From Flavobacterium sp. CG_23.5 (GTDB lineage: Bacteria; Bacteroidota; Bacteroidia; Flavobacteriales; Flavobacteriaceae): a stretch of 64,000 nucleotides of DNA. The notes beneath the pieces were generated by a model. That model saw only the letters and a list, made by a program, of their open reading frames with translations, was not told the origin of the DNA and did not search any database. The stretch spans positions 3,437,001 through 3,501,000 of the forward strand of contig NZ_JAGGNA010000001.1 in NCBI RefSeq assembly GCF_017875765.1, in the 5' to 3' direction. Each line of letters starts with the position of its first letter. Positions within the stretch are counted from its first letter, which is position 1. The translations under genes were made by a program, and so were the position numbers. This document shows, in pieces, positions 1 through 64,000 of the stretch.

Positions 1-1091
1 AAACTTACTAAATTTGAAAAAGACCATTGTCTCTTTAGACTTTTCTTTATAACTCCTAATAAGAGATTTACTATTAAGACGCAATAAATTTGAATTTTAA
101 TAGCATTTTCATTGTCTCCTAAGAAATATTTTAGCGGGAAATTTTGCTTGATTTGTTTGAATAACAATTCTATTTGCCACCTTATTTTATAAAGTGCCGC
201 TATTGTGTCTGCTCTAAATTCAAACAAATTACTAATAAACTCAAAGCTTCTTTTGTGTTCTCTGTCATAGTATTTTATTTTTCTTAATTTCAATTTGGTT
301 TTACCACTTTCATTATTTACTCCAACCTCAATAATTTCGTCTGATAAAACACCGCTGTGAATGTTCCCTGGAATGTCATTCTTTTGGGTTACTTCGTACT
401 TTGCATTGTCTTTTATTCGAGTTACAAAACCTGTATTTTGTTCGGAAAAATGTGCAAAAGCCTTATAATCAATGTATCCTTTATCGAATATATAAACAGT
501 ATGTTCATCGCATTTTAGCTTTTCTAAAAACTGATGGTCGTGAGTTGTTGCAGGTGTAAACCAAACTAAATTGGGAACTTTTTCATCGGCATTTATCACA
601 GTATGCGACTTGATTCCGCCCTTGCTTTTTCCGTCAGCAGACTTTCTTCCAACACACTTTAAGATGTCTTTAAACAGGCTTATTGTGGTGCTGTCAACAA
701 TTTTAATCTTTTTCCCTAAGGCTATCTCAATTCGACTGTCCGATAAAACAAAGCTATGTTTCTCGAGCAGATTGTTATAAATTTCTTGAAAAAATTCTAC
801 TTTTCTACCCTTGTTTGCGTCTGCCAAAGTACTCTTTTTGGGAAGATGATTAATTCGAACTGTTTCCTCTTTACCTGATAAACCTACCATTCCCCCAGAA
901 ACCTCACGCAATGAATTACACTTTTCTAAACAGCAAAAAACCATACTAAACAAATGATCCTTGCATTTGAAATGTTTGACATACCTATCTGAATCATACT
1001 TTTTAACTGCTTTGCTAATCATCGAATCATCTATTAAAGAAATCAGCTGTCCGAAAACAGATTTACTCGAAAAATACTTATTTTTACCCAT
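1..1091 (-). CDS. IS4-family DDE transposase, 3' end outside the window
   Basis: This is a transposase of the IS4 family with a DUF4372-like N-terminus. The frame is open from the ATG at 1091 to the window edge, giving 363 visible codons with no stop, so the C-terminus is missing here. The DDE triad is readable: Asp133 in VDSTTISLF, Asp203 in IFDKGYIDY, and Glu308 in the family signature Y-x2-R-x3-E-x6-K (Tyr301, Arg304, Glu308, Lys315), which is matched exactly. There is no frameshift, so the copy may be active. The family cuts and pastes DNA between inverted repeats. Nothing suggests it carries passenger genes on the visible side. Confidence 0.9.
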   Translation of the reverse strand, partial: MGKNKYFSSKSVFGQLISLIDDSMISKAVKKYDSDRYVKHFKCKDHLFSMVFCCLEKCNSLREVSGGMVGLSGKEETVRINHLPKKSTLADANKGRKVEFFQEIYNNLLEKHSFVLSDSRIEIALGKKIKIVDSTTISLFKDILKCVGRKSADGKSKGGIKSHTVINADEKVPNLVWFTPATTHDHQFLEKLKCDEHTVYIFDKGYIDYKAFAHFSEQNTGFVTRIKDNAKYEVTQKNDIPGNIHSGVLSDEIIEVGVNNESGKTKLKLRKIKYYDREHKRSFEFISNLFEFRADTIAALYKIRWQIELLFKQIKQNFPLKYFLGDNENAIKIQIYCVLIVNLLLGVIKKSLKRQWSFSNLVS

Positions 1092-1160
1092 CGTTATTTG
1101 AATTTTGCAACTCTAAATTACGATTATTTTAAGAAGCCATTAATTTGGCTTCTTTTTTAT
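1..1160 (-). mobile_element. Insertion sequence (IS4 group), one end visible
   Basis: The element consists of the transposase gene plus a short non-coding flank. Just upstream of the gene lies a perfect 9-bp hairpin, AAGAAGCCA (1131-1139) with TGGCTTCTT (1146-1154). It may protect the transposase from outside transcription or lie close to the IS terminus. The exact terminal repeat cannot be defined because the other end is outside the window, so the right boundary given here is approximate. Confidence 0.6.
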
Positions 1161-1868
1161 CGGACAACAATGTTTTGAAAACTAAAAAGCGAGTTGTCTA
1201 TAAATAATTTTAAAATAAAAGGTCGATTTGAGGATTAAAATGAGAACGTGGTAGGTTTTCTCTTTTTGGTGAATCTGATATTGTAAATTTAGTCAAATAA
1301 TGTTTTACAGGTAAAAAAAACGATATTTTTTAGAATTAATTTTTATTTAAATAATTGTTAAACAGTATGTTGTGATTTTTTTTTAAATTTTTGACAGTCA
1401 TCGGATTTTTATGTTCGATTGTCGATTTTTTGGCCTTTTTCAGAAATGAAAAAAAATCCAGATTCCAATTTCTTTATTTTTTGGCATAAATAATTATTTA
1501 AATAAATCGATAGATTAAAGTTTTTATTTTGGGGATGTGTCCATCAATTGACAATATTTACAAAGCGACTACAGCTTTTTCAGGTTTAATTTTGAAGTAT
1601 AATTTTTAAGACAAAATCGAAGAATAAAAGGGGTTGAAATTCTATTTGAATTTTTAAGAAACAGTGTAAAATACCTTAAAATTGGTAGGAAAAAAGAAAT
1701 TCATCTTGTAGGTATAATAATTGTAGAAAAGTGCTTATTATACAAAATTAATTTTATTTTTGTGCATGTGCCCACTTAGTTCATGAATAGCTATTGCTTT
1801 GAAAATAAGTAAGAAATAGGAATGTCGAATAGCTTTGGAAACATCTAAAAAAGAATAAACCTCTATAA
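1161..1868. other. Non-coding gap between IS and signalling island
   Basis: This very AT-rich stretch has no convincing reading frame. A TATTTTTG at 1755-1762 fits the Bacteroidota -7 box and could drive the kinase gene at 1869, but no TTG lies at the usual distance upstream. Nothing else is recognisable. Confidence 0.4.
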
Positions 1869-4800
1869 ATGAAAAACCCAAAATCGCCACGAAATGAATA
1901 TGATAGGCTTCAAGCCCTTGAAAGTTATTCAATTATGGACTCTTTACCTGAAAAGGAGTATGATTCCATTACTCAATTGGCTTCTTACATTTGCGGAACT
2001 CCCATAGCATTAGTTTCATTACTTGACGGCGAAAGACAATGGTTTAAATCAAGTGTTGGTTTAGGGATTGCAGAAACTCCAAGGGATATTTCTTTTTGCC
2101 AATATGCCATAATGGGAGAGGAGGTTTATGAAATTAATAACGCATCAGAAAACGAACTGTTTGCTAACAATCCTTTAGTGACAGGAGGTCCAAAAATTCA
2201 ATTTTATGCCGGAGCACCGCTTCAGGATGTCAATGGGTTTAATTTAGGTTCGCTTTGTGTCATTGATACAGTACCCAGAATTCTTACTGATGAGCAAAAA
2301 AATGCTTTAACATTATTGGCTAATCAAGTGGTTTTACTGTTGGATTTGCGCAAGAAAAATATTGATCTTAAGACTTCCCAGCAGGAATTTCAGAATTTCA
2401 TTGAACTCTCAAAAGATTTAGTTTGTATCGCTAATGTAGATGGAACATTCCTTAAAGTAAATCCGTCCTTTACGACTGTTTTGGGATATTCTAAAGAGGA
2501 ACTAGTAGGTCAACCATTTGCTAATTTTATTCATCCGGATGATTTAGAAAAAACTTATAAAGAAGTTACTAGATTAGCAGAAGGACACAAAACAATCAGT
2601 TTTGAAAATCGGTACCGCTGTAAAAATGGCGAATATATAGTGTTAAGCTGGAATACATCTCCGGATCCAGTTTCTGGAAATTTATATTGTATTGCCAGGG
2701 ACATGACTTTAGAGTATCAGCAAAAAGAGAAATTGGTTAAAACTAGTAGCGAATTATCGGCAATTCTTAATTCTACTGATTTTTCAATAATATCCTCTGA
2801 TTTAGATGGAACGATTAAAGAATTCAATAGAGGAGCTGAGAAATTACTTGGATATCAATCTGAAGAAGTGGTAGGAAAGACTAGTCCATCTATTTTTCAC
2901 TTATGGGATGAAGTAGTTAAACGAACAGAAGATTTAACAAAAGAATTTGGAGAAAATCTAGTTCCGGGTTATGACACATTTGTTCTGAACGCAAGAACAT
3001 TAGGAGCTGCTGACTCAAATGAATGGACTTACGTGAGAAAAGACGGCAGTTTGATTCCTGTAGTTTTATCAGTTACTGCAATTAAGGACAATCAGGGTGA
3101 AATTGCTGGTTATTTAGGGATATCCAAGGATATTACTAAAGAAAAAGAAGCAGAATTAAATTTAATAAACAGCAACAAATTATTTGATGAATCGCAAAGT
3201 ATCGCCAAAACGGGGAGCTGGAAATTTGATTTATTAACAAAGGATTTGATTTGGTCAAAAGGGAATTATAAAATTTTCGAATTTGAAGAATTACCTGCAA
3301 ATAAGTTATACGATGCCTATCGAAAAATTCTTCGCCCAGAAGCCTTAGTTGAATTAGATAAAAAGATAGAAAAAAGCGTTACTACGGGGCAGGATTTTGA
3401 ATTTCTTAACAATATTGAATTTTCGAATGACAGAGTAAAATACATTTTAACTTTAGGTCAGATTATTAAAAATGAATTTGGAGATGTAATAGGTGCCCAA
3501 GGAAGTACTCAGGATATTACTGAAAAAATGCTAGCAGAACAAAATTTAGTAAATAGCAATAAGTTATTAGATGAATCTCAAAGTATTGCTAAAATTGGAA
3601 GTTGGAAATTTAATTTAACCACGAAGGATTTGATGTTGTCTAAAGGACATTATACGATTTTTGAATTAGATGGAGTGCCAGCAGATCAATTATATATGGC
3701 ATATCGCAGTAGAATCCTTCCTGAAGATTTAGCAAAACTGGATGAATTTGATGAAAATGTTATAAAAACAGGAGAAAATTATAAAACGGATTACAGAATT
3801 TTATTTCCGGATAATAGAATTAAATACATACAAGAAATAGGGCAGCCATTTAAAAATGAAAAAGGAGAGATAATTGGATTGCAGGGTTCTATTTTGGATA
3901 TTACAGAAAAAGCACTTGCAGAACAAAAAATTGCAGAAAAAGCAAAAGAAATCAATGATATCAGATCCGCACTAGATGAGTCTACAATTGTAACAATTAC
4001 AGATCAAAAAGGAGTAATTACTTTTGTAAATGATAAGTTTTGCTCAATTTCGCAGTATTCAAAAGAAGAACTTATTGGGCAATACCATTATGTTAACAAC
4101 CCAGAATATCAATTAAATAAATTCATAAAAAATATCTGGAAAACCATTGCCAACGGAAAAGTTTGGAAGGGAGATATTAAAAACAGAGCAAAAGACGGTT
4201 CTTATTATTGGGTAGATTCTACAATTGTCCCATTTTTGGATAATGAAGGAAAACCGTATCAATATATAGCCATAAGTTCTGATATTACGGATCAAAAGTT
4301 AGCCAAGGAGAATTTAAATTTGGCCTTAACTACTCTTGAAAAAAAGAATAAAGAACTAGATCAGTTTGCCTATATCATTTCTCATGATCTTAAAGCCCCA
4401 CTAAGAGCCATAAATAATCTTTCGGAATGGATTGTTGAAGATATGCCCGAGATGCCTGAAGCGGTAAATGCTAATTTTGGATTATTACGTGGTAGAATCT
4501 TGCGCATGGAGAATTTAATTAATGGGGTATTAGACTATTCGCGCATTGGTCGGACAAAAATAGAAAAGGAAACAACTGACTTGACTAAAATGTTAAATCA
4601 GATTGTTGATTCAATTGTTCCAACAGAAGGATTTGAAATTTACATTGCTGATAACATTCCAGAAATTAAAATTGCAAGAATATTGTTCCAACAGATATTC
4701 AGTAATCTGATCAGTAATGCAGTAAAGTATAATGATAAACCAATTGGAAAAATAGAATGCCTCTATGAATCTTTGCCTGATTTTCATCAATTTACCATAA

Positions 4801-5009
4801 AAGATAATGGACCTGGAATTGAGGAGGAATACCATAAAAAAGTATTCAAAGTTTTTCAAACCATTGAAGCACGGGATAAAAAAGAAAGTACCGGTATCGG
4901 ATTATCAATCGTTCAAAAGATAATAGAAGAAGCAGGAGGAAGCATTCGCATAGAATCAAAAGAAAATAAAGGGGCGAGTTTTATTTTTACAATTCCTAAA
5001 TCAATCTAA
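1869..5009 (+). CDS. GAF/multi-PAS sensor histidine kinase
   Basis: This is a soluble sensor kinase of 1046 residues with no transmembrane segment. It has an N-terminal GAF domain (about 10-160), then five PAS-type units to about 820, then HisKA and HATPase_c. The phospho-acceptor is His839 in ISHDLKAP. ATP-binding motifs are the N box LISNAVKYN, G1 DNGPGI and G2 STGIGLSI. The PAS units at about 435-560 and 565-690 are near duplicates of each other (both have a NSNKL.DESQSIAK start and an ITEK.LAEQ end). The gene opens a run of four more signalling genes and its stop touches the next ATG (TAAATG). The input signal is unknown; the output is presumably through the neighbouring receivers. Confidence 0.9.
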   Translation: MKNPKSPRNEYDRLQALESYSIMDSLPEKEYDSITQLASYICGTPIALVSLLDGERQWFKSSVGLGIAETPRDISFCQYAIMGEEVYEINNASENELFANNPLVTGGPKIQFYAGAPLQDVNGFNLGSLCVIDTVPRILTDEQKNALTLLANQVVLLLDLRKKNIDLKTSQQEFQNFIELSKDLVCIANVDGTFLKVNPSFTTVLGYSKEELVGQPFANFIHPDDLEKTYKEVTRLAEGHKTISFENRYRCKNGEYIVLSWNTSPDPVSGNLYCIARDMTLEYQQKEKLVKTSSELSAILNSTDFSIISSDLDGTIKEFNRGAEKLLGYQSEEVVGKTSPSIFHLWDEVVKRTEDLTKEFGENLVPGYDTFVLNARTLGAADSNEWTYVRKDGSLIPVVLSVTAIKDNQGEIAGYLGISKDITKEKEAELNLINSNKLFDESQSIAKTGSWKFDLLTKDLIWSKGNYKIFEFEELPANKLYDAYRKILRPEALVELDKKIEKSVTTGQDFEFLNNIEFSNDRVKYILTLGQIIKNEFGDVIGAQGSTQDITEKMLAEQNLVNSNKLLDESQSIAKIGSWKFNLTTKDLMLSKGHYTIFELDGVPADQLYMAYRSRILPEDLAKLDEFDENVIKTGENYKTDYRILFPDNRIKYIQEIGQPFKNEKGEIIGLQGSILDITEKALAEQKIAEKAKEINDIRSALDESTIVTITDQKGVITFVNDKFCSISQYSKEELIGQYHYVNNPEYQLNKFIKNIWKTIANGKVWKGDIKNRAKDGSYYWVDSTIVPFLDNEGKPYQYIAISSDITDQKLAKENLNLALTTLEKKNKELDQFAYIISHDLKAPLRAINNLSEWIVEDMPEMPEAVNANFGLLRGRILRMENLINGVLDYSRIGRTKIEKETTDLTKMLNQIVDSIVPTEGFEIYIADNIPEIKIARILFQQIFSNLISNAVKYNDKPIGKIECLYESLPDFHQFTIKDNGPGIEEEYHKKVFKVFQTIEARDKKESTGIGLSIVQKIIEEAGGSIRIESKENKGASFIFTIPKSI

Positions 5010-5738
5010 ATGGCAGAAGCAGAGAAAAAATGTCAAGAAGAGTTATCAGCTCTTAAAAAAGAATATGAAGATTTTGTTTACATTGTTTCGCATGATATAA
5101 AAACACCCATGAGAGCGATTAGTAACATTGCAAAATGGATTGAAGATGATTTAGGTGCCGATATAAATATTGATGTTTTAAACAATTTTACTTTATTAAA
5201 GAATAGGGTAGGACGTCTAGAAAATATGTTGAACGCTTTGCTGGAACTCTCTAGAGTCAATCGTACTGAAATGGAGTTTTATGAAGTGAATATTCCCAAA
5301 ATCGTGGAGGGATGTATTGCCTCTTTGGATAATAAACTAAATGTTACATTTCATGTGAATTATAATTTGTTAAGTGAAAACTGTGTTACCTTGGGAAAAA
5401 AATTGAATAAAGTTATTTTTAATTTACTCGATAATGCGGTTCGGTTTCACGATAAAGAAATAAAAAACGTATTTGTGGATGTTACTGAAAAAGAACTTGA
5501 TTACGAATTAAAAATTAGTGATGATGGTCCTGGAATATCCACAGAATTAAAAGAGAGAATTTTTTCCATTTTCTATACCGTTAATTCAAAAGATGTTATA
5601 GATTCGACGGGTGCGGGATTAACAATTAGCAGTAAAATAATAGAAATGGTGGGTGGATCAATTCGATACATACCAGCCGAAAATAGCGGGTCAATTTTTC
5701 AAATTAATTGGCCAAAAAAAATAAACTTAAAAAATTAA
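5010..5738 (+). CDS. Short sensor histidine kinase without sensor domain
   Basis: This 242-residue kinase consists only of a short helical lead-in, HisKA and HATPase_c. His28 in IVSHDIKTP is the acceptor. NLLDNAVRF, DDGPGI and STGAGL are the N, G1 and G2 boxes. The start codon follows the preceding stop directly, so translation is probably coupled to the big kinase. Its HisKA/ATPase region resembles the C-terminus of that kinase, suggesting duplication. With no sensor of its own it may act by forming mixed dimers with the upstream kinase or as a phosphotransfer partner; this is inference. Confidence 0.85.
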   Translation: MAEAEKKCQEELSALKKEYEDFVYIVSHDIKTPMRAISNIAKWIEDDLGADINIDVLNNFTLLKNRVGRLENMLNALLELSRVNRTEMEFYEVNIPKIVEGCIASLDNKLNVTFHVNYNLLSENCVTLGKKLNKVIFNLLDNAVRFHDKEIKNVFVDVTEKELDYELKISDDGPGISTELKERIFSIFYTVNSKDVIDSTGAGLTISSKIIEMVGGSIRYIPAENSGSIFQINWPKKINLKN

Positions 5739-5742
5739 AATT

Positions 5743-6153
5743 ATGTTACAAAAATTAGTGAATATTCTATTAGTAGAAGATGATGAGGTTGACGTAATGA
5801 ATGTAAAAAGAGCATTTACCAAAAACAATATCAAGAATGAACTTTATGTTGCCGGCAATGGAGTTGAAGCGCTAGATATGTTGCGTTCAGGTATTGTTCC
5901 TTTACCAAGAATCATTATTTTGGATATTAATATGCCAAAAATGAATGGTATTGAATTCCTAAAAGTCTTAAGAGAAGATGAAAATCTTAAAAATATATCC
6001 GTATTTGTTATGACTACTTCCAATGAGGATAGTGACAAGATTAATGCTTACAATCTGAATGTTGCCGGGTATATTTTGAAACCATTATCTTTCGAAAAAT
6101 TCATTACATCAGTTGCTACCTTAAAGAATTTTTGGTCATTGTGTGAGATGTAA
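5743..6153 (+). CDS. Single-domain response regulator (Rcp1/CheY-like)
   Basis: This 136-residue protein is a receiver domain only. Asp61 in LDINMPKMNG is the phosphorylation site. The acidic pair is present (VEDDE, residues 12-14), as are the Thr of MTTSN and Lys113 in LKPLS. It begins four bases after the kinase stop. Receivers of this type usually work with phytochrome-like or GAF/PAS kinases and signal by protein contact rather than by DNA binding. It is the most obvious target of the two preceding kinases. Confidence 0.9.
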   Translation: MLQKLVNILLVEDDEVDVMNVKRAFTKNNIKNELYVAGNGVEALDMLRSGIVPLPRIIILDINMPKMNGIEFLKVLREDENLKNISVFVMTTSNEDSDKINAYNLNVAGYILKPLSFEKFITSVATLKNFWSLCEM

Positions 6154-6174
6154 TTTTTTTAATAATTAAAATCT

Positions 6175-6597
6175 ATGATCAACTCAAACATTTTGTTAGT
6201 AGATAATTGTAAAACTTATTTTGAAAATGCTGTTAGGGCTTTTTCTGATATTGGTATACAATCTACTTTGCATTTTGCCGAAAGCGACATCGAAGCATGG
6301 TCAATGCTTACAGGCGACTTTAAGTTGTCGCCGCTGCCCAAAATTATGTTGATTGATATTAATGCTGAAGGTATTAATGGAATTGATTTAATAAGTAAAA
6401 TTAGACTTGATTTTGAATTAAAATCAATTTTGATATTTGTGATAAGCAACATAAATAACGATGAAAATAAAATTGCTGCTCTAAACTTGAATATTGCTGG
6501 ATATATGCAGAAACCGTTTGAAAATGGAGAAATTATTGATTTCTTCTCCACTTTGAATGAATACTGGCAAATTATCGAACTTTCAGGCGAAAAATAA
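6175..6597 (+). CDS. Receiver-domain protein with altered acidic pocket
   Basis: This 140-residue receiver is a paralogue of the preceding regulator, with the same length, a shared NLNIAGY near the C-terminus, and the same positions for Asp61 and Lys113. Asp61 lies in LIDINAEGING. The metal-binding pair has become Asp10-Asn11 (LVDNCKT), and the usual Thr is Ser91 in VISN. Phosphorylation may therefore be weak or absent, although the acceptor itself is kept. It sits in the same operon, 21 bases after its paralogue and 9 bases before the hybrid kinase. It could be a decoy or phosphate sink, but that is inference. Confidence 0.8.
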   Translation: MINSNILLVDNCKTYFENAVRAFSDIGIQSTLHFAESDIEAWSMLTGDFKLSPLPKIMLIDINAEGINGIDLISKIRLDFELKSILIFVISNINNDENKIAALNLNIAGYMQKPFENGEIIDFFSTLNEYWQIIELSGEK

Positions 6598-6606
6598 AAA
6601 AAAAAT

Positions 6607-8961
6607 ATGGCTGTTACTTTAAATATACTGGTAATTGATGATGATAAAGTCGATACGGTCACTATAATTCGTTCTATATCTCACTCTGGAATAATAGCCA
6701 ATGTGGAAAGTGCTTTCTCAGCTAAAGAAGGTATTGAAAAAATTAAATCATTTAATTATGACTTAATTTTTCTGGATTATATGATGCCCGACAGTGATGG
6801 TATTTCTTTTCTAAAAAAACTCAGAGATTTGGGTATAGAAACCCCAGTTATTTTTGTGACTTCACAAGGTGATGAAAAAATTGCTAGCCAGGCTATTTTA
6901 GGAGGTGCCTCAGATTATATTCCAAAAACCTTATTGACCCCCGATGGTGTTTCGCAAAGTATTAGAAATGCACTCAAGCTTCATGAAAGTCTTATTCTTC
7001 GTAAAAAGACGGAATTAGAGTTGAAAATAAATGCAAACAGGCTTTTTGAAGCACAGCAATTAGCTAAAATAGGAAGTTGGGAAATTAATCTCACTGATGG
7101 AGAAGTTTTTATTTCGGACCAATTCTATACTATTTTTGAAATTGACAAAGATAAGTCGCCGTCAATGACTCTATTGAAATCACGATTGATTAATGCAGAT
7201 GACGTTGCACTCTTTGAAAAAAATCTGGATTATGTTAAGGAAAACAATTCCGAAGTGCAATTTACACATAGTTTAATTAGTAAAAACGGTACAATTAGAT
7301 ATATCAATGAATATATAAAATGCCTGAATGGAGAACTTAATGAACCACTCAAAATTTTAGGGACTATTCAAGATGTAAGTGACCAAAAAGAAATTGAAAG
7401 AGAATTAATAAAAGCCAAAGATTTAGCGGAGCAATCGACTCGTGTGAAAGAGCAGTTTCTGACTAATATGAGTCATGAAATTAGGACTCCGATGAATGGA
7501 ATTATTGGATTTGCTAAAATTTTGGAAGGAACTAATTTAGATACTGAACAGAAACAAAGTGTAAATGCCATAAAAAGGGCTGGTAAAAATTTAATGGTTG
7601 TTATCAATGACATTCTTGACTTCTCTAAAATAGAAGCCGATAAAATGACATTTGAAGCAGTAGATTTTTCTTTGTCAAAAAATATAAAATCTGTAATCGA
7701 ATTGCTTTCACCAATTGCAATAGGAAAAAAAATAAAACTTATTTTTGAGATTGACCCTCAAATAAATGATTTTTTGACTGGAGATCCTACAAGATTATCC
7801 CAAATTTTAATTAATCTAATTGGGAATGCCGTGAAATTTACGGACAAGGGGTATGTCGAACTAATTGTTTCCCAAGTGAAAGAAACAGAAACGGAAACTT
7901 TTTTACAATTTGCAATAATTGATACTGGTTTAGGAATTCCAGAAGATAAGATCGATTCTATTTTTGAAAGTTTTAATCAGGCTTCAAATGAAACGACAAG
8001 AAAATATGGAGGAACTGGTTTGGGACTTACCATTACTCGCAGACTTATTGAATTGCAAGGGGGATCAATAATGGTAGAAAGTGAGATTGAAAAAGGAAGC
8101 AAATTTTCATTTTTAATTCAATTTAAAAAGGCGCAAAATGGTATTGTTAAAACGGTAAAATTGAAAAAGGAGAAATTATCTCCTGATTTCCTGCAAAACA
8201 TAAATATTCTGTTGGTTGAGGATAATGAACTGAACCAGCTTTTAGCAATTAAGGTGTTTGAAAAATTTGATAAAACGATTGATATCGCCGATAATGGAAA
8301 AATTGCAATAGATAAAATTGAAAAAAACAATTACGATATAATCTTGATGGACATTCAAATGCCAGAAATGGATGGTATTGAACTTACAAAGTACATACGG
8401 TCCAACTTAGGATCTAAATCAAAAACGCCAATTATAGCGTTAACAGCACACGCCACATTAGTCGAGAAAAAACGATGCTTAGATAGCGGGATGAATGATT
8501 ACCTCTCTAAGCCTTTTGATTTCAATGAATTACTTAAAAAAATACACCAGAATTTAATGGATACTAACAGCAATATTTTTACGAACTCATTAAAACTAGA
8601 TGAGCCTAATCAATCACTGATAGATCTCACTTATTTAAATGAATTTACTGAAGGAGACGCAACTTTTATTAGAGCGATGATAGATTTGTTTATGCAAAAT
8701 CTCCCATTGTCGTTAGATATAATAGTAAAGGCCAATGAAACAGATGATATAAAAACTTTAAAAGCAGAAGTTCACAAATTGAAATCTTCCATTAGTTTAG
8801 TAGGAATTGATACTGCATCTAAAAGTATTGAGATTATTGAAAATGAGATTAGAACAAATCCTTTTGGGGAGATGAGAAAAAAGGAAGTTGTAAGATTCAA
8901 TGAAATTTGTCTGAAAGCTTACTTAGAGTTAGAAGATATGTATAATAGTACTGCAAAATAG
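6607..8961 (+). CDS. Hybrid kinase REC-PAS-HisKA-HATPase-REC-Hpt
   Basis: This 784-residue protein carries a whole phosphorelay. REC1 (about 6-120) has Asp57 in LDYMMPDSDG. A PAS unit (about 145-270) is related to the duplicated PAS units of the kinase at 1869. HisKA has His290 in NMSHEIRTPMNG, followed by HATPase with NLIGNAVKF, DTGLGI and GGTGLGL. REC2 has Asp582 in LMDIQMPEMDG, and a C-terminal Hpt domain has His723 in EVHKLKSS. There are no membrane segments. The N-terminal receiver suggests it takes phosphate or a conformational cue from an upstream kinase of the same operon. It starts nine bases after the previous stop. Confidence 0.9.
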   Translation: MAVTLNILVIDDDKVDTVTIIRSISHSGIIANVESAFSAKEGIEKIKSFNYDLIFLDYMMPDSDGISFLKKLRDLGIETPVIFVTSQGDEKIASQAILGGASDYIPKTLLTPDGVSQSIRNALKLHESLILRKKTELELKINANRLFEAQQLAKIGSWEINLTDGEVFISDQFYTIFEIDKDKSPSMTLLKSRLINADDVALFEKNLDYVKENNSEVQFTHSLISKNGTIRYINEYIKCLNGELNEPLKILGTIQDVSDQKEIERELIKAKDLAEQSTRVKEQFLTNMSHEIRTPMNGIIGFAKILEGTNLDTEQKQSVNAIKRAGKNLMVVINDILDFSKIEADKMTFEAVDFSLSKNIKSVIELLSPIAIGKKIKLIFEIDPQINDFLTGDPTRLSQILINLIGNAVKFTDKGYVELIVSQVKETETETFLQFAIIDTGLGIPEDKIDSIFESFNQASNETTRKYGGTGLGLTITRRLIELQGGSIMVESEIEKGSKFSFLIQFKKAQNGIVKTVKLKKEKLSPDFLQNINILLVEDNELNQLLAIKVFEKFDKTIDIADNGKIAIDKIEKNNYDIILMDIQMPEMDGIELTKYIRSNLGSKSKTPIIALTAHATLVEKKRCLDSGMNDYLSKPFDFNELLKKIHQNLMDTNSNIFTNSLKLDEPNQSLIDLTYLNEFTEGDATFIRAMIDLFMQNLPLSLDIIVKANETDDIKTLKAEVHKLKSSISLVGIDTASKSIEIIENEIRTNPFGEMRKKEVVRFNEICLKAYLELEDMYNSTAK

Positions 8962-9149
8962 GAACTTTTTTGATACGATTGTGATGTCACTTTTTGAAAA
9001 AAGAACTTAATAATTAATGAATATCAAGTCTTATTTATACTCATTATTTAGATAAAAAGACTATTTTTGAAAAGTATCTTCTCCCAATTTTATAAATACA
9101 ATACAACCATTTGCAGAGATTTATTTTTTGCATTTAAATAGTTAAAAAA

Positions 9150-9509
9150 ATGAAAATTCTAATTGCCGAAGATGATGAAATGATGCTTAAAACTATGGAG
9201 TTTAAGCTGACCCGTGAAGGGTATGAAGTGATTTCATGCATTGATGGAAAAGAGGCTTTGGATAAAATATTTTCTGAAAACCCGGATCTAATCATTTCAG
9301 ACATTGAGATGCCATTTGCGACTGGTCTTGATATTGTTAATAAAGTAAAAATGGAGTCTAAACTAGACATCCCAATAATTATTTTGTCTGCCGTAGGTTT
9401 AGAAAAAACGGTTTTAAAAGCTTTCGATCTGGGCGCTGATGATTTTATAACCAAACCATTTAGCCCTAATGAGTTGATTGTGAGAATTAAGAGGCTTCTC
9501 AATAAATAA
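9150..9509 (+). CDS. Single-domain response regulator
   Basis: This 119-residue receiver has no output domain. Asp51 in ISDIEMP is the acceptor, EDDE at 7-10 is the acidic pocket, and Lys102 in TKPF is conserved. It lies 188 bases after the hybrid kinase, so it may have its own promoter. It resembles OmpR-type receivers more than the Rcp1-like pair at 5743 and 6175. It is a plausible acceptor for the Hpt domain of the hybrid kinase. The end of the gene is followed by a convergent gene at 9584. Confidence 0.85.
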   Translation: MKILIAEDDEMMLKTMEFKLTREGYEVISCIDGKEALDKIFSENPDLIISDIEMPFATGLDIVNKVKMESKLDIPIIILSAVGLEKTVLKAFDLGADDFITKPFSPNELIVRIKRLLNK

Positions 9510-9583
9510 AATTCGAATTTGTCACAACACAAAATCTACGGTCCTTGATCATTTGACTTAAAGCCGAAATTCCTATCAGCAGA

Positions 9584-10207
9584 TTAATAGTAAATGTCTA
9601 AAACAATATTTCGTTTTGAATCGTCAATTCGTTTTTCAATTCGGGAATAATAGATGTCATTTATCATTGGACAACCAAAACTATAACCTATTGGCTTATC
9701 TTGTTCTTCATAAGGTACTTTTATATTTTTATGTAGCACAATATTTCGTGATATGGCATTATTATTTGTAGGGTCTAATCCATATAACTTATACGCTTTG
9801 CCGTATTGGCCATTGTAACTATTACCAATAGCGTATTTTCCCAATGAAGTGCAAAGGGAATTATTTTCATTGCTAAATTTTAATTTCCCTGCTGAATCAA
9901 TTCTGGAACCAAAACCTTGAGTTACTAAACCCTGATCAATTATTTTATCATTTTTTAAATCGTATACAAAAAATCTGTTTTTTCCAGACATGATTTCCAT
10001 ATCGATAAAAAAAGCAATTTCATTATTATAATTAGGATTTTTGCTTACTAATTCCTTTAAACGTGCTACGTGTTGTAAAAGTTTTTTCTCCGCTAAATCA
10101 TTTAATTCAGAAGTTTCAGAAGTTTTTTTCCCCAAATTTTTTGAAGAAATTGTAAAACTCAATAGTAGTGTTCCAATCAAAATTAAAGTAAAAACGATTC
10201 TTCTCAT
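9584..10207 (-). CDS. Secreted L,D-transpeptidase-like protein (YkuD_2 type)
   Basis: This 207-residue protein has an N-terminal signal or anchor segment (RRIVFTLILIGTLLLSF) and a murein L,D-transpeptidase-like catalytic domain. The key residues are visible in IVLHKN (His) and GYSFGCPM (Ser/Cys), the arrangement found in the YkuD_2 family. The middle (GKNRFFVYDLKND) is the usual beta strand of these proteins. It would act in the periplasm on peptidoglycan, but whether it cross-links or has another substrate cannot be read from sequence. A good promoter lies at 10308-10338. Confidence 0.75.
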   Translation of the reverse strand: MRRIVFTLILIGTLLLSFTISSKNLGKKTSETSELNDLAEKKLLQHVARLKELVSKNPNYNNEIAFFIDMEIMSGKNRFFVYDLKNDKIIDQGLVTQGFGSRIDSAGKLKFSNENNSLCTSLGKYAIGNSYNGQYGKAYKLYGLDPTNNNAISRNIVLHKNIKVPYEEQDKPIGYSFGCPMINDIYYSRIEKRIDDSKRNIVLDIYY

Positions 10208-10307
10208 TTTGTTGCTTTTTAGATTTACATAAAATTTTCGTAGATTACTTCCAACTTCCTGTGGCTAAGTTGATTTGGGAAACAGTAGCCGTGTTTTTTT
10301 TACTTTA

Positions 10308-10338
10308 CAAAGGTATCAAAAAGCAATTAATTCAACAA
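10308..10338 (-). promoter_or_regulatory. Flavobacterial promoter for the YkuD_2 gene
   Basis: On the minus strand a TTG (10336-10338) is followed after 20 bases by TACCTTTG (10308-10315). This matches the Bacteroidota consensus TTG-N~20-TAnnTTTG in both boxes and in spacing. The predicted transcript would start near 10302, about 95 bases upstream of the ATG. Confidence 0.6.
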
Positions 10339-10809
10339 ATGAAACCATTTTATGATCCGGTAATTAAAAGGAGCTTTTATTTGTTGGTACTAAACAAATC
10401 TTAGAATTATATCTAAAATTCACTGATAAAATGTTAATTATTGATTGTTATCTTTATGATTTTTAAATTTATAGGGTAAAGTGATAATTAATGTGGGGAA
10501 CTGTTAAGTTTTTATGAAATAACGGTAAAGTAAGAGGAGTATCATAAAAAAGAATGTCAAAAATCTAAAAATTTAAGACAAGCAAGTGGCAATGATAATT
10601 GCATTTGAGTTTAAATTATCTCCTATTTATTTTACTTTGTGCCAATTTATTGCTGTGCAAAAACGAAGACAGAAAAATACCAATCAAGGCTCAAAAATCA
10701 TACTACAATCACTTTGCAGACTATTAAAAAAAAGAAATCACAACCAAGATTTTAGAACTATATTTGCGGCCTTGGTATTTCCGCCAAGATTGATATATGT
10801 TTTTTTAAG
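10339..10809. other. Non-coding gap upstream of the SDR-like gene
   Basis: This gap has no supported gene. A TATATTTG -7 box lies at 10759-10766, followed by a small hairpin CTTGG/CCAAG (10771-10788) that would sit at the 5' end of the SDR-like gene's transcript. A 76-codon frame at 10586-10816 overlaps the next gene's start and looks random. Confidence 0.4.
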
Positions 10810-12360
10810 ATGGTGATGGAAGAAATAGAAAATAAAAGCGCAATTACTTCAGAAGAAATTGACCGATGCATCGCTATATTGGCGCAATTGGTTGATGATA
10901 CAGATCAAATATTTGATATTGAGAAAGAGCAGAGAACAGCCTTGATCAAAGCAGCAGGAATGTTTTCCAGACCTGACCGCGACGAGCTTTCGCGTAGAAA
11001 AAAGGACGGAAGATTAGTCGCAAAGCGTAAAAAAGAAAAACAAGACAAAACCGCCCGTAAAGAAACCGGAATACGTCATGCCCGCGAAGCGAGTGTGTTT
11101 GTTGCGCCAAAATTACTGGCTCATAATGTTCTTGCTCACAAAGAACAATTGGAACTGGAAACGCCAAGAAATTGTTATGTCTGTAAAACGGCATTTACTA
11201 AAATGCATCACTTTTACGATACTATGTGTACCGATTGTGGTGATTTTAATTATGCCAAACGCTTTCAAACCGCAGATGTAACGGGACAGGTTGCGGTTAT
11301 TACAGGTTCTCGTTTGAAAATTGGATATCATATTACTTTAATGCTTTTGCGAGGTGGAGCAACTGTCATTGCGACTACTCGTTTTCCGGTCGACTCGGCA
11401 TTGCGTTTTTCGAAAGAAGATGATTTTATGGATTGGGGACATCGCCTAAAAATTCATGGGTTGGATTTACGACATATTCCGAGTGTAGAAATCTTTTGCA
11501 ATTTTATTGAACAAAAATACGAGCGTCTGGATATTTTGATCAATAATGCAGCACAAACTGTAAGACGTCCAGCTGGATTCTATACCCATTTAATGGAGAA
11601 TGAAGAACGTCCAATTGCTTCTTTACCCAAATATGCACAGGATTTATTACTGGATCATACGGATTGTTTACAGGAATTAAAAGTATTGACTTTGGGAGTT
11701 TCCTCGAATCAAAATATGCCAGTGACTTGGCATGGACCGGAGCCAGGAATTGGTTTACGGGCTTCCGCCAAATTATCTCAGATTCCGTATAGTTTTGATA
11801 ATACGCTCGTGGCAAATGAAGTTTTTCCGGAAGGGGAGTTGGATGCCGATTTACAGCAAGTAGATTTGAGAAAAACAAACAGTTGGCGTTTGCGTCTGGG
11901 GCAAATTGAAACGACCGAAATGATAGAAGTACAACTCGTAAATTCTGTGGCTCCATTTGTATTATGTAACCGACTTTCGGAAGTGATGAAGAAAGACAAT
12001 ACTGGACAAAAACACATCATTAATGTTTCGGCGATGGAAGGAAAGTTTCATCGTTTCTTTAAAGAAGATCGCCATCCGCATACCAATATGGCAAAAGCCG
12101 CTTTGAATATGTTAACGCATACTTCCTCTGGAACTTTGGCCAAAGACGGAATTTTTATGAACGCCGTTGATACGGGTTGGGTAACTGACGAAGATCCGGC
12201 AGAATTAGCCAAAAAGAAGCAGGAATTGGAAGATTTCCAACCGCCATTAGATATTGTTGATGGTGCTGCACGAGTGATGGATCCTTTGTTTGACGGTATT
12301 AATACAGGGAAACATTGGTGCGGAAAATTCTTGAAAGATTACAATCCTATTCCTTGGTAG
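10810..12360 (+). CDS. Long SDR-family protein with Cys4 motif, catalytic Tyr replaced
   Basis: This 516-residue protein has two parts. Residues 1-155 are a charged helical region with a Cys4 motif (Cys122, Cys125, Cys140, Cys143), probably a zinc knuckle. The rest is a Rossmann domain of the short-chain dehydrogenase type, with [14 protein letters not shown] (cofactor loop), NNAAQT, and a Ser region NVSAMEG. Where SDRs have Tyr-x3-Lys this protein has Thr-Asn-Met-Ala-Lys, so the catalytic Tyr is missing while the Lys is kept. About 130 extra residues lie between NNAAQT and the Ser motif. An oxidoreductase role is therefore uncertain. ATG at 10816 is an equally good start. Confidence 0.75.
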
Positions 12361-12381
12361 TAATCCCAATTTTTTAAATCT

Positions 12382-12418
12382 AAAAACCACAACAGAATTA
12401 GATTTTGTTGTGGTTTTT
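12382..12418. terminator. Bidirectional terminator
   Basis: A perfect 13-bp inverted repeat (12382-12394 with 12406-12418) ends in A- and T-runs. It lies between the convergent SDR-like gene and the AraC-sensor-like gene and can serve both. Confidence 0.8.
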
Positions 12419-12586
12419 GTTTGATGTTTCTTCCACTTTTTGGGGAGGAAAAAAAATTACACCATCTTTAGTAGATAAATCCTGCTTTATTTTTTTTCTT
12501 TATTAATGTTGAAAATTGATAATCCTTATTATTGAAATCTTGAAGTATCGGCAGCATTAGTGAAATTGCGGTTAAAACAATCACTT

Positions 12587-13378
12587 CTATAAGTTAGTTG
12601 ATAAAGATTCTGTTTTTCTGGAAGGCGCTACTTTACTGTAAATTGCATCGATAGCATATTTTTTAATAGAAATGGGTATCTTTTTTAATTCGTTAATTTG
12701 GTTTAGAGCCGACTGTTTGATTGCTCGGGACATTTTAATCAAATTATCTGTATTATCTTCGATTTCGAGGGCTAATATAGATTCTAAAATTTCTTTTTTC
12801 ATTGTATGGCCAATCATGCCGTGTTCAATAATAGAATTCAGTTGATTGAATTTTGCTGCAATTTTTAGATTTTGCAGACCTTGATAGCTATAATTTGGTT
12901 CTTTCTTTAAAAATGTCTTTTTCAATTGTGAAATTAGGGAGCTGTTAGTGTGTGCTCTTTCTTCAGTTTCCACTTTTATAAGAGAAAGTTTAACAGGTAT
13001 ATTTTTTTTGAAATGTAAAATAGTATTTATACTTCGGCTACTGGTCACTACTGCTGAATGGTGTTTTCTAAGGATTGATTTGTGTCCAGATATACCAAAA
13101 CTATGTTTGATAGATCCCTCAGTGCAGTAGGCAAATAAAACAGACGATTTACTTAATGGTTCAATACTTAGCAGCGTATCATCAGAAAATGTAATGCTAA
13201 CCTGAATGGAAGTGATGCCATTTATAAAGGTAACTCCATCAATATTTCCCTTAATTAAATCTGAATCTAAGGCTAATTTAAATTCATTGTCGTTTGAATT
13301 TAATACACCTTTAAAAGAAGTTTCAAGTCCATTAAAAACTTCATTTATTGTTCCGGTATTTAGATAAATATTTTTCAT
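12587..13378 (-). CDS. AraC-type sensor domain protein lacking the HTH
   Basis: This 263-residue protein has no clear signal peptide. By recall its body resembles the N-terminal part of flavobacterial AraC-type regulators: a beta-rich region with a GVTFINGI-like turn, then VLFAYCTEGSIKHSFG, then a helical linker of the type LQNLKIAAKFNQLNSIIE. In such regulators two helix-turn-helix units follow at the C-terminus; here the protein stops after the linker and no AraC HTH is visible in any frame before the terminator. It could be a stable truncated remnant or a ligand-binding modulator of a full-length relative. The family call rests on pattern memory only. Confidence 0.5.
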   Translation of the reverse strand: MKNIYLNTGTINEVFNGLETSFKGVLNSNDNEFKLALDSDLIKGNIDGVTFINGITSIQVSITFSDDTLLSIEPLSKSSVLFAYCTEGSIKHSFGISGHKSILRKHHSAVVTSSRSINTILHFKKNIPVKLSLIKVETEERAHTNSSLISQLKKTFLKKEPNYSYQGLQNLKIAAKFNQLNSIIEHGMIGHTMKKEILESILALEIEDNTDNLIKMSRAIKQSALNQINELKKIPISIKKYAIDAIYSKVAPSRKTESLSTNL

Positions 13379-13544
13379 AACACTACATTTTGAATAGTAA
13401 TAAAAAGTAAATGAACTCCATCTGTTTTTTTAACTATTTTGATCTATTCAAAGTACGGGATTTGATGATTTTTTTTTGTTACGAAATTATTTAGAAAAGT
13501 TTCATAATTAATTGATTATAGGTGTGTAATGAGAGCCCCATAAA

Positions 13545-13576
13545 AAAATCCGACTTGCTTTCACAAATCGGATTTT
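13545..13576 (-). terminator. Terminator downstream of lpdA
   Basis: A perfect 9-bp stem AAAATCCGA / TCGGATTTT with a 14-base loop, followed on the minus strand by a T-run, lies 65 bases past the lpdA stop. Confidence 0.65.
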
Positions 13577-13586
13577 AGATTATTTC

Positions 13587-13614
13587 GTAAAGACGCACTG
13601 CAGTGCGTCTCTAC
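13587..13614. repeat. 28-bp extragenic palindrome, GTArAGAC family, copy 1
   Basis: This is a near-perfect 28-bp palindrome with the ends GTAAAGAC and GTCTCTAC and the core GCACTGCAGTGC. It lies between the lpdA stop and its terminator. A second element of the same length and ends but a different palindromic core is at 62954-62981. Confidence 0.75.
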
Positions 13615-13640
13615 CGTAATGTGTCTATACGCGTTTATAT

Positions 13641-15029
13641 CTATAAATGGATTACTTCACCGTATGCATCAGCCACAGCTTCCATAACAGCTTCACTCAT
13701 TGTAGGGTGTGGGTGAATTGATTTTAGGATTTCGTGTCCTGTTGTTTCCAGTTTACGCGCTACAACTGCTTCCGCAATCATATCCGTAACGCCAGCACCA
13801 ATCATGTGGCAACCCAACCATTCGCCATATTTAGCGTCAAAAATTACTTTTACAAAACCATCCGGCGTTCCGGCAGCTTTCGCTTTTCCAGAAGCTGAGA
13901 ATGGGAATTTACCAATTTTTAATTCGTATCCTTTTTCTTTAGCTTGTTTTTCTGTTAAACCAACAGAAGCAATTTCAGGAGTTGCATAGGTACAACCCGG
14001 TACGTTTCCGTAATCGATAGGTTCTACGTGAAGACCTGCAATTTTTTCCACACAATTGATTCCTTCGGCAGAAGCTACGTGAGCTAATGCTTGTCCCGGC
14101 GTAACATCACCAATGGCGTAATAACCCGGAATATTGGTTTGGCTGAAATCGTTCACCAAAATTTTATCTTTGTCAGTAGCAATTCCAACTTCTTCAAGAC
14201 CTATGTTTTCAATGTTAGTTTTGATTCCAACAGCAGAAAGCAAAATATCAGCTTCCAGAACTACTTCTCCTTTGGCCGTTTTTACAAATGCTTTTACTCC
14301 ATCACCAGTCGTGAGAATCCTTTCTACTGATGAGCTGGTCATGATTTTGATTCCCGCTTTTTTTAACGAGCGTTCCATTTGTTTCGAAATATCTTCATCT
14401 TCAACAGGAACTACGTTTGGCATGAATTCAACGATGGTAACATCAGTTCCCATTGTGTTATAGAAATGTGCAAATTCAACTCCAATTGCTCCAGAACCTA
14501 CGACAATCATCGATTTTGGTTGTGTTGCCAAAGTCATTGCTTTACGATATTCTATTACTTTTACACCGTCTTGTGGCAAATTAGGCAACTCACGAGCGCG
14601 CGCTCCAGTAGCAATAATGATATGATCTGCTTCGTACTCCGTAACTTTTGAATCTTTGTCAGTAACATCCACTTTTTTTCCTGGTTTTAGTTTTCCAAAA
14701 CCATCGATTACGTCAATTTTATTTTTTTTCATCAGGAATTGAACCCCTTTGCTCATTCCGTCTGCAACATTTCTACTGCGATTTACAACTGCTGAAAAAT
14801 CTTTATCAAATTCAGAAACAGTCAATCCATAATCAGAAGCGTGTTTTAGATAATCAAAAACCTGAGCTGATTTTAGTAATGCTTTTGTTGGGATACAACC
14901 CCAGTTTAGACAAACTCCACCTAAGTTTTCTTTCTCAATTATGGCTACTTTAAAGCCTAATTGCGATGCTCTAATGGCGGTAACATATCCTCCAGGACCA
15001 CTTCCTAAAACTATAATATCGTATTTCAT
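13641..15029 (-). CDS. lpdA: Dihydrolipoyl dehydrogenase (E3)
   Basis: This is the flavoprotein E3 subunit that reoxidises lipoamide in the pyruvate and 2-oxoglutarate dehydrogenase complexes. It has 462 residues, the usual length. The FAD-binding GSGPGGY is at 9-15, the redox-active disulfide is Cys40-Cys45 in GGVCLNWGC, the NAD site is GSGAIGVEFA, and the C-terminal HPHPTMSEA carries the catalytic His-Glu. It is monocistronic here, with its own terminator and an extragenic palindrome downstream. The E1/E2 genes are not in this window. Confidence 0.97.
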   Translation of the reverse strand: MKYDIIVLGSGPGGYVTAIRASQLGFKVAIIEKENLGGVCLNWGCIPTKALLKSAQVFDYLKHASDYGLTVSEFDKDFSAVVNRSRNVADGMSKGVQFLMKKNKIDVIDGFGKLKPGKKVDVTDKDSKVTEYEADHIIIATGARARELPNLPQDGVKVIEYRKAMTLATQPKSMIVVGSGAIGVEFAHFYNTMGTDVTIVEFMPNVVPVEDEDISKQMERSLKKAGIKIMTSSSVERILTTGDGVKAFVKTAKGEVVLEADILLSAVGIKTNIENIGLEEVGIATDKDKILVNDFSQTNIPGYYAIGDVTPGQALAHVASAEGINCVEKIAGLHVEPIDYGNVPGCTYATPEIASVGLTEKQAKEKGYELKIGKFPFSASGKAKAAGTPDGFVKVIFDAKYGEWLGCHMIGAGVTDMIAEAVVARKLETTGHEILKSIHPHPTMSEAVMEAVADAYGEVIHL

Positions 15030-15443
15030 TTCAAAGTTTTTTATTTGTTTTTTATTGGTGAAATGCAGTCGCTAACGCTCGTGTCATTTTTTAAATATTT
15101 ATTATTATTAAAAATGGAATTCGTAAAAACTCATTTCATTTTCTGTGTTTTTCTTATTTAATTGATTGGGCGAATTTAAGGATTTATTCTGTTTTGAGAA
15201 AGTTTCGAAGTAATAAAGTAATAAACTAACAAATTTTTAGAAAAAGACCTTTATTTGAAACAAACTGTTGTTGTGTAAATCCAGATTTAGGATTTTTTTA
15301 ACCACGAATTCACAAATTTTTAATTGGACGCAAAACCGTACAGCCTAAAAACGTTTTAGTAAAATTTATGGCACGCGGATTACACTGATTCTGCGGATTT
15401 TCACGGATTTTACTCTTTATCTCTTCACCTCTTTGTTGAAAAA
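15030..15443. other. Intergenic region with short degenerate repeats
   Basis: No gene is seen. Besides the repeat at 15066, the stretch 15370-15410 contains three spaced copies of a (GC)GGATT word with 'attacactgatt' between them, a pattern met in many flavobacterial intergenic regions. No strong terminator for the ABC transporter gene is visible. Confidence 0.4.
15066..15085. repeat. Dispersed repeat, CGCTnACGCTCGTGT family, copy 1
   Basis: CAGTCGCTAACGCTCGTGTC resembles the longer copies at 17237-17262 and 53924-53950. It lies upstream of lpdA in non-coding DNA. Confidence 0.55.
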
Positions 15444-17198
15444 CTAATTCGCTACCGAAAACTGGGAATCATACAAGTTTTTGTAATACCCATTTTCGCG
15501 GTTGATTAATTCCTGATGCGTTCCTTGCTCAACTATTAAACCTTTATCCATGACCACAATTTTATCAGCATTGACAATAGTTGCGAGACGATGCGCAATG
15601 ACAATCGAGGTTCTTCCTTTGGTAATGGTCTCGGTGGCACGTTGAATCAATTCCTCAGAATACGTATCTATTGAAGAAGTTGCTTCGTCCAGAATAAGAA
15701 TGCTAGGATTACTCACATACGCTCTTAAAAAAGCAATTAGTTGACGCTGTCCTGACGAGAGCATAACACCGCGTTCTTTTACATCAAAGTTGTAATCATC
15801 GGGTAAACTCATTATAAAATTATGCACACCAATTTTTTTGGCAGCAGCCAAAACCTGTTCGCGAGAAATAGCAGGATTATTTAAGGTAATATTATTGAAA
15901 ATCGTATCGGCAAAAAGGAAAACATCCTGCAAAACCACTGCAATTTGGTTGCGTAAAGAACTTAAGGTATAATTTTCAATGTTGTGATTGTCAATATAAA
16001 TAGAACCGCTGTTGATTTCATAAAAACGGTTTAACAAGTTTATAATAGTTGATTTACCGGCACCTGTCGAACCCACAATCGCGATAGTTTGTCCTGCATT
16101 TACTTCAAGATTAATTCCTTTTATCACATCTTCCTCAGGAATATAACCAAAACGAACGTTTTCAAATCTAATGTTTCCTTGAAAAAGTGGCGCTTCAATA
16201 GTTCCTGTATCCTGAATTTGATCTTGGGTATCGAGAATGTCAAAAACACGATTAGCGGCAATCATTCCTAGTTGCATCTCATTGAATTTATCCGCAATTT
16301 GGCGCAACGGATTAAATAACATTCCTATAAACATCGTGTAGGAAAACAAATCTCCAAAAGTGGTAAAATGATCTCCGTTTAATATCTTCATTCCGCCATA
16401 AAGTACTATAAAACCTAAGGTTAAGGACGAAATAATATCAGCAATGGGAAAGAAGATGGAGTTATAAAGAATGGTTTTTATCCAGGCTTTGTTGTGTTTG
16501 TCGTTGATTTCTCTGAATTTTTCAAACTCAATATCTTCTCTATTAAAAAGCTGAACGATTTTCATTCCCGTCACTCGTTCCTGAACAAAGGAGTTCATGT
16601 TAGCAATTTGCGTACGCACTTCCTCAAAAGCCACTTGCATTTTTTTTTGGAATATTCGGGTGATGAAAACCAGAATTGGCATGGCAACAATCACAATCCA
16701 GGTCAGCGTCCAGTTCATGTAAAACATAAAAATAAGAACCATGAGCATTTTCATCAGGTCACTGATAATCATAAACAATCCTTGGCTGAAAATTCGCGCG
16801 ATTGATTCAATATCCGAAACCGAACGAGTAACCAATTGCCCCACAGGAACCAAATCAAAATATTTCATTCTAAAACTTAAAATGTGACGAAATAATTTAG
16901 TTCTAATGTCCTTAACAATGTCTTGCCCAAGCCAGTTTGCCCAGTAAACAAAGAAAAATTGCGAGAATACTTCCATCAAAAGCACGATTCCCATCAAGAT
17001 TACATACAATAGTAATCCGTGCTGATCTTGGGTTTTTATGTACCCATCAACGGTTTGCTTTAATAAATACGGACGCAAGGCCGCAAATACCGAAAGCGAT
17101 ATGGCAAAAATAATCACGCCATTAAAACGCCATTGGTACGGTTTGGTATATTGTAATATTCGTTTGAATAATCGGGTATCAAATGCTTTTGCTTTCAT
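15444..17198 (-). CDS. ABC exporter, fused membrane and ATPase domains (MsbA/multidrug type)
   Basis: This half-transporter has a six-helix membrane domain in its N-terminal half and a C-terminal ATPase. Walker A is GSTGAGKST, the signature is LSSGQRQL, Walker B is SILILDEATSS, and the H-loop is VIAHRL. The frame could be extended to a TTG at 17309, but the added residues are encoded partly by a dispersed repeat (17237-17262) and the family's N-terminus matches MKAKAFDTRLFKRIL, so the ATG at 17198 is preferred (about 584 residues). It probably homodimerises and exports a lipid or drug; the substrate is unknown. truA lies upstream on the same strand. Confidence 0.9.
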   Translation of the reverse strand: MKAKAFDTRLFKRILQYTKPYQWRFNGVIIFAISLSVFAALRPYLLKQTVDGYIKTQDQHGLLLYVILMGIVLLMEVFSQFFFVYWANWLGQDIVKDIRTKLFRHILSFRMKYFDLVPVGQLVTRSVSDIESIARIFSQGLFMIISDLMKMLMVLIFMFYMNWTLTWIVIVAMPILVFITRIFQKKMQVAFEEVRTQIANMNSFVQERVTGMKIVQLFNREDIEFEKFREINDKHNKAWIKTILYNSIFFPIADIISSLTLGFIVLYGGMKILNGDHFTTFGDLFSYTMFIGMLFNPLRQIADKFNEMQLGMIAANRVFDILDTQDQIQDTGTIEAPLFQGNIRFENVRFGYIPEEDVIKGINLEVNAGQTIAIVGSTGAGKSTIINLLNRFYEINSGSIYIDNHNIENYTLSSLRNQIAVVLQDVFLFADTIFNNITLNNPAISREQVLAAAKKIGVHNFIMSLPDDYNFDVKERGVMLSSGQRQLIAFLRAYVSNPSILILDEATSSIDTYSEELIQRATETITKGRTSIVIAHRLATIVNADKIVVMDKGLIVEQGTHQELINRENGYYKNLYDSQFSVAN

Positions 17199-17236
17199 TT
17201 TTTTGGATTTTTCCTGATTATTTTCAGGAGCTATTT

Positions 17237-17262
17237 GCTTCGCCAGTTCGTTTCGCTCGTGT
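17237..17262. repeat. Dispersed repeat, CGCTCGTGT family, copy 2
   Basis: GCTTCGCCAGTTCG followed by TTTCGCTCGTGT resembles the copy at 53924-53950 with a few changes. It lies between truA and the preferred start of the ABC exporter gene and creates an open N-terminal extension of that frame. Confidence 0.6.
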
Positions 17263-17334
17263 CCTGCTATTCGTTTCAATCTTTTTTGTCTCGTTAAAAA
17301 ACGAGTCAAAAAAGGATTTCCACTGCTATCAGGG

Positions 17335-18105
17335 CTATTTCGTAATGTAATCGTATTCTATTTCGGTTAAATACAAACCATGCGCCGGAACCGAAAAACC
17401 AGCTTTGTCTCTGTTTTTGCTTTTTATGATAGCATTAAAATCGGCTAATGTAATCTTGTGTAAACCTATATTTATCAAAGTTCCCACAATGGCGCGAACC
17501 ATATTTCGTAAAAAACGATTGGCCGAAATGGTGAAAATCAGCTTTCCGTTTTCTTGTTTGTCTACGCCCTGTTCGGCTGTGCCTCGAGTCCAATTGGCTT
17601 CAAAAATCGTGCAATCAAAGGTGTTTACGTCAGTATTTACTTTAGAGAAACATTGAAAATCAGTATAGTTAAACAATAATTCAGCAGCTTCGTTCATCAA
17701 ATCCACATCTAGCGGCTGATGGAAATACCAACTTTGTTCCTGTAAAAACGGATCTTTAAACGTGTTGATGTGGTATTCATAGGTTCTTTTTACAGCGTCA
17801 AATCGCGTGTGCGCTTCATCGTGAACGGGAATAATATCATAAACAGCAATGTCTTTTGGCAAGTAGGAATTGAGTTTGTGTACCAGATTCGGAATGTCAA
17901 AAGGTGTTTCAAAATCAAAGTGTGCATACATTTCCTTGGCGTGAACTCCCGTATCCGTTCGTCCGGCTCCCATGAGATTGATTTCGGAATTCAATAAGGT
18001 GGAAACGGCTTTGTTCATCGTTTCCTGCACTGACGAAGCATTAGGTTGGTATTGCCAGCCGTGATAATGAGTTCCGTTGTATGCTAATTTTATAAAATAT
18101 CTCAA
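17335..18105 (-). CDS. truA: tRNA pseudouridine synthase A
   Basis: TruA converts uridines 38-40 of the anticodon arm of many tRNAs to pseudouridine. The 256-residue length is normal. Asp51 in GAGRTDTGVHA is the catalytic residue, and RFLRNMVRAIVGTL near the C-terminus is the conserved second motif. The start codon is TTG: it gives the canonical N-terminus (RYFIKLAYNGTHYHGWQ) and no ATG lies at that place. A TATCTTTG -7 box is at 18125-18132. Confidence 0.95.
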   Translation of the reverse strand: MRYFIKLAYNGTHYHGWQYQPNASSVQETMNKAVSTLLNSEINLMGAGRTDTGVHAKEMYAHFDFETPFDIPNLVHKLNSYLPKDIAVYDIIPVHDEAHTRFDAVKRTYEYHINTFKDPFLQEQSWYFHQPLDVDLMNEAAELLFNYTDFQCFSKVNTDVNTFDCTIFEANWTRGTAEQGVDKQENGKLIFTISANRFLRNMVRAIVGTLINIGLHKITLADFNAIIKSKNRDKAGFSVPAHGLYLTEIEYDYITK

Positions 18106-18124
18106 GGCAATTTTTTTGGAGATA

Positions 18125-18132
18125 CAAAGATA
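18125..18132 (-). promoter_or_regulatory. -7 box upstream of truA
   Basis: TATCTTTG on the minus strand matches TAnnTTTG and lies 20 bases upstream of the truA start. A TTG at 18158-18160 is at a rather long spacing of 25. Confidence 0.4.
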
Positions 18133-18229
18133 CTTATTAATTTTTCTCTCGAAGAATCAAAGGTGTAATGTTTTTTGGTCTGAAACTTATTTTTTATTTG
18201 GAATGGGAATGTCTAATTTTACCAAAATT

Positions 18230-18322
18230 CCTAGCCCAGATAGAAGCGGTATCCTTTTTATCACGCCTTTTCGGCGGATAAAAAGATACAAGCGGATAGC
18301 TGGAAATAGCTCCTTAAAAACT
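18230..18322 (+). repeat. Flavobacterial hairpin element in a leader (candidate structured RNA)
   Basis: The core is a 17-bp hairpin with two one-base bulges (18249-18267 with 18273-18289; loop TTTTC). It is flanked by AGCCCAGATAGAAGCGG on the left and AGCGGATAGCTGGAAATAG on the right; the right part can form a second small stem. The flanks resemble a dispersed element I recall from other Flavobacterium genomes. It lies in the 5' leader of the phosphoesterase gene. Confidence 0.55.
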
Positions 18323-18341
18323 GAAATTAATTCAGCTTAAA

Positions 18342-18839
18342 ATGAAAAAAATCCTTCTACTTTCCGATACGCACAGTCATATTGACGATACGATTTTAAA
18401 ATATGTGGCTCAGGCTGATGAAGTTTGGCATGCGGGAGATATTGGCGATTTGACGGTGATGGACACGATTAAAAAACTGAAACCGCTCCGCTGTGTCTAT
18501 GGTAATATTGATGATGCTAAAGCGCGATTAGAATTTCCGTTACACAACCGTTTTATGTGCGAAGGAGTGGATGTTTGGATTACTCATATCGGCGGTTATC
18601 CGGGCAAATACAACCCTAGTATTAAAGCGGAGATGGCTGCAAATCCCCCAAAGTTATTTATTTGTGGACATTCGCATATTCTTAAAGTTATGTTTGATAA
18701 AAAACACAATCTCTTGCATATGAATCCCGGAGCCGCTGGAAAAAGTGGTTTTCACCAGGTGCGTACCATGCTGCGTTTTGTGATTGATGGCGATAAAATC
18801 AAAGACTTGGAGATTATTGAAATCGAAAAAAAGGCGTAA
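18342..18839 (+). CDS. Metallophosphoesterase, YfcE/MJ0936 type
   Basis: This 165-residue cytoplasmic phosphoesterase has the metal ligands of the family: DTHSH near the N-terminus, HAGDIGD, YGNIDD in place of the usual GNCD, and CGHSHI with a following NPGAAG. Members hydrolyse phosphodiesters or phosphomonoesters with two metal ions; the natural substrate is not known. The gene is divergent from truA and its leader holds a strong hairpin (18249-18289). The stop directly abuts the convergent kinase gene, with no terminator between. Confidence 0.9.
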   Translation: MKKILLLSDTHSHIDDTILKYVAQADEVWHAGDIGDLTVMDTIKKLKPLRCVYGNIDDAKARLEFPLHNRFMCEGVDVWITHIGGYPGKYNPSIKAEMAANPPKLFICGHSHILKVMFDKKHNLLHMNPGAAGKSGFHQVRTMLRFVIDGDKIKDLEIIEIEKKA

Positions 18840-20537
18840 TTATTTTTGATACGCAATAGGTACCGCGATGGAAATTGAGGTACCAGAATCAACCTTAGAA
18901 TTAATTGCGATGGTTCCTTTTAGATTGTTTATTCTGGCGTGAATTTGATTGAGTCCGAAACCGTCGAGAAACCCAAATTTATCAGTGTCAAAGCCTTTTC
19001 CATTATCAGTAATATGAATTTGGAGTGATTCATTATATTCTTGAATGGTCACATTTGCTTTACCGGCTTGACTGTGTTTAATTATATTATTCAAAAGCTC
19101 CGTTACGATAAAATAAATTTTCATTTCAAAATCTTCATCGTATCGAGTTATAGTGGATACGACACTTGAATAGTTAAAATGAAGTAGCGAATTTGAATTT
19201 TTTTCGCATAGATCTTCCAAAGCATAAAACAAACCAAATCGCGCTAAAAGCGATGGCATAAGTTCATGAGACAAATCACGGACTTTGTCGTGGGCTTCTT
19301 TTAAGATGGTTTTAGTTTTAACTATTTCTTGAGGAGGAGATTGATTTTGAGAGGTAAAAACTGTCAAATGCAATCCCGCTGAGGAAAGCAAAGCACTTAT
19401 GTTATCATGTAAAAAAGAAGCGATTTTTTTTCGCTCCATTTCTTGTCCGTTAATAGAGGCATTGATGATATTTTCCTGAATTTGACTTTGTAGGTCTTTG
19501 AGTTTTGAATTTTGTTTTAGTCTTGTATTTTGAAAGAAAAAGTAAAAAAGAATGATGATTAATAGTAATGATGCTATGATGATGACGCTTATTTGTTTGT
19601 TTTTATATTGCTTTTCAATCAATAATTGCTGGTTTGTCTCGTATTTGGTTTCAATATTGTCAATCTCTCTTTTATACGCGTCTAATTCGAGATTGATGCC
19701 AGCTACGTTAATTTTCTTGAGCTTTTCTTCATTGTTAAGCTCAGCGGTTATTGAATTGTAATCTGCAAGGTTTTGATAGGCTTTTTGATACTTACCATTT
19801 TTCAATAAAAATTTGGAGTACTCCAAATGTGAAAAAGATAAATCTGATTTTTCATTTCCTAATTTTCCTAATCTTATGGCATTTTGAAAAAAAAGATCCG
19901 CTTTTTCAATATCCATTTTATGATTATAATACATCCCGTTGAGCATGTTTAATGCGACTATAGTACTTTCGTCGCCGTATTTTTTATGGAATTTATTTAT
20001 GAATTGTAAATAGGGGTACCCGTCGTCAAAACGGCCAGTATCAAAATAGGCCCAAGTAATATTGAGTTTTGTAAAAACAGTCTGACTGATGTCTTTTATC
20101 TTTTCACTGTATTCTAGCGATTTTTTATAGAAGAAAATTCCTTTCTCGTATTGTTTTTTATCAAAGCAATAGATGTTCCCTAAATTATTATAAAGCCAGT
20201 TTTTTAATTGGTAATTGTTAGTTTTATTTGCGTACAACAAGCCTTTATTATAGTAGAAAAAAGCTTTGTCGACTTCGGTCATTTCATCAAAATTTGCCCC
20301 AATAGTGTTGTAAATAGTGGCGATGAGATTGTCATCTTTAATTGCTATCGCGTACTGCAACGCAATTCTGGATTTGACTAAGGATTTTTCAAATTGATCC
20401 TCTTTCATGTATTGGTTCGCCTCTTTTGCCAATGCTGTTATTTTATTCTTAGATGGGGTTATTTCTTTTGCAAGAATACCAGCATTTAATAGATTGAGAA
20501 CAAACAGCAGTAATAAAATGATTCGGGTTTGGGGCAT
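18840..20537 (-). CDS. TPR sensor histidine kinase (NarX/DesK-type transmitter)
   Basis: This 565-residue protein starts with a signal peptide (about 1-23), followed by tetratricopeptide-like repeats to about 290, a coiled stretch, one membrane helix (SVIIIASLLLIIILFYFFF), and a HisKA_3/HATPase module. His377 in ERKKIASFLHDN is the acceptor. The N box is TELLNNIIKHS and the G box DNGKGFD. The TPR part should face the periplasm. The gene follows the NarL-type regulator at 20564-21226 by 26 bases, so the two form a classic pair in which the kinase phosphorylates Asp57 of that regulator. The signal is unknown. Confidence 0.9.
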   Translation of the reverse strand: MPQTRIILLLLFVLNLLNAGILAKEITPSKNKITALAKEANQYMKEDQFEKSLVKSRIALQYAIAIKDDNLIATIYNTIGANFDEMTEVDKAFFYYNKGLLYANKTNNYQLKNWLYNNLGNIYCFDKKQYEKGIFFYKKSLEYSEKIKDISQTVFTKLNITWAYFDTGRFDDGYPYLQFINKFHKKYGDESTIVALNMLNGMYYNHKMDIEKADLFFQNAIRLGKLGNEKSDLSFSHLEYSKFLLKNGKYQKAYQNLADYNSITAELNNEEKLKKINVAGINLELDAYKREIDNIETKYETNQQLLIEKQYKNKQISVIIIASLLLIIILFYFFFQNTRLKQNSKLKDLQSQIQENIINASINGQEMERKKIASFLHDNISALLSSAGLHLTVFTSQNQSPPQEIVKTKTILKEAHDKVRDLSHELMPSLLARFGLFYALEDLCEKNSNSLLHFNYSSVVSTITRYDEDFEMKIYFIVTELLNNIIKHSQAGKANVTIQEYNESLQIHITDNGKGFDTDKFGFLDGFGLNQIHARINNLKGTIAINSKVDSGTSISIAVPIAYQK

Positions 20538-20563
20538 AAATGATTTATTAGAAAGTAAATAAT

Positions 20564-21226
20564 TTATGATTTGACTAAATTGTTTTTAATGGCATATTTA
20601 ACCAGACCGATACTATTTTTCAGGTCTAGTTTTTTCATAATATTCTTGCGATGGGTTTCGACGGTATTTATACTGATGTATAATTGTTCACTGATTTCTT
20701 TACCGCTATATTCTAAAGAAATTAAAGTAATGATTTCGATTTCTCTTCCAGTCAATATAGAATTAAGAGCAGAATCTATCTTGTTTAATTTTGGATTGTC
20801 TTTTGTTACATTATTGAATATTTTTTCTCTTACCGCTTCGCAAAAATATTCTTCACCTCTATAAACTGCTTCAATTGCTTCGACTATATTTTCTCCGGCA
20901 CATTGTTTAGTCAAATAGCCACTGGCACCCAATTTCATGATTTCTTTTATCAATTTTAAATCATCATAACTGGAGAGAATTATTACCTTACAAGGAAACC
21001 CTTTTTCGGCAAATTCTTTAATGACTGCAATGCCGTCTTTTTGGGGCATATTGATATCCAGCATGAGGATATCGGTTTTGTTTTGAGTGACTTCATCAAA
21101 AAGGTTACTGCCATTTAAAGAGAATCCCACCACTTCAAAATCTGGAATGGTTTGTAGTAATGAACTAATACCATCAATAAGAATTTGATGATCATCGGCC
21201 AAGTGGATTCTAATTTTAGTTGTCAT
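20564..21226 (-). CDS. NarL/FixJ-type response regulator
   Basis: This 220-residue regulator has a receiver domain (Asp57 in LMLDINMPQKDG, acidic pair ADD at 10-12) and a LuxR-type HTH near the C-terminus (LTGREIEIITLI and ISINTVETHRKNIMKKL). It binds DNA as a phosphorylated dimer. It is first in a two-gene operon with the TPR kinase. A TAAATTTG box at 21244-21251 lies 18 bases before the ATG. Confidence 0.93.
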   Translation of the reverse strand: MTTKIRIHLADDHQILIDGISSLLQTIPDFEVVGFSLNGSNLFDEVTQNKTDILMLDINMPQKDGIAVIKEFAEKGFPCKVIILSSYDDLKLIKEIMKLGASGYLTKQCAGENIVEAIEAVYRGEEYFCEAVREKIFNNVTKDNPKLNKIDSALNSILTGREIEIITLISLEYSGKEISEQLYISINTVETHRKNIMKKLDLKNSIGLVKYAIKNNLVKS

Positions 21227-21243
21227 ATATTGTAAACTTTAGC

Positions 21244-21251
21244 CAAATTTA
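21244..21251 (-). promoter_or_regulatory. -7 box of the NarL-type two-component operon
   Basis: TAAATTTG on the minus strand matches the Bacteroidota -7 consensus and would give a very short leader. No clear TTG is present at -33. Confidence 0.35.
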
Positions 21252-21328
21252 TAAAAAAACCATAAAGATACCATTTAATAAGATTTTTATTATTTTTAAA
21301 ATATAAAATTTTAATGTATTGTACAAAA

Positions 21329-21354
21329 AAACCCGAACTGTTACATTCGGGTTT
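21329..21354 (-). terminator. Terminator downstream of DUF4293 gene
   Basis: AAACCCGAA pairs with TTCGGGTTT, with a run of T on the minus strand, 31 bases after the stop. Confidence 0.75.
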
Positions 21355-21384
21355 CCTTCGCACTAATAAACTAAGTTTATAGGT

Positions 21385-21798
21385 TTACCTCAATCTGTCC
21401 ACAGATTTTACAAGATCCTCATCCTTCTTGATGGCTTTATTAGCCAAGACTAATAACACGATAGCCAAGATAGGTAGAAACATCCCAATACCTTTCTCAG
21501 AAACCACTTGAGTTTCTCCAGATAGATTTAGTGAACGATATACAAACAATCCTAATAAAATCAAATTTAATATGATATTCAACCTGCCAATAACAAATTG
21601 ATTTTGTCTTTTTTTATAGGAAACAATACTTAATAAGGAAAGCGTTGTGCTTAATCCTAAAAGGATAACATAAAATTGGTTTTGCATAAAATAATAATCA
21701 GAACCGTCTTTCATTATCCAAAGTGGAAAAATGAAGGGTAACACTAGAGTAACTATTAAAGCAAGAAATAAATATATAGTCTGAATTCTTTGTATCAT
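21385..21798 (-). CDS. DUF4293 family membrane protein
   Basis: This 137-residue protein has four predicted membrane helices (about 5-28, 40-60, 70-90 and 102-122) and a charged C-terminus. It looks like the DUF4293 family of Bacteroidota, whose function is unknown and which I recall as a usual neighbour of rho, as here. The gene is divergent from rho and has its own terminator. Confidence 0.8.
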   Translation of the reverse strand: MIQRIQTIYLFLALIVTLVLPFIFPLWIMKDGSDYYFMQNQFYVILLGLSTTLSLLSIVSYKKRQNQFVIGRLNIILNLILLGLFVYRSLNLSGETQVVSEKGIGMFLPILAIVLLVLANKAIKKDEDLVKSVDRLR

Positions 21799-21980
21799 GG
21801 TTTGAATTTGTTTTACAAAAATATATTTTTCTTTTTAATAAATACTATTGTATGATTAAATTTTATTCGTATTATTGCATAACAATACCGTAAGCACTTC
21901 ATACTGCGGTTGATTCAAAATAAAAAAGTTCACTACCTATCTTTAGATTTTTCCAAATTAATTAAACTCATAGAATATTC

Positions 21981-23792
21981 ATGTTTGATATTTCTGCATT
22001 AAAAGAAATGAAGCTATCTGAGCTTCAAGAAATAGCTAAATCAGCTAAAACCATAAAGTTTAACGGTGTAAAAAAAGAGACCTTAATTAGTCAGATTTTA
22101 GAACATCAGACTACTAATGTTGATTCAGCATTGGATAAAAATAAGGAAAGCAATGTTGTTTCTGTTATTGATAGAAAACAAGAAGAAACTGGTGAAGATG
22201 ATAAACCAAAAAGAGCACGAATTGTTCCTGCTAAAAAAGTGGCGATTCAAAAGACTCCAGTAAATTCTATTTTGCAAGTTGAAGAAAATCAAATGGAGAT
22301 CAGTTCTCCGGATCAATTAATTACTGCGGAACCGATTATAAAAACAGTGGAAACACTAGAAGCTAAAGAAACCGTTGAAACTGAAAACAAAGTAGGTAAA
22401 ATTGTAAAATTCAGTAAATCAGCCTACGAAAAGAAAATTGCCTTAAAAAAGGATAAAGAAGAAGTAAAGGAAGCTGCTCCTAAAGAAAGTGAAGGTGCAA
22501 CAGAATTAGGGACAGAAGAAAATATTGAAGTTTCTGCACCGGTAAAAAAGATAAATCCAAATCAATTACATAAGCAAAATCAAGCCGTAAATCCAAACCA
22601 AAACGGAAACCAAAACGGAAATCAAAACCCAAACTTTAAAAGTAAGAAAAGTAATTTTGCAGCTTCTGATTTTGAATTTGATGGAATTATTGAAAGTGAA
22701 GGCGTTCTGGAAATGATGCCTGATGGTTATGGCTTCTTGCGTTCTTCCGATTATAATTATTTGGCTTCGCCGGATGATATTTATTTATCAACATCACAAA
22801 TTAGATTGTTCGGACTTAAAACTGGAGATACCGTAAAAGGAGTAGTTCGTCCCCCAAAAGAAGGAGAGAAATTTTTCCCTTTGGTTCGCGTTTTGAAAAT
22901 AAACGGACATGATCCGCAGGTAGTTCGCGATAGAGTTTCATTCGAACATTTAACTCCTGTTTTTCCATCGGAAAAATTCAAATTGGCCGAGAAGGAAAGC
23001 ACGATATCTACCCGAATTATTGATTTGTTTTCTCCAATAGGAAAAGGACAACGTGGTATGATTGTGGCTCAGCCTAAAACAGGTAAAACCATGTTGCTTA
23101 AAGATATTGCAAATGCAATTGCAGCTAACCATCCTGAAGTCTATTTAATAGTTTTGTTGATAGACGAGCGTCCGGAAGAGGTTACTGATATGCAACGCAG
23201 TGTACGTGGGGAAGTAATTGCTTCCACTTTTGACAGAGAACCTCAGGAGCATGTGAAAATTGCGAATATTGTTCTCGAAAAAGCAAAACGTCTGGTAGAA
23301 TGTGGTCATGATGTAGTGATTCTTTTGGATTCTATTACTCGTTTAGCAAGAGCGTACAATACAGTACAGCCTGCGTCAGGAAAAGTATTAAGTGGAGGTG
23401 TAGATGCTAATGCATTACAAAAACCAAAACGTTTCTTTGGTGCTGCTCGTAATGTTGAGAATGGAGGTTCGTTAAGTATTATTGCAACCGCTTTAACCGA
23501 AACAGGATCCAAAATGGATGAAGTGATTTTTGAAGAATTTAAAGGTACTGGAAATATGGAACTGCAATTGGATAGAAAAATTGCAAACAAACGTATCTTC
23601 CCAGCTATCGATTTGACTTCTTCTAGCACAAGACGTGATGATTTATTATTAGATCAAAAAACATTACAACGCATGTGGATTATGAGAAAATATCTTTCAG
23701 ATATGAATCCGGTGGAAGCAATGGATTTTATTAACGATCGTTTCAAGAAAACAAAAAATAATGAAGAGTTTTTAATTTCTATGAATGATTAA
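21981..23792 (+). CDS. rho: Transcription termination factor Rho, long Bacteroidota form
   Basis: Rho is the hexameric RNA-dependent ATPase that ends transcription of untranslated RNA. This 603-residue form has the SAP-like Rho_N at 1-45 ([17 protein letters not shown]), a long charged and Asn/Gln-rich insertion (about 50-225), an RNA-binding cold-shock fold beginning [18 protein letters not shown], then the ATPase core with [10 protein letters not shown] (Walker A) and [16 protein letters not shown] (Walker B). The insertion contains short NQNG repeats and is typical of the phylum; such low-complexity regions may support RNA binding or phase separation. A strong terminator follows. Confidence 0.97.
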
Positions 23793-23859
23793 TAAATTAG
23801 TTTAAAGTTTTTTAGTTTAAGGTTAGAATAAGGTTGAACTAAAAAAAATAATCCCATAA

Positions 23860-23888
23860 AAAAAGTCCTCGATTTTCGAGGACTTTTT
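23860..23888. terminator. Bidirectional terminator between rho and the RNA methylase
   Basis: A perfect 13-bp stem (23860-23872 with 23876-23888), with a three-base loop and A/T tails, lies between convergent genes. Confidence 0.9.
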
Positions 23889-23917
23889 TGTGAATGATAT
23901 TTACCAGCTTTTAAACC

Positions 23918-25183
23918 TTAAGATTTTTCAGTTTTCTCTAATTTTTCAGTTCTTTCAGGTTTTTCTATAGCTTCTTTTCGTTCTAACAAAGCCATGTAGA
24001 ATCCGTCAAAACCAGATTCTGATGCCAGAATTTTTTGGTCTTTTACAAAGTTGAACTGTTTACCAATATCGGTAGTCAAAAATCGAGCAATTTGCTCTTG
24101 ATTTTCTGATGGTAGTATAGAACAAGTGGCATATACTAATTTACCTCCCGGTTTTACAATTTTAGAATAACTCTCTAAAACTTCCGATTGTACTTTACGA
24201 ATATTGTCAATGAATTCAGGTTTTAATTTCCATTTAGCGTCTGGATTCCTTTTAAGTACTCCTAAACCGCTACAAGGCGCGTCAATCAATACACGATCTG
24301 CTTTTTCGTGTAATTTTTTGATAATTTTTGTGGAGTCAATAATACGATATTCAATATTGAAAGCACCGTCTCTTTTTGCACGGATTTTTAATTGCTTTAA
24401 TTTACTTTCATATAAATCCATTGCAATTAGCTGTCCTTTATTTTCCATCAAAGAAGCGATGTGCAACGTTTTTCCCCCTGCACCTGCACAAGTATCCACC
24501 ACACGCATTCCTGGTTTTACATCAAGGAAAGCAGCTACTAATTGGGAATTGGCATCTTGAACTTCGAAGAAACCTTGTTTAAAAGCATCAGTCAAGAAAA
24601 CATTAGCTCTTTCTTTTAAAACTAAAGCATCAGGTTGATTTTTTAATGTTTCTGTTTCGATGTTTAAATCCATCAAAATAGCACGTAATGCTTCTCTATT
24701 TGTCTTAAGGGTGTTTACTCTTAAAATAACTTTTGCTGGTTGGTTTTGAGCTGTGATTTCCGTAGCCCAAACTTTTTCACCTAATTCTTTAACCCCTAAT
24801 TCATCCATCCAATCCGGAATAGATTCTTTCAAAGCTCTAACTTTAGACAGCTCATCAAAACGGCCTTTTATTTTTCTCTCCGGAGTTCCTTCCAGCTGAC
24901 GCCAATCAGGAATAGGGTAGCCTCTTAAGACTGCCCATACGGAGAACATTCTCCAAAGATTGTCTCTATCGAAGGGTTCTTTTACTTCGGCTATTTCTGC
25001 ATATAATCTTTTCCAACGAACGACTTCGTAGATGGTTTCCGCAACAAATTTTCTATCGGAGCTTCCCCAACGTTTGTCTTTTTTTAAGGATCTGGCTACC
25101 ACTTTATCAGCATATTCGCCTTCGTTAAAAATGGCATTTAAAGCGTCAATGGTAGTATAAACTAAATTTCTGTGTAATCTCAT
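23918..25183 (-). CDS. RsmB/NOP-type rRNA 5-methylcytosine methyltransferase
   Basis: This 421-residue SAM-dependent enzyme methylates cytosine C5 in RNA, most likely 16S rRNA. An N-terminal NusB-like/PUA-type region (1-140) is followed by the Rossmann methylase: VVDTCAGAGGKTLHIA (SAM site), DAPCSGLG (Cys), and ATCSILPSENQ, which holds the catalytic Cys. The last 18 residues are a Glu/Lys-rich tail (KPERTEKLEKTEKS). The N-terminal region is short compared with E. coli RsmB. The TACCTTTG box at 25201-25208 probably drives it. Confidence 0.9.
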   Translation of the reverse strand: MRLHRNLVYTTIDALNAIFNEGEYADKVVARSLKKDKRWGSSDRKFVAETIYEVVRWKRLYAEIAEVKEPFDRDNLWRMFSVWAVLRGYPIPDWRQLEGTPERKIKGRFDELSKVRALKESIPDWMDELGVKELGEKVWATEITAQNQPAKVILRVNTLKTNREALRAILMDLNIETETLKNQPDALVLKERANVFLTDAFKQGFFEVQDANSQLVAAFLDVKPGMRVVDTCAGAGGKTLHIASLMENKGQLIAMDLYESKLKQLKIRAKRDGAFNIEYRIIDSTKIIKKLHEKADRVLIDAPCSGLGVLKRNPDAKWKLKPEFIDNIRKVQSEVLESYSKIVKPGGKLVYATCSILPSENQEQIARFLTTDIGKQFNFVKDQKILASESGFDGFYMALLERKEAIEKPERTEKLEKTEKS

Positions 25184-25200
25184 TTTAAATAATTGAGGTG

Positions 25201-25208
25201 CAAAGGTA
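25201..25208 (-). promoter_or_regulatory. -7 box upstream of the RNA methylase gene
   Basis: TACCTTTG on the minus strand lies 17 bases from the start codon. The same octamer lies before kup and in the YkuD_2 promoter. No TTG is at the standard distance. Confidence 0.4.
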
Positions 25209-25273
25209 CTATTAATTGATTGAATGTTATATTTTTAATAATGATTGTTGGTTTTATATTTTTGATCCAAAAA

Positions 25274-25299
25274 AAAACACTGCTTTTAGACAGTGTTTT
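25274..25299 (-). terminator. Terminator downstream of kup
   Basis: AAAACACTG pairs with CAGTGTTTT with an eight-base loop and flanking A/T runs, 25 bases past the kup stop. Confidence 0.75.
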
Positions 25300-25323
25300 A
25301 TTCATATAAATTTGGAATTTTTT

Positions 25324-27285
25324 TTATTTAACTCTGACCAATTCAATTTTTTCCGGGGCATGAAGCACCATTGGAAATTTTTCTATTTTAACGGAACTGC
25401 TGTCAAGACCAAAAGCGCTTTCTTCAGATAAACTTAGTTTTTTAATCAAGAAATAAGAGTTCATTATTATTTTTTCATGCCAACGTAAGTCACTATCGTT
25501 GGATAAGAATTTTTCAGATAGAACAAATTTAAAATCACCGATAATATTATTTTTATTTAAAGATTCGTATCTGCTGGTAATATCCACTTCGCCTTTTTTT
25601 ACCATGTCTCTTATTACCTCTCTAAACATCAGGTTAATCTTAGTAGGTTCCCTAAAGCCTAGATTGAAGTCAACACGATAAAGATCGTCTTTAAGAATTT
25701 CGGTTACTTTATATTCTTTTTTATACGGCTCACTCAATATGTTTACATGAACAAACCAATACATATCAGCTCTTTTGGGTCTTTTTTGTAGAATAGAATA
25801 CATTACTTTTTCTTCTATCTCATCAGTGCGATTGGCATTTGTCATATAAACTAAATGCGTTGCGTATTTTGGGATAGATAAATCGGCGCTTAATTCCATT
25901 AAGACTTTCTTATAATCATCAATCTTAACAATTTTGGTATACGTTTTATTGATTTTCTTAGCGGAATACCAAATAGTCATTATCGATATTAATACTAATG
26001 CTATAAAAAGGGTTACGTAGCCGCCTTCTGCAAATTTTGTTATATTGGCCGCAAGGAAACTAAATTCGATAGTTAAATAAATTGTAATTAAAGGGACAAT
26101 AAAGTACAGTTTTACTCTTTTCAATATCAAATAAAAATTAAGTAAAATAGTGGTCATGATCATACATAATATAATGGCCAATCCATAGGCATGCTGCATA
26201 TTACTTGATTCTCCGAAGTGTAATACGATGCCGACACAACCAAAGAATAATAGCCAGTTTATGGACGGAATGTAGAGTTGTCCTTTTAATTCTGTTGGGT
26301 ATTTTATTTTTACTTTTGGCCAAAAATTTAATCTCATAGCCTCATTTATCAAAGTAAATGAACCGCTGATAAGTGCTTGAGAGGCAATTACAGCAGCCAA
26401 GGTAGCAATAACAATTCCTATGGGTTGAAACCAACTGGGCATAATCAGATAGAATGGATTTGCATTTTTTCCGCCTAAACTTTGCAGAGTTTGACCTCCA
26501 TGATGAATTAAATAAGCCCCTTGTCCAAAATAGTTAAGCACTAAGGCTGTTTTTACAAAAATCCAGCTTATTCTAATGTTTTTACGCCCACAATGCCCCA
26601 TATCCGAATATAACGCTTCCGCACCAGTAGTACATAGAAATACAAAACCCAGCACAAAAAAACCATCGGGGTGAATTTTTAATAAATGATACGCATAATA
26701 TGGATTTATTGCTTTAAAAACTTCGGTATGTTGTGCGATTTGTATTACACCTAAAACAGCAAGCATTCCAAACCAAATCATCATTATCGGTGCGAAAAAT
26801 TTACCGACTAATTTCGTTCCAAATTGTTGAATAGTAAAGAGTATAAATAAAATACCTATAACAATAGGAACTGTGTCCATTTGAGGATAGTAAGTTCTAA
26901 TTCCTTCGACTGCAGAGGATACCGAGATTGGAGGTGTAATGATTCCATCGGCAAGTAAGGCACTTCCCCCAATGATTGCGGGGACAATTAACCATTGAAT
27001 TTTTGTTTTCTTGACTAAGGCATATAAAGCAAAAATACCACCTTCACCGTGATTGTCTGCGCTTAATGTGATAATTACGTACTTGATGGTGGTTTGTAAG
27101 GTAAGTGTCCAGAAAACAGCCGATATACCTCCTAAAACTACATCTGCATTTATAATATGATTGCCTAATATGGCTGTCATTACATATAAAGGTGAGGTTC
27201 CAATGTCACCGTAAATTATTCCTAATGAAACTAATAACCCGCCTAATGTTAATTTAGTATGCAGGTCTTTGTGCGATGCGCTCAT
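25324..27285 (-). CDS. kup: KUP/Trk-type potassium uptake protein
   Basis: Kup imports K+ driven by the proton gradient. This copy has 653 residues. The N-terminus (GLLVSLGIIYGDIGTSPLYV) is the family signature, followed by about 12 membrane helices to residue 430 and a cytoplasmic C-terminal domain. GEGGIFALYALV and the GADGIITPP-like LADGIITPPISVSSA motif are also conserved. It is monocistronic, with a -7 box at 27308-27315 and a terminator at 25274. Confidence 0.96.
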   Translation of the reverse strand: MSASHKDLHTKLTLGGLLVSLGIIYGDIGTSPLYVMTAILGNHIINADVVLGGISAVFWTLTLQTTIKYVIITLSADNHGEGGIFALYALVKKTKIQWLIVPAIIGGSALLADGIITPPISVSSAVEGIRTYYPQMDTVPIVIGILFILFTIQQFGTKLVGKFFAPIMMIWFGMLAVLGVIQIAQHTEVFKAINPYYAYHLLKIHPDGFFVLGFVFLCTTGAEALYSDMGHCGRKNIRISWIFVKTALVLNYFGQGAYLIHHGGQTLQSLGGKNANPFYLIMPSWFQPIGIVIATLAAVIASQALISGSFTLINEAMRLNFWPKVKIKYPTELKGQLYIPSINWLLFFGCVGIVLHFGESSNMQHAYGLAIILCMIMTTILLNFYLILKRVKLYFIVPLITIYLTIEFSFLAANITKFAEGGYVTLFIALVLISIMTIWYSAKKINKTYTKIVKIDDYKKVLMELSADLSIPKYATHLVYMTNANRTDEIEEKVMYSILQKRPKRADMYWFVHVNILSEPYKKEYKVTEILKDDLYRVDFNLGFREPTKINLMFREVIRDMVKKGEVDITSRYESLNKNNIIGDFKFVLSEKFLSNDSDLRWHEKIIMNSYFLIKKLSLSEESAFGLDSSSVKIEKFPMVLHAPEKIELVRVK

Positions 27286-27307
27286 GTATATTTATTAAAA
27301 AACTCGT

Positions 27308-27315
27308 CAAAGGTA
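27308..27315 (-). promoter_or_regulatory. -7 box upstream of kup
   Basis: TACCTTTG on the minus strand matches the consensus and lies 22 bases upstream of the kup ATG. Confidence 0.4.
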
Positions 27316-27361
27316 CTGTTTTAAAAGATATTAGAGCAGTTTATTTGAAAAAAGACATAAA

Positions 27362-27390
27362 AAAAACACGGTCGTTCAAACCGTGTTTTT
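27362..27390 (-). terminator. Terminator downstream of the repeat protein gene
   Basis: A perfect 11-bp stem (27362-27372 with 27380-27390) with a seven-base loop lies 20 bases past the stop of the gene at 27410. Confidence 0.8.
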
Positions 27391-27409
27391 AAAATTGATA
27401 TTTAATTTT

Positions 27410-28867
27410 TTAAGATCTTCTATTATTGTTTCGTGAAGAAGAATTATCTCTTTGAGGTTCTGATCTTTGAGGAGCTTCTCCTCTTGATGAATTATTTCTG
27501 TTTTCAGTGTTGCCTCTTTGTTGTTCTGCTCTTTGTGGAGCATTTTCTCTGGGGCTATTTCTGTTTTGAGAAAAATCTCTTGGTTGCTCTGCTCTTTGCG
27601 GAGCACTCTCTCTCGAATTATTTCTGTTTTGAGAAAAATCTCTTGGTTGCTCTGTTCTTTGCGGAGCACTTTCTCTGGAATTATTTCTGTTTTGAGAAAA
27701 ATCCCTTGGTTGCTCTGTTCTTTGCGGAGCACTTTCTCTTGAATTATTTCTGTTTTGAGAAAAATCCCTTGGTTGCTCTGTTCTTTGCGGAGCACTCTCT
27801 CTGGAATTATTTCTGTTTTGAGAAAAATCCCTTGGTTGCTCTGTTCTTTGTGGAGCGGCTCCAGCGGCAGGATTATTTCTGTTTTGAGAAAAGTCTCTTT
27901 GTCGTTCTCCTCTTTGTGGAGAAGCTTCAGCAGCTGGATTAGTTCTATTTTGTGAATAATCTCTTTGTTTTTCTCCTCTTTGTGGATTAGCTTCTCTAGA
28001 AGGATTTGTTCTGTTTTGGGAATAATCTCTTTGTCGTTCTCCTCTTTCTTGAGTTGCTTCTCTAGAAGGATTTGTTCTGTTTCTAGAGTTTACAGCTTCA
28101 TTTCTTGTACCTACATTTCTGTCCCCTCTTCTTTGATCTAATTCATAACGATTTGTTACTTCAGCATTTCTTCTTGAGAAAGCATAATTAGGATGTTGTC
28201 TTTCGTAGCTATTAGAGCGTCGGGAACTATATAAATCAATTGCTATACTACTTCTTCTTGAACTAACGTAATTGTAATTGTTGTTTATATTCAAGCAAAG
28301 ATTAATGTTGCTTCTGTATCTGTAAACTGGATATGGATTCCATGCGTAATAGTAGCTAGGATAGTAATTCCAATTCCAAGTAGAATAATAAGCACGATAG
28401 TTAAAAGACCAAAAAGATGTATAAAAGAATGGTGTGGTATAGTACACCGGTTCATATATATAATTTTCTCCATACAAGAATTCATTACCTATGAATTGTA
28501 CATGAACATTATTATAGCTGTCTTTTTCAACATCAATGGTAGCAACATCCTGATACAAATCTTGATCAAGAACAGATTGTATAATAATAACGTGAGTTCG
28601 ATTTTCTACGGATTCGATAACTCGTAAATAATCAACTTCATCATCATTATTCAAATCTAAATTTGATATTTGAAGTTTGGGATCATTCAATCGTCTTTCA
28701 AAATCTTGAAGATTCCGAGAATCTCCAAAAATTGATGCAATAGCTCTTAAATCTAAATTGTCGCTTATTTCAGAATTCATTGCGTTTACTGAAGTCCTGC
28801 CTTGCGCTTGTATTTGTGTTGCGAAAACAGAAGTCAATAGACTCAATAGTAATAGTTTTGTTTTCAT
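27410..28867 (-). CDS. Secreted protein with tandem Arg/Gln/Asn-rich repeats
   Basis: The product has 485 residues. A signal peptide (1-21, ending ATQIQA) is followed by a folded domain of about 100 residues (LDLRAIASIFGDSRNLQDFE, then LDLNNDDEVDYLRVIE), an aromatic stretch rich in Tyr and Trp (about 135-185), and from about 255 eleven tandem units of 21-22 residues of the type NRNNSRESAPQRTEQPRDFSQ-like. Four of the units are identical at the residue level and the DNA repeats with a 63-bp period, so unit number is likely to vary. The strongly basic tail suggests binding to polyanions or the cell surface. No function is known to me. Confidence 0.75.
   Translation of the reverse strand: MKTKLLLLSLLTSVFATQIQAQGRTSVNAMNSEISDNLDLRAIASIFGDSRNLQDFERRLNDPKLQISNLDLNNDDEVDYLRVIESVENRTHVIIIQSVLDQDLYQDVATIDVEKDSYNNVHVQFIGNEFLYGENYIYEPVYYTTPFFYTSFWSFNYRAYYSTWNWNYYPSYYYAWNPYPVYRYRSNINLCLNINNNYNYVSSRRSSIAIDLYSSRRSNSYERQHPNYAFSRRNAEVTNRYELDQRRGDRNVGTRNEAVNSRNRTNPSREATQERGERQRDYSQNRTNPSREANPQRGEKQRDYSQNRTNPAAEASPQRGERQRDFSQNRNNPAAGAAPQRTEQPRDFSQNRNNSRESAPQRTEQPRDFSQNRNNSRESAPQRTEQPRDFSQNRNNSRESAPQRTEQPRDFSQNRNNSRESAPQRAEQPRDFSQNRNSPRENAPQRAEQQRGNTENRNNSSRGEAPQRSEPQRDNSSSRNNNRRS
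27470..28090 (-). repeat. Tandem repeat tract, 63-66 bp units
   Basis: About eleven head-to-tail units encode the C-terminal repeats of the secreted protein. The older units at the 5' end are 66 bp (22 residues) and diverged; the central ones are 63 bp and nearly identical. The periodicity also keeps antisense frames open, which should not be read as genes. Confidence 0.8.
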
Positions 28868-28981
28868 GATTTATGTAATTAAATTTATTGTAAATCCATA
28901 TTCAATTACTGTGCCAATAAATATAGTGCTACATTAGTTGAACATTTTTATTGTAAATTAGCCATAAATAATTATCACAAA

Positions 28982-30046
28982 ATGAGAAATTTCTTTTTAA
29001 TCCTATTGATTTTTAGTGTTTTAATATCCTGTAAAACAAAAGTTTACACGTACAACGAATTAGGAAATATAAATTTTAAATCCGTAGAAATTGATACGCT
29101 TTTTCAAGATAAAATCAGCATTCGAGCCGTTGTTATTGATGCAAATAAGGTTTGGTATGCCGCTGATAATTCTAAATTTGGTTTTTTTGATTTAGAAAAA
29201 AATAAAAGAATTGAAAGTAACATTAGCACTGATAAATTGAAATATGAATTTAGAAGTATTGCCCAAACATCTAAAAATATTTTTATACTCAGTGTTTCTA
29301 ATCCCGCTTTACTTTATAAAATCGCGAAAGACGATTCCGAGGTAAAATTAGTTTATCAGGAAAAGCATAAAAAAGTATTTTATGACTGTTTACAATTTTG
29401 GAACGACAAGGAAGGAATTGCCATCGGGGATCCTATCGAAGATTGTCTTTCTATGATTGTTACTCGTGATGGAGGAAATTCGTGGACTAAAATACCTTCA
29501 CGTAAATTACCGAAAGTTAGTGATGGTGAAGCAGCATTTGCGGCAAGCAACACTAATATTGTTCTTAAAGGAAATAAAACTTGGATTGTTTCTGGCGGAA
29601 AAAAAGCTAGAGTTTTTTATTCTCCGGATAAGGGTAATAATTGGAAGGTTTTTGAAACACCAATAATTCAAGGTAAAACGATGACTGGAATTTTCACAGC
29701 TGATTTTTATAATTCTAAAATTGGATTTATTGCTGGAGGTAACTATGAAGTTCTCAATCAAAATTTTGGAAATAAAGCTTCAACAAAAAATGGAGGAAAA
29801 ACATGGGTTTTGAAAGCAGAAAATCAAGGTTTTGGGTATGCTTCTTGTGTTCAATATGTTCCCAATAGCGACGGGAAAGGATTAGTTACCGTTGGAGCAT
29901 CAGGTTTATATTATTCTTGGGATAGTGGTAATTCTTGGAAGCAATTATCTACTGATTCCAGCCTTTTTACGATTCGGTTTATAGATAATCATACCGCCAT
30001 TGCTGCAGGAAAAAATAAAATGATTCGGATTAATTTCAAGAATTAA
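28982..30046 (+). CDS. BNR/YCF48-like beta-propeller lipoprotein
   Basis: This 354-residue lipoprotein has its lipobox at LISC17. The mature part shows repeated blades with the Asp-box pattern: SMIVTRDGGNSWTKI, VFYSPDKGNNWKVF, ASTKNGGKTWVLK and LYYSWDSGNSWKQL. Such sialidase-like or YCF48-like propellers bind proteins or glycans; catalytic residues of sialidases are not evident. It should be anchored in the outer or inner membrane. The gene is divergent from the repeat protein and ends at a terminator shared with the convergent Spy-like gene. Confidence 0.8.
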   Translation: MRNFFLILLIFSVLISCKTKVYTYNELGNINFKSVEIDTLFQDKISIRAVVIDANKVWYAADNSKFGFFDLEKNKRIESNISTDKLKYEFRSIAQTSKNIFILSVSNPALLYKIAKDDSEVKLVYQEKHKKVFYDCLQFWNDKEGIAIGDPIEDCLSMIVTRDGGNSWTKIPSRKLPKVSDGEAAFAASNTNIVLKGNKTWIVSGGKKARVFYSPDKGNNWKVFETPIIQGKTMTGIFTADFYNSKIGFIAGGNYEVLNQNFGNKASTKNGGKTWVLKAENQGFGYASCVQYVPNSDGKGLVTVGASGLYYSWDSGNSWKQLSTDSSLFTIRFIDNHTAIAAGKNKMIRINFKN

Positions 30047-30048
30047 AA

Positions 30049-30082
30049 AACCCTAAATAAATATTATCATTTATTTAGGGTT
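30049..30082. terminator. Bidirectional terminator
   Basis: A perfect 13-bp stem (30049-30061 with 30070-30082) lies between the BNR lipoprotein gene and the Spy-like gene. Confidence 0.85.
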
Positions 30083-30107
30083 CTGTATGTAATAAATAAA
30101 AATGAAA

Positions 30108-30569
30108 CTACTCTCTCTTATGACCTTTGTCTCTATATTGTTGTAATAACTTTCTGTTGAAATCATCTTCAGATTTACGCAGTTTGATGATTTTTGACGC
30201 CGGTATAATTCCTTTCAATGTTCCGATGAAATTTTTTCGCAAAGTAAATAATTCCTCTTCGGTGCTTTCCATTTGATTTAACAAAGTTGCTGCCTCTTTT
30301 TCGGTCAATTTATCTAAAGTTTCATTATTCATTCTTCTCATGAATGATTTCATTTTTTGATGTCTCAATTCAAATTGTTTGTCGTCAAAAGTATTGTAGA
30401 CTGGCCAAAATTTCTCCGCTTCATTCGAAGTTAATTTTAATTCAGTAGTCAAAAAGGCTACTTTCAAAGTTTTAATCTGTTCTCTCTTTTCCCTCATTCT
30501 TTCACCTTGAGCGTAAAAGTTAAAGGAAATCAATAGGAGTAATATGGGTAATAATTTTTTAAGTTTCAT
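30108..30569 (-). CDS. Periplasmic Spy/CpxP-like protein of a sigma-factor operon
   Basis: From the ATG at 30569 this is a 153-residue exported protein with signal peptide KLKKLLPILLLLISFNFYAQ. The mature part is all alpha and highly charged, with LTSNEAEKFWPVYN and LRKNFIGTLKGIIPASK, the layout of Spy/CpxP-like proteins. Flavobacterial relatives are often labelled sensors of ECF sigma factors. A TTG start at 30590 would add seven residues but is less likely. It is the last gene of an operon with a sigma factor and an anti-sigma-like protein, so it probably monitors envelope stress; this is inference. Confidence 0.75.
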   Translation of the reverse strand: MKLKKLLPILLLLISFNFYAQGERMREKREQIKTLKVAFLTTELKLTSNEAEKFWPVYNTFDDKQFELRHQKMKSFMRRMNNETLDKLTEKEAATLLNQMESTEEELFTLRKNFIGTLKGIIPASKIIKLRKSEDDFNRKLLQQYRDKGHKRE

Positions 30570-30599
30570 TGTTTTATTTTTCGAGTTCAATTTTAATTT

Positions 30600-31013
30600 T
30601 TATTCAGTTATAAGGTGTTCAATATCAGAATTTGCAGCTAAAACATCTTCAATGGCTTGATCTTCCGGTGATGAAACAGGCTGCATCTTACTAATATCTT
30701 CCGTTTTTAATTCACTAATTAAATCATATTGATTCAGATTAGATTGATAGGCTAGATAATTTTCTAAGGCAGCTTCGTCAAGTTCTTTTGAGTTTGCTGA
30801 AATACTGGTGTAAATCGGGATCATTAAAGCAAGTATTAAAACTGCTGCAACCATCATAATTATCGTTTTTTTCTTTTGAAAAATCGAAATTACTTTTGGT
30901 TCATTTTCTGGCAATTGTTGCAAAACTTTAGCCGAAAAATTATCAAAATAATGGTCTGGAGTTTTAAATCCTGGCTCAATTCTAGGTTCATTTTCTAATT
31001 TAAATGCTTTCAT
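30600..31013 (-). CDS. Single-pass membrane protein, probable anti-sigma factor
   Basis: This 137-residue protein has a cytoplasmic N-terminus of about 50 residues (with FKTPDHYFDNFSAKVLQQL), one membrane helix (about 51-71) and a periplasmic tail. It has no zinc-binding HxxxCxxC motif, so it is not a ZAS-type anti-sigma factor. Its place, 33 bases after an ECF sigma factor gene and directly before a periplasmic sensor-like gene, suggests that it holds the sigma factor at the membrane. The role is deduced from context and topology. Confidence 0.65.
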   Translation of the reverse strand: MKAFKLENEPRIEPGFKTPDHYFDNFSAKVLQQLPENEPKVISIFQKKKTIIMMVAAVLILALMIPIYTSISANSKELDEAALENYLAYQSNLNQYDLISELKTEDISKMQPVSSPEDQAIEDVLAANSDIEHLITE

Positions 31014-31046
31014 AATACTTATTAGACTTAATTAAATTCAAAAGGT

Positions 31047-31589
31047 TTAATTTGCCGTTACAAAGGCTTCAATTTTTTTTACGGCATGATGATATGAGGC
31101 TTTCAGCGCCCCTACAGAAGTCCCTAAAATTTCTGATATTTCCTCATACTTTAACTCTTGAAAATATTTCATTTTGAAAACTAATTGTTGTTTCTCAGGT
31201 AAAATCGCAATGGCTTTTTGTAATTTTATTTGAATTTCGTTGCCGTCAAAAAACACGTCAGCTTGCAGGTTATCAAGAGTTTTGTTTTGTAATTCTTCTG
31301 AGGAAATTCCGTTAATTTTTGATTTTTGATTTAAAAAAGTTAACGCTTCATTAGTGGCGATGCGATACATCCATGAAAAAAGTTTACTTTCTCCCTTGAA
31401 ATTTTTTAAATATTGAAACACTTTTACGAAAGTATTTTGCAAAACATCATCAGCATCATCATGATTCAAAACAATATTTCGAATATGATTATATAAGGAT
31501 CTTTGATAATCCAGCAAGAGTTGTTTGAACGCTTCGTTTTGCGTTTTAGGGTTCAATAATCTTTTAATGAATTCCTGTTCTTCTTGCAA
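31047..31589 (-). CDS. ECF-type RNA polymerase sigma factor
   Basis: This 180-residue sigma-70 family member has only regions 2 and 4. Region 2 includes HDDADDVLQNTFVKVFQ and FSWMYRIATNEALTFL; region 4 includes AIAILPEKQQLVFKMKY and the HTH YEEISEILGTSVGALKASYHHAVKKI. It redirects RNA polymerase in response to an envelope or extracytoplasmic signal. It leads an operon with the membrane protein at 30600 and the Spy-like protein at 30108. Confidence 0.93.
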   Translation of the reverse strand: MQEEQEFIKRLLNPKTQNEAFKQLLLDYQRSLYNHIRNIVLNHDDADDVLQNTFVKVFQYLKNFKGESKLFSWMYRIATNEALTFLNQKSKINGISSEELQNKTLDNLQADVFFDGNEIQIKLQKAIAILPEKQQLVFKMKYFQELKYEEISEILGTSVGALKASYHHAVKKIEAFVTAN

Positions 31590-31650
31590 GGTCTTTTTAT
31601 GTATTTAGAATGGAATTTATCAAAAAGGTTTAATCGTTTCGAAAAATAAA

Positions 31651-32934
31651 TTAAAATTCAGCAGGAATTTCACCTTCTTTAAGAGGCGTAACAGGTTTTT
31701 TTACCTTTGGAACTACTACTTCTTTTTTAGGTTTTGGAACAAGTACTTGCGTTTTTGCTTTTGGAACAATTGCATCTGTTTTAGCTTTTGGAATCACTAC
31801 TTCGTTCGTAGTTTTTGGAACAATTACTTCGGTACTCGTTTGTGGAACAGCAGTTGCCGCTGTAGTTGTTGAAACGGCTGGTTTCTTTGCAGCAGCATTT
31901 ATTTTAAATGGAACTGCTTTTGGTTGCATTAGATAATAAATTTCTGTTACCCATTTAGAAGGATTTTTTATTTCAGTCTTACCAATAGTGAAAATTTCAA
32001 TATGAGATAGGGTTGGGTCAGTAGCAAGTCGTTTTGCATTAAGATAGGCTCGAGTTTTGTCCAAAGCTTTTGTGATATGAGAATAATCTCCTGTCAAAGT
32101 GGTTTTCTCGGCTTCAAATGTTTCTAGTTTTCCGGTTAATAGGTCACTTCCTTCACTAGTATAAATTTGGCTTTTGATAGGTACACAAATAGATATTTTT
32201 GCAAGTCCATTCACAAGATCATAGGTATGATAAATTATAAAAGGTTTTCCTGCCAATTCAAGATTATTTTTTTCACAGAAAGTAATAATTTTAGGAGTAA
32301 CTATTCTGAAATTTTTAATAACATTTGAAATTTTACTGGTAAAGGTTTGATGTAAATAAAAGGTCTCTGGTTTTTTTACCAATCCATCTACTTTTATCGA
32401 ATATGTGTTTATTTCATAATCAAGTGTTTTGTCTAAATTGGCAAGGCTTTTTTCATACATATTACCAATAACTTTATCGACGCCGCCATTAAAAGCAGTA
32501 TAAATTTTGAAAAGAAAACTCATTTTACCTGTAGTTTTCCAAGTCACTTTTGTCCCGCCCAGCGTATCCTTGAAACTCCAGAAAACCTCTGAAGGAGTGC
32601 CATTATAATTCATTTTTTGAGCTATACTGTCACTTTCTTTTACAAAAATAGTTTTCATATCTCCATTTCCATCTTTTCCTTCCCAAGTATAAGAGCCGCC
32701 TTTACCAATTGTATTTTTGGAATAATTCATTTTCATTTCAGGATCTTCGGTAATCCATGAACCAAAATCTGCCCAATTTTTATAGTCGTTCACATAATTA
32801 AAAACAGCTGCTTTAGGAGAATTAATAACTTTACTTCTTTCAACTGTAAATTCCCCTTTTTGTGTTGCAATAAAAATGGATAGGGCTACTAAACTAAGTA
32901 AAAGTAAAAGAAATAAATATTTTAAAATCTTCAT
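31651..32934 (-). CDS. Membrane-anchored SRPBCC plus GyrI-like protein
   Basis: This 427-residue protein has an N-terminal membrane helix (about 5-23), an SRPBCC/polyketide-cyclase-like domain (about 30-175: VERSKVINSPKAAVFNYVND, later KVTWKTTGKM), and a GyrI-like effector-binding domain (about 185-345). The last 80 residues are a low-complexity tail with about five units of the form EV(I/V)VPKxKT. Both domains bind small hydrophobic ligands in other proteins; no catalytic site is evident. The gene stands alone between the sigma-factor operon and the divergent peptidase gene. Confidence 0.75.
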   Translation of the reverse strand: MKILKYLFLLLLLSLVALSIFIATQKGEFTVERSKVINSPKAAVFNYVNDYKNWADFGSWITEDPEMKMNYSKNTIGKGGSYTWEGKDGNGDMKTIFVKESDSIAQKMNYNGTPSEVFWSFKDTLGGTKVTWKTTGKMSFLFKIYTAFNGGVDKVIGNMYEKSLANLDKTLDYEINTYSIKVDGLVKKPETFYLHQTFTSKISNVIKNFRIVTPKIITFCEKNNLELAGKPFIIYHTYDLVNGLAKISICVPIKSQIYTSEGSDLLTGKLETFEAEKTTLTGDYSHITKALDKTRAYLNAKRLATDPTLSHIEIFTIGKTEIKNPSKWVTEIYYLMQPKAVPFKINAAAKKPAVSTTTAATAVPQTSTEVIVPKTTNEVVIPKAKTDAIVPKAKTQVLVPKPKKEVVVPKVKKPVTPLKEGEIPAEF

Positions 32935-33245
32935 GATATATTGGGTGTTGTATGCTGTAAAGTTATAAATTTTATTAATAAAGTAAAGTAACTATAAAAT
33001 AATAAAATAAATCTTATTTAAAATTGACTAGCAATTAATTTTTGCAAATCTTAAAAATCAGGAATTATTTTTTCGAAAATTCATTCTACTTAAATAATTT
33101 GTATACGAAAAGTATGTAAATGAGGGACTAATTATTAATTTAGGTTTTAGTTTAACAGAATGTAATTCTTGTTTTTTATGTTTTATTCAAAGAATATGTA
33201 TATTTGTTAAATAATAATTTATTAAACATCTAAATATCATTAATA
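32935..33245. other. Divergent promoter region, SRPBCC gene / DPP III gene
   Basis: This AT-rich region holds a TATATTTG -7 box at 33199-33206 on the plus strand, 40 bases before the peptidase ATG. A TTG at 33169 is too far away for the standard spacing. Nothing else is recognised. Confidence 0.4.
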
Positions 33246-35282
33246 ATGAAATTACTTAAAATTGGAGGCATTTTTGCAACTCTTGCAGTTTCTGTTGTTT
33301 GTAATGCTCAAATAGCAAAAACTACAGAAGTAAAAATCACAGATAAAGCTCCTTTTGATTACGTTGTAGAACAATTTGCCGACATCAAAGTATTGCGCTA
33401 TCAAATTCCCGGTTGGGAAAATTTGACACTAAAGGAACAGAAGTTAGTTTATTATTTAACGCAAGCAGGAACTTCTGGTCGTGATATAATGTGGGATCAA
33501 CATTATAAATACAACCTTAAAATTAGAAAAGCATTAGAGAATATTTATCAAAATTACAAAGGAAATAAAACTTCAGAAGATTGGAAGAATTTCGAAATTT
33601 ACCTCAAGAGAGTTTGGTTTTCAAATGGAATTCATCATCATTATTCGAGCGAAAAAATTAAACCAGGATTTTCTCCAGAGTATCTAAGTAATTTGATGAA
33701 AGCTACTAAAACGACTTTATCACCTTCTGTTACAGCAATTATTTTTAACGATGTGGATACAAAAAGAGTTAATCTTGATGAATCAAAAGGTTTATTGCAA
33801 GGATCTGCAATTAACTTTTATGATAAAGGAATTTCTATAAAAGAAGCAGAAGATTTTTATGCCAAAAAAACAAGTCCAGATCCTAAAAAGCCATATTCTT
33901 ATGGTTTAAATTCTAAATTAGTTCGAAATGCAAAAGGACAGCTAGAAGAGAAAGTATGGAAAAGTAAGGGAATGTATGGAGCGGCTATCGACAAAATTAT
34001 TTATTGGTTAGAAAAAGCTAAAGGTGTTGCTGAAAATAAAAAACAAGGAGATGCACTAGGATTACTTATTAGCTATTATAAAACAGGAAGTTTAAAAACT
34101 TGGGATGACTATAATATTGCTTGGCTAGATGCAACTGAAGGTAACATTGACTATATCAATGGCTTTATTGAGGTATACAATGATCCATTAGGATACAGAG
34201 GTTCTTATGAAGGAGTTGTACAAATAAAGGATTTTGATATGTCTGCAAAAATGGAAGTTGTTTCTAAAAATGCGCAATGGTTTGAAGACAATTCCCCTTT
34301 AATGCCAGAACATAAAAAGAAAAATGTCGTAGGAGTTTCTTATAAAACAGTTATTGTTGCAGGTGAATCTGGCGATTCGTCTCCGGCTACACCTATTGGA
34401 GTGAATCTTCCAAACGCAGATTGGATTCGTGCGGAACATGGTTCTAAATCAGTTTCTTTAGGAAATATTATTGATGCTTATGCTAAAGCTGCCGGAAAAG
34501 GGAAATTGCAAGAATTTGCAAATGATGAAGAAGAAATTACTTTGGCTAAAAAATATAGTGAACTAGGAGATAAGATGCATACAGCTTTACATGAAGTAGT
34601 TGGTCATGCCTCAGGACAAATAAATCCTGGTGTAGGAACTCCAAAAGAATCTTTAAAAAGTTATGCTTCCACTCTTGAGGAAGGTAGAGCGGATTTAGTT
34701 GGGCTACACTATTTATACAACCCGAAATTGCAAGAAATAGGTTTAGTAGACGATTGGAAAAAAATGGGAATGGAGTCTTACGATAGTTATATCAGAAATG
34801 GTTTGATGACTCAATTGGTTCGTTTGGAACTAGGCGCTAATATTGAAGAAGCACACATGAGAAACCGTCAATGGGTAAGTTCATGGGTTTTTGAAAAAGG
34901 AAAAAAAGACAATGTTATCGAAAAGATAACTCGTAATGGAAAAACTTATTTCAACATTACTGATTATGAAAAATTACACGATTTATTCGGACAGTTATTA
35001 AGAGAAGTACAAAGAATTAAATCTGAAGGTGATTTTAATGCAGGAAAAGCATTAGTTGAAAATTACGGTGTAAAAGTAGATCAAAAATTACATGCGGAAG
35101 TTTTAGAGCGCAATAAACAATTTGCTTCGGCAGCGTACAGTGGTTTTGTAAATCCAGTGCTGGTTCCGAAGTTAGATGCAAAAGGAAATATTATTTCAAT
35201 AAAAGTAAAACAGCCAAAAACATTTGCGGAACAAATGATGAAATATTCTAAAAACTTTGGTTTTTTGCCGCTAGAAAATTAA
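33246..35282 (+). CDS. Secreted M49-family dipeptidyl peptidase III-like protein
   Basis: This 678-residue zinc peptidase has a signal peptide (1-21, ending VVCNAQ). The M49 zinc motif HExxGH is present as HEVVGH (His449, Glu450, His454), followed by ASG, and the second motif EEGRADLVGLHYL supplies the third ligand and the structural acid. DPP III removes dipeptides from the N-terminus of short peptides. It should work in the periplasm or outside the cell, unlike the cytosolic eukaryotic enzyme. Flavobacterial homologues are sometimes mislabelled as dihydrofolate reductase; no such domain is present. Confidence 0.88.
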   Translation: MKLLKIGGIFATLAVSVVCNAQIAKTTEVKITDKAPFDYVVEQFADIKVLRYQIPGWENLTLKEQKLVYYLTQAGTSGRDIMWDQHYKYNLKIRKALENIYQNYKGNKTSEDWKNFEIYLKRVWFSNGIHHHYSSEKIKPGFSPEYLSNLMKATKTTLSPSVTAIIFNDVDTKRVNLDESKGLLQGSAINFYDKGISIKEAEDFYAKKTSPDPKKPYSYGLNSKLVRNAKGQLEEKVWKSKGMYGAAIDKIIYWLEKAKGVAENKKQGDALGLLISYYKTGSLKTWDDYNIAWLDATEGNIDYINGFIEVYNDPLGYRGSYEGVVQIKDFDMSAKMEVVSKNAQWFEDNSPLMPEHKKKNVVGVSYKTVIVAGESGDSSPATPIGVNLPNADWIRAEHGSKSVSLGNIIDAYAKAAGKGKLQEFANDEEEITLAKKYSELGDKMHTALHEVVGHASGQINPGVGTPKESLKSYASTLEEGRADLVGLHYLYNPKLQEIGLVDDWKKMGMESYDSYIRNGLMTQLVRLELGANIEEAHMRNRQWVSSWVFEKGKKDNVIEKITRNGKTYFNITDYEKLHDLFGQLLREVQRIKSEGDFNAGKALVENYGVKVDQKLHAEVLERNKQFASAAYSGFVNPVLVPKLDAKGNIISIKVKQPKTFAEQMMKYSKNFGFLPLEN

Positions 35283-35307
35283 GTGTTACAATACAATTTG
35301 AATAAAA

Positions 35308-35331
35308 AATGCCCGCTATAAAGTGGGCATT
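35308..35331. terminator. Terminator after DPP III gene
   Basis: AATGCCCGCT pairs with AGTGGGCATT (one G-U) with a four-base loop, flanked by A and T runs, between convergent genes. Confidence 0.7.
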
Positions 35332-35353
35332 TTCTATTTCGAAAAGGAAAAAA

Positions 35354-35542
35354 CTAATGTTTAAAAAATATTTTAATCATAAATAAGAGCCCGATAAAAA
35401 TTAAAAATCCAATTAATATCTTGTAATTTCCTTTATAAAAAATTTTGTGTATTTTTATATCCTTTCGATAAGCAAAAAACATTGCGATAACAAAAGCAAC
35501 AAAAAAACAGCCTGCAAATATCAATTGTCCTTGACTAAACAT
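35354..35542 (-). CDS. Small two-helix membrane protein
   Basis: This 62-residue protein consists of two membrane helices (about 6-24 and 42-59) joined by a basic linker RKDIKIHKIFYKGNYK. The pattern of helices and positive inside loop supports a real gene. Function is unknown. It ends next to the terminator shared with the DPP III gene and starts 81 bases from the divergent MazG-like gene. Confidence 0.6.
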   Translation of the reverse strand: MFSQGQLIFAGCFFVAFVIAMFFAYRKDIKIHKIFYKGNYKILIGFLIFIGLLFMIKIFFKH

Positions 35543-35623
35543 AGTTTAAATTATTTAAAGCAAAAATAGTTAATTGTTTAGAAATAGTTGCTAATTTGGC
35601 TTTTCATTTAAAAAATAAAAAAG

Positions 35624-36010
35624 ATGCAAAAACAAATAGATTCGGTTAAGGAATTTCATACTGCATTTAAAATAGGTCATAAAGAAATTCCAACGGCTGA
35701 TTTGGGAGAGAGCAAACACACACTTCGTTATAACTTGATGAAAGAGGAAAATGAAGAATATCTTGAAGCGGTTCAAAATAATGATTTGATAGAAATTGCG
35801 GATGCACTTGGTGATATGATGTATATTCTTTGCGGAACTATTATAGAACATGGTTTGCAACATAAAATTGAAGAAGTTTTCGACGAAATTCAACGCAGTA
35901 ATATGAGCAAGTTAGACGCGGATGGTAAACCTATCTATCGTGAAGACGGGAAAGTGATGAAAGGTCCTAACTATTTTAAACCAAATTTTTCAAAGATATT
36001 GGGAGAGTAG
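35624..36010 (+). CDS. MazG-like nucleoside triphosphate pyrophosphohydrolase
   Basis: This 128-residue all-alpha protein of the MazG/PRA-PH superfamily has the metal-binding signature EENEEYLEA followed by EIADALGDMMYILCG. It would release pyrophosphate from a nucleotide, probably in nucleotide clean-up; the substrate cannot be told. The C-terminus (GKPIYREDGKVMKGPNYFKP) is typical of the HisE-like subgroup found in Bacteroidota and phages. Terminator at 36056. Confidence 0.85.
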   Translation: MQKQIDSVKEFHTAFKIGHKEIPTADLGESKHTLRYNLMKEENEEYLEAVQNNDLIEIADALGDMMYILCGTIIEHGLQHKIEEVFDEIQRSNMSKLDADGKPIYREDGKVMKGPNYFKPNFSKILGE

Positions 36011-36055
36011 ATACCCACTGTAGAATAGTAGTTTGCAGATGATACAAAACATAAA

Positions 36056-36088
36056 AAAAAGCGATTTTCAAATTGAAAATCGCTTTTT
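36056..36088. terminator. Bidirectional terminator before ilvE
   Basis: A perfect 15-bp stem (36056-36070 with 36074-36088) with a three-base loop lies between the convergent MazG-like gene and ilvE. Confidence 0.9.
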
Positions 36089-36127
36089 TATTGGAAATCT
36101 AATCTCGATAATTCTCGGGATTCAAAT

Positions 36128-37195
36128 CTATACTTTAACTGTCCAGCCAAAAGTGTCTTCAGCTAATTTATTTTGAATATTTGTCAATTTATCTTTTAGT
36201 TGAATTGCCATGGAATTGTCAAGTTTTGGTAATTCGTGATAAATATCTTGATAAGAGAATCCACAGATTGGGCTTACAACAGCAGCTGTACCAGCGCCGA
36301 AAATTTCTTTTAAAGTACCGTTACTAGAAGCTTCAACTAATTCAGATACTAAAACAGAACGAATTTCTACATTTATACCTTCACTTTTAGCTAAATCGAT
36401 AAGAGTCTTTCTGGTTACACCATCAAGAATTCTTTCGCTAATAGGAGCGGTTAGTAAAGTGTCATTGATTCTGATAAAAACATTCATGGTACCTGCTTCT
36501 TCCAGTTTAGTGTGTGTAGCATCATCAGTCCAAATCACTTGTTGGAAGCCTTCTTTATTAGCTAAACTTGTTGGGTAAAATTGCGCCGCGTAATTACCGG
36601 CAGCTTTTGCAGCACCAATTCCACCATTTGCAGCTCTACTGTAGTGTTCTGCAATAAGTACTTTTACATCACCTGAATAGTAAGATGTTACGGGAGATAA
36701 AATAATCATGAATTTATAATCATTCGATGGATTTGCAATCACACCAGTACCAGTTGCAATCATAAAAGGTCGAATATACAAGGCATTTCCTTTTCCTTTT
36801 TTTACCCACGCTTCATCTATTTTCAGCAATTCATTCAAACCATCCATGAAAATATTTTCAGGAACCTCAGGCATAGCCATTCTTACCGCAGATTTATTGA
36901 AACGGTTGTAATTTTCATCAGGTCTAAAAAGCCAAATATCGTCATTAACGTCTTTATATGCTTTCATACCTTCAAAAATAGCTTGTCCGTAATGGAAAAC
37001 TCTTGTTGATGGATCTAATAAAAAGGGTGCGTAAGGCTTAATAACGGGTTTTTGCCATTCTCCATTTATAAAATCACATTCGAATAAATGATCAGTGAAA
37101 ACAGAGCCAAAGCTTAAGTTTTGAAAGTCTACTTCATTAATTTTTGAAGCTGCTGCTTTTATTGTTTCAATTTTGTTAGTTTGAGTTGTACTCAT
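36128..37195 (-). CDS. ilvE: Branched-chain amino acid aminotransferase
   Basis: This PLP enzyme makes or breaks down leucine, isoleucine and valine with 2-oxoglutarate. The 355-residue length and the motifs FEGMKAY, YIRPFMIATG, the PLP-lysine region GAAKAAGNYAAQ, and EAGTMNVF place it in the eukaryote-like BCAT II group. A TAATTTTG box on the minus strand (37285-37292) may be its -7 element. Monocistronic. Confidence 0.96.
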   Translation of the reverse strand: MSTTQTNKIETIKAAASKINEVDFQNLSFGSVFTDHLFECDFINGEWQKPVIKPYAPFLLDPSTRVFHYGQAIFEGMKAYKDVNDDIWLFRPDENYNRFNKSAVRMAMPEVPENIFMDGLNELLKIDEAWVKKGKGNALYIRPFMIATGTGVIANPSNDYKFMIILSPVTSYYSGDVKVLIAEHYSRAANGGIGAAKAAGNYAAQFYPTSLANKEGFQQVIWTDDATHTKLEEAGTMNVFIRINDTLLTAPISERILDGVTRKTLIDLAKSEGINVEIRSVLVSELVEASSNGTLKEIFGAGTAAVVSPICGFSYQDIYHELPKLDNSMAIQLKDKLTNIQNKLAEDTFGWTVKV

Positions 37196-37500
37196 AATAA
37201 TGTATTGTTTTTTTATATTTTTTGAAATCGATCAACTGGAATATTTTAAATCTTTGGTTTTCACAAAGACAACTTTAATATTTGCAAAATTAAATAAAAA
37301 TCATCGAAATCCTTGTGATAAAACTATTAATTATAGGATTTAATTGTGATTTATTTATATTTAAAAAAGTCGAAATAATTGAAGGTAATTTATATGAAAT
37401 ACATAAAAAATATAATTTTATTTAGACGATTCGTTTTAGTTTTGACTAAATTTGACCTGCTTTTAGCATCCAAAAGTACTAACAAACTTAAATTATAATT
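37196..37500. other. Divergent promoter region ilvE / mnmD-like
   Basis: This region contains TAATTTTG on the minus strand (37285-37292) toward ilvE and TAAATTTG on the plus strand (37447-37454) toward the methyltransferase. Neither has a TTG at ideal spacing. No coding sequence. Confidence 0.4.
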
Positions 37501-38163
37501 TTGAAAAGAGAAATTATCCGAACTCTAGATGGTTCTACAACGATTCAGATTGAGGAATGGGACGAATGTTATCATTCTAAACACGGAGCGATTCAAGAAG
37601 CAAAACATGTTTTTATAAAAAATGGATTGTCTTTATTTGATTCTAATCCTGTTTCTATTTTAGAAATTGGTTTTGGAACGGGATTAAATGCTTTTATCAC
37701 GTTTTTAGAAGCAAAAAAACTAAATCAAACGATTGATTATGTTGGAGTAGAGGCATATCCCGTGTCTCCTGACGAAATTCTCTCTATGAACTATGTCGAA
37801 GAGTTGAATGCAATAAGCGAAAGTGCCATTTTTAAGAAAATGCATGACAGTAATTGGGAGGAAAAAATCAGTTTAAGTACGGATTTTTCATTGACTAAAA
37901 GGAAACAGTTTTTTGAAGCAATTGATGATATTGAAAAATACGATTTAATTTATTTTGATGCGTTTGGTTATCGAGTGCAACCAGAATTATGGAGCACTGA
38001 AATCTTCAAAAAGATGTACAATGCACTTAAACCGAACAGTGTTCTAGTTACTTACGCCGCTAGAGGTGTAGTGAAAAGGAGCATGATAGAGGTTGGTTTT
38101 ACGGTTGAGAAGCTCGCAGGCCCTCCGGGTAAGAGAGAAATGTTTCGAGCACGAAAAAAATAA
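37501..38163 (+). CDS. mnmD: tRNA mnm5s2U methyltransferase, MnmD type
   Basis: This 220-residue SAM-dependent methylase resembles the C-terminal-free (MnmD) half of MnmC, which methylates the nm5 group at the wobble uridine of tRNA. The SAM site is LEIGFGTGLNAF, and YDLIYFDAFGYRVQPELWS and LVTYAARGVVKRSM match the family. The start is TTG at 37501: it gives the conserved N-terminus KREIIRTLDGS and no ATG is nearby. The FAD-dependent oxidase half of MnmC is absent. Confidence 0.88.
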   Translation: MKREIIRTLDGSTTIQIEEWDECYHSKHGAIQEAKHVFIKNGLSLFDSNPVSILEIGFGTGLNAFITFLEAKKLNQTIDYVGVEAYPVSPDEILSMNYVEELNAISESAIFKKMHDSNWEEKISLSTDFSLTKRKQFFEAIDDIEKYDLIYFDAFGYRVQPELWSTEIFKKMYNALKPNSVLVTYAARGVVKRSMIEVGFTVEKLAGPPGKREMFRARKK

Positions 38164-38307
38164 ATACTTAGATTTGCTATTTATTTAACTATTGTTTCAC
38201 AATAAATAAAAAATAAAAAAGAACGTTAATTTGTTATCTTCTGTCTATTTAAAATGTATTTTTACATGAATTTAAAATCATGATCTAACCTAAAATCTTA
38301 ATTTAAT

Positions 38308-38505
38308 ATGTCAAAAATCATGTTTGATTACACAAAATCAATATTAGAAAGAGTAAGTTTTGATCCCATACTTTTCTGTAAAGAATTAGAAAAAGCCATT
38401 AAAACATTGTTGCCGTTCGAAATGGAACAATTGCGAGAATGGTTGCTAAATTTCACAATCGAAAAACCAGAATTAAAACAGTGCTTGCTGATTATAAATA
38501 AATAA
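38308..38505 (+). CDS. Small conserved flavobacterial protein
   Basis: This 65-residue helical protein has the central motif ERVSFDPILFCKELEKAIKTLLP. I recall similar short proteins in other Flavobacteriaceae, beginning with a Tyr-Thr-Lys segment and ending soon after a second helix. It has no signal peptide and no known function. It has its own terminator 5 bases downstream, which supports a real transcript. Confidence 0.65.
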   Translation: MSKIMFDYTKSILERVSFDPILFCKELEKAIKTLLPFEMEQLREWLLNFTIEKPELKQCLLIINK

Positions 38506-38510
38506 ATAAG

Positions 38511-38537
38511 AAAAGGAACCATAAATTGGTTCCTTTT
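38511..38537. terminator. Bidirectional terminator
   Basis: A perfect 10-bp stem AAAAGGAACC / GGTTCCTTTT with a seven-base loop lies between the small gene and convergent oxyR. Confidence 0.85.
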
Positions 38538-38540
38538 TTT

Positions 38541-39482
38541 TTATTTTTTTTGAAGTGGACTTACAATTTGAACATTCTGAAAAACAATTGCTCCTTTTAC
38601 AACTCCTGCAATTGTATTTCTAAGGGCATCAATAATCTGGATTTTCAATTCGCTTTTTGGAAAAATCAAACTGACTTCACGAGCTGGTTTTGGTTCTTTA
38701 AAATGGCGCAGTTTTAATTTATCGGATTCTTTTAAATCTAATGTGTGTAAATAGGGTAGTAGTGTTGTTCCTAAACCTTCATCTGCCAGTTTTATCAAAG
38801 TTTCAAAACTGCCGCTTTCAATTTGAAAATGGTTGAATTCATTTCGGCCCTGACTTTTACATAAATTCAAAATGCCGTCGCGAAAGCAATGTCCGTCTTG
38901 CAATAATAGAATATCATCTAAGTTTAAATCGGAGACTTCAATTTCTTCTTTTTGAAAATTATGATGACTTTCCGGGATGTAAGCGACAAAGGGTTCAAAG
39001 TATAAAACGATTTCCTTGATTTTTTCTTCCATCAATGGCGTGGCCGCAATCGCTGCATCAAGGTGACCGTTATTGAGTTTTGTAATAATCTCTTCGGTAT
39101 TTAACTCTTCTATGATGAGCTTTACTTTTGGATATTTTTTTATAAAATTATTCAAAAACATAGGCAATAAAGTAGGCATGATAGTAGGGATAATTCCTAA
39201 TCTAAATTCACCACCTATAAACCCTTTTTGTTGCTCAACTATATCTTGAATTCTGTCAGCTTCGTTGACAATATTTTTGGCTTGATTCACGATTTTTTGT
39301 CCGATATCCGTTAGTTGTATTGGTTTTTTGGATCGGTCAAAGATTTGAATACTTAATTCTTCTTCTATTTTTTGAATTTGCATGCTCAAAGTAGGCTGAG
39401 TTACAAAACATTTTTCAGCAGCAAGTGTGAAATTTTTATGTTCGGCTACAGCCAAAACATATTTTAATTGAGTAATTGTCAT
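38541..39482 (-). CDS. oxyR: Hydrogen peroxide sensor/activator OxyR (LysR family)
   Basis: OxyR senses peroxide through a disulfide and activates catalase, Dps and related genes. From the ATG at 39482 the protein has 313 residues. The LysR HTH is at about 3-60 (FTLAAEKCFVTQPTLSMQI). The redox cysteines Cys199 and Cys208 (GHCFRDGILNLC) fall at exactly the E. coli numbers with eight residues between. A TTG at 39521 would add 13 residues but is unlikely. A TATATTTG box lies at 39503-39510. A carbonic anhydrase gene lies divergently. Confidence 0.93.
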   Translation of the reverse strand: MTITQLKYVLAVAEHKNFTLAAEKCFVTQPTLSMQIQKIEEELSIQIFDRSKKPIQLTDIGQKIVNQAKNIVNEADRIQDIVEQQKGFIGGEFRLGIIPTIMPTLLPMFLNNFIKKYPKVKLIIEELNTEEIITKLNNGHLDAAIAATPLMEEKIKEIVLYFEPFVAYIPESHHNFQKEEIEVSDLNLDDILLLQDGHCFRDGILNLCKSQGRNEFNHFQIESGSFETLIKLADEGLGTTLLPYLHTLDLKESDKLKLRHFKEPKPAREVSLIFPKSELKIQIIDALRNTIAGVVKGAIVFQNVQIVSPLQKK

Positions 39483-39809
39483 TTTTATAGTAATTGCTGA
39501 TGCAAATATAAAAACAATCAATTTAACTTATAGTAAAAAGAGGTGGTTTTTATTATCTAAATTTTTTGAAAATGGAAATAGAAATTACAAATAAGTAAGT
39601 AGACATTCAAGGCAAAAAATCAAATTCAATGCTGAGCGATTTTTTTTACGAACAAAAAACAATAAGAATGATGGAAGAGTGGCTTGTTGAAGAATTGTAA
39701 AATAGCTTTTTAGAAGTTTAAAATCAGTTCAAATCTAATATGTAATTTTCCAAAGTAAAAATGAATAAATTTAGTTTTACATTTGGTGTAATAAAAAATG
39801 TAATTCCTT
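39483..39809. other. Divergent region oxyR / carbonic anhydrase
   Basis: This region holds -7 boxes TATATTTG (minus, 39503-39510) for oxyR and TACATTTG (plus, 39778-39785) for the carbonic anhydrase gene. A 23-codon frame at 39629-39700 begins with DNA similar to the start of the carbonic anhydrase gene (TGAGCGATTTTT shared), but there is no evidence of translation. Confidence 0.4.
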
Positions 39810-40445
39810 ATGAGCGATTTTTATAAAAAGATAATAGAAAATAATAAAAAATGGGTAGAAAGCTCTTTGGCTAGTGACCCCAATTATTTTCAGGATTTAG
39901 CGAAAGGGCAGACACCACCGTTATTATGGATAGGTTGCTCTGATAGTCGAGTTCCGGCAAATGAAATTGTTGGTGCAAAACCTGGCGATGTTTTTGTACA
40001 CAGAAATATTGCCAATATGGTTGTACATTCTGATATGAATATGTTAAGTGTCTTGGATTACGCAGTGAACGTTTTAAAGGTAAAACATGTACTTGTTTGC
40101 GGTCATTATGGGTGTGGTGGTGTAAAAGCGGCTATGGGAAATGAATCGATTGGAATTATAGACAACTGGATTCGCCACATCAAAGATGTGTATCGTTTGC
40201 ATAATACTTATTTGGATTCTATTGTTGATGAAGCGGAGCGTTTTAACGCTTTTGTAGAAATCAACGTAAAAGAACAAGTATTTGATTTGGCAAAAACGTC
40301 AATAGTACAATCGGCTTGGAAAAACGGACAAGAGCTAACCCTACATGGCTGGGCATACGGACTAAACTCCGGATTTATTACTGATTTGGACGTTAATATA
40401 AGTTCGGATAAAGATTTAGATGATGTTTATAAATTGAAATTTTAG
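39810..40445 (+). CDS. Beta-class carbonic anhydrase
   Basis: This 211-residue cytoplasmic zinc enzyme interconverts CO2 and bicarbonate. Zinc ligands are Cys43, His99 and Cys102 (CSDSRVP and HYGCGG); the Asp45-Arg47 dyad is intact. RNIANMV and the GW near the C-terminus (LTLHGWAYGL) are typical. It supplies bicarbonate for carboxylases. TACATTTG at 39778-39785 may be the -7 box; a terminator follows immediately. Confidence 0.96.
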   Translation: MSDFYKKIIENNKKWVESSLASDPNYFQDLAKGQTPPLLWIGCSDSRVPANEIVGAKPGDVFVHRNIANMVVHSDMNMLSVLDYAVNVLKVKHVLVCGHYGCGGVKAAMGNESIGIIDNWIRHIKDVYRLHNTYLDSIVDEAERFNAFVEINVKEQVFDLAKTSIVQSAWKNGQELTLHGWAYGLNSGFITDLDVNISSDKDLDDVYKLKF

Positions 40446-40447
40446 AT

Positions 40448-40475
40448 AAAAAAGCCACTTTCGAGTGGCTTTTTT
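40448..40475. terminator. Bidirectional terminator
   Basis: A perfect 12-bp stem with a TTCG tetraloop and A/T tails (40448-40459 with 40464-40475) lies between convergent genes; it overlaps the last base of the LETM1-related gene. Confidence 0.9.
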
Positions 40476-41677
40476 TATTCAATTTCTTCCAGATTTTCAT
40501 TAAAAGCCGATGGTAAAAGTGTGGGGATAAATTTTATTAAAATGGGCAATAATAAACTTCCGCCGGGAAGTAAAAAGATAGTTAAAGAAGGTATAGTTTT
40601 GCAAATGTCTAATATCTGCTTCTTGACTTTTTTCTTTTCTTTCTCATTTAAATCCCTTCGAGTAGAATAGGCAAGCAAGAGCATCAGTTCTTTACTTTGG
40701 ACTATTTCCTTAACTAATCTCTTTTTATTTCTACGAATCAACGTAATAACACTTTGAGTCGTGTGGTCGTAAAAATGTTTTACGGGATTTGAATAATTAA
40801 AATACGGAATTTCTTTTTTATGTTTTGTAATAAAATTATTTGTGCTACCAATACTGTTGTCGACAAAATTCTCTGAAATGGAAAGAATGTTTGCTAAAGA
40901 ATGTAAAAAGTAGGCTTCATTATTTTCAATTTTTCCATCGCTCCATAAAGCCATTCCGGCAATATCTACAAGATAATATTTCTCAAGATCATTAGTAAAA
41001 TAATCCAATTGAATGGTTTCTAAATTTTGAACTGAATTTTTAGAAAATTTACTGTAACGTATCGAAGCTTCAAAAAGTTTAATCAACAAATCATCATATT
41101 GCGTTTTATTGGATTTCATTTTTAGAGCTAAGGTTACAATATTAACCACGGTTTCCTCTATTTTTTTAAGGTATTTTTCTGGTATTGCTCCGTGTATTAA
41201 ATATTGTCGAAAAGCAAGAACATCAATAAACAATAAGGCATTTGTGACTAAATGAGAAAAATTCTTACTGATGATTGTGTCATTGGTTTGCACTCGCTCA
41301 TCAATTATTTTTTCTAAAGTTAACTGAGGTGAATTTTTAGGAAGTATTTTTTTAAAGATATTAAATCCTTGCGGATTCATTTGATTGTAAAACGCAACGG
41401 CTTGTTTGATGAAATTTTCAGCGCTGATTTCTTTTTCGGTTAAACAAAAAATGGCATAGAGCGTATTTAATAATGCGACTTTAGAAATTTCTTCTTTAAA
41501 CCAGCCTTTGGTTTCTATAGGTCGTACCGTTTCAAAAGAAATTATATGTCCATAAATAAATCCTGTCTCTCGGACCTGCTGATAAAATGTATCAATAGTC
41601 TGAGAAACATTCTCCTCTGAAAATTTTTGTTCTATAAAAAATTTATCTATCCAACCGGGTGCCGAAGGGTTAATCAT
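40475..41677 (-). CDS. LETM1-related protein
   Basis: This 400-residue protein has the C-terminal signature of LETM1-related proteins: KKQILDICKTIPSLTIFLLPGGSLLLPILIKFIP, split here as KKQILDICKTIPSL and FLLPGGSLLLPILIKF. Flavobacterial homologues are annotated as biofilm-associated. The first 300 residues are helical with a TerB-like stretch (ALWSDGKIENNEAYFLHSLA). The C-terminal hydrophobic region may attach it to the membrane. In mitochondria LETM1 affects ion exchange; the bacterial role is not settled. A TAGCTTTG box is at 41696-41703. Confidence 0.75.
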   Translation of the reverse strand: MINPSAPGWIDKFFIEQKFSEENVSQTIDTFYQQVRETGFIYGHIISFETVRPIETKGWFKEEISKVALLNTLYAIFCLTEKEISAENFIKQAVAFYNQMNPQGFNIFKKILPKNSPQLTLEKIIDERVQTNDTIISKNFSHLVTNALLFIDVLAFRQYLIHGAIPEKYLKKIEETVVNIVTLALKMKSNKTQYDDLLIKLFEASIRYSKFSKNSVQNLETIQLDYFTNDLEKYYLVDIAGMALWSDGKIENNEAYFLHSLANILSISENFVDNSIGSTNNFITKHKKEIPYFNYSNPVKHFYDHTTQSVITLIRRNKKRLVKEIVQSKELMLLLAYSTRRDLNEKEKKKVKKQILDICKTIPSLTIFLLPGGSLLLPILIKFIPTLLPSAFNENLEEIE

Positions 41678-41737
41678 TTTTATTATTTGAAATTACAAAG
41701 CTATGTTTTTTTACGGTTTTGTCATTATATTAAAATA

Positions 41738-41773
41738 AAAATACCGTCTCATATTGCTATGAAACGGTATTTT
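41738..41773 (-). terminator. Terminator downstream of sodC
   Basis: AAAATACCGT pairs with ACGGTATTTT, and the stem continues inward with one mismatch (CTCATA/TATGAA). A T-run follows on the minus strand. Confidence 0.75.
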
Positions 41774-41788
41774 TATTTTTTTTTAAAA

Positions 41789-42316
41789 CTATTTAATTAT
41801 CGCTGAGCATGCTACTCTACCTCCAGCATTTCCTGTAGGTTGTGTAACAAAATCGTCTGCTCCTTGATGTACAATCAGTCCTTTTCCAAGAATGTTTTTA
41901 GTTGCATCTTCACAACCTATGCACCATTCATCTGTAGTTAAGGTAATTGTTCCGTTACCTTTTTCATCGGCTGTAAAGTTTCCGATATCACCCTTGTGAT
42001 ATTCACCAATTCCCCATTTTCCATGTTTTTTAAATGTTGGGTTCCAATGTCCTCCAGCCGAACTTCCATCTGCTGCCGAACAATCGGACTTCTCATGAAT
42101 GTGAATTGCGTGCACTCCTGGTTGAAGTCCAGCTAGATTAGCAACAAAAGTTACTTTACCGTTATTTTCTACAAATGAAGCTGTACCAGAAACAGTACTG
42201 TTACTTTTTGGTTCAAAAGTTATATCTAATTTTTTAGAATCTTTTGAACTGCTACTTGTTTTGCATCCAATGATAACGGCTAAAATTAGAGCAATTGATA
42301 GGATTATTTTTTTCAT
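41789..42316 (-). CDS. sodC: Cu,Zn superoxide dismutase, lipoprotein
   Basis: This 175-residue envelope enzyme dismutates superoxide. The lipobox ends at Cys18 (AVIIGC). Copper and zinc ligands are visible: HIHEKSDC, GGHWNP, KKHGKWGIGEYHKGDIGNF, and LIVHQGADD. The disulfide cysteines are in KSDCSAADG and GGRVACSAI. An extra Cys pair (WCIGCED) is typical of bacterial lipoprotein forms. Separate from oxyR in the same neighbourhood but not in one operon. Confidence 0.93.
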   Translation of the reverse strand: MKKIILSIALILAVIIGCKTSSSSKDSKKLDITFEPKSNSTVSGTASFVENNGKVTFVANLAGLQPGVHAIHIHEKSDCSAADGSSAGGHWNPTFKKHGKWGIGEYHKGDIGNFTADEKGNGTITLTTDEWCIGCEDATKNILGKGLIVHQGADDFVTQPTGNAGGRVACSAIIK

Positions 42317-42809
42317 ATTGAGTGTGAATTATAATAAATTTATTACGTAAAGTTACTCTAATTTTTATTGAATTCCGTAAATGAAAAATAAAATTTCAAT
42401 TTAAGATTATTAATTTTAAATTTTTCAGCAGCGATAAAAAAGGAAAAAATTATTTACGATTTCTTTCATTTTTTTATTTATTTTTTTTCGAACTGGTGTG
42501 ATAGTGATAAACATTTTAATTTGTGTTAATAAAAAGAACTAAATAGTAGTATGAAAATATTTTACAATTTATCAGAGCCGTTTTTTATAAATGAGTTTGT
42601 TTGTTTTTTGACATTTTATTTTAGTACTGATTTATTCCAAATAGTTAGCGTGAATTTTGCAAAATATACTTTATATTGCTATCCAATAACTTTGTAGTTT
42701 TGATAATTATAATAGTTTTACGAGAATACGATTAACTGCCCAATATTTATGGAGAATTAAAATCTAGATAGGATTTTCTTCTTTCGAAAGAATTTAAAAT
42801 TATTAAAAA
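42317..42809. other. Non-coding gap sodC / BrkB-like
   Basis: This is a very AT-rich divergent region. TAACTTTG at 42687-42694 (plus) is a possible -7 box for the BrkB-like gene and would give a leader of about 110 bases. No gene or strong hairpin is seen. Confidence 0.4.
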
Positions 42810-43724
42810 ATGAAACGACGCGAAGCAGCCAAGTCAGGTTGGGAATTATTAAAAAGAACATATCGAGAATTCGATGATGATAATGGTATCAAGTTAAGTG
42901 CTTCATTATCATACTATACTATATTTTCATTGCCTCCATTGTTAATTATTATTTTATCTATTTTCAGTTTTTTCTTTGGACCTGAAGCAGTTACTGGAAA
43001 ATTCTATGTTCAAATTAATGGGATGGTGGGTTACCAAGCAGCACTTCAAATTCAAGAAACTATTAAGAATATCGAATTGTCTAACAGCAATACATTTGCA
43101 GCAATATTTGGGGGCACTTTGCTGGTAATAGGTGCTTCGGGAGTATTTGCTGAAATACAGAGTTCTATTAACTTTATTTGGGGATTGAAAGCGAAACCTA
43201 ATAAAGGAATAATGAAATTCATTAAAAATAGATTAATGTCCTTTTCAATGATTGCATCTGTTGGTTTTCTATTGTTAGTTAGTTTAATGGTCAATACAGT
43301 TATGGATGTCATTAATACCCGTTTACTGCGATTTTTTCCAGATTCGACCGTTTATTTATTTTATGTTCTTAATATCATCGTTTTATTTGCTACCACGACA
43401 ATTTTGTTCGCAATTATATTTAAAACACTTCCCGATGGCTATATTGCTTGGAAAGATGCTTTAGTAGGTTCTAGTTTTACCTCTTTTTTCTTTATGTTTG
43501 GTAAGTTTGCCATAGGATTTTATTTAGGAAGTTCTACTGTAGCTACGGTTTACGGCGCAGCGGGTTCCGTAATTATCATTTTAATTTGGGTTTATTATTC
43601 TGCTATAATTTTGTATTTCGGCGCCGAATTCACCAAAGTTTATGCCAATGTACACGGTGATAAAATTGTTCCGAATGCTTATGCTGTTGGAATTAAAGTA
43701 GAAGTAATAGAAATTAAAAAATAA
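42810..43724 (+). CDS. YihY/BrkB-family membrane protein
   Basis: This 304-residue inner-membrane protein has about six helices. GIKLSASLSYYTIFSLPPLLI near the N-terminus is the hallmark of the YihY/BrkB family, and FYLGSSTVATVYGAAGSVIIILIWVYYSA with YFGAEFTKVYA (both partly quoted) mark the C-terminal helices. The family was once called ribonuclease BN by mistake; it is probably a transporter or channel, with unknown substrate. It is convergent with the broken MscS gene. Confidence 0.85.
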   Translation: MKRREAAKSGWELLKRTYREFDDDNGIKLSASLSYYTIFSLPPLLIIILSIFSFFFGPEAVTGKFYVQINGMVGYQAALQIQETIKNIELSNSNTFAAIFGGTLLVIGASGVFAEIQSSINFIWGLKAKPNKGIMKFIKNRLMSFSMIASVGFLLLVSLMVNTVMDVINTRLLRFFPDSTVYLFYVLNIIVLFATTTILFAIIFKTLPDGYIAWKDALVGSSFTSFFFMFGKFAIGFYLGSSTVATVYGAAGSVIIILIWVYYSAIILYFGAEFTKVYANVHGDKIVPNAYAVGIKVEVIEIKK

Positions 43725-43799
43725 ATTTTTAGCTGTCTTCATTGTATTTAGTTAATGATAAATTTTGAAACTACTATTTTTTATAAGAATAGAACTATA

Positions 43800-44699
43800 T
43801 TATTTTTTAATAACAATATTCAAATCTGGTTCCTGAACTAAGTGGAACGTGTTTGAAGCAAATTTTATTTCACCATTTGTGGAGTCAATTTCTTTTAAAA
43901 TTTTAGAAAACAACATGGTTTTTGTAGCTCGTCGTTTTTTATAGCCTACTACATATCTTAAAGTAAATTCGACCCAGTTATCATTGGCAATTAACGATAC
44001 CATTGGTTCTGTTTGTGCATCTTCCAGTCGATATTTAATCTGAAGAGATTTCCATTTTTGTTCTGATTTTTCAGTCAAATCTCCAGCCACCTCTTTGCCT
44101 ATTTTAAGAAAAATTTCCGAGGCTTTTTCATAATTGCTACCCTATTGAATTGGTAATTTAATTTCATCCCACAAAAAGGGGAAATCACCAGAATAATTAA
44201 ATACCGGTTCTTTAAAAACAAAACTATTGGCGATAAGCACAATTCTGCCAGTGTATAAATTCCCGTCAACCCATTGTCCAATTGCCATTATTGTTGTTCT
44301 AAATACTCCAATATCCATTACATCACCCTTAATTCCTCCCAATTGAACGCGATCTCCTGTATTGTAAAAATTACCAAATAGAATTGCTAACCAACCGACA
44401 AATGATGCAATCACCTCCTGAAGAGCAAATGCAATACCAGCGCCCGCTACTCCCAAAGCTACCGTAAGATTCCCAAGTTTTTCGTTGAAAACTATTGTGA
44501 TAAGTAGAATAGTTAAAAAATATCCGATGAAATTACTGAACTTTTTAGTTCGATACCGATTGTCAGGATTCTTTATTTTTGAAAAAAAATTTCGTTGAAA
44601 TACTTTGATTATTGACCAGATAATCGCTATCCCAATTAAAATTGCCGCAATCTTACCTACCGTAGGATTAAAAAGATATCGTTGAATTTGCTCTTCTAT
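43800..44699 (-). pseudogene. MscS-type mechanosensitive channel, start codon lost and amber stop
   Basis: The frame runs from just after the stop of the upstream MscS gene to 43800, coding for an MscS channel: membrane helices, GVAGAGIAFALQEVIASF pore helix, GDRVQLGGIKGDV beta domain. Two defects are seen. The codon where a start is expected (44697-44699, before Glu-Glu-Gln) is ATA, and no ATG occurs in the frame before the pore. At 44142-44144 a TAG follows KLPIQ, where relatives have Tyr, after which the frame continues as GSNYEKASEIFLKIG. Both are single-base changes. Downstream fragments could still start at TTG or GTG but would not make a channel. Confidence 0.75.
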
Positions 44700-45512
44700 T
44701 TATTCTTTATTTATTTGAACAACTCTTTGAGGGAAAGGGATTGTAATATCATTCGAATTAAACAATTCAAATATTCTAATTCTTATTTCACTTTTAATGT
44801 TTTCCACCCTGAAAACTTCTTCCGACCAAAAAATTACGGAAAAATTTAATGAGGAATCTCCAAAGTCAGTAAAACGTACGAATGGGCTAGGGGTTGTAAG
44901 GACACCATTTTGTTTGTCAGCTGCTTCTTTCAAAATATTCATGACTAGTTTCACATCAGAAGAATAGTCCACGCCAACTGTAATTTCGAAGCGAGAGGAA
45001 ATCTTACTATGTGTCCAATTTATCAATTGGTTTCTCGTTAAGTCAGAATTAGGCAGAATAATATATTTGTCGTCTCTAGTTAAAACAGTGGTAGTTCTGA
45101 TATCAATTTCTTGTACTTGACAAACTATTCCGTTTACTTCAATGATATCATTAACTTTTACAGAAGAATCAATTAGTATAATAATTCCCGAAATGAAGTC
45201 GCTAAATAGATTTTGTAATCCCAAACCAAGGCCTACAAGCAGTGCTGCTGAGCCGGCAATTAAAACTGATAGATTAAAACCAAATATTTGTAAGCTGATG
45301 ATAAAAGAAAATATGATTACAAAATACTTAATTAAACTGTAAATAGAATATTTTTTGGCAACGTCAATATGGACTGCTTTGTAAATTGTTTTTTTAATTA
45401 CATACAGCAAAACGAAAATAATTACAATAAATAGAGCAAATTTAAAGATTGTAGATAATTTGAAATTAAAATCTCCAAATTGCAGGAGGGTGTAGTTCAA
45501 TATTTCTTTCAT
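44700..45512 (-). CDS. MscS-family mechanosensitive channel
   Basis: This 270-residue channel opens on membrane tension to release solutes after osmotic down-shock. Three N-terminal helices are followed by the Gly/Ala-rich pore helix (AALLVGLGLGLQNLFSDFISG) and the cytoplasmic beta/alpha domain (VNDIIEVNGIVCQVQEIDIRTTTV, IILPNSDL). The ATG at 45512 (KEILNYTLLQFGDF) is preferred to a TTG at 45536. The stop is followed directly by the disabled second MscS gene in the same frame, so the two were a tandem pair. Confidence 0.9.
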   Translation of the reverse strand: MKEILNYTLLQFGDFNFKLSTIFKFALFIVIIFVLLYVIKKTIYKAVHIDVAKKYSIYSLIKYFVIIFSFIISLQIFGFNLSVLIAGSAALLVGLGLGLQNLFSDFISGIIILIDSSVKVNDIIEVNGIVCQVQEIDIRTTTVLTRDDKYIILPNSDLTRNQLINWTHSKISSRFEITVGVDYSSDVKLVMNILKEAADKQNGVLTTPSPFVRFTDFGDSSLNFSVIFWSEEVFRVENIKSEIRIRIFELFNSNDITIPFPQRVVQINKE

Positions 45513-45571
45513 TAATTTTAAATTTTTTATTTCCAAAAAAATATTTTTCAGCCTCTTTTTCCTTTTTCTGA

Positions 45572-47314
45572 TTACATAATTAGCCGTACTCCGCCTAATT
45601 CTGAAATCCTGTAAGAAAAACGATCTCCTGGAGAGCCTATAAACATGAAGTTTTTAGGAATGCCCCATTTTTTTGATAATTCATCTATGATTTCAGGACC
45701 AAAAGCACCTTTAATCTCAATGAATTCAATGTCGATATCAGGATATGCACGATCAAGTACTTCTATATCCTTTATAAGCAATTCATTTGATTCACCCTCT
45801 TTTTTGATATTTACAATTTTTAATTTCTTCGTTGTTTCGTTGAATTCAACATATTGCATTACTTTATTTAGAATGGCAACATCATCTCCCTTGGTAAAGA
45901 ATACGAATTCCTGTGAATTTATTTTTAAATGTAATTTTACTAAGTAACGATTGCTAAATATAACTAATTTCCTAAATGGTTTAGAGAAATATTCCAATGA
46001 GTCAATTAATAATTGGATTAAAATTGTTCGATTCAACATAATGCTAATAAACAATAGCGCAGGTAATAGATATTTTATAAATGTATAGAATGAATTAATA
46101 TTCATGTATAAATTACCTATGAAAGCAACTGCTATAAACGAGACGGCTATGACTACAGAAATCCCACCTGCCCTTTCAGGACGTGGTAATTTTTTACGTT
46201 TAAATTTCAATAATAAATTTCCGATTCCAAATAATCCCATTACTGCCAGGAAAGAAAAAGTATAAACACCTGCCAATGATACGAGATCGCCTTTGGTAAC
46301 AAACAATACTGAAACGCACATTACCAGAAAGCTAATGATTATTCTATAATTTGAACCACGTTTGTTTTGTTTCAAAAAGTAGTTAGGTAAAATCCGGTCC
46401 AAAGTCATTCGATTAAGCAAACCTGAAACTCCAACAAATGAAGTCAAAACAGCGCCGCATAGAACTAAAACTGCATCAATAGAGATTAGATAAGCTAACC
46501 AATAACCTCCTGTAGTTTGACCCAAATAAGCAAGTAGGGATTCACGGTGATCCCCAACTTCTGCAAGTGGAATAATACATATAAGTAGCAATGCTAGTAC
46601 CGGATTAAAAAAACTTACAATAGCCCACATGTTTCGTAAAGTTTTTGGAAAAACGCCATGTTCTTGTTCCTCTACAAAATTAGCTGAACTTTCAAATCCT
46701 GAAATTCCGAGCATTGCAGCTGAAAACCCTAAAAATAAAGCGGTTATTATGCTTCCAGAAGAAATTGGAACTGCCCAATTTATGCTAAAAGTCTGAAGTC
46801 CGTGATTTGTAAGGAACCATATTGAAGCTAAAACTAGAGTGCTTAATGTAATTAAATGGATGATAAAAATAATTACTGCAACAAAAGCAGATTCGCCAAT
46901 ACCTAAAATAGCCAAACCCGTAAAAGCCATTAAAACAATAATTGTTGCAATAGTGACATCAATGCCACTAAAAATGCCATGCAAGTAATGCATTCCCTCT
47001 GACGCTGAAATTACTGCAGTTGCCATATAAGATAAGACCGTTAGCGTTGCCGCAACAGAAGCCATTCTTTTCGTTGAAGTATTTAATAAAACATTATAAG
47101 CACCGCCGTTCAAAGGAATTGCACCTACTACTTCTCCGTAAATTTTTCTGAACAAAAAAAGTACAACTGCAACTATTAATAATGAAATCCATGCATATTG
47201 ACCGGCATACATGATAGTAAGTGCCGAGACATATAGGCAAGATGAACTAATATCATTTCCGCAAATTGCCGTTGCTTGTAATTGATTTAATTTCGTGTGT
47301 AGATTTTTTTTCAT
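45572..47314 (-). CDS. APC-superfamily permease with cytosolic C-terminal domain
   Basis: This 580-residue protein has about 12 membrane helices (to about 440), with the APC start QLQATAICGNDISSSCLYVS and FRKIYGEVVGAIPLNGGAYN, as in amino-acid/polyamine transporters. The last 130 residues form a soluble domain (VFFTKGDDVAILNKVMQYVE, then IEFIEIKGAFGPEIIDELS) that may be regulatory. The substrate cannot be told. The gene sits upstream of, and on the same strand as, the MscS pair, with 59 bases between. Confidence 0.8.
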   Translation of the reverse strand: MKKNLHTKLNQLQATAICGNDISSSCLYVSALTIMYAGQYAWISLLIVAVVLFLFRKIYGEVVGAIPLNGGAYNVLLNTSTKRMASVAATLTVLSYMATAVISASEGMHYLHGIFSGIDVTIATIIVLMAFTGLAILGIGESAFVAVIIFIIHLITLSTLVLASIWFLTNHGLQTFSINWAVPISSGSIITALFLGFSAAMLGISGFESSANFVEEQEHGVFPKTLRNMWAIVSFFNPVLALLLICIIPLAEVGDHRESLLAYLGQTTGGYWLAYLISIDAVLVLCGAVLTSFVGVSGLLNRMTLDRILPNYFLKQNKRGSNYRIIISFLVMCVSVLFVTKGDLVSLAGVYTFSFLAVMGLFGIGNLLLKFKRKKLPRPERAGGISVVIAVSFIAVAFIGNLYMNINSFYTFIKYLLPALLFISIMLNRTILIQLLIDSLEYFSKPFRKLVIFSNRYLVKLHLKINSQEFVFFTKGDDVAILNKVMQYVEFNETTKKLKIVNIKKEGESNELLIKDIEVLDRAYPDIDIEFIEIKGAFGPEIIDELSKKWGIPKNFMFIGSPGDRFSYRISELGGVRLIM

Positions 47315-47860
47315 TTTTAACTTTTATTAACCTTTTCCTATTCTGGGAATTTCTCTTTACAGAGAAATACTGATAACGTTCTTTTAATTTATTTGCTTTT
47401 AATTTTACAACAACATTTTGGATATCCATTTTTGGTTGAATGTGTAGTTGTTTTATTTTCAATAAATCACATCAAATTGATTGCTACATCAAAATTATAT
47501 CGAAGGAAGAATTTGAACGTAAAAATTCAAACTTTTTTACTAGTTCAATTTTTGTGTAAATTACAATTTATTTTTAAATATTTCAGTAAATTAGATTAGT
47601 GAGTTGTTGATAAATTTAGTTTAAGTGCTCTACTTTAATCGTTAATGACCCTAATAAGTAAGCGTACAAGAAACTGCATTTCAAGCTATTTCTTTCAGTT
47701 TTTATTTGGTAAAATCCACATTTTCAGATAAATTATAATTAAAATTCTCGTAATGATTTAAAATCAATTAACTATATAATTTTAAAAAAAAAACCGCACT
47801 GTTTATGACAACAGATGCGGTTTTTTAACAACTAAATCTACTAAAAACTATCTTCTACAA
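47315..47860. other. Non-coding gap between permease and fadE
   Basis: Apart from the fadE terminator (47788-47826) and a possible TAATTTTG -7 box on the minus strand (47490-47497) for the permease gene, nothing is recognised. Small frames here are random. Confidence 0.4.
47788..47826 (-). terminator. Terminator of the fad operon
   Basis: AAAAAACCGCA pairs with TGCGGTTTTTT, and the stem goes on inward as CTGTT/AACAG with one bulged base: 16 bp in total, ending the marR-fadB-fadA-fadE transcript. Confidence 0.85.
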
Positions 47861-49666
47861 TTAGAAACAGTATTGGTTTTCTGTTACTAATTTGGTTGTA
47901 ATTGTTTCTCTTAACCCAACAATATTTGGCATATTGGTGTATTTTGTAAAACGTCTTAAGCCCATTAGCATCATACGTTGTTCGTCGCCTTCGGCAAAAG
48001 AGATTATGCTTTCTTTTCCTTTTTGAGTTACAATATCAACAGCTTGGTAAAGGTATAATTTTGCCATTGCGATTTGCTCTTGTACTTTAGCTTCGCCTTC
48101 TTTTTTAGCTAATTTTTCAGTTCTTAAAATCGTTGATTCTGCCATGTAGATTTCAATCAAGATATCAGAAGCTGCCATCAATAACTGTTGGTGTGCGTCT
48201 AAGTCTGGTCCGTATTTTTGAACCGCACCTCCGGCAACCATTAGGAATGCTTTTTTCAATTTAGCAATCATTTCTTTCTCTTCAGCAAACAATTCAGAAT
48301 AATCTGGTGTTTCGAAAGAAGGAATTCCCATTAATTCTTCGGTTACTTTCATTGCAGGACCTAATAAATCAACGTGTCCTTTCATGGCTTTTTTAATCAA
48401 CATTCCTACAGAAAGCATTCTGTTGATTTCGTTTGTTCCTTCATAAATACGAGCAATACGTGCATCTCTCCAAGCACTTTCCATCGGCGTATCTTCAGAG
48501 AATCCCATTCCACCAAAAATTTGAATTCCTTCGTCGGCACAATTTTGAACATCTTCAGAAACCGCCACTTTCAATACGGAACATTCAATAGCAAATTCTT
48601 CAACACCTTTTAATTCAGCTTCCTGATGTGTAGATCCTTCAGTTTCACGTGATGCAATGCGATCTTCAATATCTTTGGCAGCTCTATAAGTCGCGCTTTC
48701 TCCAGCATAACAGCTTGTCGCCATCTCTGCTAATTTAGAACGAATGGCTCCAAACTGTGAAATTGCCGTGTTAAACTGAATTCTTTCATTAGCATATTTA
48801 ACTGAACTTGAAATTACTCTTCTTTGTGCGTCCAAACAAGCAGCTGCCAATTTGATACGACCCACGTTCAATGCATTCATCGCTATTTTGAAACCATTTC
48901 CTCTTTCAGAAAGCATGTTTTCAACAGGAACTTTAGTTTCATTAAAGAAAACCTGACGAGTAGAGGAAGCACGAATACCTAATTTGTGTTCTTCTTCACC
49001 CATTGAGATTCCATTATCGGCTGTGTTTTCAAGTATAAAACCAGTAATATTTTTATCATCACCAATTCTTGCAAAAACGATAAATACAGAACAAAATCCT
49101 GCATTCGAAATCCACATTTTTTGTCCTGTGATTGAGTAATATTTACCATCTTCAGATAAAACTGCTTTTGTTTTTCCAGAGTTGGCATCAGATCCCGCTC
49201 CTGGTTCAGTCAAACAGTACGCACCAAACCATTCGCCAGAAGCTAATTTTGGTACATATTTTTGTTTTTGTTCCTCAGTTCCGTACAAAGTAATTGGCAT
49301 TGTTCCAATTCCAGTATGTGCTCCAAAAGCAGTCGAGAATGAACCCGTTGCTCCAGAAATATAATCACAAACCAAAACAGTATTTACAAAGCCCATTCCC
49401 ATTCCTCCATAAGATTCCGGAACAGCAACGCTTAGAAATCCTAAGTCACCGGCTTTTTTCATGGACTCTTCTGTGAAAGCATAATCTTTCTTTTCAAAAC
49501 GGTCTTTATTTGGCCATAATTCTTTGTCAACAAACTCTTTTACTGAGTCACGCATCATTAATTGCTCTTCATTGAAATCTTCTGGAGTGAAGATGTCTTC
49601 GCACTTTGTTTCTTTAACCAAAAACTGACCGCCACGGGTTACGTTTTTTTCAATTGTATCTGCCAT
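47861..49666 (-). CDS. fadE: Acyl-CoA dehydrogenase
   Basis: This flavoenzyme carries out the first step of fatty-acid beta-oxidation. At 601 residues it is longer than the mammalian short-chain type, with an extra C-terminal helical domain (about 430-601), as in the Bacteroidota group. Motifs: YCLTEPGAGSDANSGKT (FAD/substrate), KMWISNAGFC, and GGMGFSEDTPMESAWRDARIARIYEGTNEI (partly quoted), which includes the catalytic Glu region. The gene is last in the operon; the 115-bp MITE-like element ends four bases before its start codon, so it shapes the translation start. Confidence 0.93.
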   Translation of the reverse strand: MADTIEKNVTRGGQFLVKETKCEDIFTPEDFNEEQLMMRDSVKEFVDKELWPNKDRFEKKDYAFTEESMKKAGDLGFLSVAVPESYGGMGMGFVNTVLVCDYISGATGSFSTAFGAHTGIGTMPITLYGTEEQKQKYVPKLASGEWFGAYCLTEPGAGSDANSGKTKAVLSEDGKYYSITGQKMWISNAGFCSVFIVFARIGDDKNITGFILENTADNGISMGEEEHKLGIRASSTRQVFFNETKVPVENMLSERGNGFKIAMNALNVGRIKLAAACLDAQRRVISSSVKYANERIQFNTAISQFGAIRSKLAEMATSCYAGESATYRAAKDIEDRIASRETEGSTHQEAELKGVEEFAIECSVLKVAVSEDVQNCADEGIQIFGGMGFSEDTPMESAWRDARIARIYEGTNEINRMLSVGMLIKKAMKGHVDLLGPAMKVTEELMGIPSFETPDYSELFAEEKEMIAKLKKAFLMVAGGAVQKYGPDLDAHQQLLMAASDILIEIYMAESTILRTEKLAKKEGEAKVQEQIAMAKLYLYQAVDIVTQKGKESIISFAEGDEQRMMLMGLRRFTKYTNMPNIVGLRETITTKLVTENQYCF

Positions 49667-49670
49667 AATT

Positions 49671-49785
49671 AGCCCCCTAACCCCCGAAGGGGGAATTCCT
49701 ACTAGGGGTCAGTAGGGTGTAAAGTTATTGATTGTCTAAATTATTTATAATATTGGAGTGTTCCCCCTTCGGGGGTTAGGGGGCT
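49671..49785. mobile_element. MITE-like element with 25-bp perfect inverted ends
   Basis: The left end 49671-49695 (AGCCCCCTAACCCCCGAAGG...) and right end 49761-49785 are perfect inverted complements over 25 bp. Each arm holds its own small hairpin (CCCCC-GAA-GGGGG). The 65-bp middle is AT-rich and non-coding. The element fills the whole gap between fadA and fadE: its right end touches the fadA stop codon. The G/C-rich arms stand out sharply from the surrounding DNA. No transposase for it is seen in the window. Confidence 0.8.
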
Positions 49786-50967
49786 TTACAACAATTCGTA
49801 AATCCCTGCTGAACCTTGTCCTGTTCCTACACACATGGAAACGATTCCGTATTTACTTCCTCTGCGTTTCATTTCGTCAAATAATTGAACCGACAGTTTA
49901 GCTCCAGTGCAACCCAGAGGGTGACCTAACGCAATCGCACCACCATTAACATTAATGATTTCAGGATTTAGGTTCAATTCTCTCGTTACAGCTAATGCTT
50001 GTGATGCAAAAGCTTCGTTTAACTCTATTAAATCAATATCATTCAAAGTTAATCCGGCTTGTTTCAATGCTTTTGGAATCGCTTTTACCGGTCCAATTCC
50101 CATGATTCTTGGTTCAACTCCTGCTGATGCAAAGTTTACCAAACGGGCGATAGGAGTAAGGTTCAATTCTTTTACCATTTCTTCGCTCATGATTAAAACA
50201 AATGCTGCTCCATCACTCATTTGAGAAGAGTTTCCTGCAGTTACACTTCCGTTTGCTTCAAAAACGGGTCTTAAACCTGCCAAAGCTTCCACAGAAGTTC
50301 CTGCTCTAGGACCTTCATCTTTATTTACGATATACGATTTAGTTTCTTTTTTACCGTTCTCGTTGATAAACGTTTGTTCCACAGTAATAGGAACAATTTG
50401 TTTGTCAAATTTACCTTCGGCTTGCGCTTTCAGGGCTTTCATATGTGATTGGTACGCAAACTCATCTTGGTCCGCACGAGATACATTGAATTGTTGGGCT
50501 ACCGCTTCAGCAGTAAGTCCCATTCCCCAATAGTAATCTTCGTTTCCAGCTTTTGCTACAGCATAATCCGGAGTAGGTTTATAGCCTCCCATTGGAATAA
50601 AACTCATGCTTTCGGCACCGCCGGCAATGATACAATCCGCCATTCCCGATTGGATTTTGGCTGTAGCCATACCAATTGTTTCTAATCCTGAAGCGCAATA
50701 CCGGTTTACGGTGACACCGGGAACATCTTCGATTTTCAATCCCATCAAAGAAATCAATCTACCTACGTTTAAACCTTGTTCTGCTTCCGGCATCGCATTT
50801 CCTACCATCACGTCATCAATACGTTTTTTGTCGAAATCAGGCAACTCATTCATCATAAATTGAATAGTTTCTGCTGCCAATTCGTCAGGACGTTTGAATC
50901 TAAAAACGCCTTTTGGAGCTTTCCCCACGGCTGTTCTGTATGCTTTTACTATATATGCTGTTTTCAT
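49786..50967 (-). CDS. fadA: Acetyl-CoA acyltransferase (3-ketoacyl-CoA thiolase)
   Basis: This enzyme does the last step of beta-oxidation, cutting 3-ketoacyl-CoA to acetyl-CoA. It has 393 residues. The nucleophilic Cys is in TVNRYCASGLETI; NEAFA, NVNGGAIALGHPLGCTGAK (with the His) and MCVGTGQGSAGI (second Cys) are all intact. It lies in the fad operon between the IVP gene and fadE. Confidence 0.96.
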   Translation of the reverse strand: MKTAYIVKAYRTAVGKAPKGVFRFKRPDELAAETIQFMMNELPDFDKKRIDDVMVGNAMPEAEQGLNVGRLISLMGLKIEDVPGVTVNRYCASGLETIGMATAKIQSGMADCIIAGGAESMSFIPMGGYKPTPDYAVAKAGNEDYYWGMGLTAEAVAQQFNVSRADQDEFAYQSHMKALKAQAEGKFDKQIVPITVEQTFINENGKKETKSYIVNKDEGPRAGTSVEALAGLRPVFEANGSVTAGNSSQMSDGAAFVLIMSEEMVKELNLTPIARLVNFASAGVEPRIMGIGPVKAIPKALKQAGLTLNDIDLIELNEAFASQALAVTRELNLNPEIINVNGGAIALGHPLGCTGAKLSVQLFDEMKRRGSKYGIVSMCVGTGQGSAGIYELL

Positions 50968-50988
50968 AAATTGAGTATTAAGATTGGA

Positions 50989-51411
50989 GTATTAAGAATT
51001 AAGACTAGCCAATCGTTATAAATTTTTACTTTTTAGAGATTTTTGAAGAGCGAAACTCATATTGCTTACTTCTACCAATTCATTTACAATTGGTGTTATT
51101 TGTTCTTCTGAAATTAATTCAAGTCTTTTTGAAATCATTAATTGAGTTATCAATTCATAAGTTGAACCATTAGCAACACCAAGAAAATATACAAATTCAT
51201 TATTTGAATTTCTTCCTGAACCTTCTGCGATATTAGAAGGAATAGAAACTGCGCATTTTTTAATTTGATGTGTTAAATTAAATTTTTCATCAATTGGCAA
51301 ATCTTTGCAAACACGGTATACGTTTTCAGCAATATCCATTGCTTTTTGCCAAATTTTTAATTTTTCAAACTGATGCATAATTGTCTGGTTTAAAATCTTA
51401 ATTCTTAATAC
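50989..51411. mobile_element. IVP cassette bounded by 16-bp inverted repeats
   Basis: GTATTAAGAATTAAGA (50989-51004) and its exact complement TCTTAATTCTTAATAC (51396-51411) flank the four-helix-bundle gene. The flanks also hold further degenerate GTATTAAG-like words. The cassette lies between fadA and fadB, on the operon strand. Confidence 0.6.
51016..51378 (-). CDS. Four-helix-bundle protein (23S rRNA IVP family)
   Basis: This 120-residue protein belongs to the intervening-sequence (IVS/IVP) four-helix-bundle family: FEKLKIWQKAMDIAENVY, LTHQIKKCAVSIPSNIAEGSGR, EFVYFLGVANGSTYELITQL. Such genes are found inside 23S rRNA intervening sequences and at many loose places in Bacteroidota chromosomes; they form pentamers and their role is unclear. 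Here it interrupts a beta-oxidation operon and is framed by inverted repeats, which points to insertion. It has no evident link to fatty-acid metabolism. Confidence 0.9.
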   Translation of the reverse strand: MHQFEKLKIWQKAMDIAENVYRVCKDLPIDEKFNLTHQIKKCAVSIPSNIAEGSGRNSNNEFVYFLGVANGSTYELITQLMISKRLELISEEQITPIVNELVEVSNMSFALQKSLKSKNL

Positions 51412-51430
51412 AAAATACTTAATTCTTTTT

Positions 51431-53821
51431 CTAATTCCTTAATGGTTTACCTTTTGTAAGCATAAATTGAATTCTTTCTAATGTCTTACGTTCTGTAGAC
51501 AAGCTTAAAAATGCTTCTCGTTCTAAATCCAATAAATATTGTTCCGTTACTAATGTTGGTTCAGATAAATCACCACCAGCCATTACATAGGCTAGTTTAT
51601 TAGCAATTTTCTTGTCATGTTCTGAGATGTATTTTCCGGCTTCCATTTGGTCCGTTCCTACTAAGAACATACCTAAGGCTTGTTTTCCCAATACTTTTAC
51701 ATCACTTCTGCGAATAGGTTGAGTATAACCTGCTTCTGCCATTAATAATGCGTGTTTCTTCGCTTCGGCAATCTGACGGTCTTTGTTTACCACAATAATA
51801 TCTTTCCCTTGTTGTAAAAGTCCGGTATCAAAAGCTTCGTATCCTGAAGTAGATACCTTAGCCATAGCGATTGTCAAGAAATATTCTTGAAGAACATTCA
51901 ACTCAACATCATTTTTATGGAATAAGTCTGATGCTCTTAACGCCATCTCTTTAGATCCACCACCACCTGGAAGTACACCAACTCCAAATTCTACTAATCC
52001 CATGTAAGTTTCAGCAGCAGCAACTACTTTATCAGCATGTAAACTCATTTCGCATCCACCACCAAAAGTCATTCCGTGTGGCGCAACAACAACTGGAATT
52101 CCAGAATAACGCACGCGCATCATAGTGTCCTGGAACATTTTGATGGCCATGTTCAATTCGTCATATTCTTGTTCTACGGCCATCATGAAAATCATTCCAA
52201 TATTGGCACCCACAGAGAAATTCGCTGCTTGATTTCCAATAACCAATCCTTGATATTCTTTTTCAGATAAATCAATCGCTTTATTGATAGCGACCAAAAC
52301 ATCGCCGCCAATCGTATTCATTTTAGATTGGAATTCTAAATTCAAAATTCCGTCTCCTAAATCTTGTATAATCGCACCGCTATTACTCCATACTTTTTTG
52401 CTTTCGCGAATGTTGTTAAGGATAATAAATGAATCCTGACCTGGAACTTTAGTTTGTGATTTTGTAGGGATATTGTAGAAAAAAGTTGCACCTTCTTTTA
52501 CAGAATAGAAGCTAGTACTTCCAGAAGCCAACATATCATTTACCCAAGCAGCTGGTTCAAGACCTTCCGCTTTCATGATTTCAATTCCTTTTTCAACACC
52601 GATTGCATCCCAAATTTCGAAAGGACCATTTTCCCATCCAAAACCGGCTTTCATCGCATCGTCAATTTTGTATAATTCATCTGAGATTTCAGGAATTCTG
52701 TTCGAAACATAAGCAAACATTCCAGCAAAACTTTTTCTATAGAATTCACCTGCTTTGTCTTTTCCTTTTACCAGAACTTTAAAACGGTCAATTGGTTTAT
52801 CGATCGTTTTTGTAAGTTCCAAAGTAGCAAAAGAAGCTCTTTTAGCCGGACGGTACTCTAAAGTATCTAAATCCAAAGAAAGAATATCTCTATCTACTTT
52901 TTTATAAAAACCTTGACCCGTTTTGCTTCCCAACCATTTGTTTTCCATCATTTTGTTGACAAATTCTGGTAGTTTGAATAACTCGTGTTGTTCGTCGTTA
53001 GGACAATTTTCATAAATACCATTGGCAACATGTACCAAAGTATCCAATCCAACAACGTCAACGGTTCTAAAAGTGGCCGATTTTGGTCGGCCAATAACTG
53101 GACCAGTCAATTTATCTACTTCTTCAATCGTAAGTCCCAATTCTTTTACCAAATGAAACAAACTCTGAATCCCGTAAATCCCAACTCTATTTCCAATGAA
53201 TGCAGGAGTATCTTTGGCAACAACCGAAGTTTTTCCCAAGAATTTTTCTCCATAAATAGTAAGGAAGTCCAATACTTCAGTTGAAGTTTGTGGACCAGGA
53301 ATAATTTCGAATAACTTTAAATAACGCGCAGGGTTAAAAAAGTGTGTCCCACAGAAATGCTTTTGGAAATCGTCACTTCTTCCTTCGCTCATAAAGTGAA
53401 TCGGAATTCCGGATGTGTTTGAAGTAACTAAAGTTCCCGGTTTTCTGAATTTTTCAATTTGTTCGAAAACCATTTTCTTGATGTCCAAACGTTCCACTAC
53501 AACCTCAATAATCCAATCAACAGTAGCAATTTTTGCCATGTCGTCAGTGGTATTTCCAGTTGTGATTCTGCTTGCAAATTTCTGACTGTAAATAGGAGAG
53601 GGCTTCGATTTCAGGGAATTAGCTAAATGCTCATTCACCAATCGATTTCTTACGATTTTGCTTTCTAAAGTAAGGCCTTTTTTGGCTTCTGCTTCGGTAA
53701 GTTCTCTTGGAACAATGTCCAAAAGTAAAACCTCTACACCAATGTTAGCAAAATGACAAGCAATTCCTGAACCCATAATTCCGGATCCAATTACTGCAAC
53801 TTTTTTAATTGTGCGTTTCAT
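51431..53821 (-). CDS. fadB: 3-hydroxyacyl-CoA dehydrogenase / enoyl-CoA hydratase fusion
   Basis: This bifunctional beta-oxidation enzyme of 796 residues has the dehydrogenase first and the hydratase last, the reverse of E. coli FadB. The NAD site is VAVIGSGIMGSGIACHFA; CGTHFFNPARYLKLFEII marks the dehydrogenase active site with its His. The crotonase part (about 490-680) has QAANFSVGANIGM and GGGCEMSLHADKVVAAAETYMG (partly quoted), the oxyanion and acid motifs. It follows marR by 46 bases. The symbol is given by function; orthology to E. coli FadB is not implied. Confidence 0.93.
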   Translation of the reverse strand: MKRTIKKVAVIGSGIMGSGIACHFANIGVEVLLLDIVPRELTEAEAKKGLTLESKIVRNRLVNEHLANSLKSKPSPIYSQKFASRITTGNTTDDMAKIATVDWIIEVVVERLDIKKMVFEQIEKFRKPGTLVTSNTSGIPIHFMSEGRSDDFQKHFCGTHFFNPARYLKLFEIIPGPQTSTEVLDFLTIYGEKFLGKTSVVAKDTPAFIGNRVGIYGIQSLFHLVKELGLTIEEVDKLTGPVIGRPKSATFRTVDVVGLDTLVHVANGIYENCPNDEQHELFKLPEFVNKMMENKWLGSKTGQGFYKKVDRDILSLDLDTLEYRPAKRASFATLELTKTIDKPIDRFKVLVKGKDKAGEFYRKSFAGMFAYVSNRIPEISDELYKIDDAMKAGFGWENGPFEIWDAIGVEKGIEIMKAEGLEPAAWVNDMLASGSTSFYSVKEGATFFYNIPTKSQTKVPGQDSFIILNNIRESKKVWSNSGAIIQDLGDGILNLEFQSKMNTIGGDVLVAINKAIDLSEKEYQGLVIGNQAANFSVGANIGMIFMMAVEQEYDELNMAIKMFQDTMMRVRYSGIPVVVAPHGMTFGGGCEMSLHADKVVAAAETYMGLVEFGVGVLPGGGGSKEMALRASDLFHKNDVELNVLQEYFLTIAMAKVSTSGYEAFDTGLLQQGKDIIVVNKDRQIAEAKKHALLMAEAGYTQPIRRSDVKVLGKQALGMFLVGTDQMEAGKYISEHDKKIANKLAYVMAGGDLSEPTLVTEQYLLDLEREAFLSLSTERKTLERIQFMLTKGKPLRN

Positions 53822-53867
53822 ACGTAGTTAATATTTGTTTTTTTATTGGAATATGGTATCGCCATTC

Positions 53868-54383
53868 TTAATTATTGATTGTTTTTTGAATCATGGCGAT
53901 GTCATTTTCTGTTTTTTCAGTTTGCTCCGCCAGTTCGCTGACGCTCGTGTGATTAAATATATTTTTGTCTTGAATCAATTCATTGATAGTTTCTGCTACT
54001 TCTATGAAATGTTTAAGTTTGTCTTCCGAAACGTGTTGTCGGATGGTTTCGTTAAATTTTAAAACGGTATTTTTAGAAAGTTCTCTTTTTTCTTTACCAA
54101 AATCAGTCAGGTAAATCAATACTCCTCGGCCATCATCTGGATTTTTCTTTTTAAGAATTAATCCTTTTTCCTCCATAGATTTCAAAGTACGAGTCAAACT
54201 GGTGGCTTCCATACCCATTCGAGGTCCTAAAGCGGTTGATGGTGTTCCATCTTCCTTGTCCATACTCAACAATGCGAAACCAGTTGCCATTGTTGCATCA
54301 TATTTTGACGCTTCCTCATTATACATTCTTGAAACGGCCTGCCAAGTAGCTCTTAAAATATAATCTATTGTTTTGTCTTTCAT
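53868..54383 (-). CDS. MarR-family regulator leading the fad operon
   Basis: This 171-residue winged-helix regulator has the MarR DNA-binding part at about 45-110 (GMEATSLTRTLKSMEEKGLI, then KNPDDGRGVLIYLTDFGKE). It is the first gene of marR-fadB-IVP-fadA-fadE. A palindromic site (54509-54527) sits just upstream of a -7 box, consistent with autorepression, perhaps relieved by acyl-CoA as in other beta-oxidation regulators. Residues 145-154 (HTSVSELAEQ) are encoded by a dispersed repeat (53924-53950), so the C-terminal tail was probably remade by its arrival. Confidence 0.9.
   Translation of the reverse strand: MKDKTIDYILRATWQAVSRMYNEEASKYDATMATGFALLSMDKEDGTPSTALGPRMGMEATSLTRTLKSMEEKGLILKKKNPDDGRGVLIYLTDFGKEKRELSKNTVLKFNETIRQHVSEDKLKHFIEVAETINELIQDKNIFNHTSVSELAEQTEKTENDIAMIQKTINN
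53924..53950. repeat. Dispersed repeat, CGCTCGTGT family, copy 3 inside marR
   Basis: GCTCCGCCAGTTCGCTGACG continuing to CTCGTGT lies in the last part of the marR frame. Related copies are at 17237-17262 and 15066-15085. Confidence 0.65.
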
Positions 54384-54493
54384 ATGTAGATAATATTTGT
54401 TTTTATTTGGGATATAAAGAGTATATTGTGTAAAAGAATAAAAAAGAATCTCCGTTTTAACAAATATATTAGACTTATCAACTATATCGATTT

Positions 54494-54501
54494 CAAATAT
54501 A
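54494..54501 (-). promoter_or_regulatory. -7 box of the marR-fad operon
   Basis: TATATTTG on the minus strand. A second TATATTTG at 54461-54468 is closer to the gene. The first lies seven bases from the palindromic site at 54509-54527. Confidence 0.5.
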
Positions 54502-54508
54502 ATAAAAA

Positions 54509-54527
54509 ATACTATGCACGCATAATA
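54509..54527. promoter_or_regulatory. Putative MarR operator at the fad operon
   Basis: ATACTATGCACGCATAATA has the near-palindromic core TATGC-AC-GCATA. It matches the site at 61936-61954 in 17 of 19 positions, and both are placed just upstream of a -7 box. Confidence 0.6.
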
Positions 54528-54568
54528 AAATACAATTATTTTTTTGTTAAGAATTGTTAAAATAAAAA

Positions 54569-54596
54569 AAAACTCCTTAAAAAATTAAGGAGTTTT
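54569..54596 (-). terminator. Terminator of the prolyl peptidase gene
   Basis: AAAACTCCTTAA pairs with TTAAGGAGTTTT over 12 bp with a four-base loop. Confidence 0.85.
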
Positions 54597-54620
54597 GTGT
54601 TTAATCATGGATTATTTAGA

Positions 54621-55673
54621 TTATGATTTCTTAAAATTACCGCTATCCACGTCTTTCAAGAACTTGATTACCCCAGGGAAATAATGTTCTTGGTCATCAT
54701 ATTGTGAGCAATGACTTCCATTTGGACAATATAAAAAGCGACCATTTTGAACTTCTTTGGATATCCATTCCATATGTTTTGGATCCATGGTGTCATATTT
54801 TGCACCGATGACAAGTGTAGGAACTTTTATAGTTTTAAGTCTTGCAGTAACATCCCAATTTTTTAATGTAGCATCTCCAGTTATCCCAAATTCACTTGGA
54901 CCTTGCATATAAACATATACGTTTGGATTTATATGTTTGAAAGCTCTATTAATAGATTCCGGCCATTTATCGATCGGCATTCTTAAAATATGTTCGGTAT
55001 AATAATATTTATAAAGTAGTTCAGTATATTTAGGATTGGTGTAATCTTTGTTTTTTTCAAATTCTTTAATTTGCACAAATACTTTTGGGTCTAATTGTGG
55101 CCCGAGTACTTCATCTGCATATTTGTTATATGCCGGAGCACTCGCCATCATATTGGCAATGATCAATCCTTTTAGATTTTTTTGGTATTTTAAAGCATAT
55201 TCCATTGCTAGAATTCCACCCCAGGATTGCCCCATCAGGTAGAAGTTAGAATTGTCTAGTTTCAATGCTTTGCGTACTTGTTCAACTTCCTCAACAAACC
55301 GTTCATTAGTCCATAAGCTATTATCGTTGGGCTGATCACTATAATAAGAGCCTAGTTGGTCATAGTAGATGTATTCAACGCTTTCATTGGGAAAGAAACC
55401 GTCAAAGCATTCAAAAAATTCATGTGTTCCGCCTGGACCGCCATGTAATAGTAACACTTTTATTGTTGGATTATTTCCAACGGTTTTTGTCCAGACCTTA
55501 AAGGTGCCTTTTGGCGTAGTAATAGGAATCATTTTAATTCCGCCTGTAAACTGATCATCCCGCTTTGAAAAATCTAAATAGTTTGCCTTAATCGAATCTA
55601 CTTCTTTTTTTTCTTTACAATTAGAAAACATAAGAACAGTTAATAACGAACAAATTATGATTTTCATTTTCAT
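54621..55673 (-). CDS. Proline iminopeptidase-like alpha/beta hydrolase, lipoprotein
   Basis: This 350-residue S33-type peptidase has a lipobox at FSNC19. HGGPGGTHEFF holds the oxyanion motif of prolyl aminopeptidases, the nucleophile Ser is in LMGQSWGGILAMEYA, and the catalytic His is in PNGSHCSQYD near the C-terminus; Asp is in VIGAKYDTMDP. It would cut N-terminal proline (or another residue) from peptides in the periplasm. Upstream of it on the same strand is the acyl-CoA synthetase gene; they are probably separate transcripts. Confidence 0.88.
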   Translation of the reverse strand: MKMKIIICSLLTVLMFSNCKEKKEVDSIKANYLDFSKRDDQFTGGIKMIPITTPKGTFKVWTKTVGNNPTIKVLLLHGGPGGTHEFFECFDGFFPNESVEYIYYDQLGSYYSDQPNDNSLWTNERFVEEVEQVRKALKLDNSNFYLMGQSWGGILAMEYALKYQKNLKGLIIANMMASAPAYNKYADEVLGPQLDPKVFVQIKEFEKNKDYTNPKYTELLYKYYYTEHILRMPIDKWPESINRAFKHINPNVYVYMQGPSEFGITGDATLKNWDVTARLKTIKVPTLVIGAKYDTMDPKHMEWISKEVQNGRFLYCPNGSHCSQYDDQEHYFPGVIKFLKDVDSGNFKKS

Positions 55674-55731
55674 AGCAATGCGATTTATTAAATTTTTATT
55701 ACAGTCTTAATTATTACGGGTATTAAATCAA

Positions 55732-57507
55732 TTAATTATAGATTTTATTGAATAAAATAATGTATTTTTCCATAACTATTTTTCGTTTTAATTTCAAAGT
55801 TGGAGTCAATTGTCCGCCTTCGATAGACCAAACATCAGGAGTCAATTCAAAACGTTTGATTTTCTCCCAATTACCAAATTTTTCATTCAATGTATCGATT
55901 TCTCCTTGAATTCGTTCGATGACTTTTTCGTTAGAGATAATTTCTTCGTTTGTTTTCCCAATATCAATTCCGTGAATGACAGCCCATTCTTTCAAGAAAT
56001 CAAAATTAGGCTGAATGAAGGCTGCAGGCATTTTTTGTCCATCACCAATCACCATTATTTGTTCAATGAAACGCGATTGTTTCATTGTGTTTTCAATAAG
56101 TTGCGGTGCAATATATTTTCCTCCTGAGGTTTTAAACATTTCCTTTTTACGGTCCGTGATTTTCAAGAATCCGTCATTGTCAAAAATTCCTATATCGCCG
56201 GTGTGGAAATAACCGTCTATTATTACTTCGCTCGTTAATTTTTCATCTTTAAAGTAACCCATCATTACGTTAGGTCCTTTACATAGGATTTCGCCGTCTT
56301 CTGCAATTTTAACTCCCACGTTATCAATTACTTTTCCTACAGTCCCTACTCTGAAACCTTTGTTTCTCATATCATTTACAGATATTACTGGAGAAGTTTC
56401 GGTTAAACCGTATCCTTCCATTACTGGAATTTCGGCAGCTGCAAAAACTCTAGCTAATCTGGGTTGTAAGGCTGCACTTCCAGAGACCATTAAATCCAAG
56501 TTTCCGCCTAGACCTTCTTTCCATTTACTGAAAATCAATTTTCGGGCAATTTTAAGTTGCATTTCATACCAAAAACCATTGGCTCCATACGGTTCAAATT
56601 TCAACCCTAAATCAATAGCCCAAAAGAAAAGATTTCTTTTTATTCCAGTTAGCTCAGTTCCTTTAGCATAAATTTTATCATATACTTTTTCAAGTAGTCT
56701 TGGAACAGCTGTAATTACCGTTGGTTTTACTTCTTTAAGGTTGTCACTGATTTTATCAATTGATTCTCCAAAATAGACCGAAACGCCATAATATTGGTAT
56801 AAATACAAAATCATTCTTTCAAAAATATGACAGATCGGTAGGAAACTCAACGCACGACTTTTTCCAGCTTCAAAAGGAATTCTCTTTGCACTGTCTAAAA
56901 CATTGGATACGATATTTTTATGCGAGAGCATAACTCCTTTTGGTCTTCCTGTCGTTCCCGAAGTGTAAATTATAGTTGCTAAATCTTCTGTTTTTACATT
57001 GTTTTTTCGATTTTCAACATCATTTTGATTGCTTTGGTCGTCGCCAAGAATAAGCAATTCCTTCCAGTTTTTGCAGCCGTCAATTTCGTTGAATGAATAA
57101 ACTTCTTTTAGATTTGGAATTTTATTTCGAATCAAATTTACTTTTCTAAGTACTTCAACATCCGATACAAAACAATAAATCGCCCCCGAATGGTTCAGGA
57201 TGTATTCATAATCCTCTTCGCTAATTGTTGGGTAAATAGGAACGGTTTGTGCTCCCGTTTGCAAAGTACCAATATCCATAATATTCCATTCAGTCCTATT
57301 AGTAGTGGAAATAATGGCAATTTTATCATCTTTTTGAATGCCCATTTTCAAAAATGCCCTAGAAACAGCATTTGCTTTGTCAATGTATTCCTGAGTAGAA
57401 GTTTTTACCCAAACACCGTCCTGCTTGCTTACTAAAGCATCCGGAATGTTAGTATATTTTTCTTGTTGATAATAAGGAAAATCAAAAAGGCGGGAGATAG
57501 TTATCAT
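55732..57507 (-). CDS. Long-chain acyl-CoA synthetase
   Basis: This 591-residue AMP-forming ligase activates fatty acids for beta-oxidation or lipid synthesis. The AMP-binding P-loop is IIYTSGTTGRPKGVMLSHKN; GYGLTETSPV and GYFHTGDIG.. DGFLKITDRKKEMFKTSGGKYI (quoted in part) are the other core motifs. It is FadD-like in length and probably feeds the fad operon 3 kb away. No copy of the palindromic MarR site was found in its upstream region. Confidence 0.94.
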   Translation of the reverse strand: MITISRLFDFPYYQQEKYTNIPDALVSKQDGVWVKTSTQEYIDKANAVSRAFLKMGIQKDDKIAIISTTNRTEWNIMDIGTLQTGAQTVPIYPTISEEDYEYILNHSGAIYCFVSDVEVLRKVNLIRNKIPNLKEVYSFNEIDGCKNWKELLILGDDQSNQNDVENRKNNVKTEDLATIIYTSGTTGRPKGVMLSHKNIVSNVLDSAKRIPFEAGKSRALSFLPICHIFERMILYLYQYYGVSVYFGESIDKISDNLKEVKPTVITAVPRLLEKVYDKIYAKGTELTGIKRNLFFWAIDLGLKFEPYGANGFWYEMQLKIARKLIFSKWKEGLGGNLDLMVSGSAALQPRLARVFAAAEIPVMEGYGLTETSPVISVNDMRNKGFRVGTVGKVIDNVGVKIAEDGEILCKGPNVMMGYFKDEKLTSEVIIDGYFHTGDIGIFDNDGFLKITDRKKEMFKTSGGKYIAPQLIENTMKQSRFIEQIMVIGDGQKMPAAFIQPNFDFLKEWAVIHGIDIGKTNEEIISNEKVIERIQGEIDTLNEKFGNWEKIKRFELTPDVWSIEGGQLTPTLKLKRKIVMEKYIILFNKIYN

Positions 57508-58007
57508 TATAGATTATTGAATTTTATCGCAAATTAAATAAAAATTAACGATATTTTTTATTTTTCAAAAATTAAATAGCAAAATTAAACAGTAGCTTTC
57601 CCACTCAACGAAATCGTTTTCTTAAAAATTGGTATAAAGGATTGATTTTAAGTGTCAAAAGTGTTGTGATAGTAGATCGAAGTTTGATAGAGAACATTTG
57701 GAATCGCTGCGATAAAATCTAAATTTATGCAGATATATCTGTATGAAAAGTAAAAAACGTGGCCACTTGATAAAAAAAGCTTAAAATAGGCGTCTTTAAT
57801 TGGCTTAACGTTTCTTAATTTATTCGCTAAAACAATCAATTTTTGCGTCGCTAGAACTGTTAGTATGCCTTATTTTGATTTTACAAATGAACAGTCAGTA
57901 CACATGAGTTTTTATTATAATTAATAAATTTATATAACTGAATTTCAGTTAGTTAAAAAAATAATAAGTATATTTATAGTAGTATTAACCAACTAAATAT
58001 TATTAAA
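57508..58007. other. Non-coding divergent region
   Basis: This AT-rich gap lies between the acyl-CoA synthetase gene and the NTF2-like gene. No standard TAnnTTTG box stands out and no reading frame is convincing. Confidence 0.35.
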
Positions 58008-58949
58008 ATGAAAAAAGCATTACTGATTGTGATGATGGTTTTAACATTCATCACTTACGCGCAAAAAAAAGTCAACGGAACTATTTATGTTGAGCATCCG
58101 GCAATTAATGTGGTAGAATCAATGCAACAGGCATTTGTAAAAGGTGACTCTGTAAAAGTTGCCGGTTATTTAACGGATGATTTCAAATCGTTCAATGGAT
58201 CTAATACCAATAAACAGGATAAAGGAATCGATAAAAAGGGTTTCATAAATCAATTAAAATTTTGGAACAGTAATATTGATTACTTGAGTATAAAACGTTC
58301 CGATGGTGCTTATCCTGATGCCTTAGAATACAAAGATGCGAACAATAAAGATGTGACTTGGGTGCAGACGTGGGATAACTTAAAAGGAGTTCACAACAAA
58401 ACAGGTGTTGCCTTAGATATGCCAATTCACAGACTTTTTACCGTGGATAAGAACAACAAAATCAAAATGATGACTACCTATTCCGATTCAGGAATTTATA
58501 ATGAAATAGGAGAAAGTTCTGTTGACCGAAAAAATGGAACTATCTATAATCACCATGATTACATTAACAAAATCAGGCTGATGATTCGTGCATTTGAAAA
58601 TAAAGATTTTGCAAAAGCATACAGTTTTTATGATAAAAAAGCGCAGTTTAGAAATATAAATATGCCCATCGATGCTAAAAGTATGACTTTGGACCAAATG
58701 AAAGATAGCGATAAAAAAATGATGGATGAGTTTGAAATAACAAGTATTGATGTGGTAGGTTATCCAGATTATTTAAATTATGAAATGGGAAATTCCAAAG
58801 TAGTGCAATCCTGGTGGAACATGCGAATGACGCGCAAATCAGATAAGAAAAATGTAGTTGTACCCATATTATTCATAGACACCTTTAATGATGAAGGAAT
58901 GATTGTGGATGAAATGGCCTATTTCAGTGATTCATTGATGAGTAAATGA
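58008..58949 (+). CDS. Secreted two-domain NTF2-like protein
   Basis: This 313-residue protein has a signal peptide (KKALLIVMMVLTFITYAQ). It seems to hold two NTF2/SnoaL-like cone domains, each starting with a helix followed by D/F-rich strands: VVESMQQAFVKGDSVKVAGYL at about 35-55 and IRLMIRAFENKDFAKAYSFY at about 190-210. NTF2-like folds bind small ligands or are enzymes; no catalytic residue can be named. It has no clear operon partner and ends in a very strong terminator. Confidence 0.7.
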   Translation: MKKALLIVMMVLTFITYAQKKVNGTIYVEHPAINVVESMQQAFVKGDSVKVAGYLTDDFKSFNGSNTNKQDKGIDKKGFINQLKFWNSNIDYLSIKRSDGAYPDALEYKDANNKDVTWVQTWDNLKGVHNKTGVALDMPIHRLFTVDKNNKIKMMTTYSDSGIYNEIGESSVDRKNGTIYNHHDYINKIRLMIRAFENKDFAKAYSFYDKKAQFRNINMPIDAKSMTLDQMKDSDKKMMDEFEITSIDVVGYPDYLNYEMGNSKVVQSWWNMRMTRKSDKKNVVVPILFIDTFNDEGMIVDEMAYFSDSLMSK

Positions 58950-58964
58950 AACGGAATTTTCTAT

Positions 58965-59005
58965 AAAATCAAAAGCCGAAACAATTTGTTTCGGCTTTTG
59001 ATTTT
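58965..59005. terminator. Strong bidirectional terminator
   Basis: A perfect 18-bp stem (58965-58982 with 58988-59005) with a five-base loop lies between convergent genes. Confidence 0.92.
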
Positions 59006-59031
59006 ATAATTAAGAGAAAAGATAAATTCAA

Positions 59032-59475
59032 TTATTCAATGTAGTCTTTACTTCTTTCTCCTAAGATAAACATTTTCTTTTTTTCAAAATGAATGGAAAA
59101 ATGCACATTAATCCAATTGTTCGCGGCATCAGTTTCTGAAATTACTTCATTGTTTTTGTACCAAAGTGTGTAAACTGCATAATTAAATCCTTTATGAAAT
59201 TTGGGTTCCCCATTTTTATCACATTCGATACCCCAAATCATTGCTGTTTTTGACAAATCATTCAACTGGAAAATTCCTGTTCCGTCTGGATTTAATTGTA
59301 CAATGGGTTCGGTTTCACCTTCAAATAAATACGTTCCGGTTATTGGGTAATCTATATCTGTAGTAATATAATGATGTCCATCTTTGGCTGTGATTTCTTC
59401 GACTTTGTTCTGGGCATTGGAGAGCGTTGCAAATAACAGAAACGCAAGAAATGGGAGAGTAATGGTTTTTATCAT
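59032..59475 (-). CDS. Secreted protein of unknown function
   Basis: This 147-residue protein has a signal peptide (IKTITLPFLAFLLFATLSNAQ). The mature part is beta-rich with short motifs such as YPITGTYLFEGETEPIVQLN and GTGIFQL, and several Trp/Tyr. I do not recognise the family. It is convergent with the NTF2-like gene and its promoter region shows nothing clear. Confidence 0.6.
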   Translation of the reverse strand: MIKTITLPFLAFLLFATLSNAQNKVEEITAKDGHHYITTDIDYPITGTYLFEGETEPIVQLNPDGTGIFQLNDLSKTAMIWGIECDKNGEPKFHKGFNYAVYTLWYKNNEVISETDAANNWINVHFSIHFEKKKMFILGERSKDYIE

Positions 59476-59692
59476 TTTAGGTTATTTATGTTTTAAAGAT
59501 TTTAAGGAATTATTTAGTTTTGATGGTGAGAATTTCAAATTGATAGCATCGACCTTGGAACAAAACTAATAAAATATCCTTTAAACTATTGTGTTAATCA
59601 AGTTGATTTTTGGCAGAATTGAAATAAAAATCTCTTGATTACAAATTCTTCATTATCATTTGTTGGCTAATTAGTATGTTTAGTTTCTGCTT

Positions 59693-60172
59693 TTATTTTG
59701 GTCGTTTGTATAAAGGTAAGGAGGTCAAGTATGCAAGCGCTTCCGCACCCAAATCTCCTTCTTTGCTAAATGTCCAGACAAATAAAGCTTTCAAAGGATG
59801 AACGCTGCGTATGCTTTCAATTGCCTGCAGTGTCAGTTGCTTTGCAATTCCTTTTCTCCGATATTCTTCTAAGACTAACGCGGAGCATAAATACAAAGCT
59901 TCATATGCAGTATCCAAAGGCGTCAGTTCAAATAGTTCTTTTTCAGAGATTTTATTTTCAAGAAATTGGTGCATTAAATTAAGTGTCGTCGGAATTAGTA
60001 AAACCCACGCCACAGGACCATTTCCAAAATCAAATTCTAAAACTGTTTCTGGATGTATCCTTTTTAATTGCTCGATTACCTTGTCATCTACATCAAGTTG
60101 GCTTGGGTCATTTTTGACGGCAAAAACAGTATCAGCCAGTTGTAACATCCGTTCAAAATTACTTTTTTGCAT
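59693..60172 (-). CDS. GNAT-family acetyltransferase
   Basis: This 159-residue protein has the GNAT acetyl-CoA motif A in ALVLEEYRRKGIAKQLTLQAI (R-x2-G-x-A form) and a following strand LKALFVWTFS. It would acetylate a small molecule or a protein amine; the substrate is unknown. The stretch upstream (60173-60540) contains the candidate small RNA on the opposite strand, so the RNA points away from this gene. Confidence 0.8.
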   Translation of the reverse strand: MQKSNFERMLQLADTVFAVKNDPSQLDVDDKVIEQLKRIHPETVLEFDFGNGPVAWVLLIPTTLNLMHQFLENKISEKELFELTPLDTAYEALYLCSALVLEEYRRKGIAKQLTLQAIESIRSVHPLKALFVWTFSKEGDLGAEALAYLTSLPLYKRPK

Positions 60173-60313
60173 AGCTTTACTATAGAATTTTAAAAATTGA
60201 TTTGTTACGCCAACAAGTGTGAATTTTGTGATGATTTTACAATAAATACCATAAACTGTAAATCTTGCAAAATAATCAAAAAATTATATAAAATTCAAGC
60301 TGTAGGTTCTACT

Positions 60314-60321
60314 TATCTTTG
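60314..60321 (+). promoter_or_regulatory. -7 box of the candidate small RNA
   Basis: TATCTTTG matches TAnnTTTG. Transcription would begin about 60326-60330, which is where the closing stem of the RNA begins. The -33 region is only weakly matched (TTC at 60295-60297). Confidence 0.5.
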
Positions 60322-60327
60322 TAATAT

Positions 60328-60492
60328 ATAAATTCTGTTTAGTAATATTACAGCTAATTTGATAGGTTGGCAAAATGGCATCAAGTACATAGAGGTTTCC
60401 CAACCTTCCGTCTATGACCAACGAATCGGTACACGAGCTTGATACCCGTTAATTAGTATTGAATAATGATGTTACTAAATAGAATTTTTTAT
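60328..60492 (+). ncRNA. Candidate structured small RNA, about 160 nt
   Basis: A 16-bp closing stem pairs 60330-60345 with 60472-60487 (one G-U, no mismatch) and is followed by a U-rich tail. Inside, CTAATT/AATTAG and GGcATCAAG (60377-60385) with CTTGATaCC (60438-60446) continue the rod. A further hairpin CATAGAgg (60388-60395) with 60408-60416 closes a 12-base loop whose CCAACCT (60400-60406) is complementary to AGGTTGG (60364-60370), allowing a pseudoknot. No reading frame is present. A 6S-like RNA (the 6S-Flavo family) is one alternative; an unknown sRNA is another. The rest of the 60173-60540 gap shows nothing else. Confidence 0.5.
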
Positions 60493-60540
60493 TTTATCCA
60501 AAGCTAATCAAATACCTCGTTTCGCCAATCATTTTAAAAA

Positions 60541-61731
60541 TTAAGGGATCGAATTCAGGTGACGCGCAAGATAAACGCCCATGCTAAAGCAAGATTGAAG
60601 AAGATAGCCGCCCGTGGGTGCATCCAAATCGATCATTTCTCCAATACAAAAATGATTCTTCAACATTTTCAATTCAAAATTTTCATCTAAGGCATTCAAG
60701 TTAACTCCTCCAGTGGTGGATATGGCTTCGTCTAATAGGGCAAAACCCATTATTTCAATTGGGAGTTTTTTGATGTTTTGTGCCAAAAGTTCCGAATTAA
60801 GATAGGTTTCTTTTGAAAGGTATATTTTCAAAAGTCCAATTTGTGCCGGACTCATTTTAAGCTCTTTTTGTAATTTTTCGCTCGTTTTTTTTAAGGTTGA
60901 TTTTTTGAGCTTATGAAGCAAATCATCATAGCTTAATGTTGGTTTTAAATCTAAGAAGATAGTAGCATTTTGCTTGTCATTAAGTTCTTCCCGAATTTGC
61001 GGGCTGATTGCATAAATGGCATTTCCTTCTAAACCAAAACGTGTAAGCACTACTTCGCCTTTTTGACTTTTATCGCCACAGCTAACTGCTATATTTTTAA
61101 GCGGATTTCCTTCATATAAGTCAATGAAATCAGGATTCCAGTTTACCCCGTAAGCGCAATTGGAGGCTTTAAAAGGAATAACTTCTATCCCTTGTGTTTT
61201 GAATAGTTCGAGCCATGTCCCATCAGAGCCTGTTACTTTCCAGCTACCTCCGCCCAAGGCGAAAACAGTATAGTCAGATTGAACTTCAATGGCATCATTG
61301 AAGACAAGATTATGGTCACTGTCCCAGCCTGTCCAAGTATTTTGATACTGAATGGTAACACCTCGTTTACTAAGCACATCTAAAATAGCGTTAAGCACTT
61401 CGATAGGTTTAATTCCGATTTCAGGATATATGCGTTTACTACTACCTATGTAAGTTGGGATACCCATAGTATCAATCCATTTTTGAAAATCAAGGTTATC
61501 AAAATCAAGTAGCGCTTCTTGCAAAAAATGCGATGGCGTATATCGATCAACAAGTTGCGCAATGGGTTCTGAATGAGTAAGGTTAAAGCCTCCTTTTCCA
61601 GCCACAAGGAATTTTCTTCCCAGCGTTTTGTTTTTCTCGTAAATGGTAACGTTAAATTTCTGAGGGTCGAGAAATGCGGCAAGCAAAAGTGCTGCAGGTC
61701 CTCCACCAATAATTGAGACTGATTTCTTCAC
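60541..61731 (-). CDS. BaiN/RdsA-family NAD(P)/FAD-dependent oxidoreductase (HI0933-like)
   Basis: This 396-residue flavoprotein has SIIGGGPAALLLAAFLDPQ (FAD-binding), GRKFLVAGKGGFNLTHSEP, VFALGGGSWKVTGSDG and a C-terminal TTGGVNL plus CIGEMIDLDAPTGGYLLQ, all typical of the HI0933/TIGR03862 group. The substrate is unknown; some relatives reduce bile-acid-like or other small molecules. A TATTTTTG box lies at 61736-61743, so the transcript may be nearly leaderless. Confidence 0.9.
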   Translation of the reverse strand: MKKSVSIIGGGPAALLLAAFLDPQKFNVTIYEKNKTLGRKFLVAGKGGFNLTHSEPIAQLVDRYTPSHFLQEALLDFDNLDFQKWIDTMGIPTYIGSSKRIYPEIGIKPIEVLNAILDVLSKRGVTIQYQNTWTGWDSDHNLVFNDAIEVQSDYTVFALGGGSWKVTGSDGTWLELFKTQGIEVIPFKASNCAYGVNWNPDFIDLYEGNPLKNIAVSCGDKSQKGEVVLTRFGLEGNAIYAISPQIREELNDKQNATIFLDLKPTLSYDDLLHKLKKSTLKKTSEKLQKELKMSPAQIGLLKIYLSKETYLNSELLAQNIKKLPIEIMGFALLDEAISTTGGVNLNALDENFELKMLKNHFCIGEMIDLDAPTGGYLLQSCFSMGVYLARHLNSIP

Positions 61732-61935
61732 GCTACAAAAATAAGCTTTGTTTAAGGATTTTACATACTGTAGTATTTATTATTGCCCATCGCCAGCAAA
61801 AAGGAAATATAATTCGACGGAATTTTATTGACTTGAGGCAAAGTCAATAGGAACTTGCGAACCGAGTCCACGCTAAAAAATTATTTAAAAACATTCCATT
61901 TCTTGTTTGAATGCTACATTTTCTTTTACTTTAAA

Positions 61936-61954
61936 ATACTAGGCACGCATAGTA
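61936..61954. promoter_or_regulatory. Putative MarR operator at the nitronate monooxygenase gene
   Basis: ATACTAGGCACGCATAGTA has ATACTA and TAGTAT arms around GGCACGCA. It matches the site upstream of marR (54509-54527) at 17 of 19 positions and lies eight bases before the -7 box. Confidence 0.6.
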
Positions 61955-61962
61955 TATTTAGT

Positions 61963-61970
61963 TATATTTG
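61963..61970 (+). promoter_or_regulatory. -7 box of the nitronate monooxygenase gene
   Basis: TATATTTG matches the consensus exactly and lies 21 bases before the ATG; the palindromic site is in its upstream spacer. Confidence 0.55.
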
Positions 61971-61991
61971 GTTCCATTAAAACCTTAAAAA

Positions 61992-62942
61992 ATGACAAAG
62001 CCCAGCTTAACTTCCATTTTAAATATTAGTCAACCGCTAATAATGGCTCCTATGTTTCTAGTATCGAATACTAAAATGGTAATTGAAGGAATGAAATCGG
62101 GTGTGGCAGGTTGTATTCCAGCCTTAAATTACCGCACATTAGAGGAACTGCGCGCTTCAATTATTGAACTTAGAGCAGCTAAAGTTGTAGGTGGTAGTTT
62201 TGGTTATAATTTGATTGTGAATAAATCAAATATCAAATACAAAGATCAATTAGCTGTTTTGTGCGAAGAAAAAGTCGATTTCATAATCACTTCCTTAGGT
62301 TCACCAGAAGAAACCATTAAGGCAGCCCATAAAGTAGGTATTAAAGTTTTTTGTGATGTTACTGACTTGGCTTTTGCCAAAAAAGTGGAAAGTTTAGGTG
62401 CTGATGCCGTAATTGCAGTTAACAAACTGGCTGGTGGACATAGAGGGAATTATGCTCCAGAAGAATTAATTAAAGAGTTAAATTTAAATACGGGATTACC
62501 AGTTATTTCCGCTGGTGGTGTTAGTACTAAATCAGATTTAGATAAAATGTTGAGTTATGGTGCGGTAGGGGTGTCTGTGGGTAGTCCTTTTATAGCCTCA
62601 CATGAGTCTGGCGTTTCAGAGGAATACAAGCAAGCCTGTGTTGATTATGGTGCAAAAGATATTGTTTTGACTGAGAAAATTTCGGGGACGCCTTGTACGG
62701 TTATTAACACGCCTTACATTCAAAAAGTAGGAACAAAACAAACGTGGTTAGAAAGCACTTTAAATAAAAATAAAAGCTTGAAAAAGTGGGTGAAAATGAT
62801 TCGATATGTGTTGGGATCTAATGCAGTGACCAAAGCAGCTACTGAAGTTACCTATAAAACGGTTTGGGTTGCCGGACCAACAATTGAAAACACGAGGGCA
62901 ATACGCCCAGTTTCTGCTATTGTTGATACATTAACGGTTTGA
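61992..62942 (+). CDS. Nitronate monooxygenase / 2-nitropropane dioxygenase-like protein
   Basis: This 316-residue FMN enzyme oxidises nitronates or reduces enoyl-type substrates in related families. It has PLIMAPMFLVSN at the start, DAVIAVNKLAGGHRGNYAPE with the His of the family, PVISAGGVSTKSDLDKML and VGVSVGSPFIAS for FMN-phosphate binding. Its promoter has the same palindromic site as the marR-fad operon, so it may be induced together with fatty-acid degradation. It may act on a lipid-derived substrate; that is inference. Confidence 0.88.
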   Translation: MTKPSLTSILNISQPLIMAPMFLVSNTKMVIEGMKSGVAGCIPALNYRTLEELRASIIELRAAKVVGGSFGYNLIVNKSNIKYKDQLAVLCEEKVDFIITSLGSPEETIKAAHKVGIKVFCDVTDLAFAKKVESLGADAVIAVNKLAGGHRGNYAPEELIKELNLNTGLPVISAGGVSTKSDLDKMLSYGAVGVSVGSPFIASHESGVSEEYKQACVDYGAKDIVLTEKISGTPCTVINTPYIQKVGTKQTWLESTLNKNKSLKKWVKMIRYVLGSNAVTKAATEVTYKTVWVAGPTIENTRAIRPVSAIVDTLTV

Positions 62943-62953
62943 TTTTATAAAGA

Positions 62954-62981
62954 GTAGAGACAGGTCGCGACCTGTCCCTAC
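62954..62981. repeat. 28-bp extragenic palindrome, GTArAGAC family, copy 2
   Basis: The ends are GTAGAGAC and GTCCCTAC and the core is AGGTCGCGACCT; one G-U is the only imperfection. It lies 11 bases past the nitronate monooxygenase stop. The first copy is at 13587-13614. Confidence 0.75.
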
Positions 62982-63133
62982 GATCGATCCAAAACAACAA
63001 TTTCTATCCTGAACGCATATTGTAACAAAATACAAATTATCCTGTGCGTAATCATATCCTTTTAATCTATTGCTTTTCCTATTTTTCAAAGGGGTATTTT
63101 TATTTAGCATTAAAGATATAAATAATATCCCAC

Positions 63134-63159
63134 AAAAAAAACGTTCCCTTTCGAGAACG
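63134..63159 (-). terminator. Terminator of purL
   Basis: CGTTC (63142-63146) pairs with GAACG (63155-63159), and on the minus strand a run of eight T follows. The stem is short but well placed, 25 bases past the purL stop. Confidence 0.6.
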
Positions 63160-63183
63160 CTTTCTATCTATTAAAAACAAAAA

Positions 63184-64000
63184 TTAGATTTTATCAATCC
63201 ACAATCTCGCATTCACAAAGGCTTCATGCCAAGGCGAAACTTCGTCGTTTCTATCTTTTGGGTAATGTGCCCAATTCCATTGGAACGTAGAACGCTCAAT
63301 GTGAGGCATCATAACTAAATGGCGTCCTGTGGTGTCGCAAAGCATCGCCACATCATAATGAGAACCGTTTGGATTGGCAGGGTAGCCTTCGTAACCGTAT
63401 TTGGCAACGATATTGTAATTTTCTTCGCCCAAAGGCAATTCAAATTTTCCTTCTCCATGCGAAACCCAAACTCCAAGTGTGGCTCCAGCCAAGCTAGATA
63501 GCATCACCGATTTGTTATCCTGTACTTTTACAGAGGTAAAAATACTTTCGTGTTTATTACTGTCGTTGTGCAGCATTTTTGGCATTTCTTCATGCTCTGA
63601 ATGAATTAAACCCAATTCTACAAATAACTGGCAACCGTTACAAATCCCTACCGACAAGGTATCTTCACGTTTGAAGAAATTATCCAAAGCGGTTTTTGCT
63701 TTTTCGTTGTATAAAAAGGCTCCCGCCCAACCTTTGGCAGAACCTAATACATCCGAATTCGAGAATCCTCCCACAGCACCAATGAACTGAATGTCTTCCA
63801 AGGTTTCACGACCCGAAATCAAATCAGTCATGTGAACATCTTTGACATCAAAACCAGCTAAGTACATCGCATTCGCCATTTCACGCTCGGAATTACTTCC
63901 TTTTTCACGAATAATAGCCGCTTTTGGACGTGGTTTAGAATTGTCGATTACTGCTTTCTTTCCTGTAAAATGTGTTGGAAAAGTATAGTTTAAAGGTTGA
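63184..64000 (-). CDS. purL: Phosphoribosylformylglycinamidine synthase, C-terminal glutaminase part (partial)
   Basis: This is the end of the large single-chain FGAM synthase of purine synthesis. The frame is open up to the window edge, so only the last 271 or so residues are visible. They form the class I glutamine amidotransferase domain: AAIIREKGSNSERE at the start, the nucleophile Cys in VGICNGCQLF, and the His/Glu dyad in MMPHIERSTFQWNW. The domain releases ammonia from glutamine for the synthase part. An ATG at 63879 is internal, not the start. Confidence 0.95.
   Translation of the reverse strand, partial: QPLNYTFPTHFTGKKAVIDNSKPRPKAAIIREKGSNSEREMANAMYLAGFDVKDVHMTDLISGRETLEDIQFIGAVGGFSNSDVLGSAKGWAGAFLYNEKAKTALDNFFKREDTLSVGICNGCQLFVELGLIHSEHEEMPKMLHNDSNKHESIFTSVKVQDNKSVMLSSLAGATLGVWVSHGEGKFELPLGEENYNIVAKYGYEGYPANPNGSHYDVAMLCDTTGRHLVMMPHIERSTFQWNWAHYPKDRNDEVSPWHEAFVNARLWIDKI

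Follow-up and report, generated by a model that had tools for sequence, protein, structure and literature searches.

The intergenic RNA predicted at 60330-60497 on the plus strand of the analysed Flavobacterium sp. CG_23.5 DNA (64,000 nucleotides, referred to here as the window) is, judged from sequence and covariance-model comparison, a divergent Bacteroidota lineage within the wider Atu_At1 superfamily, i.e. a sister branch by descent. Homology to this superfamily appears practically certain. We attribute the locus to a trans-acting structured RNA that would be used under stress and would have a conserved protein or a part of the ribosome as its partner, a reading to which we give a probability of roughly 50%.

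Both flanking genes are encoded on the minus strand, namely an upstream gene for a 159 aa protein (59693-60172), for which Pfam and NCBIfam searches at 1e-5 were negative, and a downstream gene assigned by family search to a TIGR03862/HI0933-like flavoprotein (60541-61731). The RNA gene, about 160-168 nt long with both ends putative, is predicted from its fold, from covariance-model hits spanning 60341-60469, and from the lack of a reading frame: no ORF of at least 60 aa in the window ORF list overlaps the region, in line with the original prediction. Its calculated fold of -44.8 kcal/mol compares with -30.8 kcal/mol (sd 4.0) in 200 shuffles (z -3.5), none of which was as low. The promoter-like TATCTTTG is present at 60314-60321 (+) and fits TAnnTTTG, given in the available portion of PMC9723704 as the consensus -7 box of flavobacterial sigma-A promoters; this match marks a putative start, with the caveat that the motif alone is common (129 occurrences in the window, about one per kb and strand). 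Of 31 Bacteroidota-type copies, 7 (from two groups) have it no more than 35 nt ahead of the core, where about one is expected, and by eye the similarity among the copies nearest to the window copy begins at this box. The transcript would be closed by an outer stem of 16 bp, 60330-60345 with 60472-60487, which contains one G-U (60337/60480) as described before and can be extended to 20 standard pairs. A U-rich tail, likewise noted earlier, is seen at 60485-60497 (+) and probably marks the 3' end.

The outer stem was evaluated in 31 Bacteroidota-type copies. Their own arms pair with a mean of -13.4 kcal/mol vs. -7.5 kcal/mol for swapped arms, and none of 5000 permutations was as good. The stem is not universal: for 21 of the 31 copies at most four swapped partners paired equally well, and for 10 at least 12 did. 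The original prediction was to fall if relatives did not keep the closing stem; it is kept in those 21 copies, whereas about 10 show no clear outer stem and retain the inner helices. In three copies with a weak outer stem (L219, L220 and L222) an ordinary terminator-like hairpin follows P1 instead, as judged by eye.

Inside this stem, the core (all plus strand) comprises helix P1 (60354-60359 with 60451-60456), P2 (60374-60378 with 60446-60450) and P2b (60380-60385 with 60438-60443), followed by the P4 hairpin at 60388-60416 (60388-60393 with 60411-60416), the P5 hairpin at 60417-60430 (ACC/GGU, conserved loop AACGAA) and a conserved joining strand A..CGAGC at 60431-60438. P1, P2, P2b, P4 and P5 are assigned by covariation, the P5 loop and the joining strand by conservation, also among model-found copies. 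The U/C-rich P4 loop holds 60400-60406, which forms a pseudoknot with 60364-60370 through seven Watson-Crick pairs; this pairing had been proposed from the window alone, and the same helix covaries family-wide. One of the two inner stems proposed with it, 60388/60416, coincides with P4, whereas the other, 60377/60446, has to be shifted to the family register of P2, 60377/60447.

In an alignment of 50 diverse rows (A1), 90.8% of the cells are paired in the family structure, compared to 34-47% after sliding the partners by one to three columns, and 600 two-sided cells are found vs. 190 in shuffles. The pseudoknot alone reaches 97.4% paired cells in A1 with two-sided change in all seven pairs, its count of further pair types being at shuffle level (15 vs. 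15.4). Among 28 Bacteroidota-type rows (A5, from which the degenerate copies L230, L232 and L233 were excluded), 98.4% of the cells are paired, with two-sided changes in 21 of 33 pairs; here the pseudoknot is paired in 100% of the cells and its further pair types are weak (43 vs. 39.4 in shuffles; 16/500). The compensatory changes looked for in relatives thus support both helices and pseudoknot, and with them the original picture of a structured RNA that stands on its own and has a closing stem and a pseudoknot. The curated structure of RF02496 differs in that it places a 4-bp hairpin at the pseudoknot strand, where covariation supports the pseudoknot. For this hairpin 85.5% of the cells pair (20-63% when slid) vs. 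86.8% in shuffles, its pairing is reached by 481 of 500 shuffles, and one two-sided change is seen; being at shuffle level with that single change, it is without covariation support and may be possible as a transient fold.

Twenty-three positions are kept in both groups, in at least 85% of 40 rhizobial-family and at least 90% of 19 Flavobacterium copies, all obtained from searches with a model trained on A1 rows. The 40 are drawn from 54 model-search places, with genomes already represented and a few weak places omitted, and the three degenerate copies named above were excluded from this count as well. The search patterns fix TTTT, CCAACGAA, GG, A and CGAG, so that the invariance of those A1 columns is partly built in. 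A sub-branch in the Rhizobium family (L300, L302, L303, L304 and L306) carries a TTGGGAAT-like segment and CACCC in place of the P5 loop and the CGAG strand; the EcfG-type promoter box (see below) is kept in four of these five copies.

Rfam at curated thresholds makes no call at the RNA locus. A permissive search returned 6 matches up to E 10, including Atu_At1 (RF02496, "Rhizobiales sRNA") at 60351-60455 with 47.9 bits (E 4.8e-7 for 361 nt). The match covers the full model (positions 1-108), with helices and conserved strands in the same order. As the gathering score of RF02496 is 60 bits, the window RNA falls outside the family by curated score, and it differs further in its AU-rich helices, its promoter type and its Bacteroidota host. 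The Atu_At1 match has a genome-wide E of 1.2e-6 and, with strict filters, is the sole one among 249 genomes of the host's family, a sample with mostly one genome per genus. Under a covariance model (R2) whose 39 rows, including 10 viral ones, all come from outside Bacteroidota, the window copy scores 66.2 bits with a significant E of 4.5e-17 and with helices P1, P2, P2b, P4 and P5; genome-wide it is the single hit up to E 1 (E 2.6e-15). Since R2 holds no Bacteroidota rows, the homology is not an artefact of having the window in the model. Applied to 32 further Bacteroidota-type sources, R2 scores 29 at E <1e-11, L235 at 0.0017 and the degenerate L210 at 0.45, and gives no match to the decayed L212.

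The two other Rfam families for which a scan had been suggested do not match the RNA locus. A 6S-like RNA (6S-Flavo, RF01685) had been named as an option; no 6S match is found here up to E 10, and 6S-Flavo, a flavobacterial non-coding RNA like the window RNA, occupies a separate locus of this genome (C1:1395801-1395909; 82.4 bits, just below the Rfam cut-off of 85). Flavo-1 (RF01705) matches the window only at 17256-17340 (-) and 18229-18310 (+), a pair about 1 kb apart scoring 76 and 66.7 bits. The second option, an undescribed sRNA class, holds insofar as the RNA falls beyond the curated cut-off and named taxon of RF02496, and is revised insofar as it represents a far branch of that existing family. 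An open-access literature search found no functional paper on Atu_At1/RF02496, a broader one no description of such an RNA family, and "At1" is not named in the available portions of Agrobacterium RNA papers. A copy on plasmid At of Agrobacterium fabrum C58 (NC_003064.2:55154-55265) is, going by the family name, presumably the Rfam founder of Atu_At1.

Three approaches supplied the copies: DNA similarity inside the genus, a pattern in viral and genome contigs, and covariance models. The model finds 21 copies in 18 of 198 Flavobacterium genomes, with up to 3 per genome, one of them degenerate, and in a phylum sample of 296 Bacteroidota genomes the hits are 3 in Flavobacterium plus a weak one. 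Of 121 genomes in the family of one Rhizobium, 38 have the RNA, with up to four copies; a class sample gives its central genome only (1/289). Thirty-nine genomes chosen as carriers contain one to four copies each. The genome-contig pattern scan matched at least 118 contigs, 80 of them with titles shown; among the matches listed most belong to Rhizobiales, with a few sphingomonads, Caulobacteraceae and Bacteroidota. Copies on contigs without a title are termed rhizobial or alpha-type by sequence likeness. By eye, 24 of 40 viral contigs and 5 of the at least 118 genome contigs were dropped as pattern-only matches, and L006 is a duplicate. Re-scoring took 49 of 64 viral loci, including nine of the 24 dropped: 27 of the 49 match at E <1e-19, some of them near-identical, and none of the nine falls below E 0.1 (L057: 16.6 bits, E 0.11). 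Of eight viral loci searched against Rfam, seven exceed the gathering score of RF02496. With one rhizobial-type copy as query, 190 plasmid records are matched, 108 of them from Agrobacterium and 41 from Rhizobium. Plasmid and phage collections gave short partial matches to the window sequence, none covering 80% of the query, and the phage collection no match to one rhizobial and one viral copy.

In a midpoint-rooted tree of 100 nt, 30 Bacteroidota-type copies group in a single clade (support 0.91) that is separate from 103 other bacterial copies; 21 viral copies are scattered around. This single clade is evidence for an old split rather than for recent acquisition from rhizobia. Mis-binning or contamination appears to account for the copies on contigs assigned to Bdellovibrio (L108, Flavobacterium-type), Arenimonas (L140) and Bacillus subtilis (L147). 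Several window neighbours recur at another locus (L212/L023, G267 C23), where the RNA is present only as a decayed copy. The host genome has a stress island of its own at C1:735-741 kb (L308, C1:733000-741000), partly homologous to RNA-carrying islands of three other genomes (G277, G425 and G255). No RNA was found there after the DUF892 gene, the best model score with filters off being 15 bits (E 0.02); the site is empty, and the DUF892 gene runs straight into the next gene. Together, the empty site and the decayed copy in G267 indicate a separable module that was gained or lost, and on the evidence of its distribution the RNA family is an accessory module of some bacteria, plasmids and viral contigs.

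A link of the family to stress is considered very likely on the basis of promoters and neighbours. According to the portion of PMC3892343 available, the R. etli EcfG consensus is GGAAC-N16-CGTT. An EcfG-type box, defined as GGAAC-N15..18-[CG][GA]TT ending -77 to -83 from CCAACGAA, precedes 66 of 104 non-Bacteroidota genome-contig loci among the matches listed, vs. 9 of 2261 control windows; for the strict form GGAAC-N16,17-CGTT the numbers are 33 of 104, again among the matches listed, vs. 3 of 2261. An earlier count with a tighter window, superseded by these, gave 30/118 (strict) and 54/118 (relaxed) among the matches listed, vs. 7/1977 and 45/1995. The box is found in 30 of 40 model-found rhizobial-family copies, and hence is not universal there. 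On plasmid At of A. fabrum C58 the RNA precedes ligD by 44 nt, with genes for Ku, a second LigD-type ligase and Hsp20 in the vicinity. A Dps-like ferritin gene occurs within 5 kb of the RNA at 8 of 30 Bacteroidota-type loci; given the density of ferritin-domain genes (37 in about 61 Mb), about 0.2 such loci would be expected, the loci not being independent. Several of them represent one and the same island found in different species, and the number of events is accordingly smaller than the count. One representative ferritin was checked by family search, and seven of the places also appeared in the ferritin-domain search. DUF892, DUF2383 and DJ-1 proteins recur near Bacteroidota-type copies as well. 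The window copy itself is outside any Dps/DUF892/DJ-1 stress island, and TATCTTTG takes the place of the rhizobial-branch EcfG-type box, which is absent. With this position and a housekeeping-type box, a stress role of the window copy would be carried over from its relatives.

Action in trans is regarded as probable from the gene arrangement. No gene family is common to most loci, the largest neighbour cluster comprising 8 of 30 Bacteroidota-type loci and, in a separate clustering, 20 of 146. Neighbour Pfam counts in the rhizobial set revealed no clean enrichment between 150 near and 86 far ORFs (of 152 and 87 listed, all called mechanically): response regulators (6), histidine-kinase ATPases (5), DNA glycosylases (4) and DJ-1 (3) among the near, response regulators (2) and DUF892 (2) among the far ORFs. 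Where a nearest downstream ORF exists (78 loci), it is on the opposite strand in 51, as in the window, and on the same strand in 27. A terminator-like hairpin follows the RNA in 12 of 100 copies vs. 9 of 919 control windows. These strand relations and hairpins, together with the variation of downstream genes between copies, argue against a cis leader of general-stress genes, riboswitch-like or acting in translation control, of which the free-standing copies would be strays. The leader reading draws on an aptamer-like pseudoknot, on the C58 copy just upstream of ligD, and on 29 of 82 alpha-type copies (vs. 361 of 1720 random positions) that precede a same-strand ORF at 10-150 nt with a ribosome-binding-like sequence; on balance we consider it improbable. 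Six of 27 viral contigs, from three lineages only, have a tRNA or tmRNA gene directly next to the RNA: tRNA-Met adjoins it in L250, L259 and L260, tRNA-Ser on the other strand in phage contigs L045 and L050 (23 and 21 predicted tRNA genes, respectively), and in a Flavobacterium-type contig (L044, 6994-7507) the RNA model match lies 3 nt before a same-strand tmRNA gene. In a further viral group the RNA is located near terminase genes.

Many trans-encoded stress sRNAs act by pairing with mRNAs, and the fold might merely stabilise an antisense-type RNA directed at stress mRNAs. The model for this would be GsrN of Caulobacter crescentus, an sRNA driven by the general stress sigma factor that pairs with katG mRNA via a C-rich loop (PMC5869019, available portion). 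Like GsrN as described there, EcfG-boxed family copies would be small RNAs under the alphaproteobacterial general stress sigma factor, and the promoter is of the same kind; by that description GsrN differs in its C-rich pairing loop, none such being apparent in the window RNA. The conservation that crosses phyla resides in the folded core (U-run of the P4 loop, P5 loop and A..CGAG) with no evident free seed, and an antisense function would need to persist across phyla whose mRNAs differ. We therefore hold antisense pairing to be rather unlikely. EcfG/RpoE2-dependent sRNAs have been reported in R. etli (PMC3892343) and S. meliloti, as far as the available portions go; the R. etli example described there, ReC64, is an EcfG-dependent non-coding RNA, as the EcfG-boxed family copies would be, and differs in its length of 88 nt and its location downstream of the phyR-tcrY locus.

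Two further explanations start from the closing stem. It could be the terminal inverted repeat of a small mobile element with the RNA as passenger, which would agree with the patchy occurrence, the multiple copies in single Flavobacterium genomes including a degenerate one, the empty site in the host island and the identical arms in four copies. Conversely, arm sequences differ among copies and still pair in most, similarity of the copies nearest to the window starts at the promoter box (by eye), and a gene family common to most loci was not found, rendering this explanation very improbable. 6S-Flavo has an end-closing stem, and a 6S-type RNA that binds RNA polymerase would suit both this stem and the stress setting; given the missing 6S-family match at the locus, the 6S-Flavo elsewhere in the genome and the pseudoknotted core, we attach next to no weight to it.

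In summary, a trans-acting structured RNA used under stress is the preferred reading. Sequence comparison shows a compact core made up of a P1/P2 stack, a P4 hairpin with a loop that base-pairs at the P1-P2 junction, and a short P5 hairpin whose loop is conserved. The RNA would be made under stress, in the window copy from a sigma-A-type promoter, and the rigid core would serve to expose the P5 loop together with the A..CGAG strand to a partner shared across phyla. When a complex bacterial RNA is widespread and its core is conserved, it tends to have a specific function. The conserved core, the lack of an evident free seed and the occurrence in two phyla and viral contigs favour such a phylum-conserved partner over mRNA pairing, and the 23 positions kept in both groups and the tRNA or tmRNA neighbours in three viral lineages add to this. 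A protein or a component of the translation machinery is the most likely candidate, as opposed to a single mRNA; a protein or ribosome partner in particular is proposed tentatively, at slightly less than even odds. More speculatively, and with doubt prevailing, the family may be a phylum-crossing, phage-carried class of pseudoknotted RNAs that dock on some conserved component of the translation apparatus upon activation of a stress promoter; bacteria would collect them in stress islands, and plasmids and phages would carry them, some beside tRNA or tmRNA genes, to steer the same machine.

For the family as a whole, the Rfam entry "Rhizobiales sRNA" emerges as a structured family found chiefly in soil alphaproteobacteria and shared with flavobacteria, plasmids and viral contigs. 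It has a covariation-supported pseudoknot, which is missing from the curated model, and a general-stress promoter box before many copies. With this promoter link and the list of carriers, the function of the RNA becomes directly testable by deletion and pull-down.
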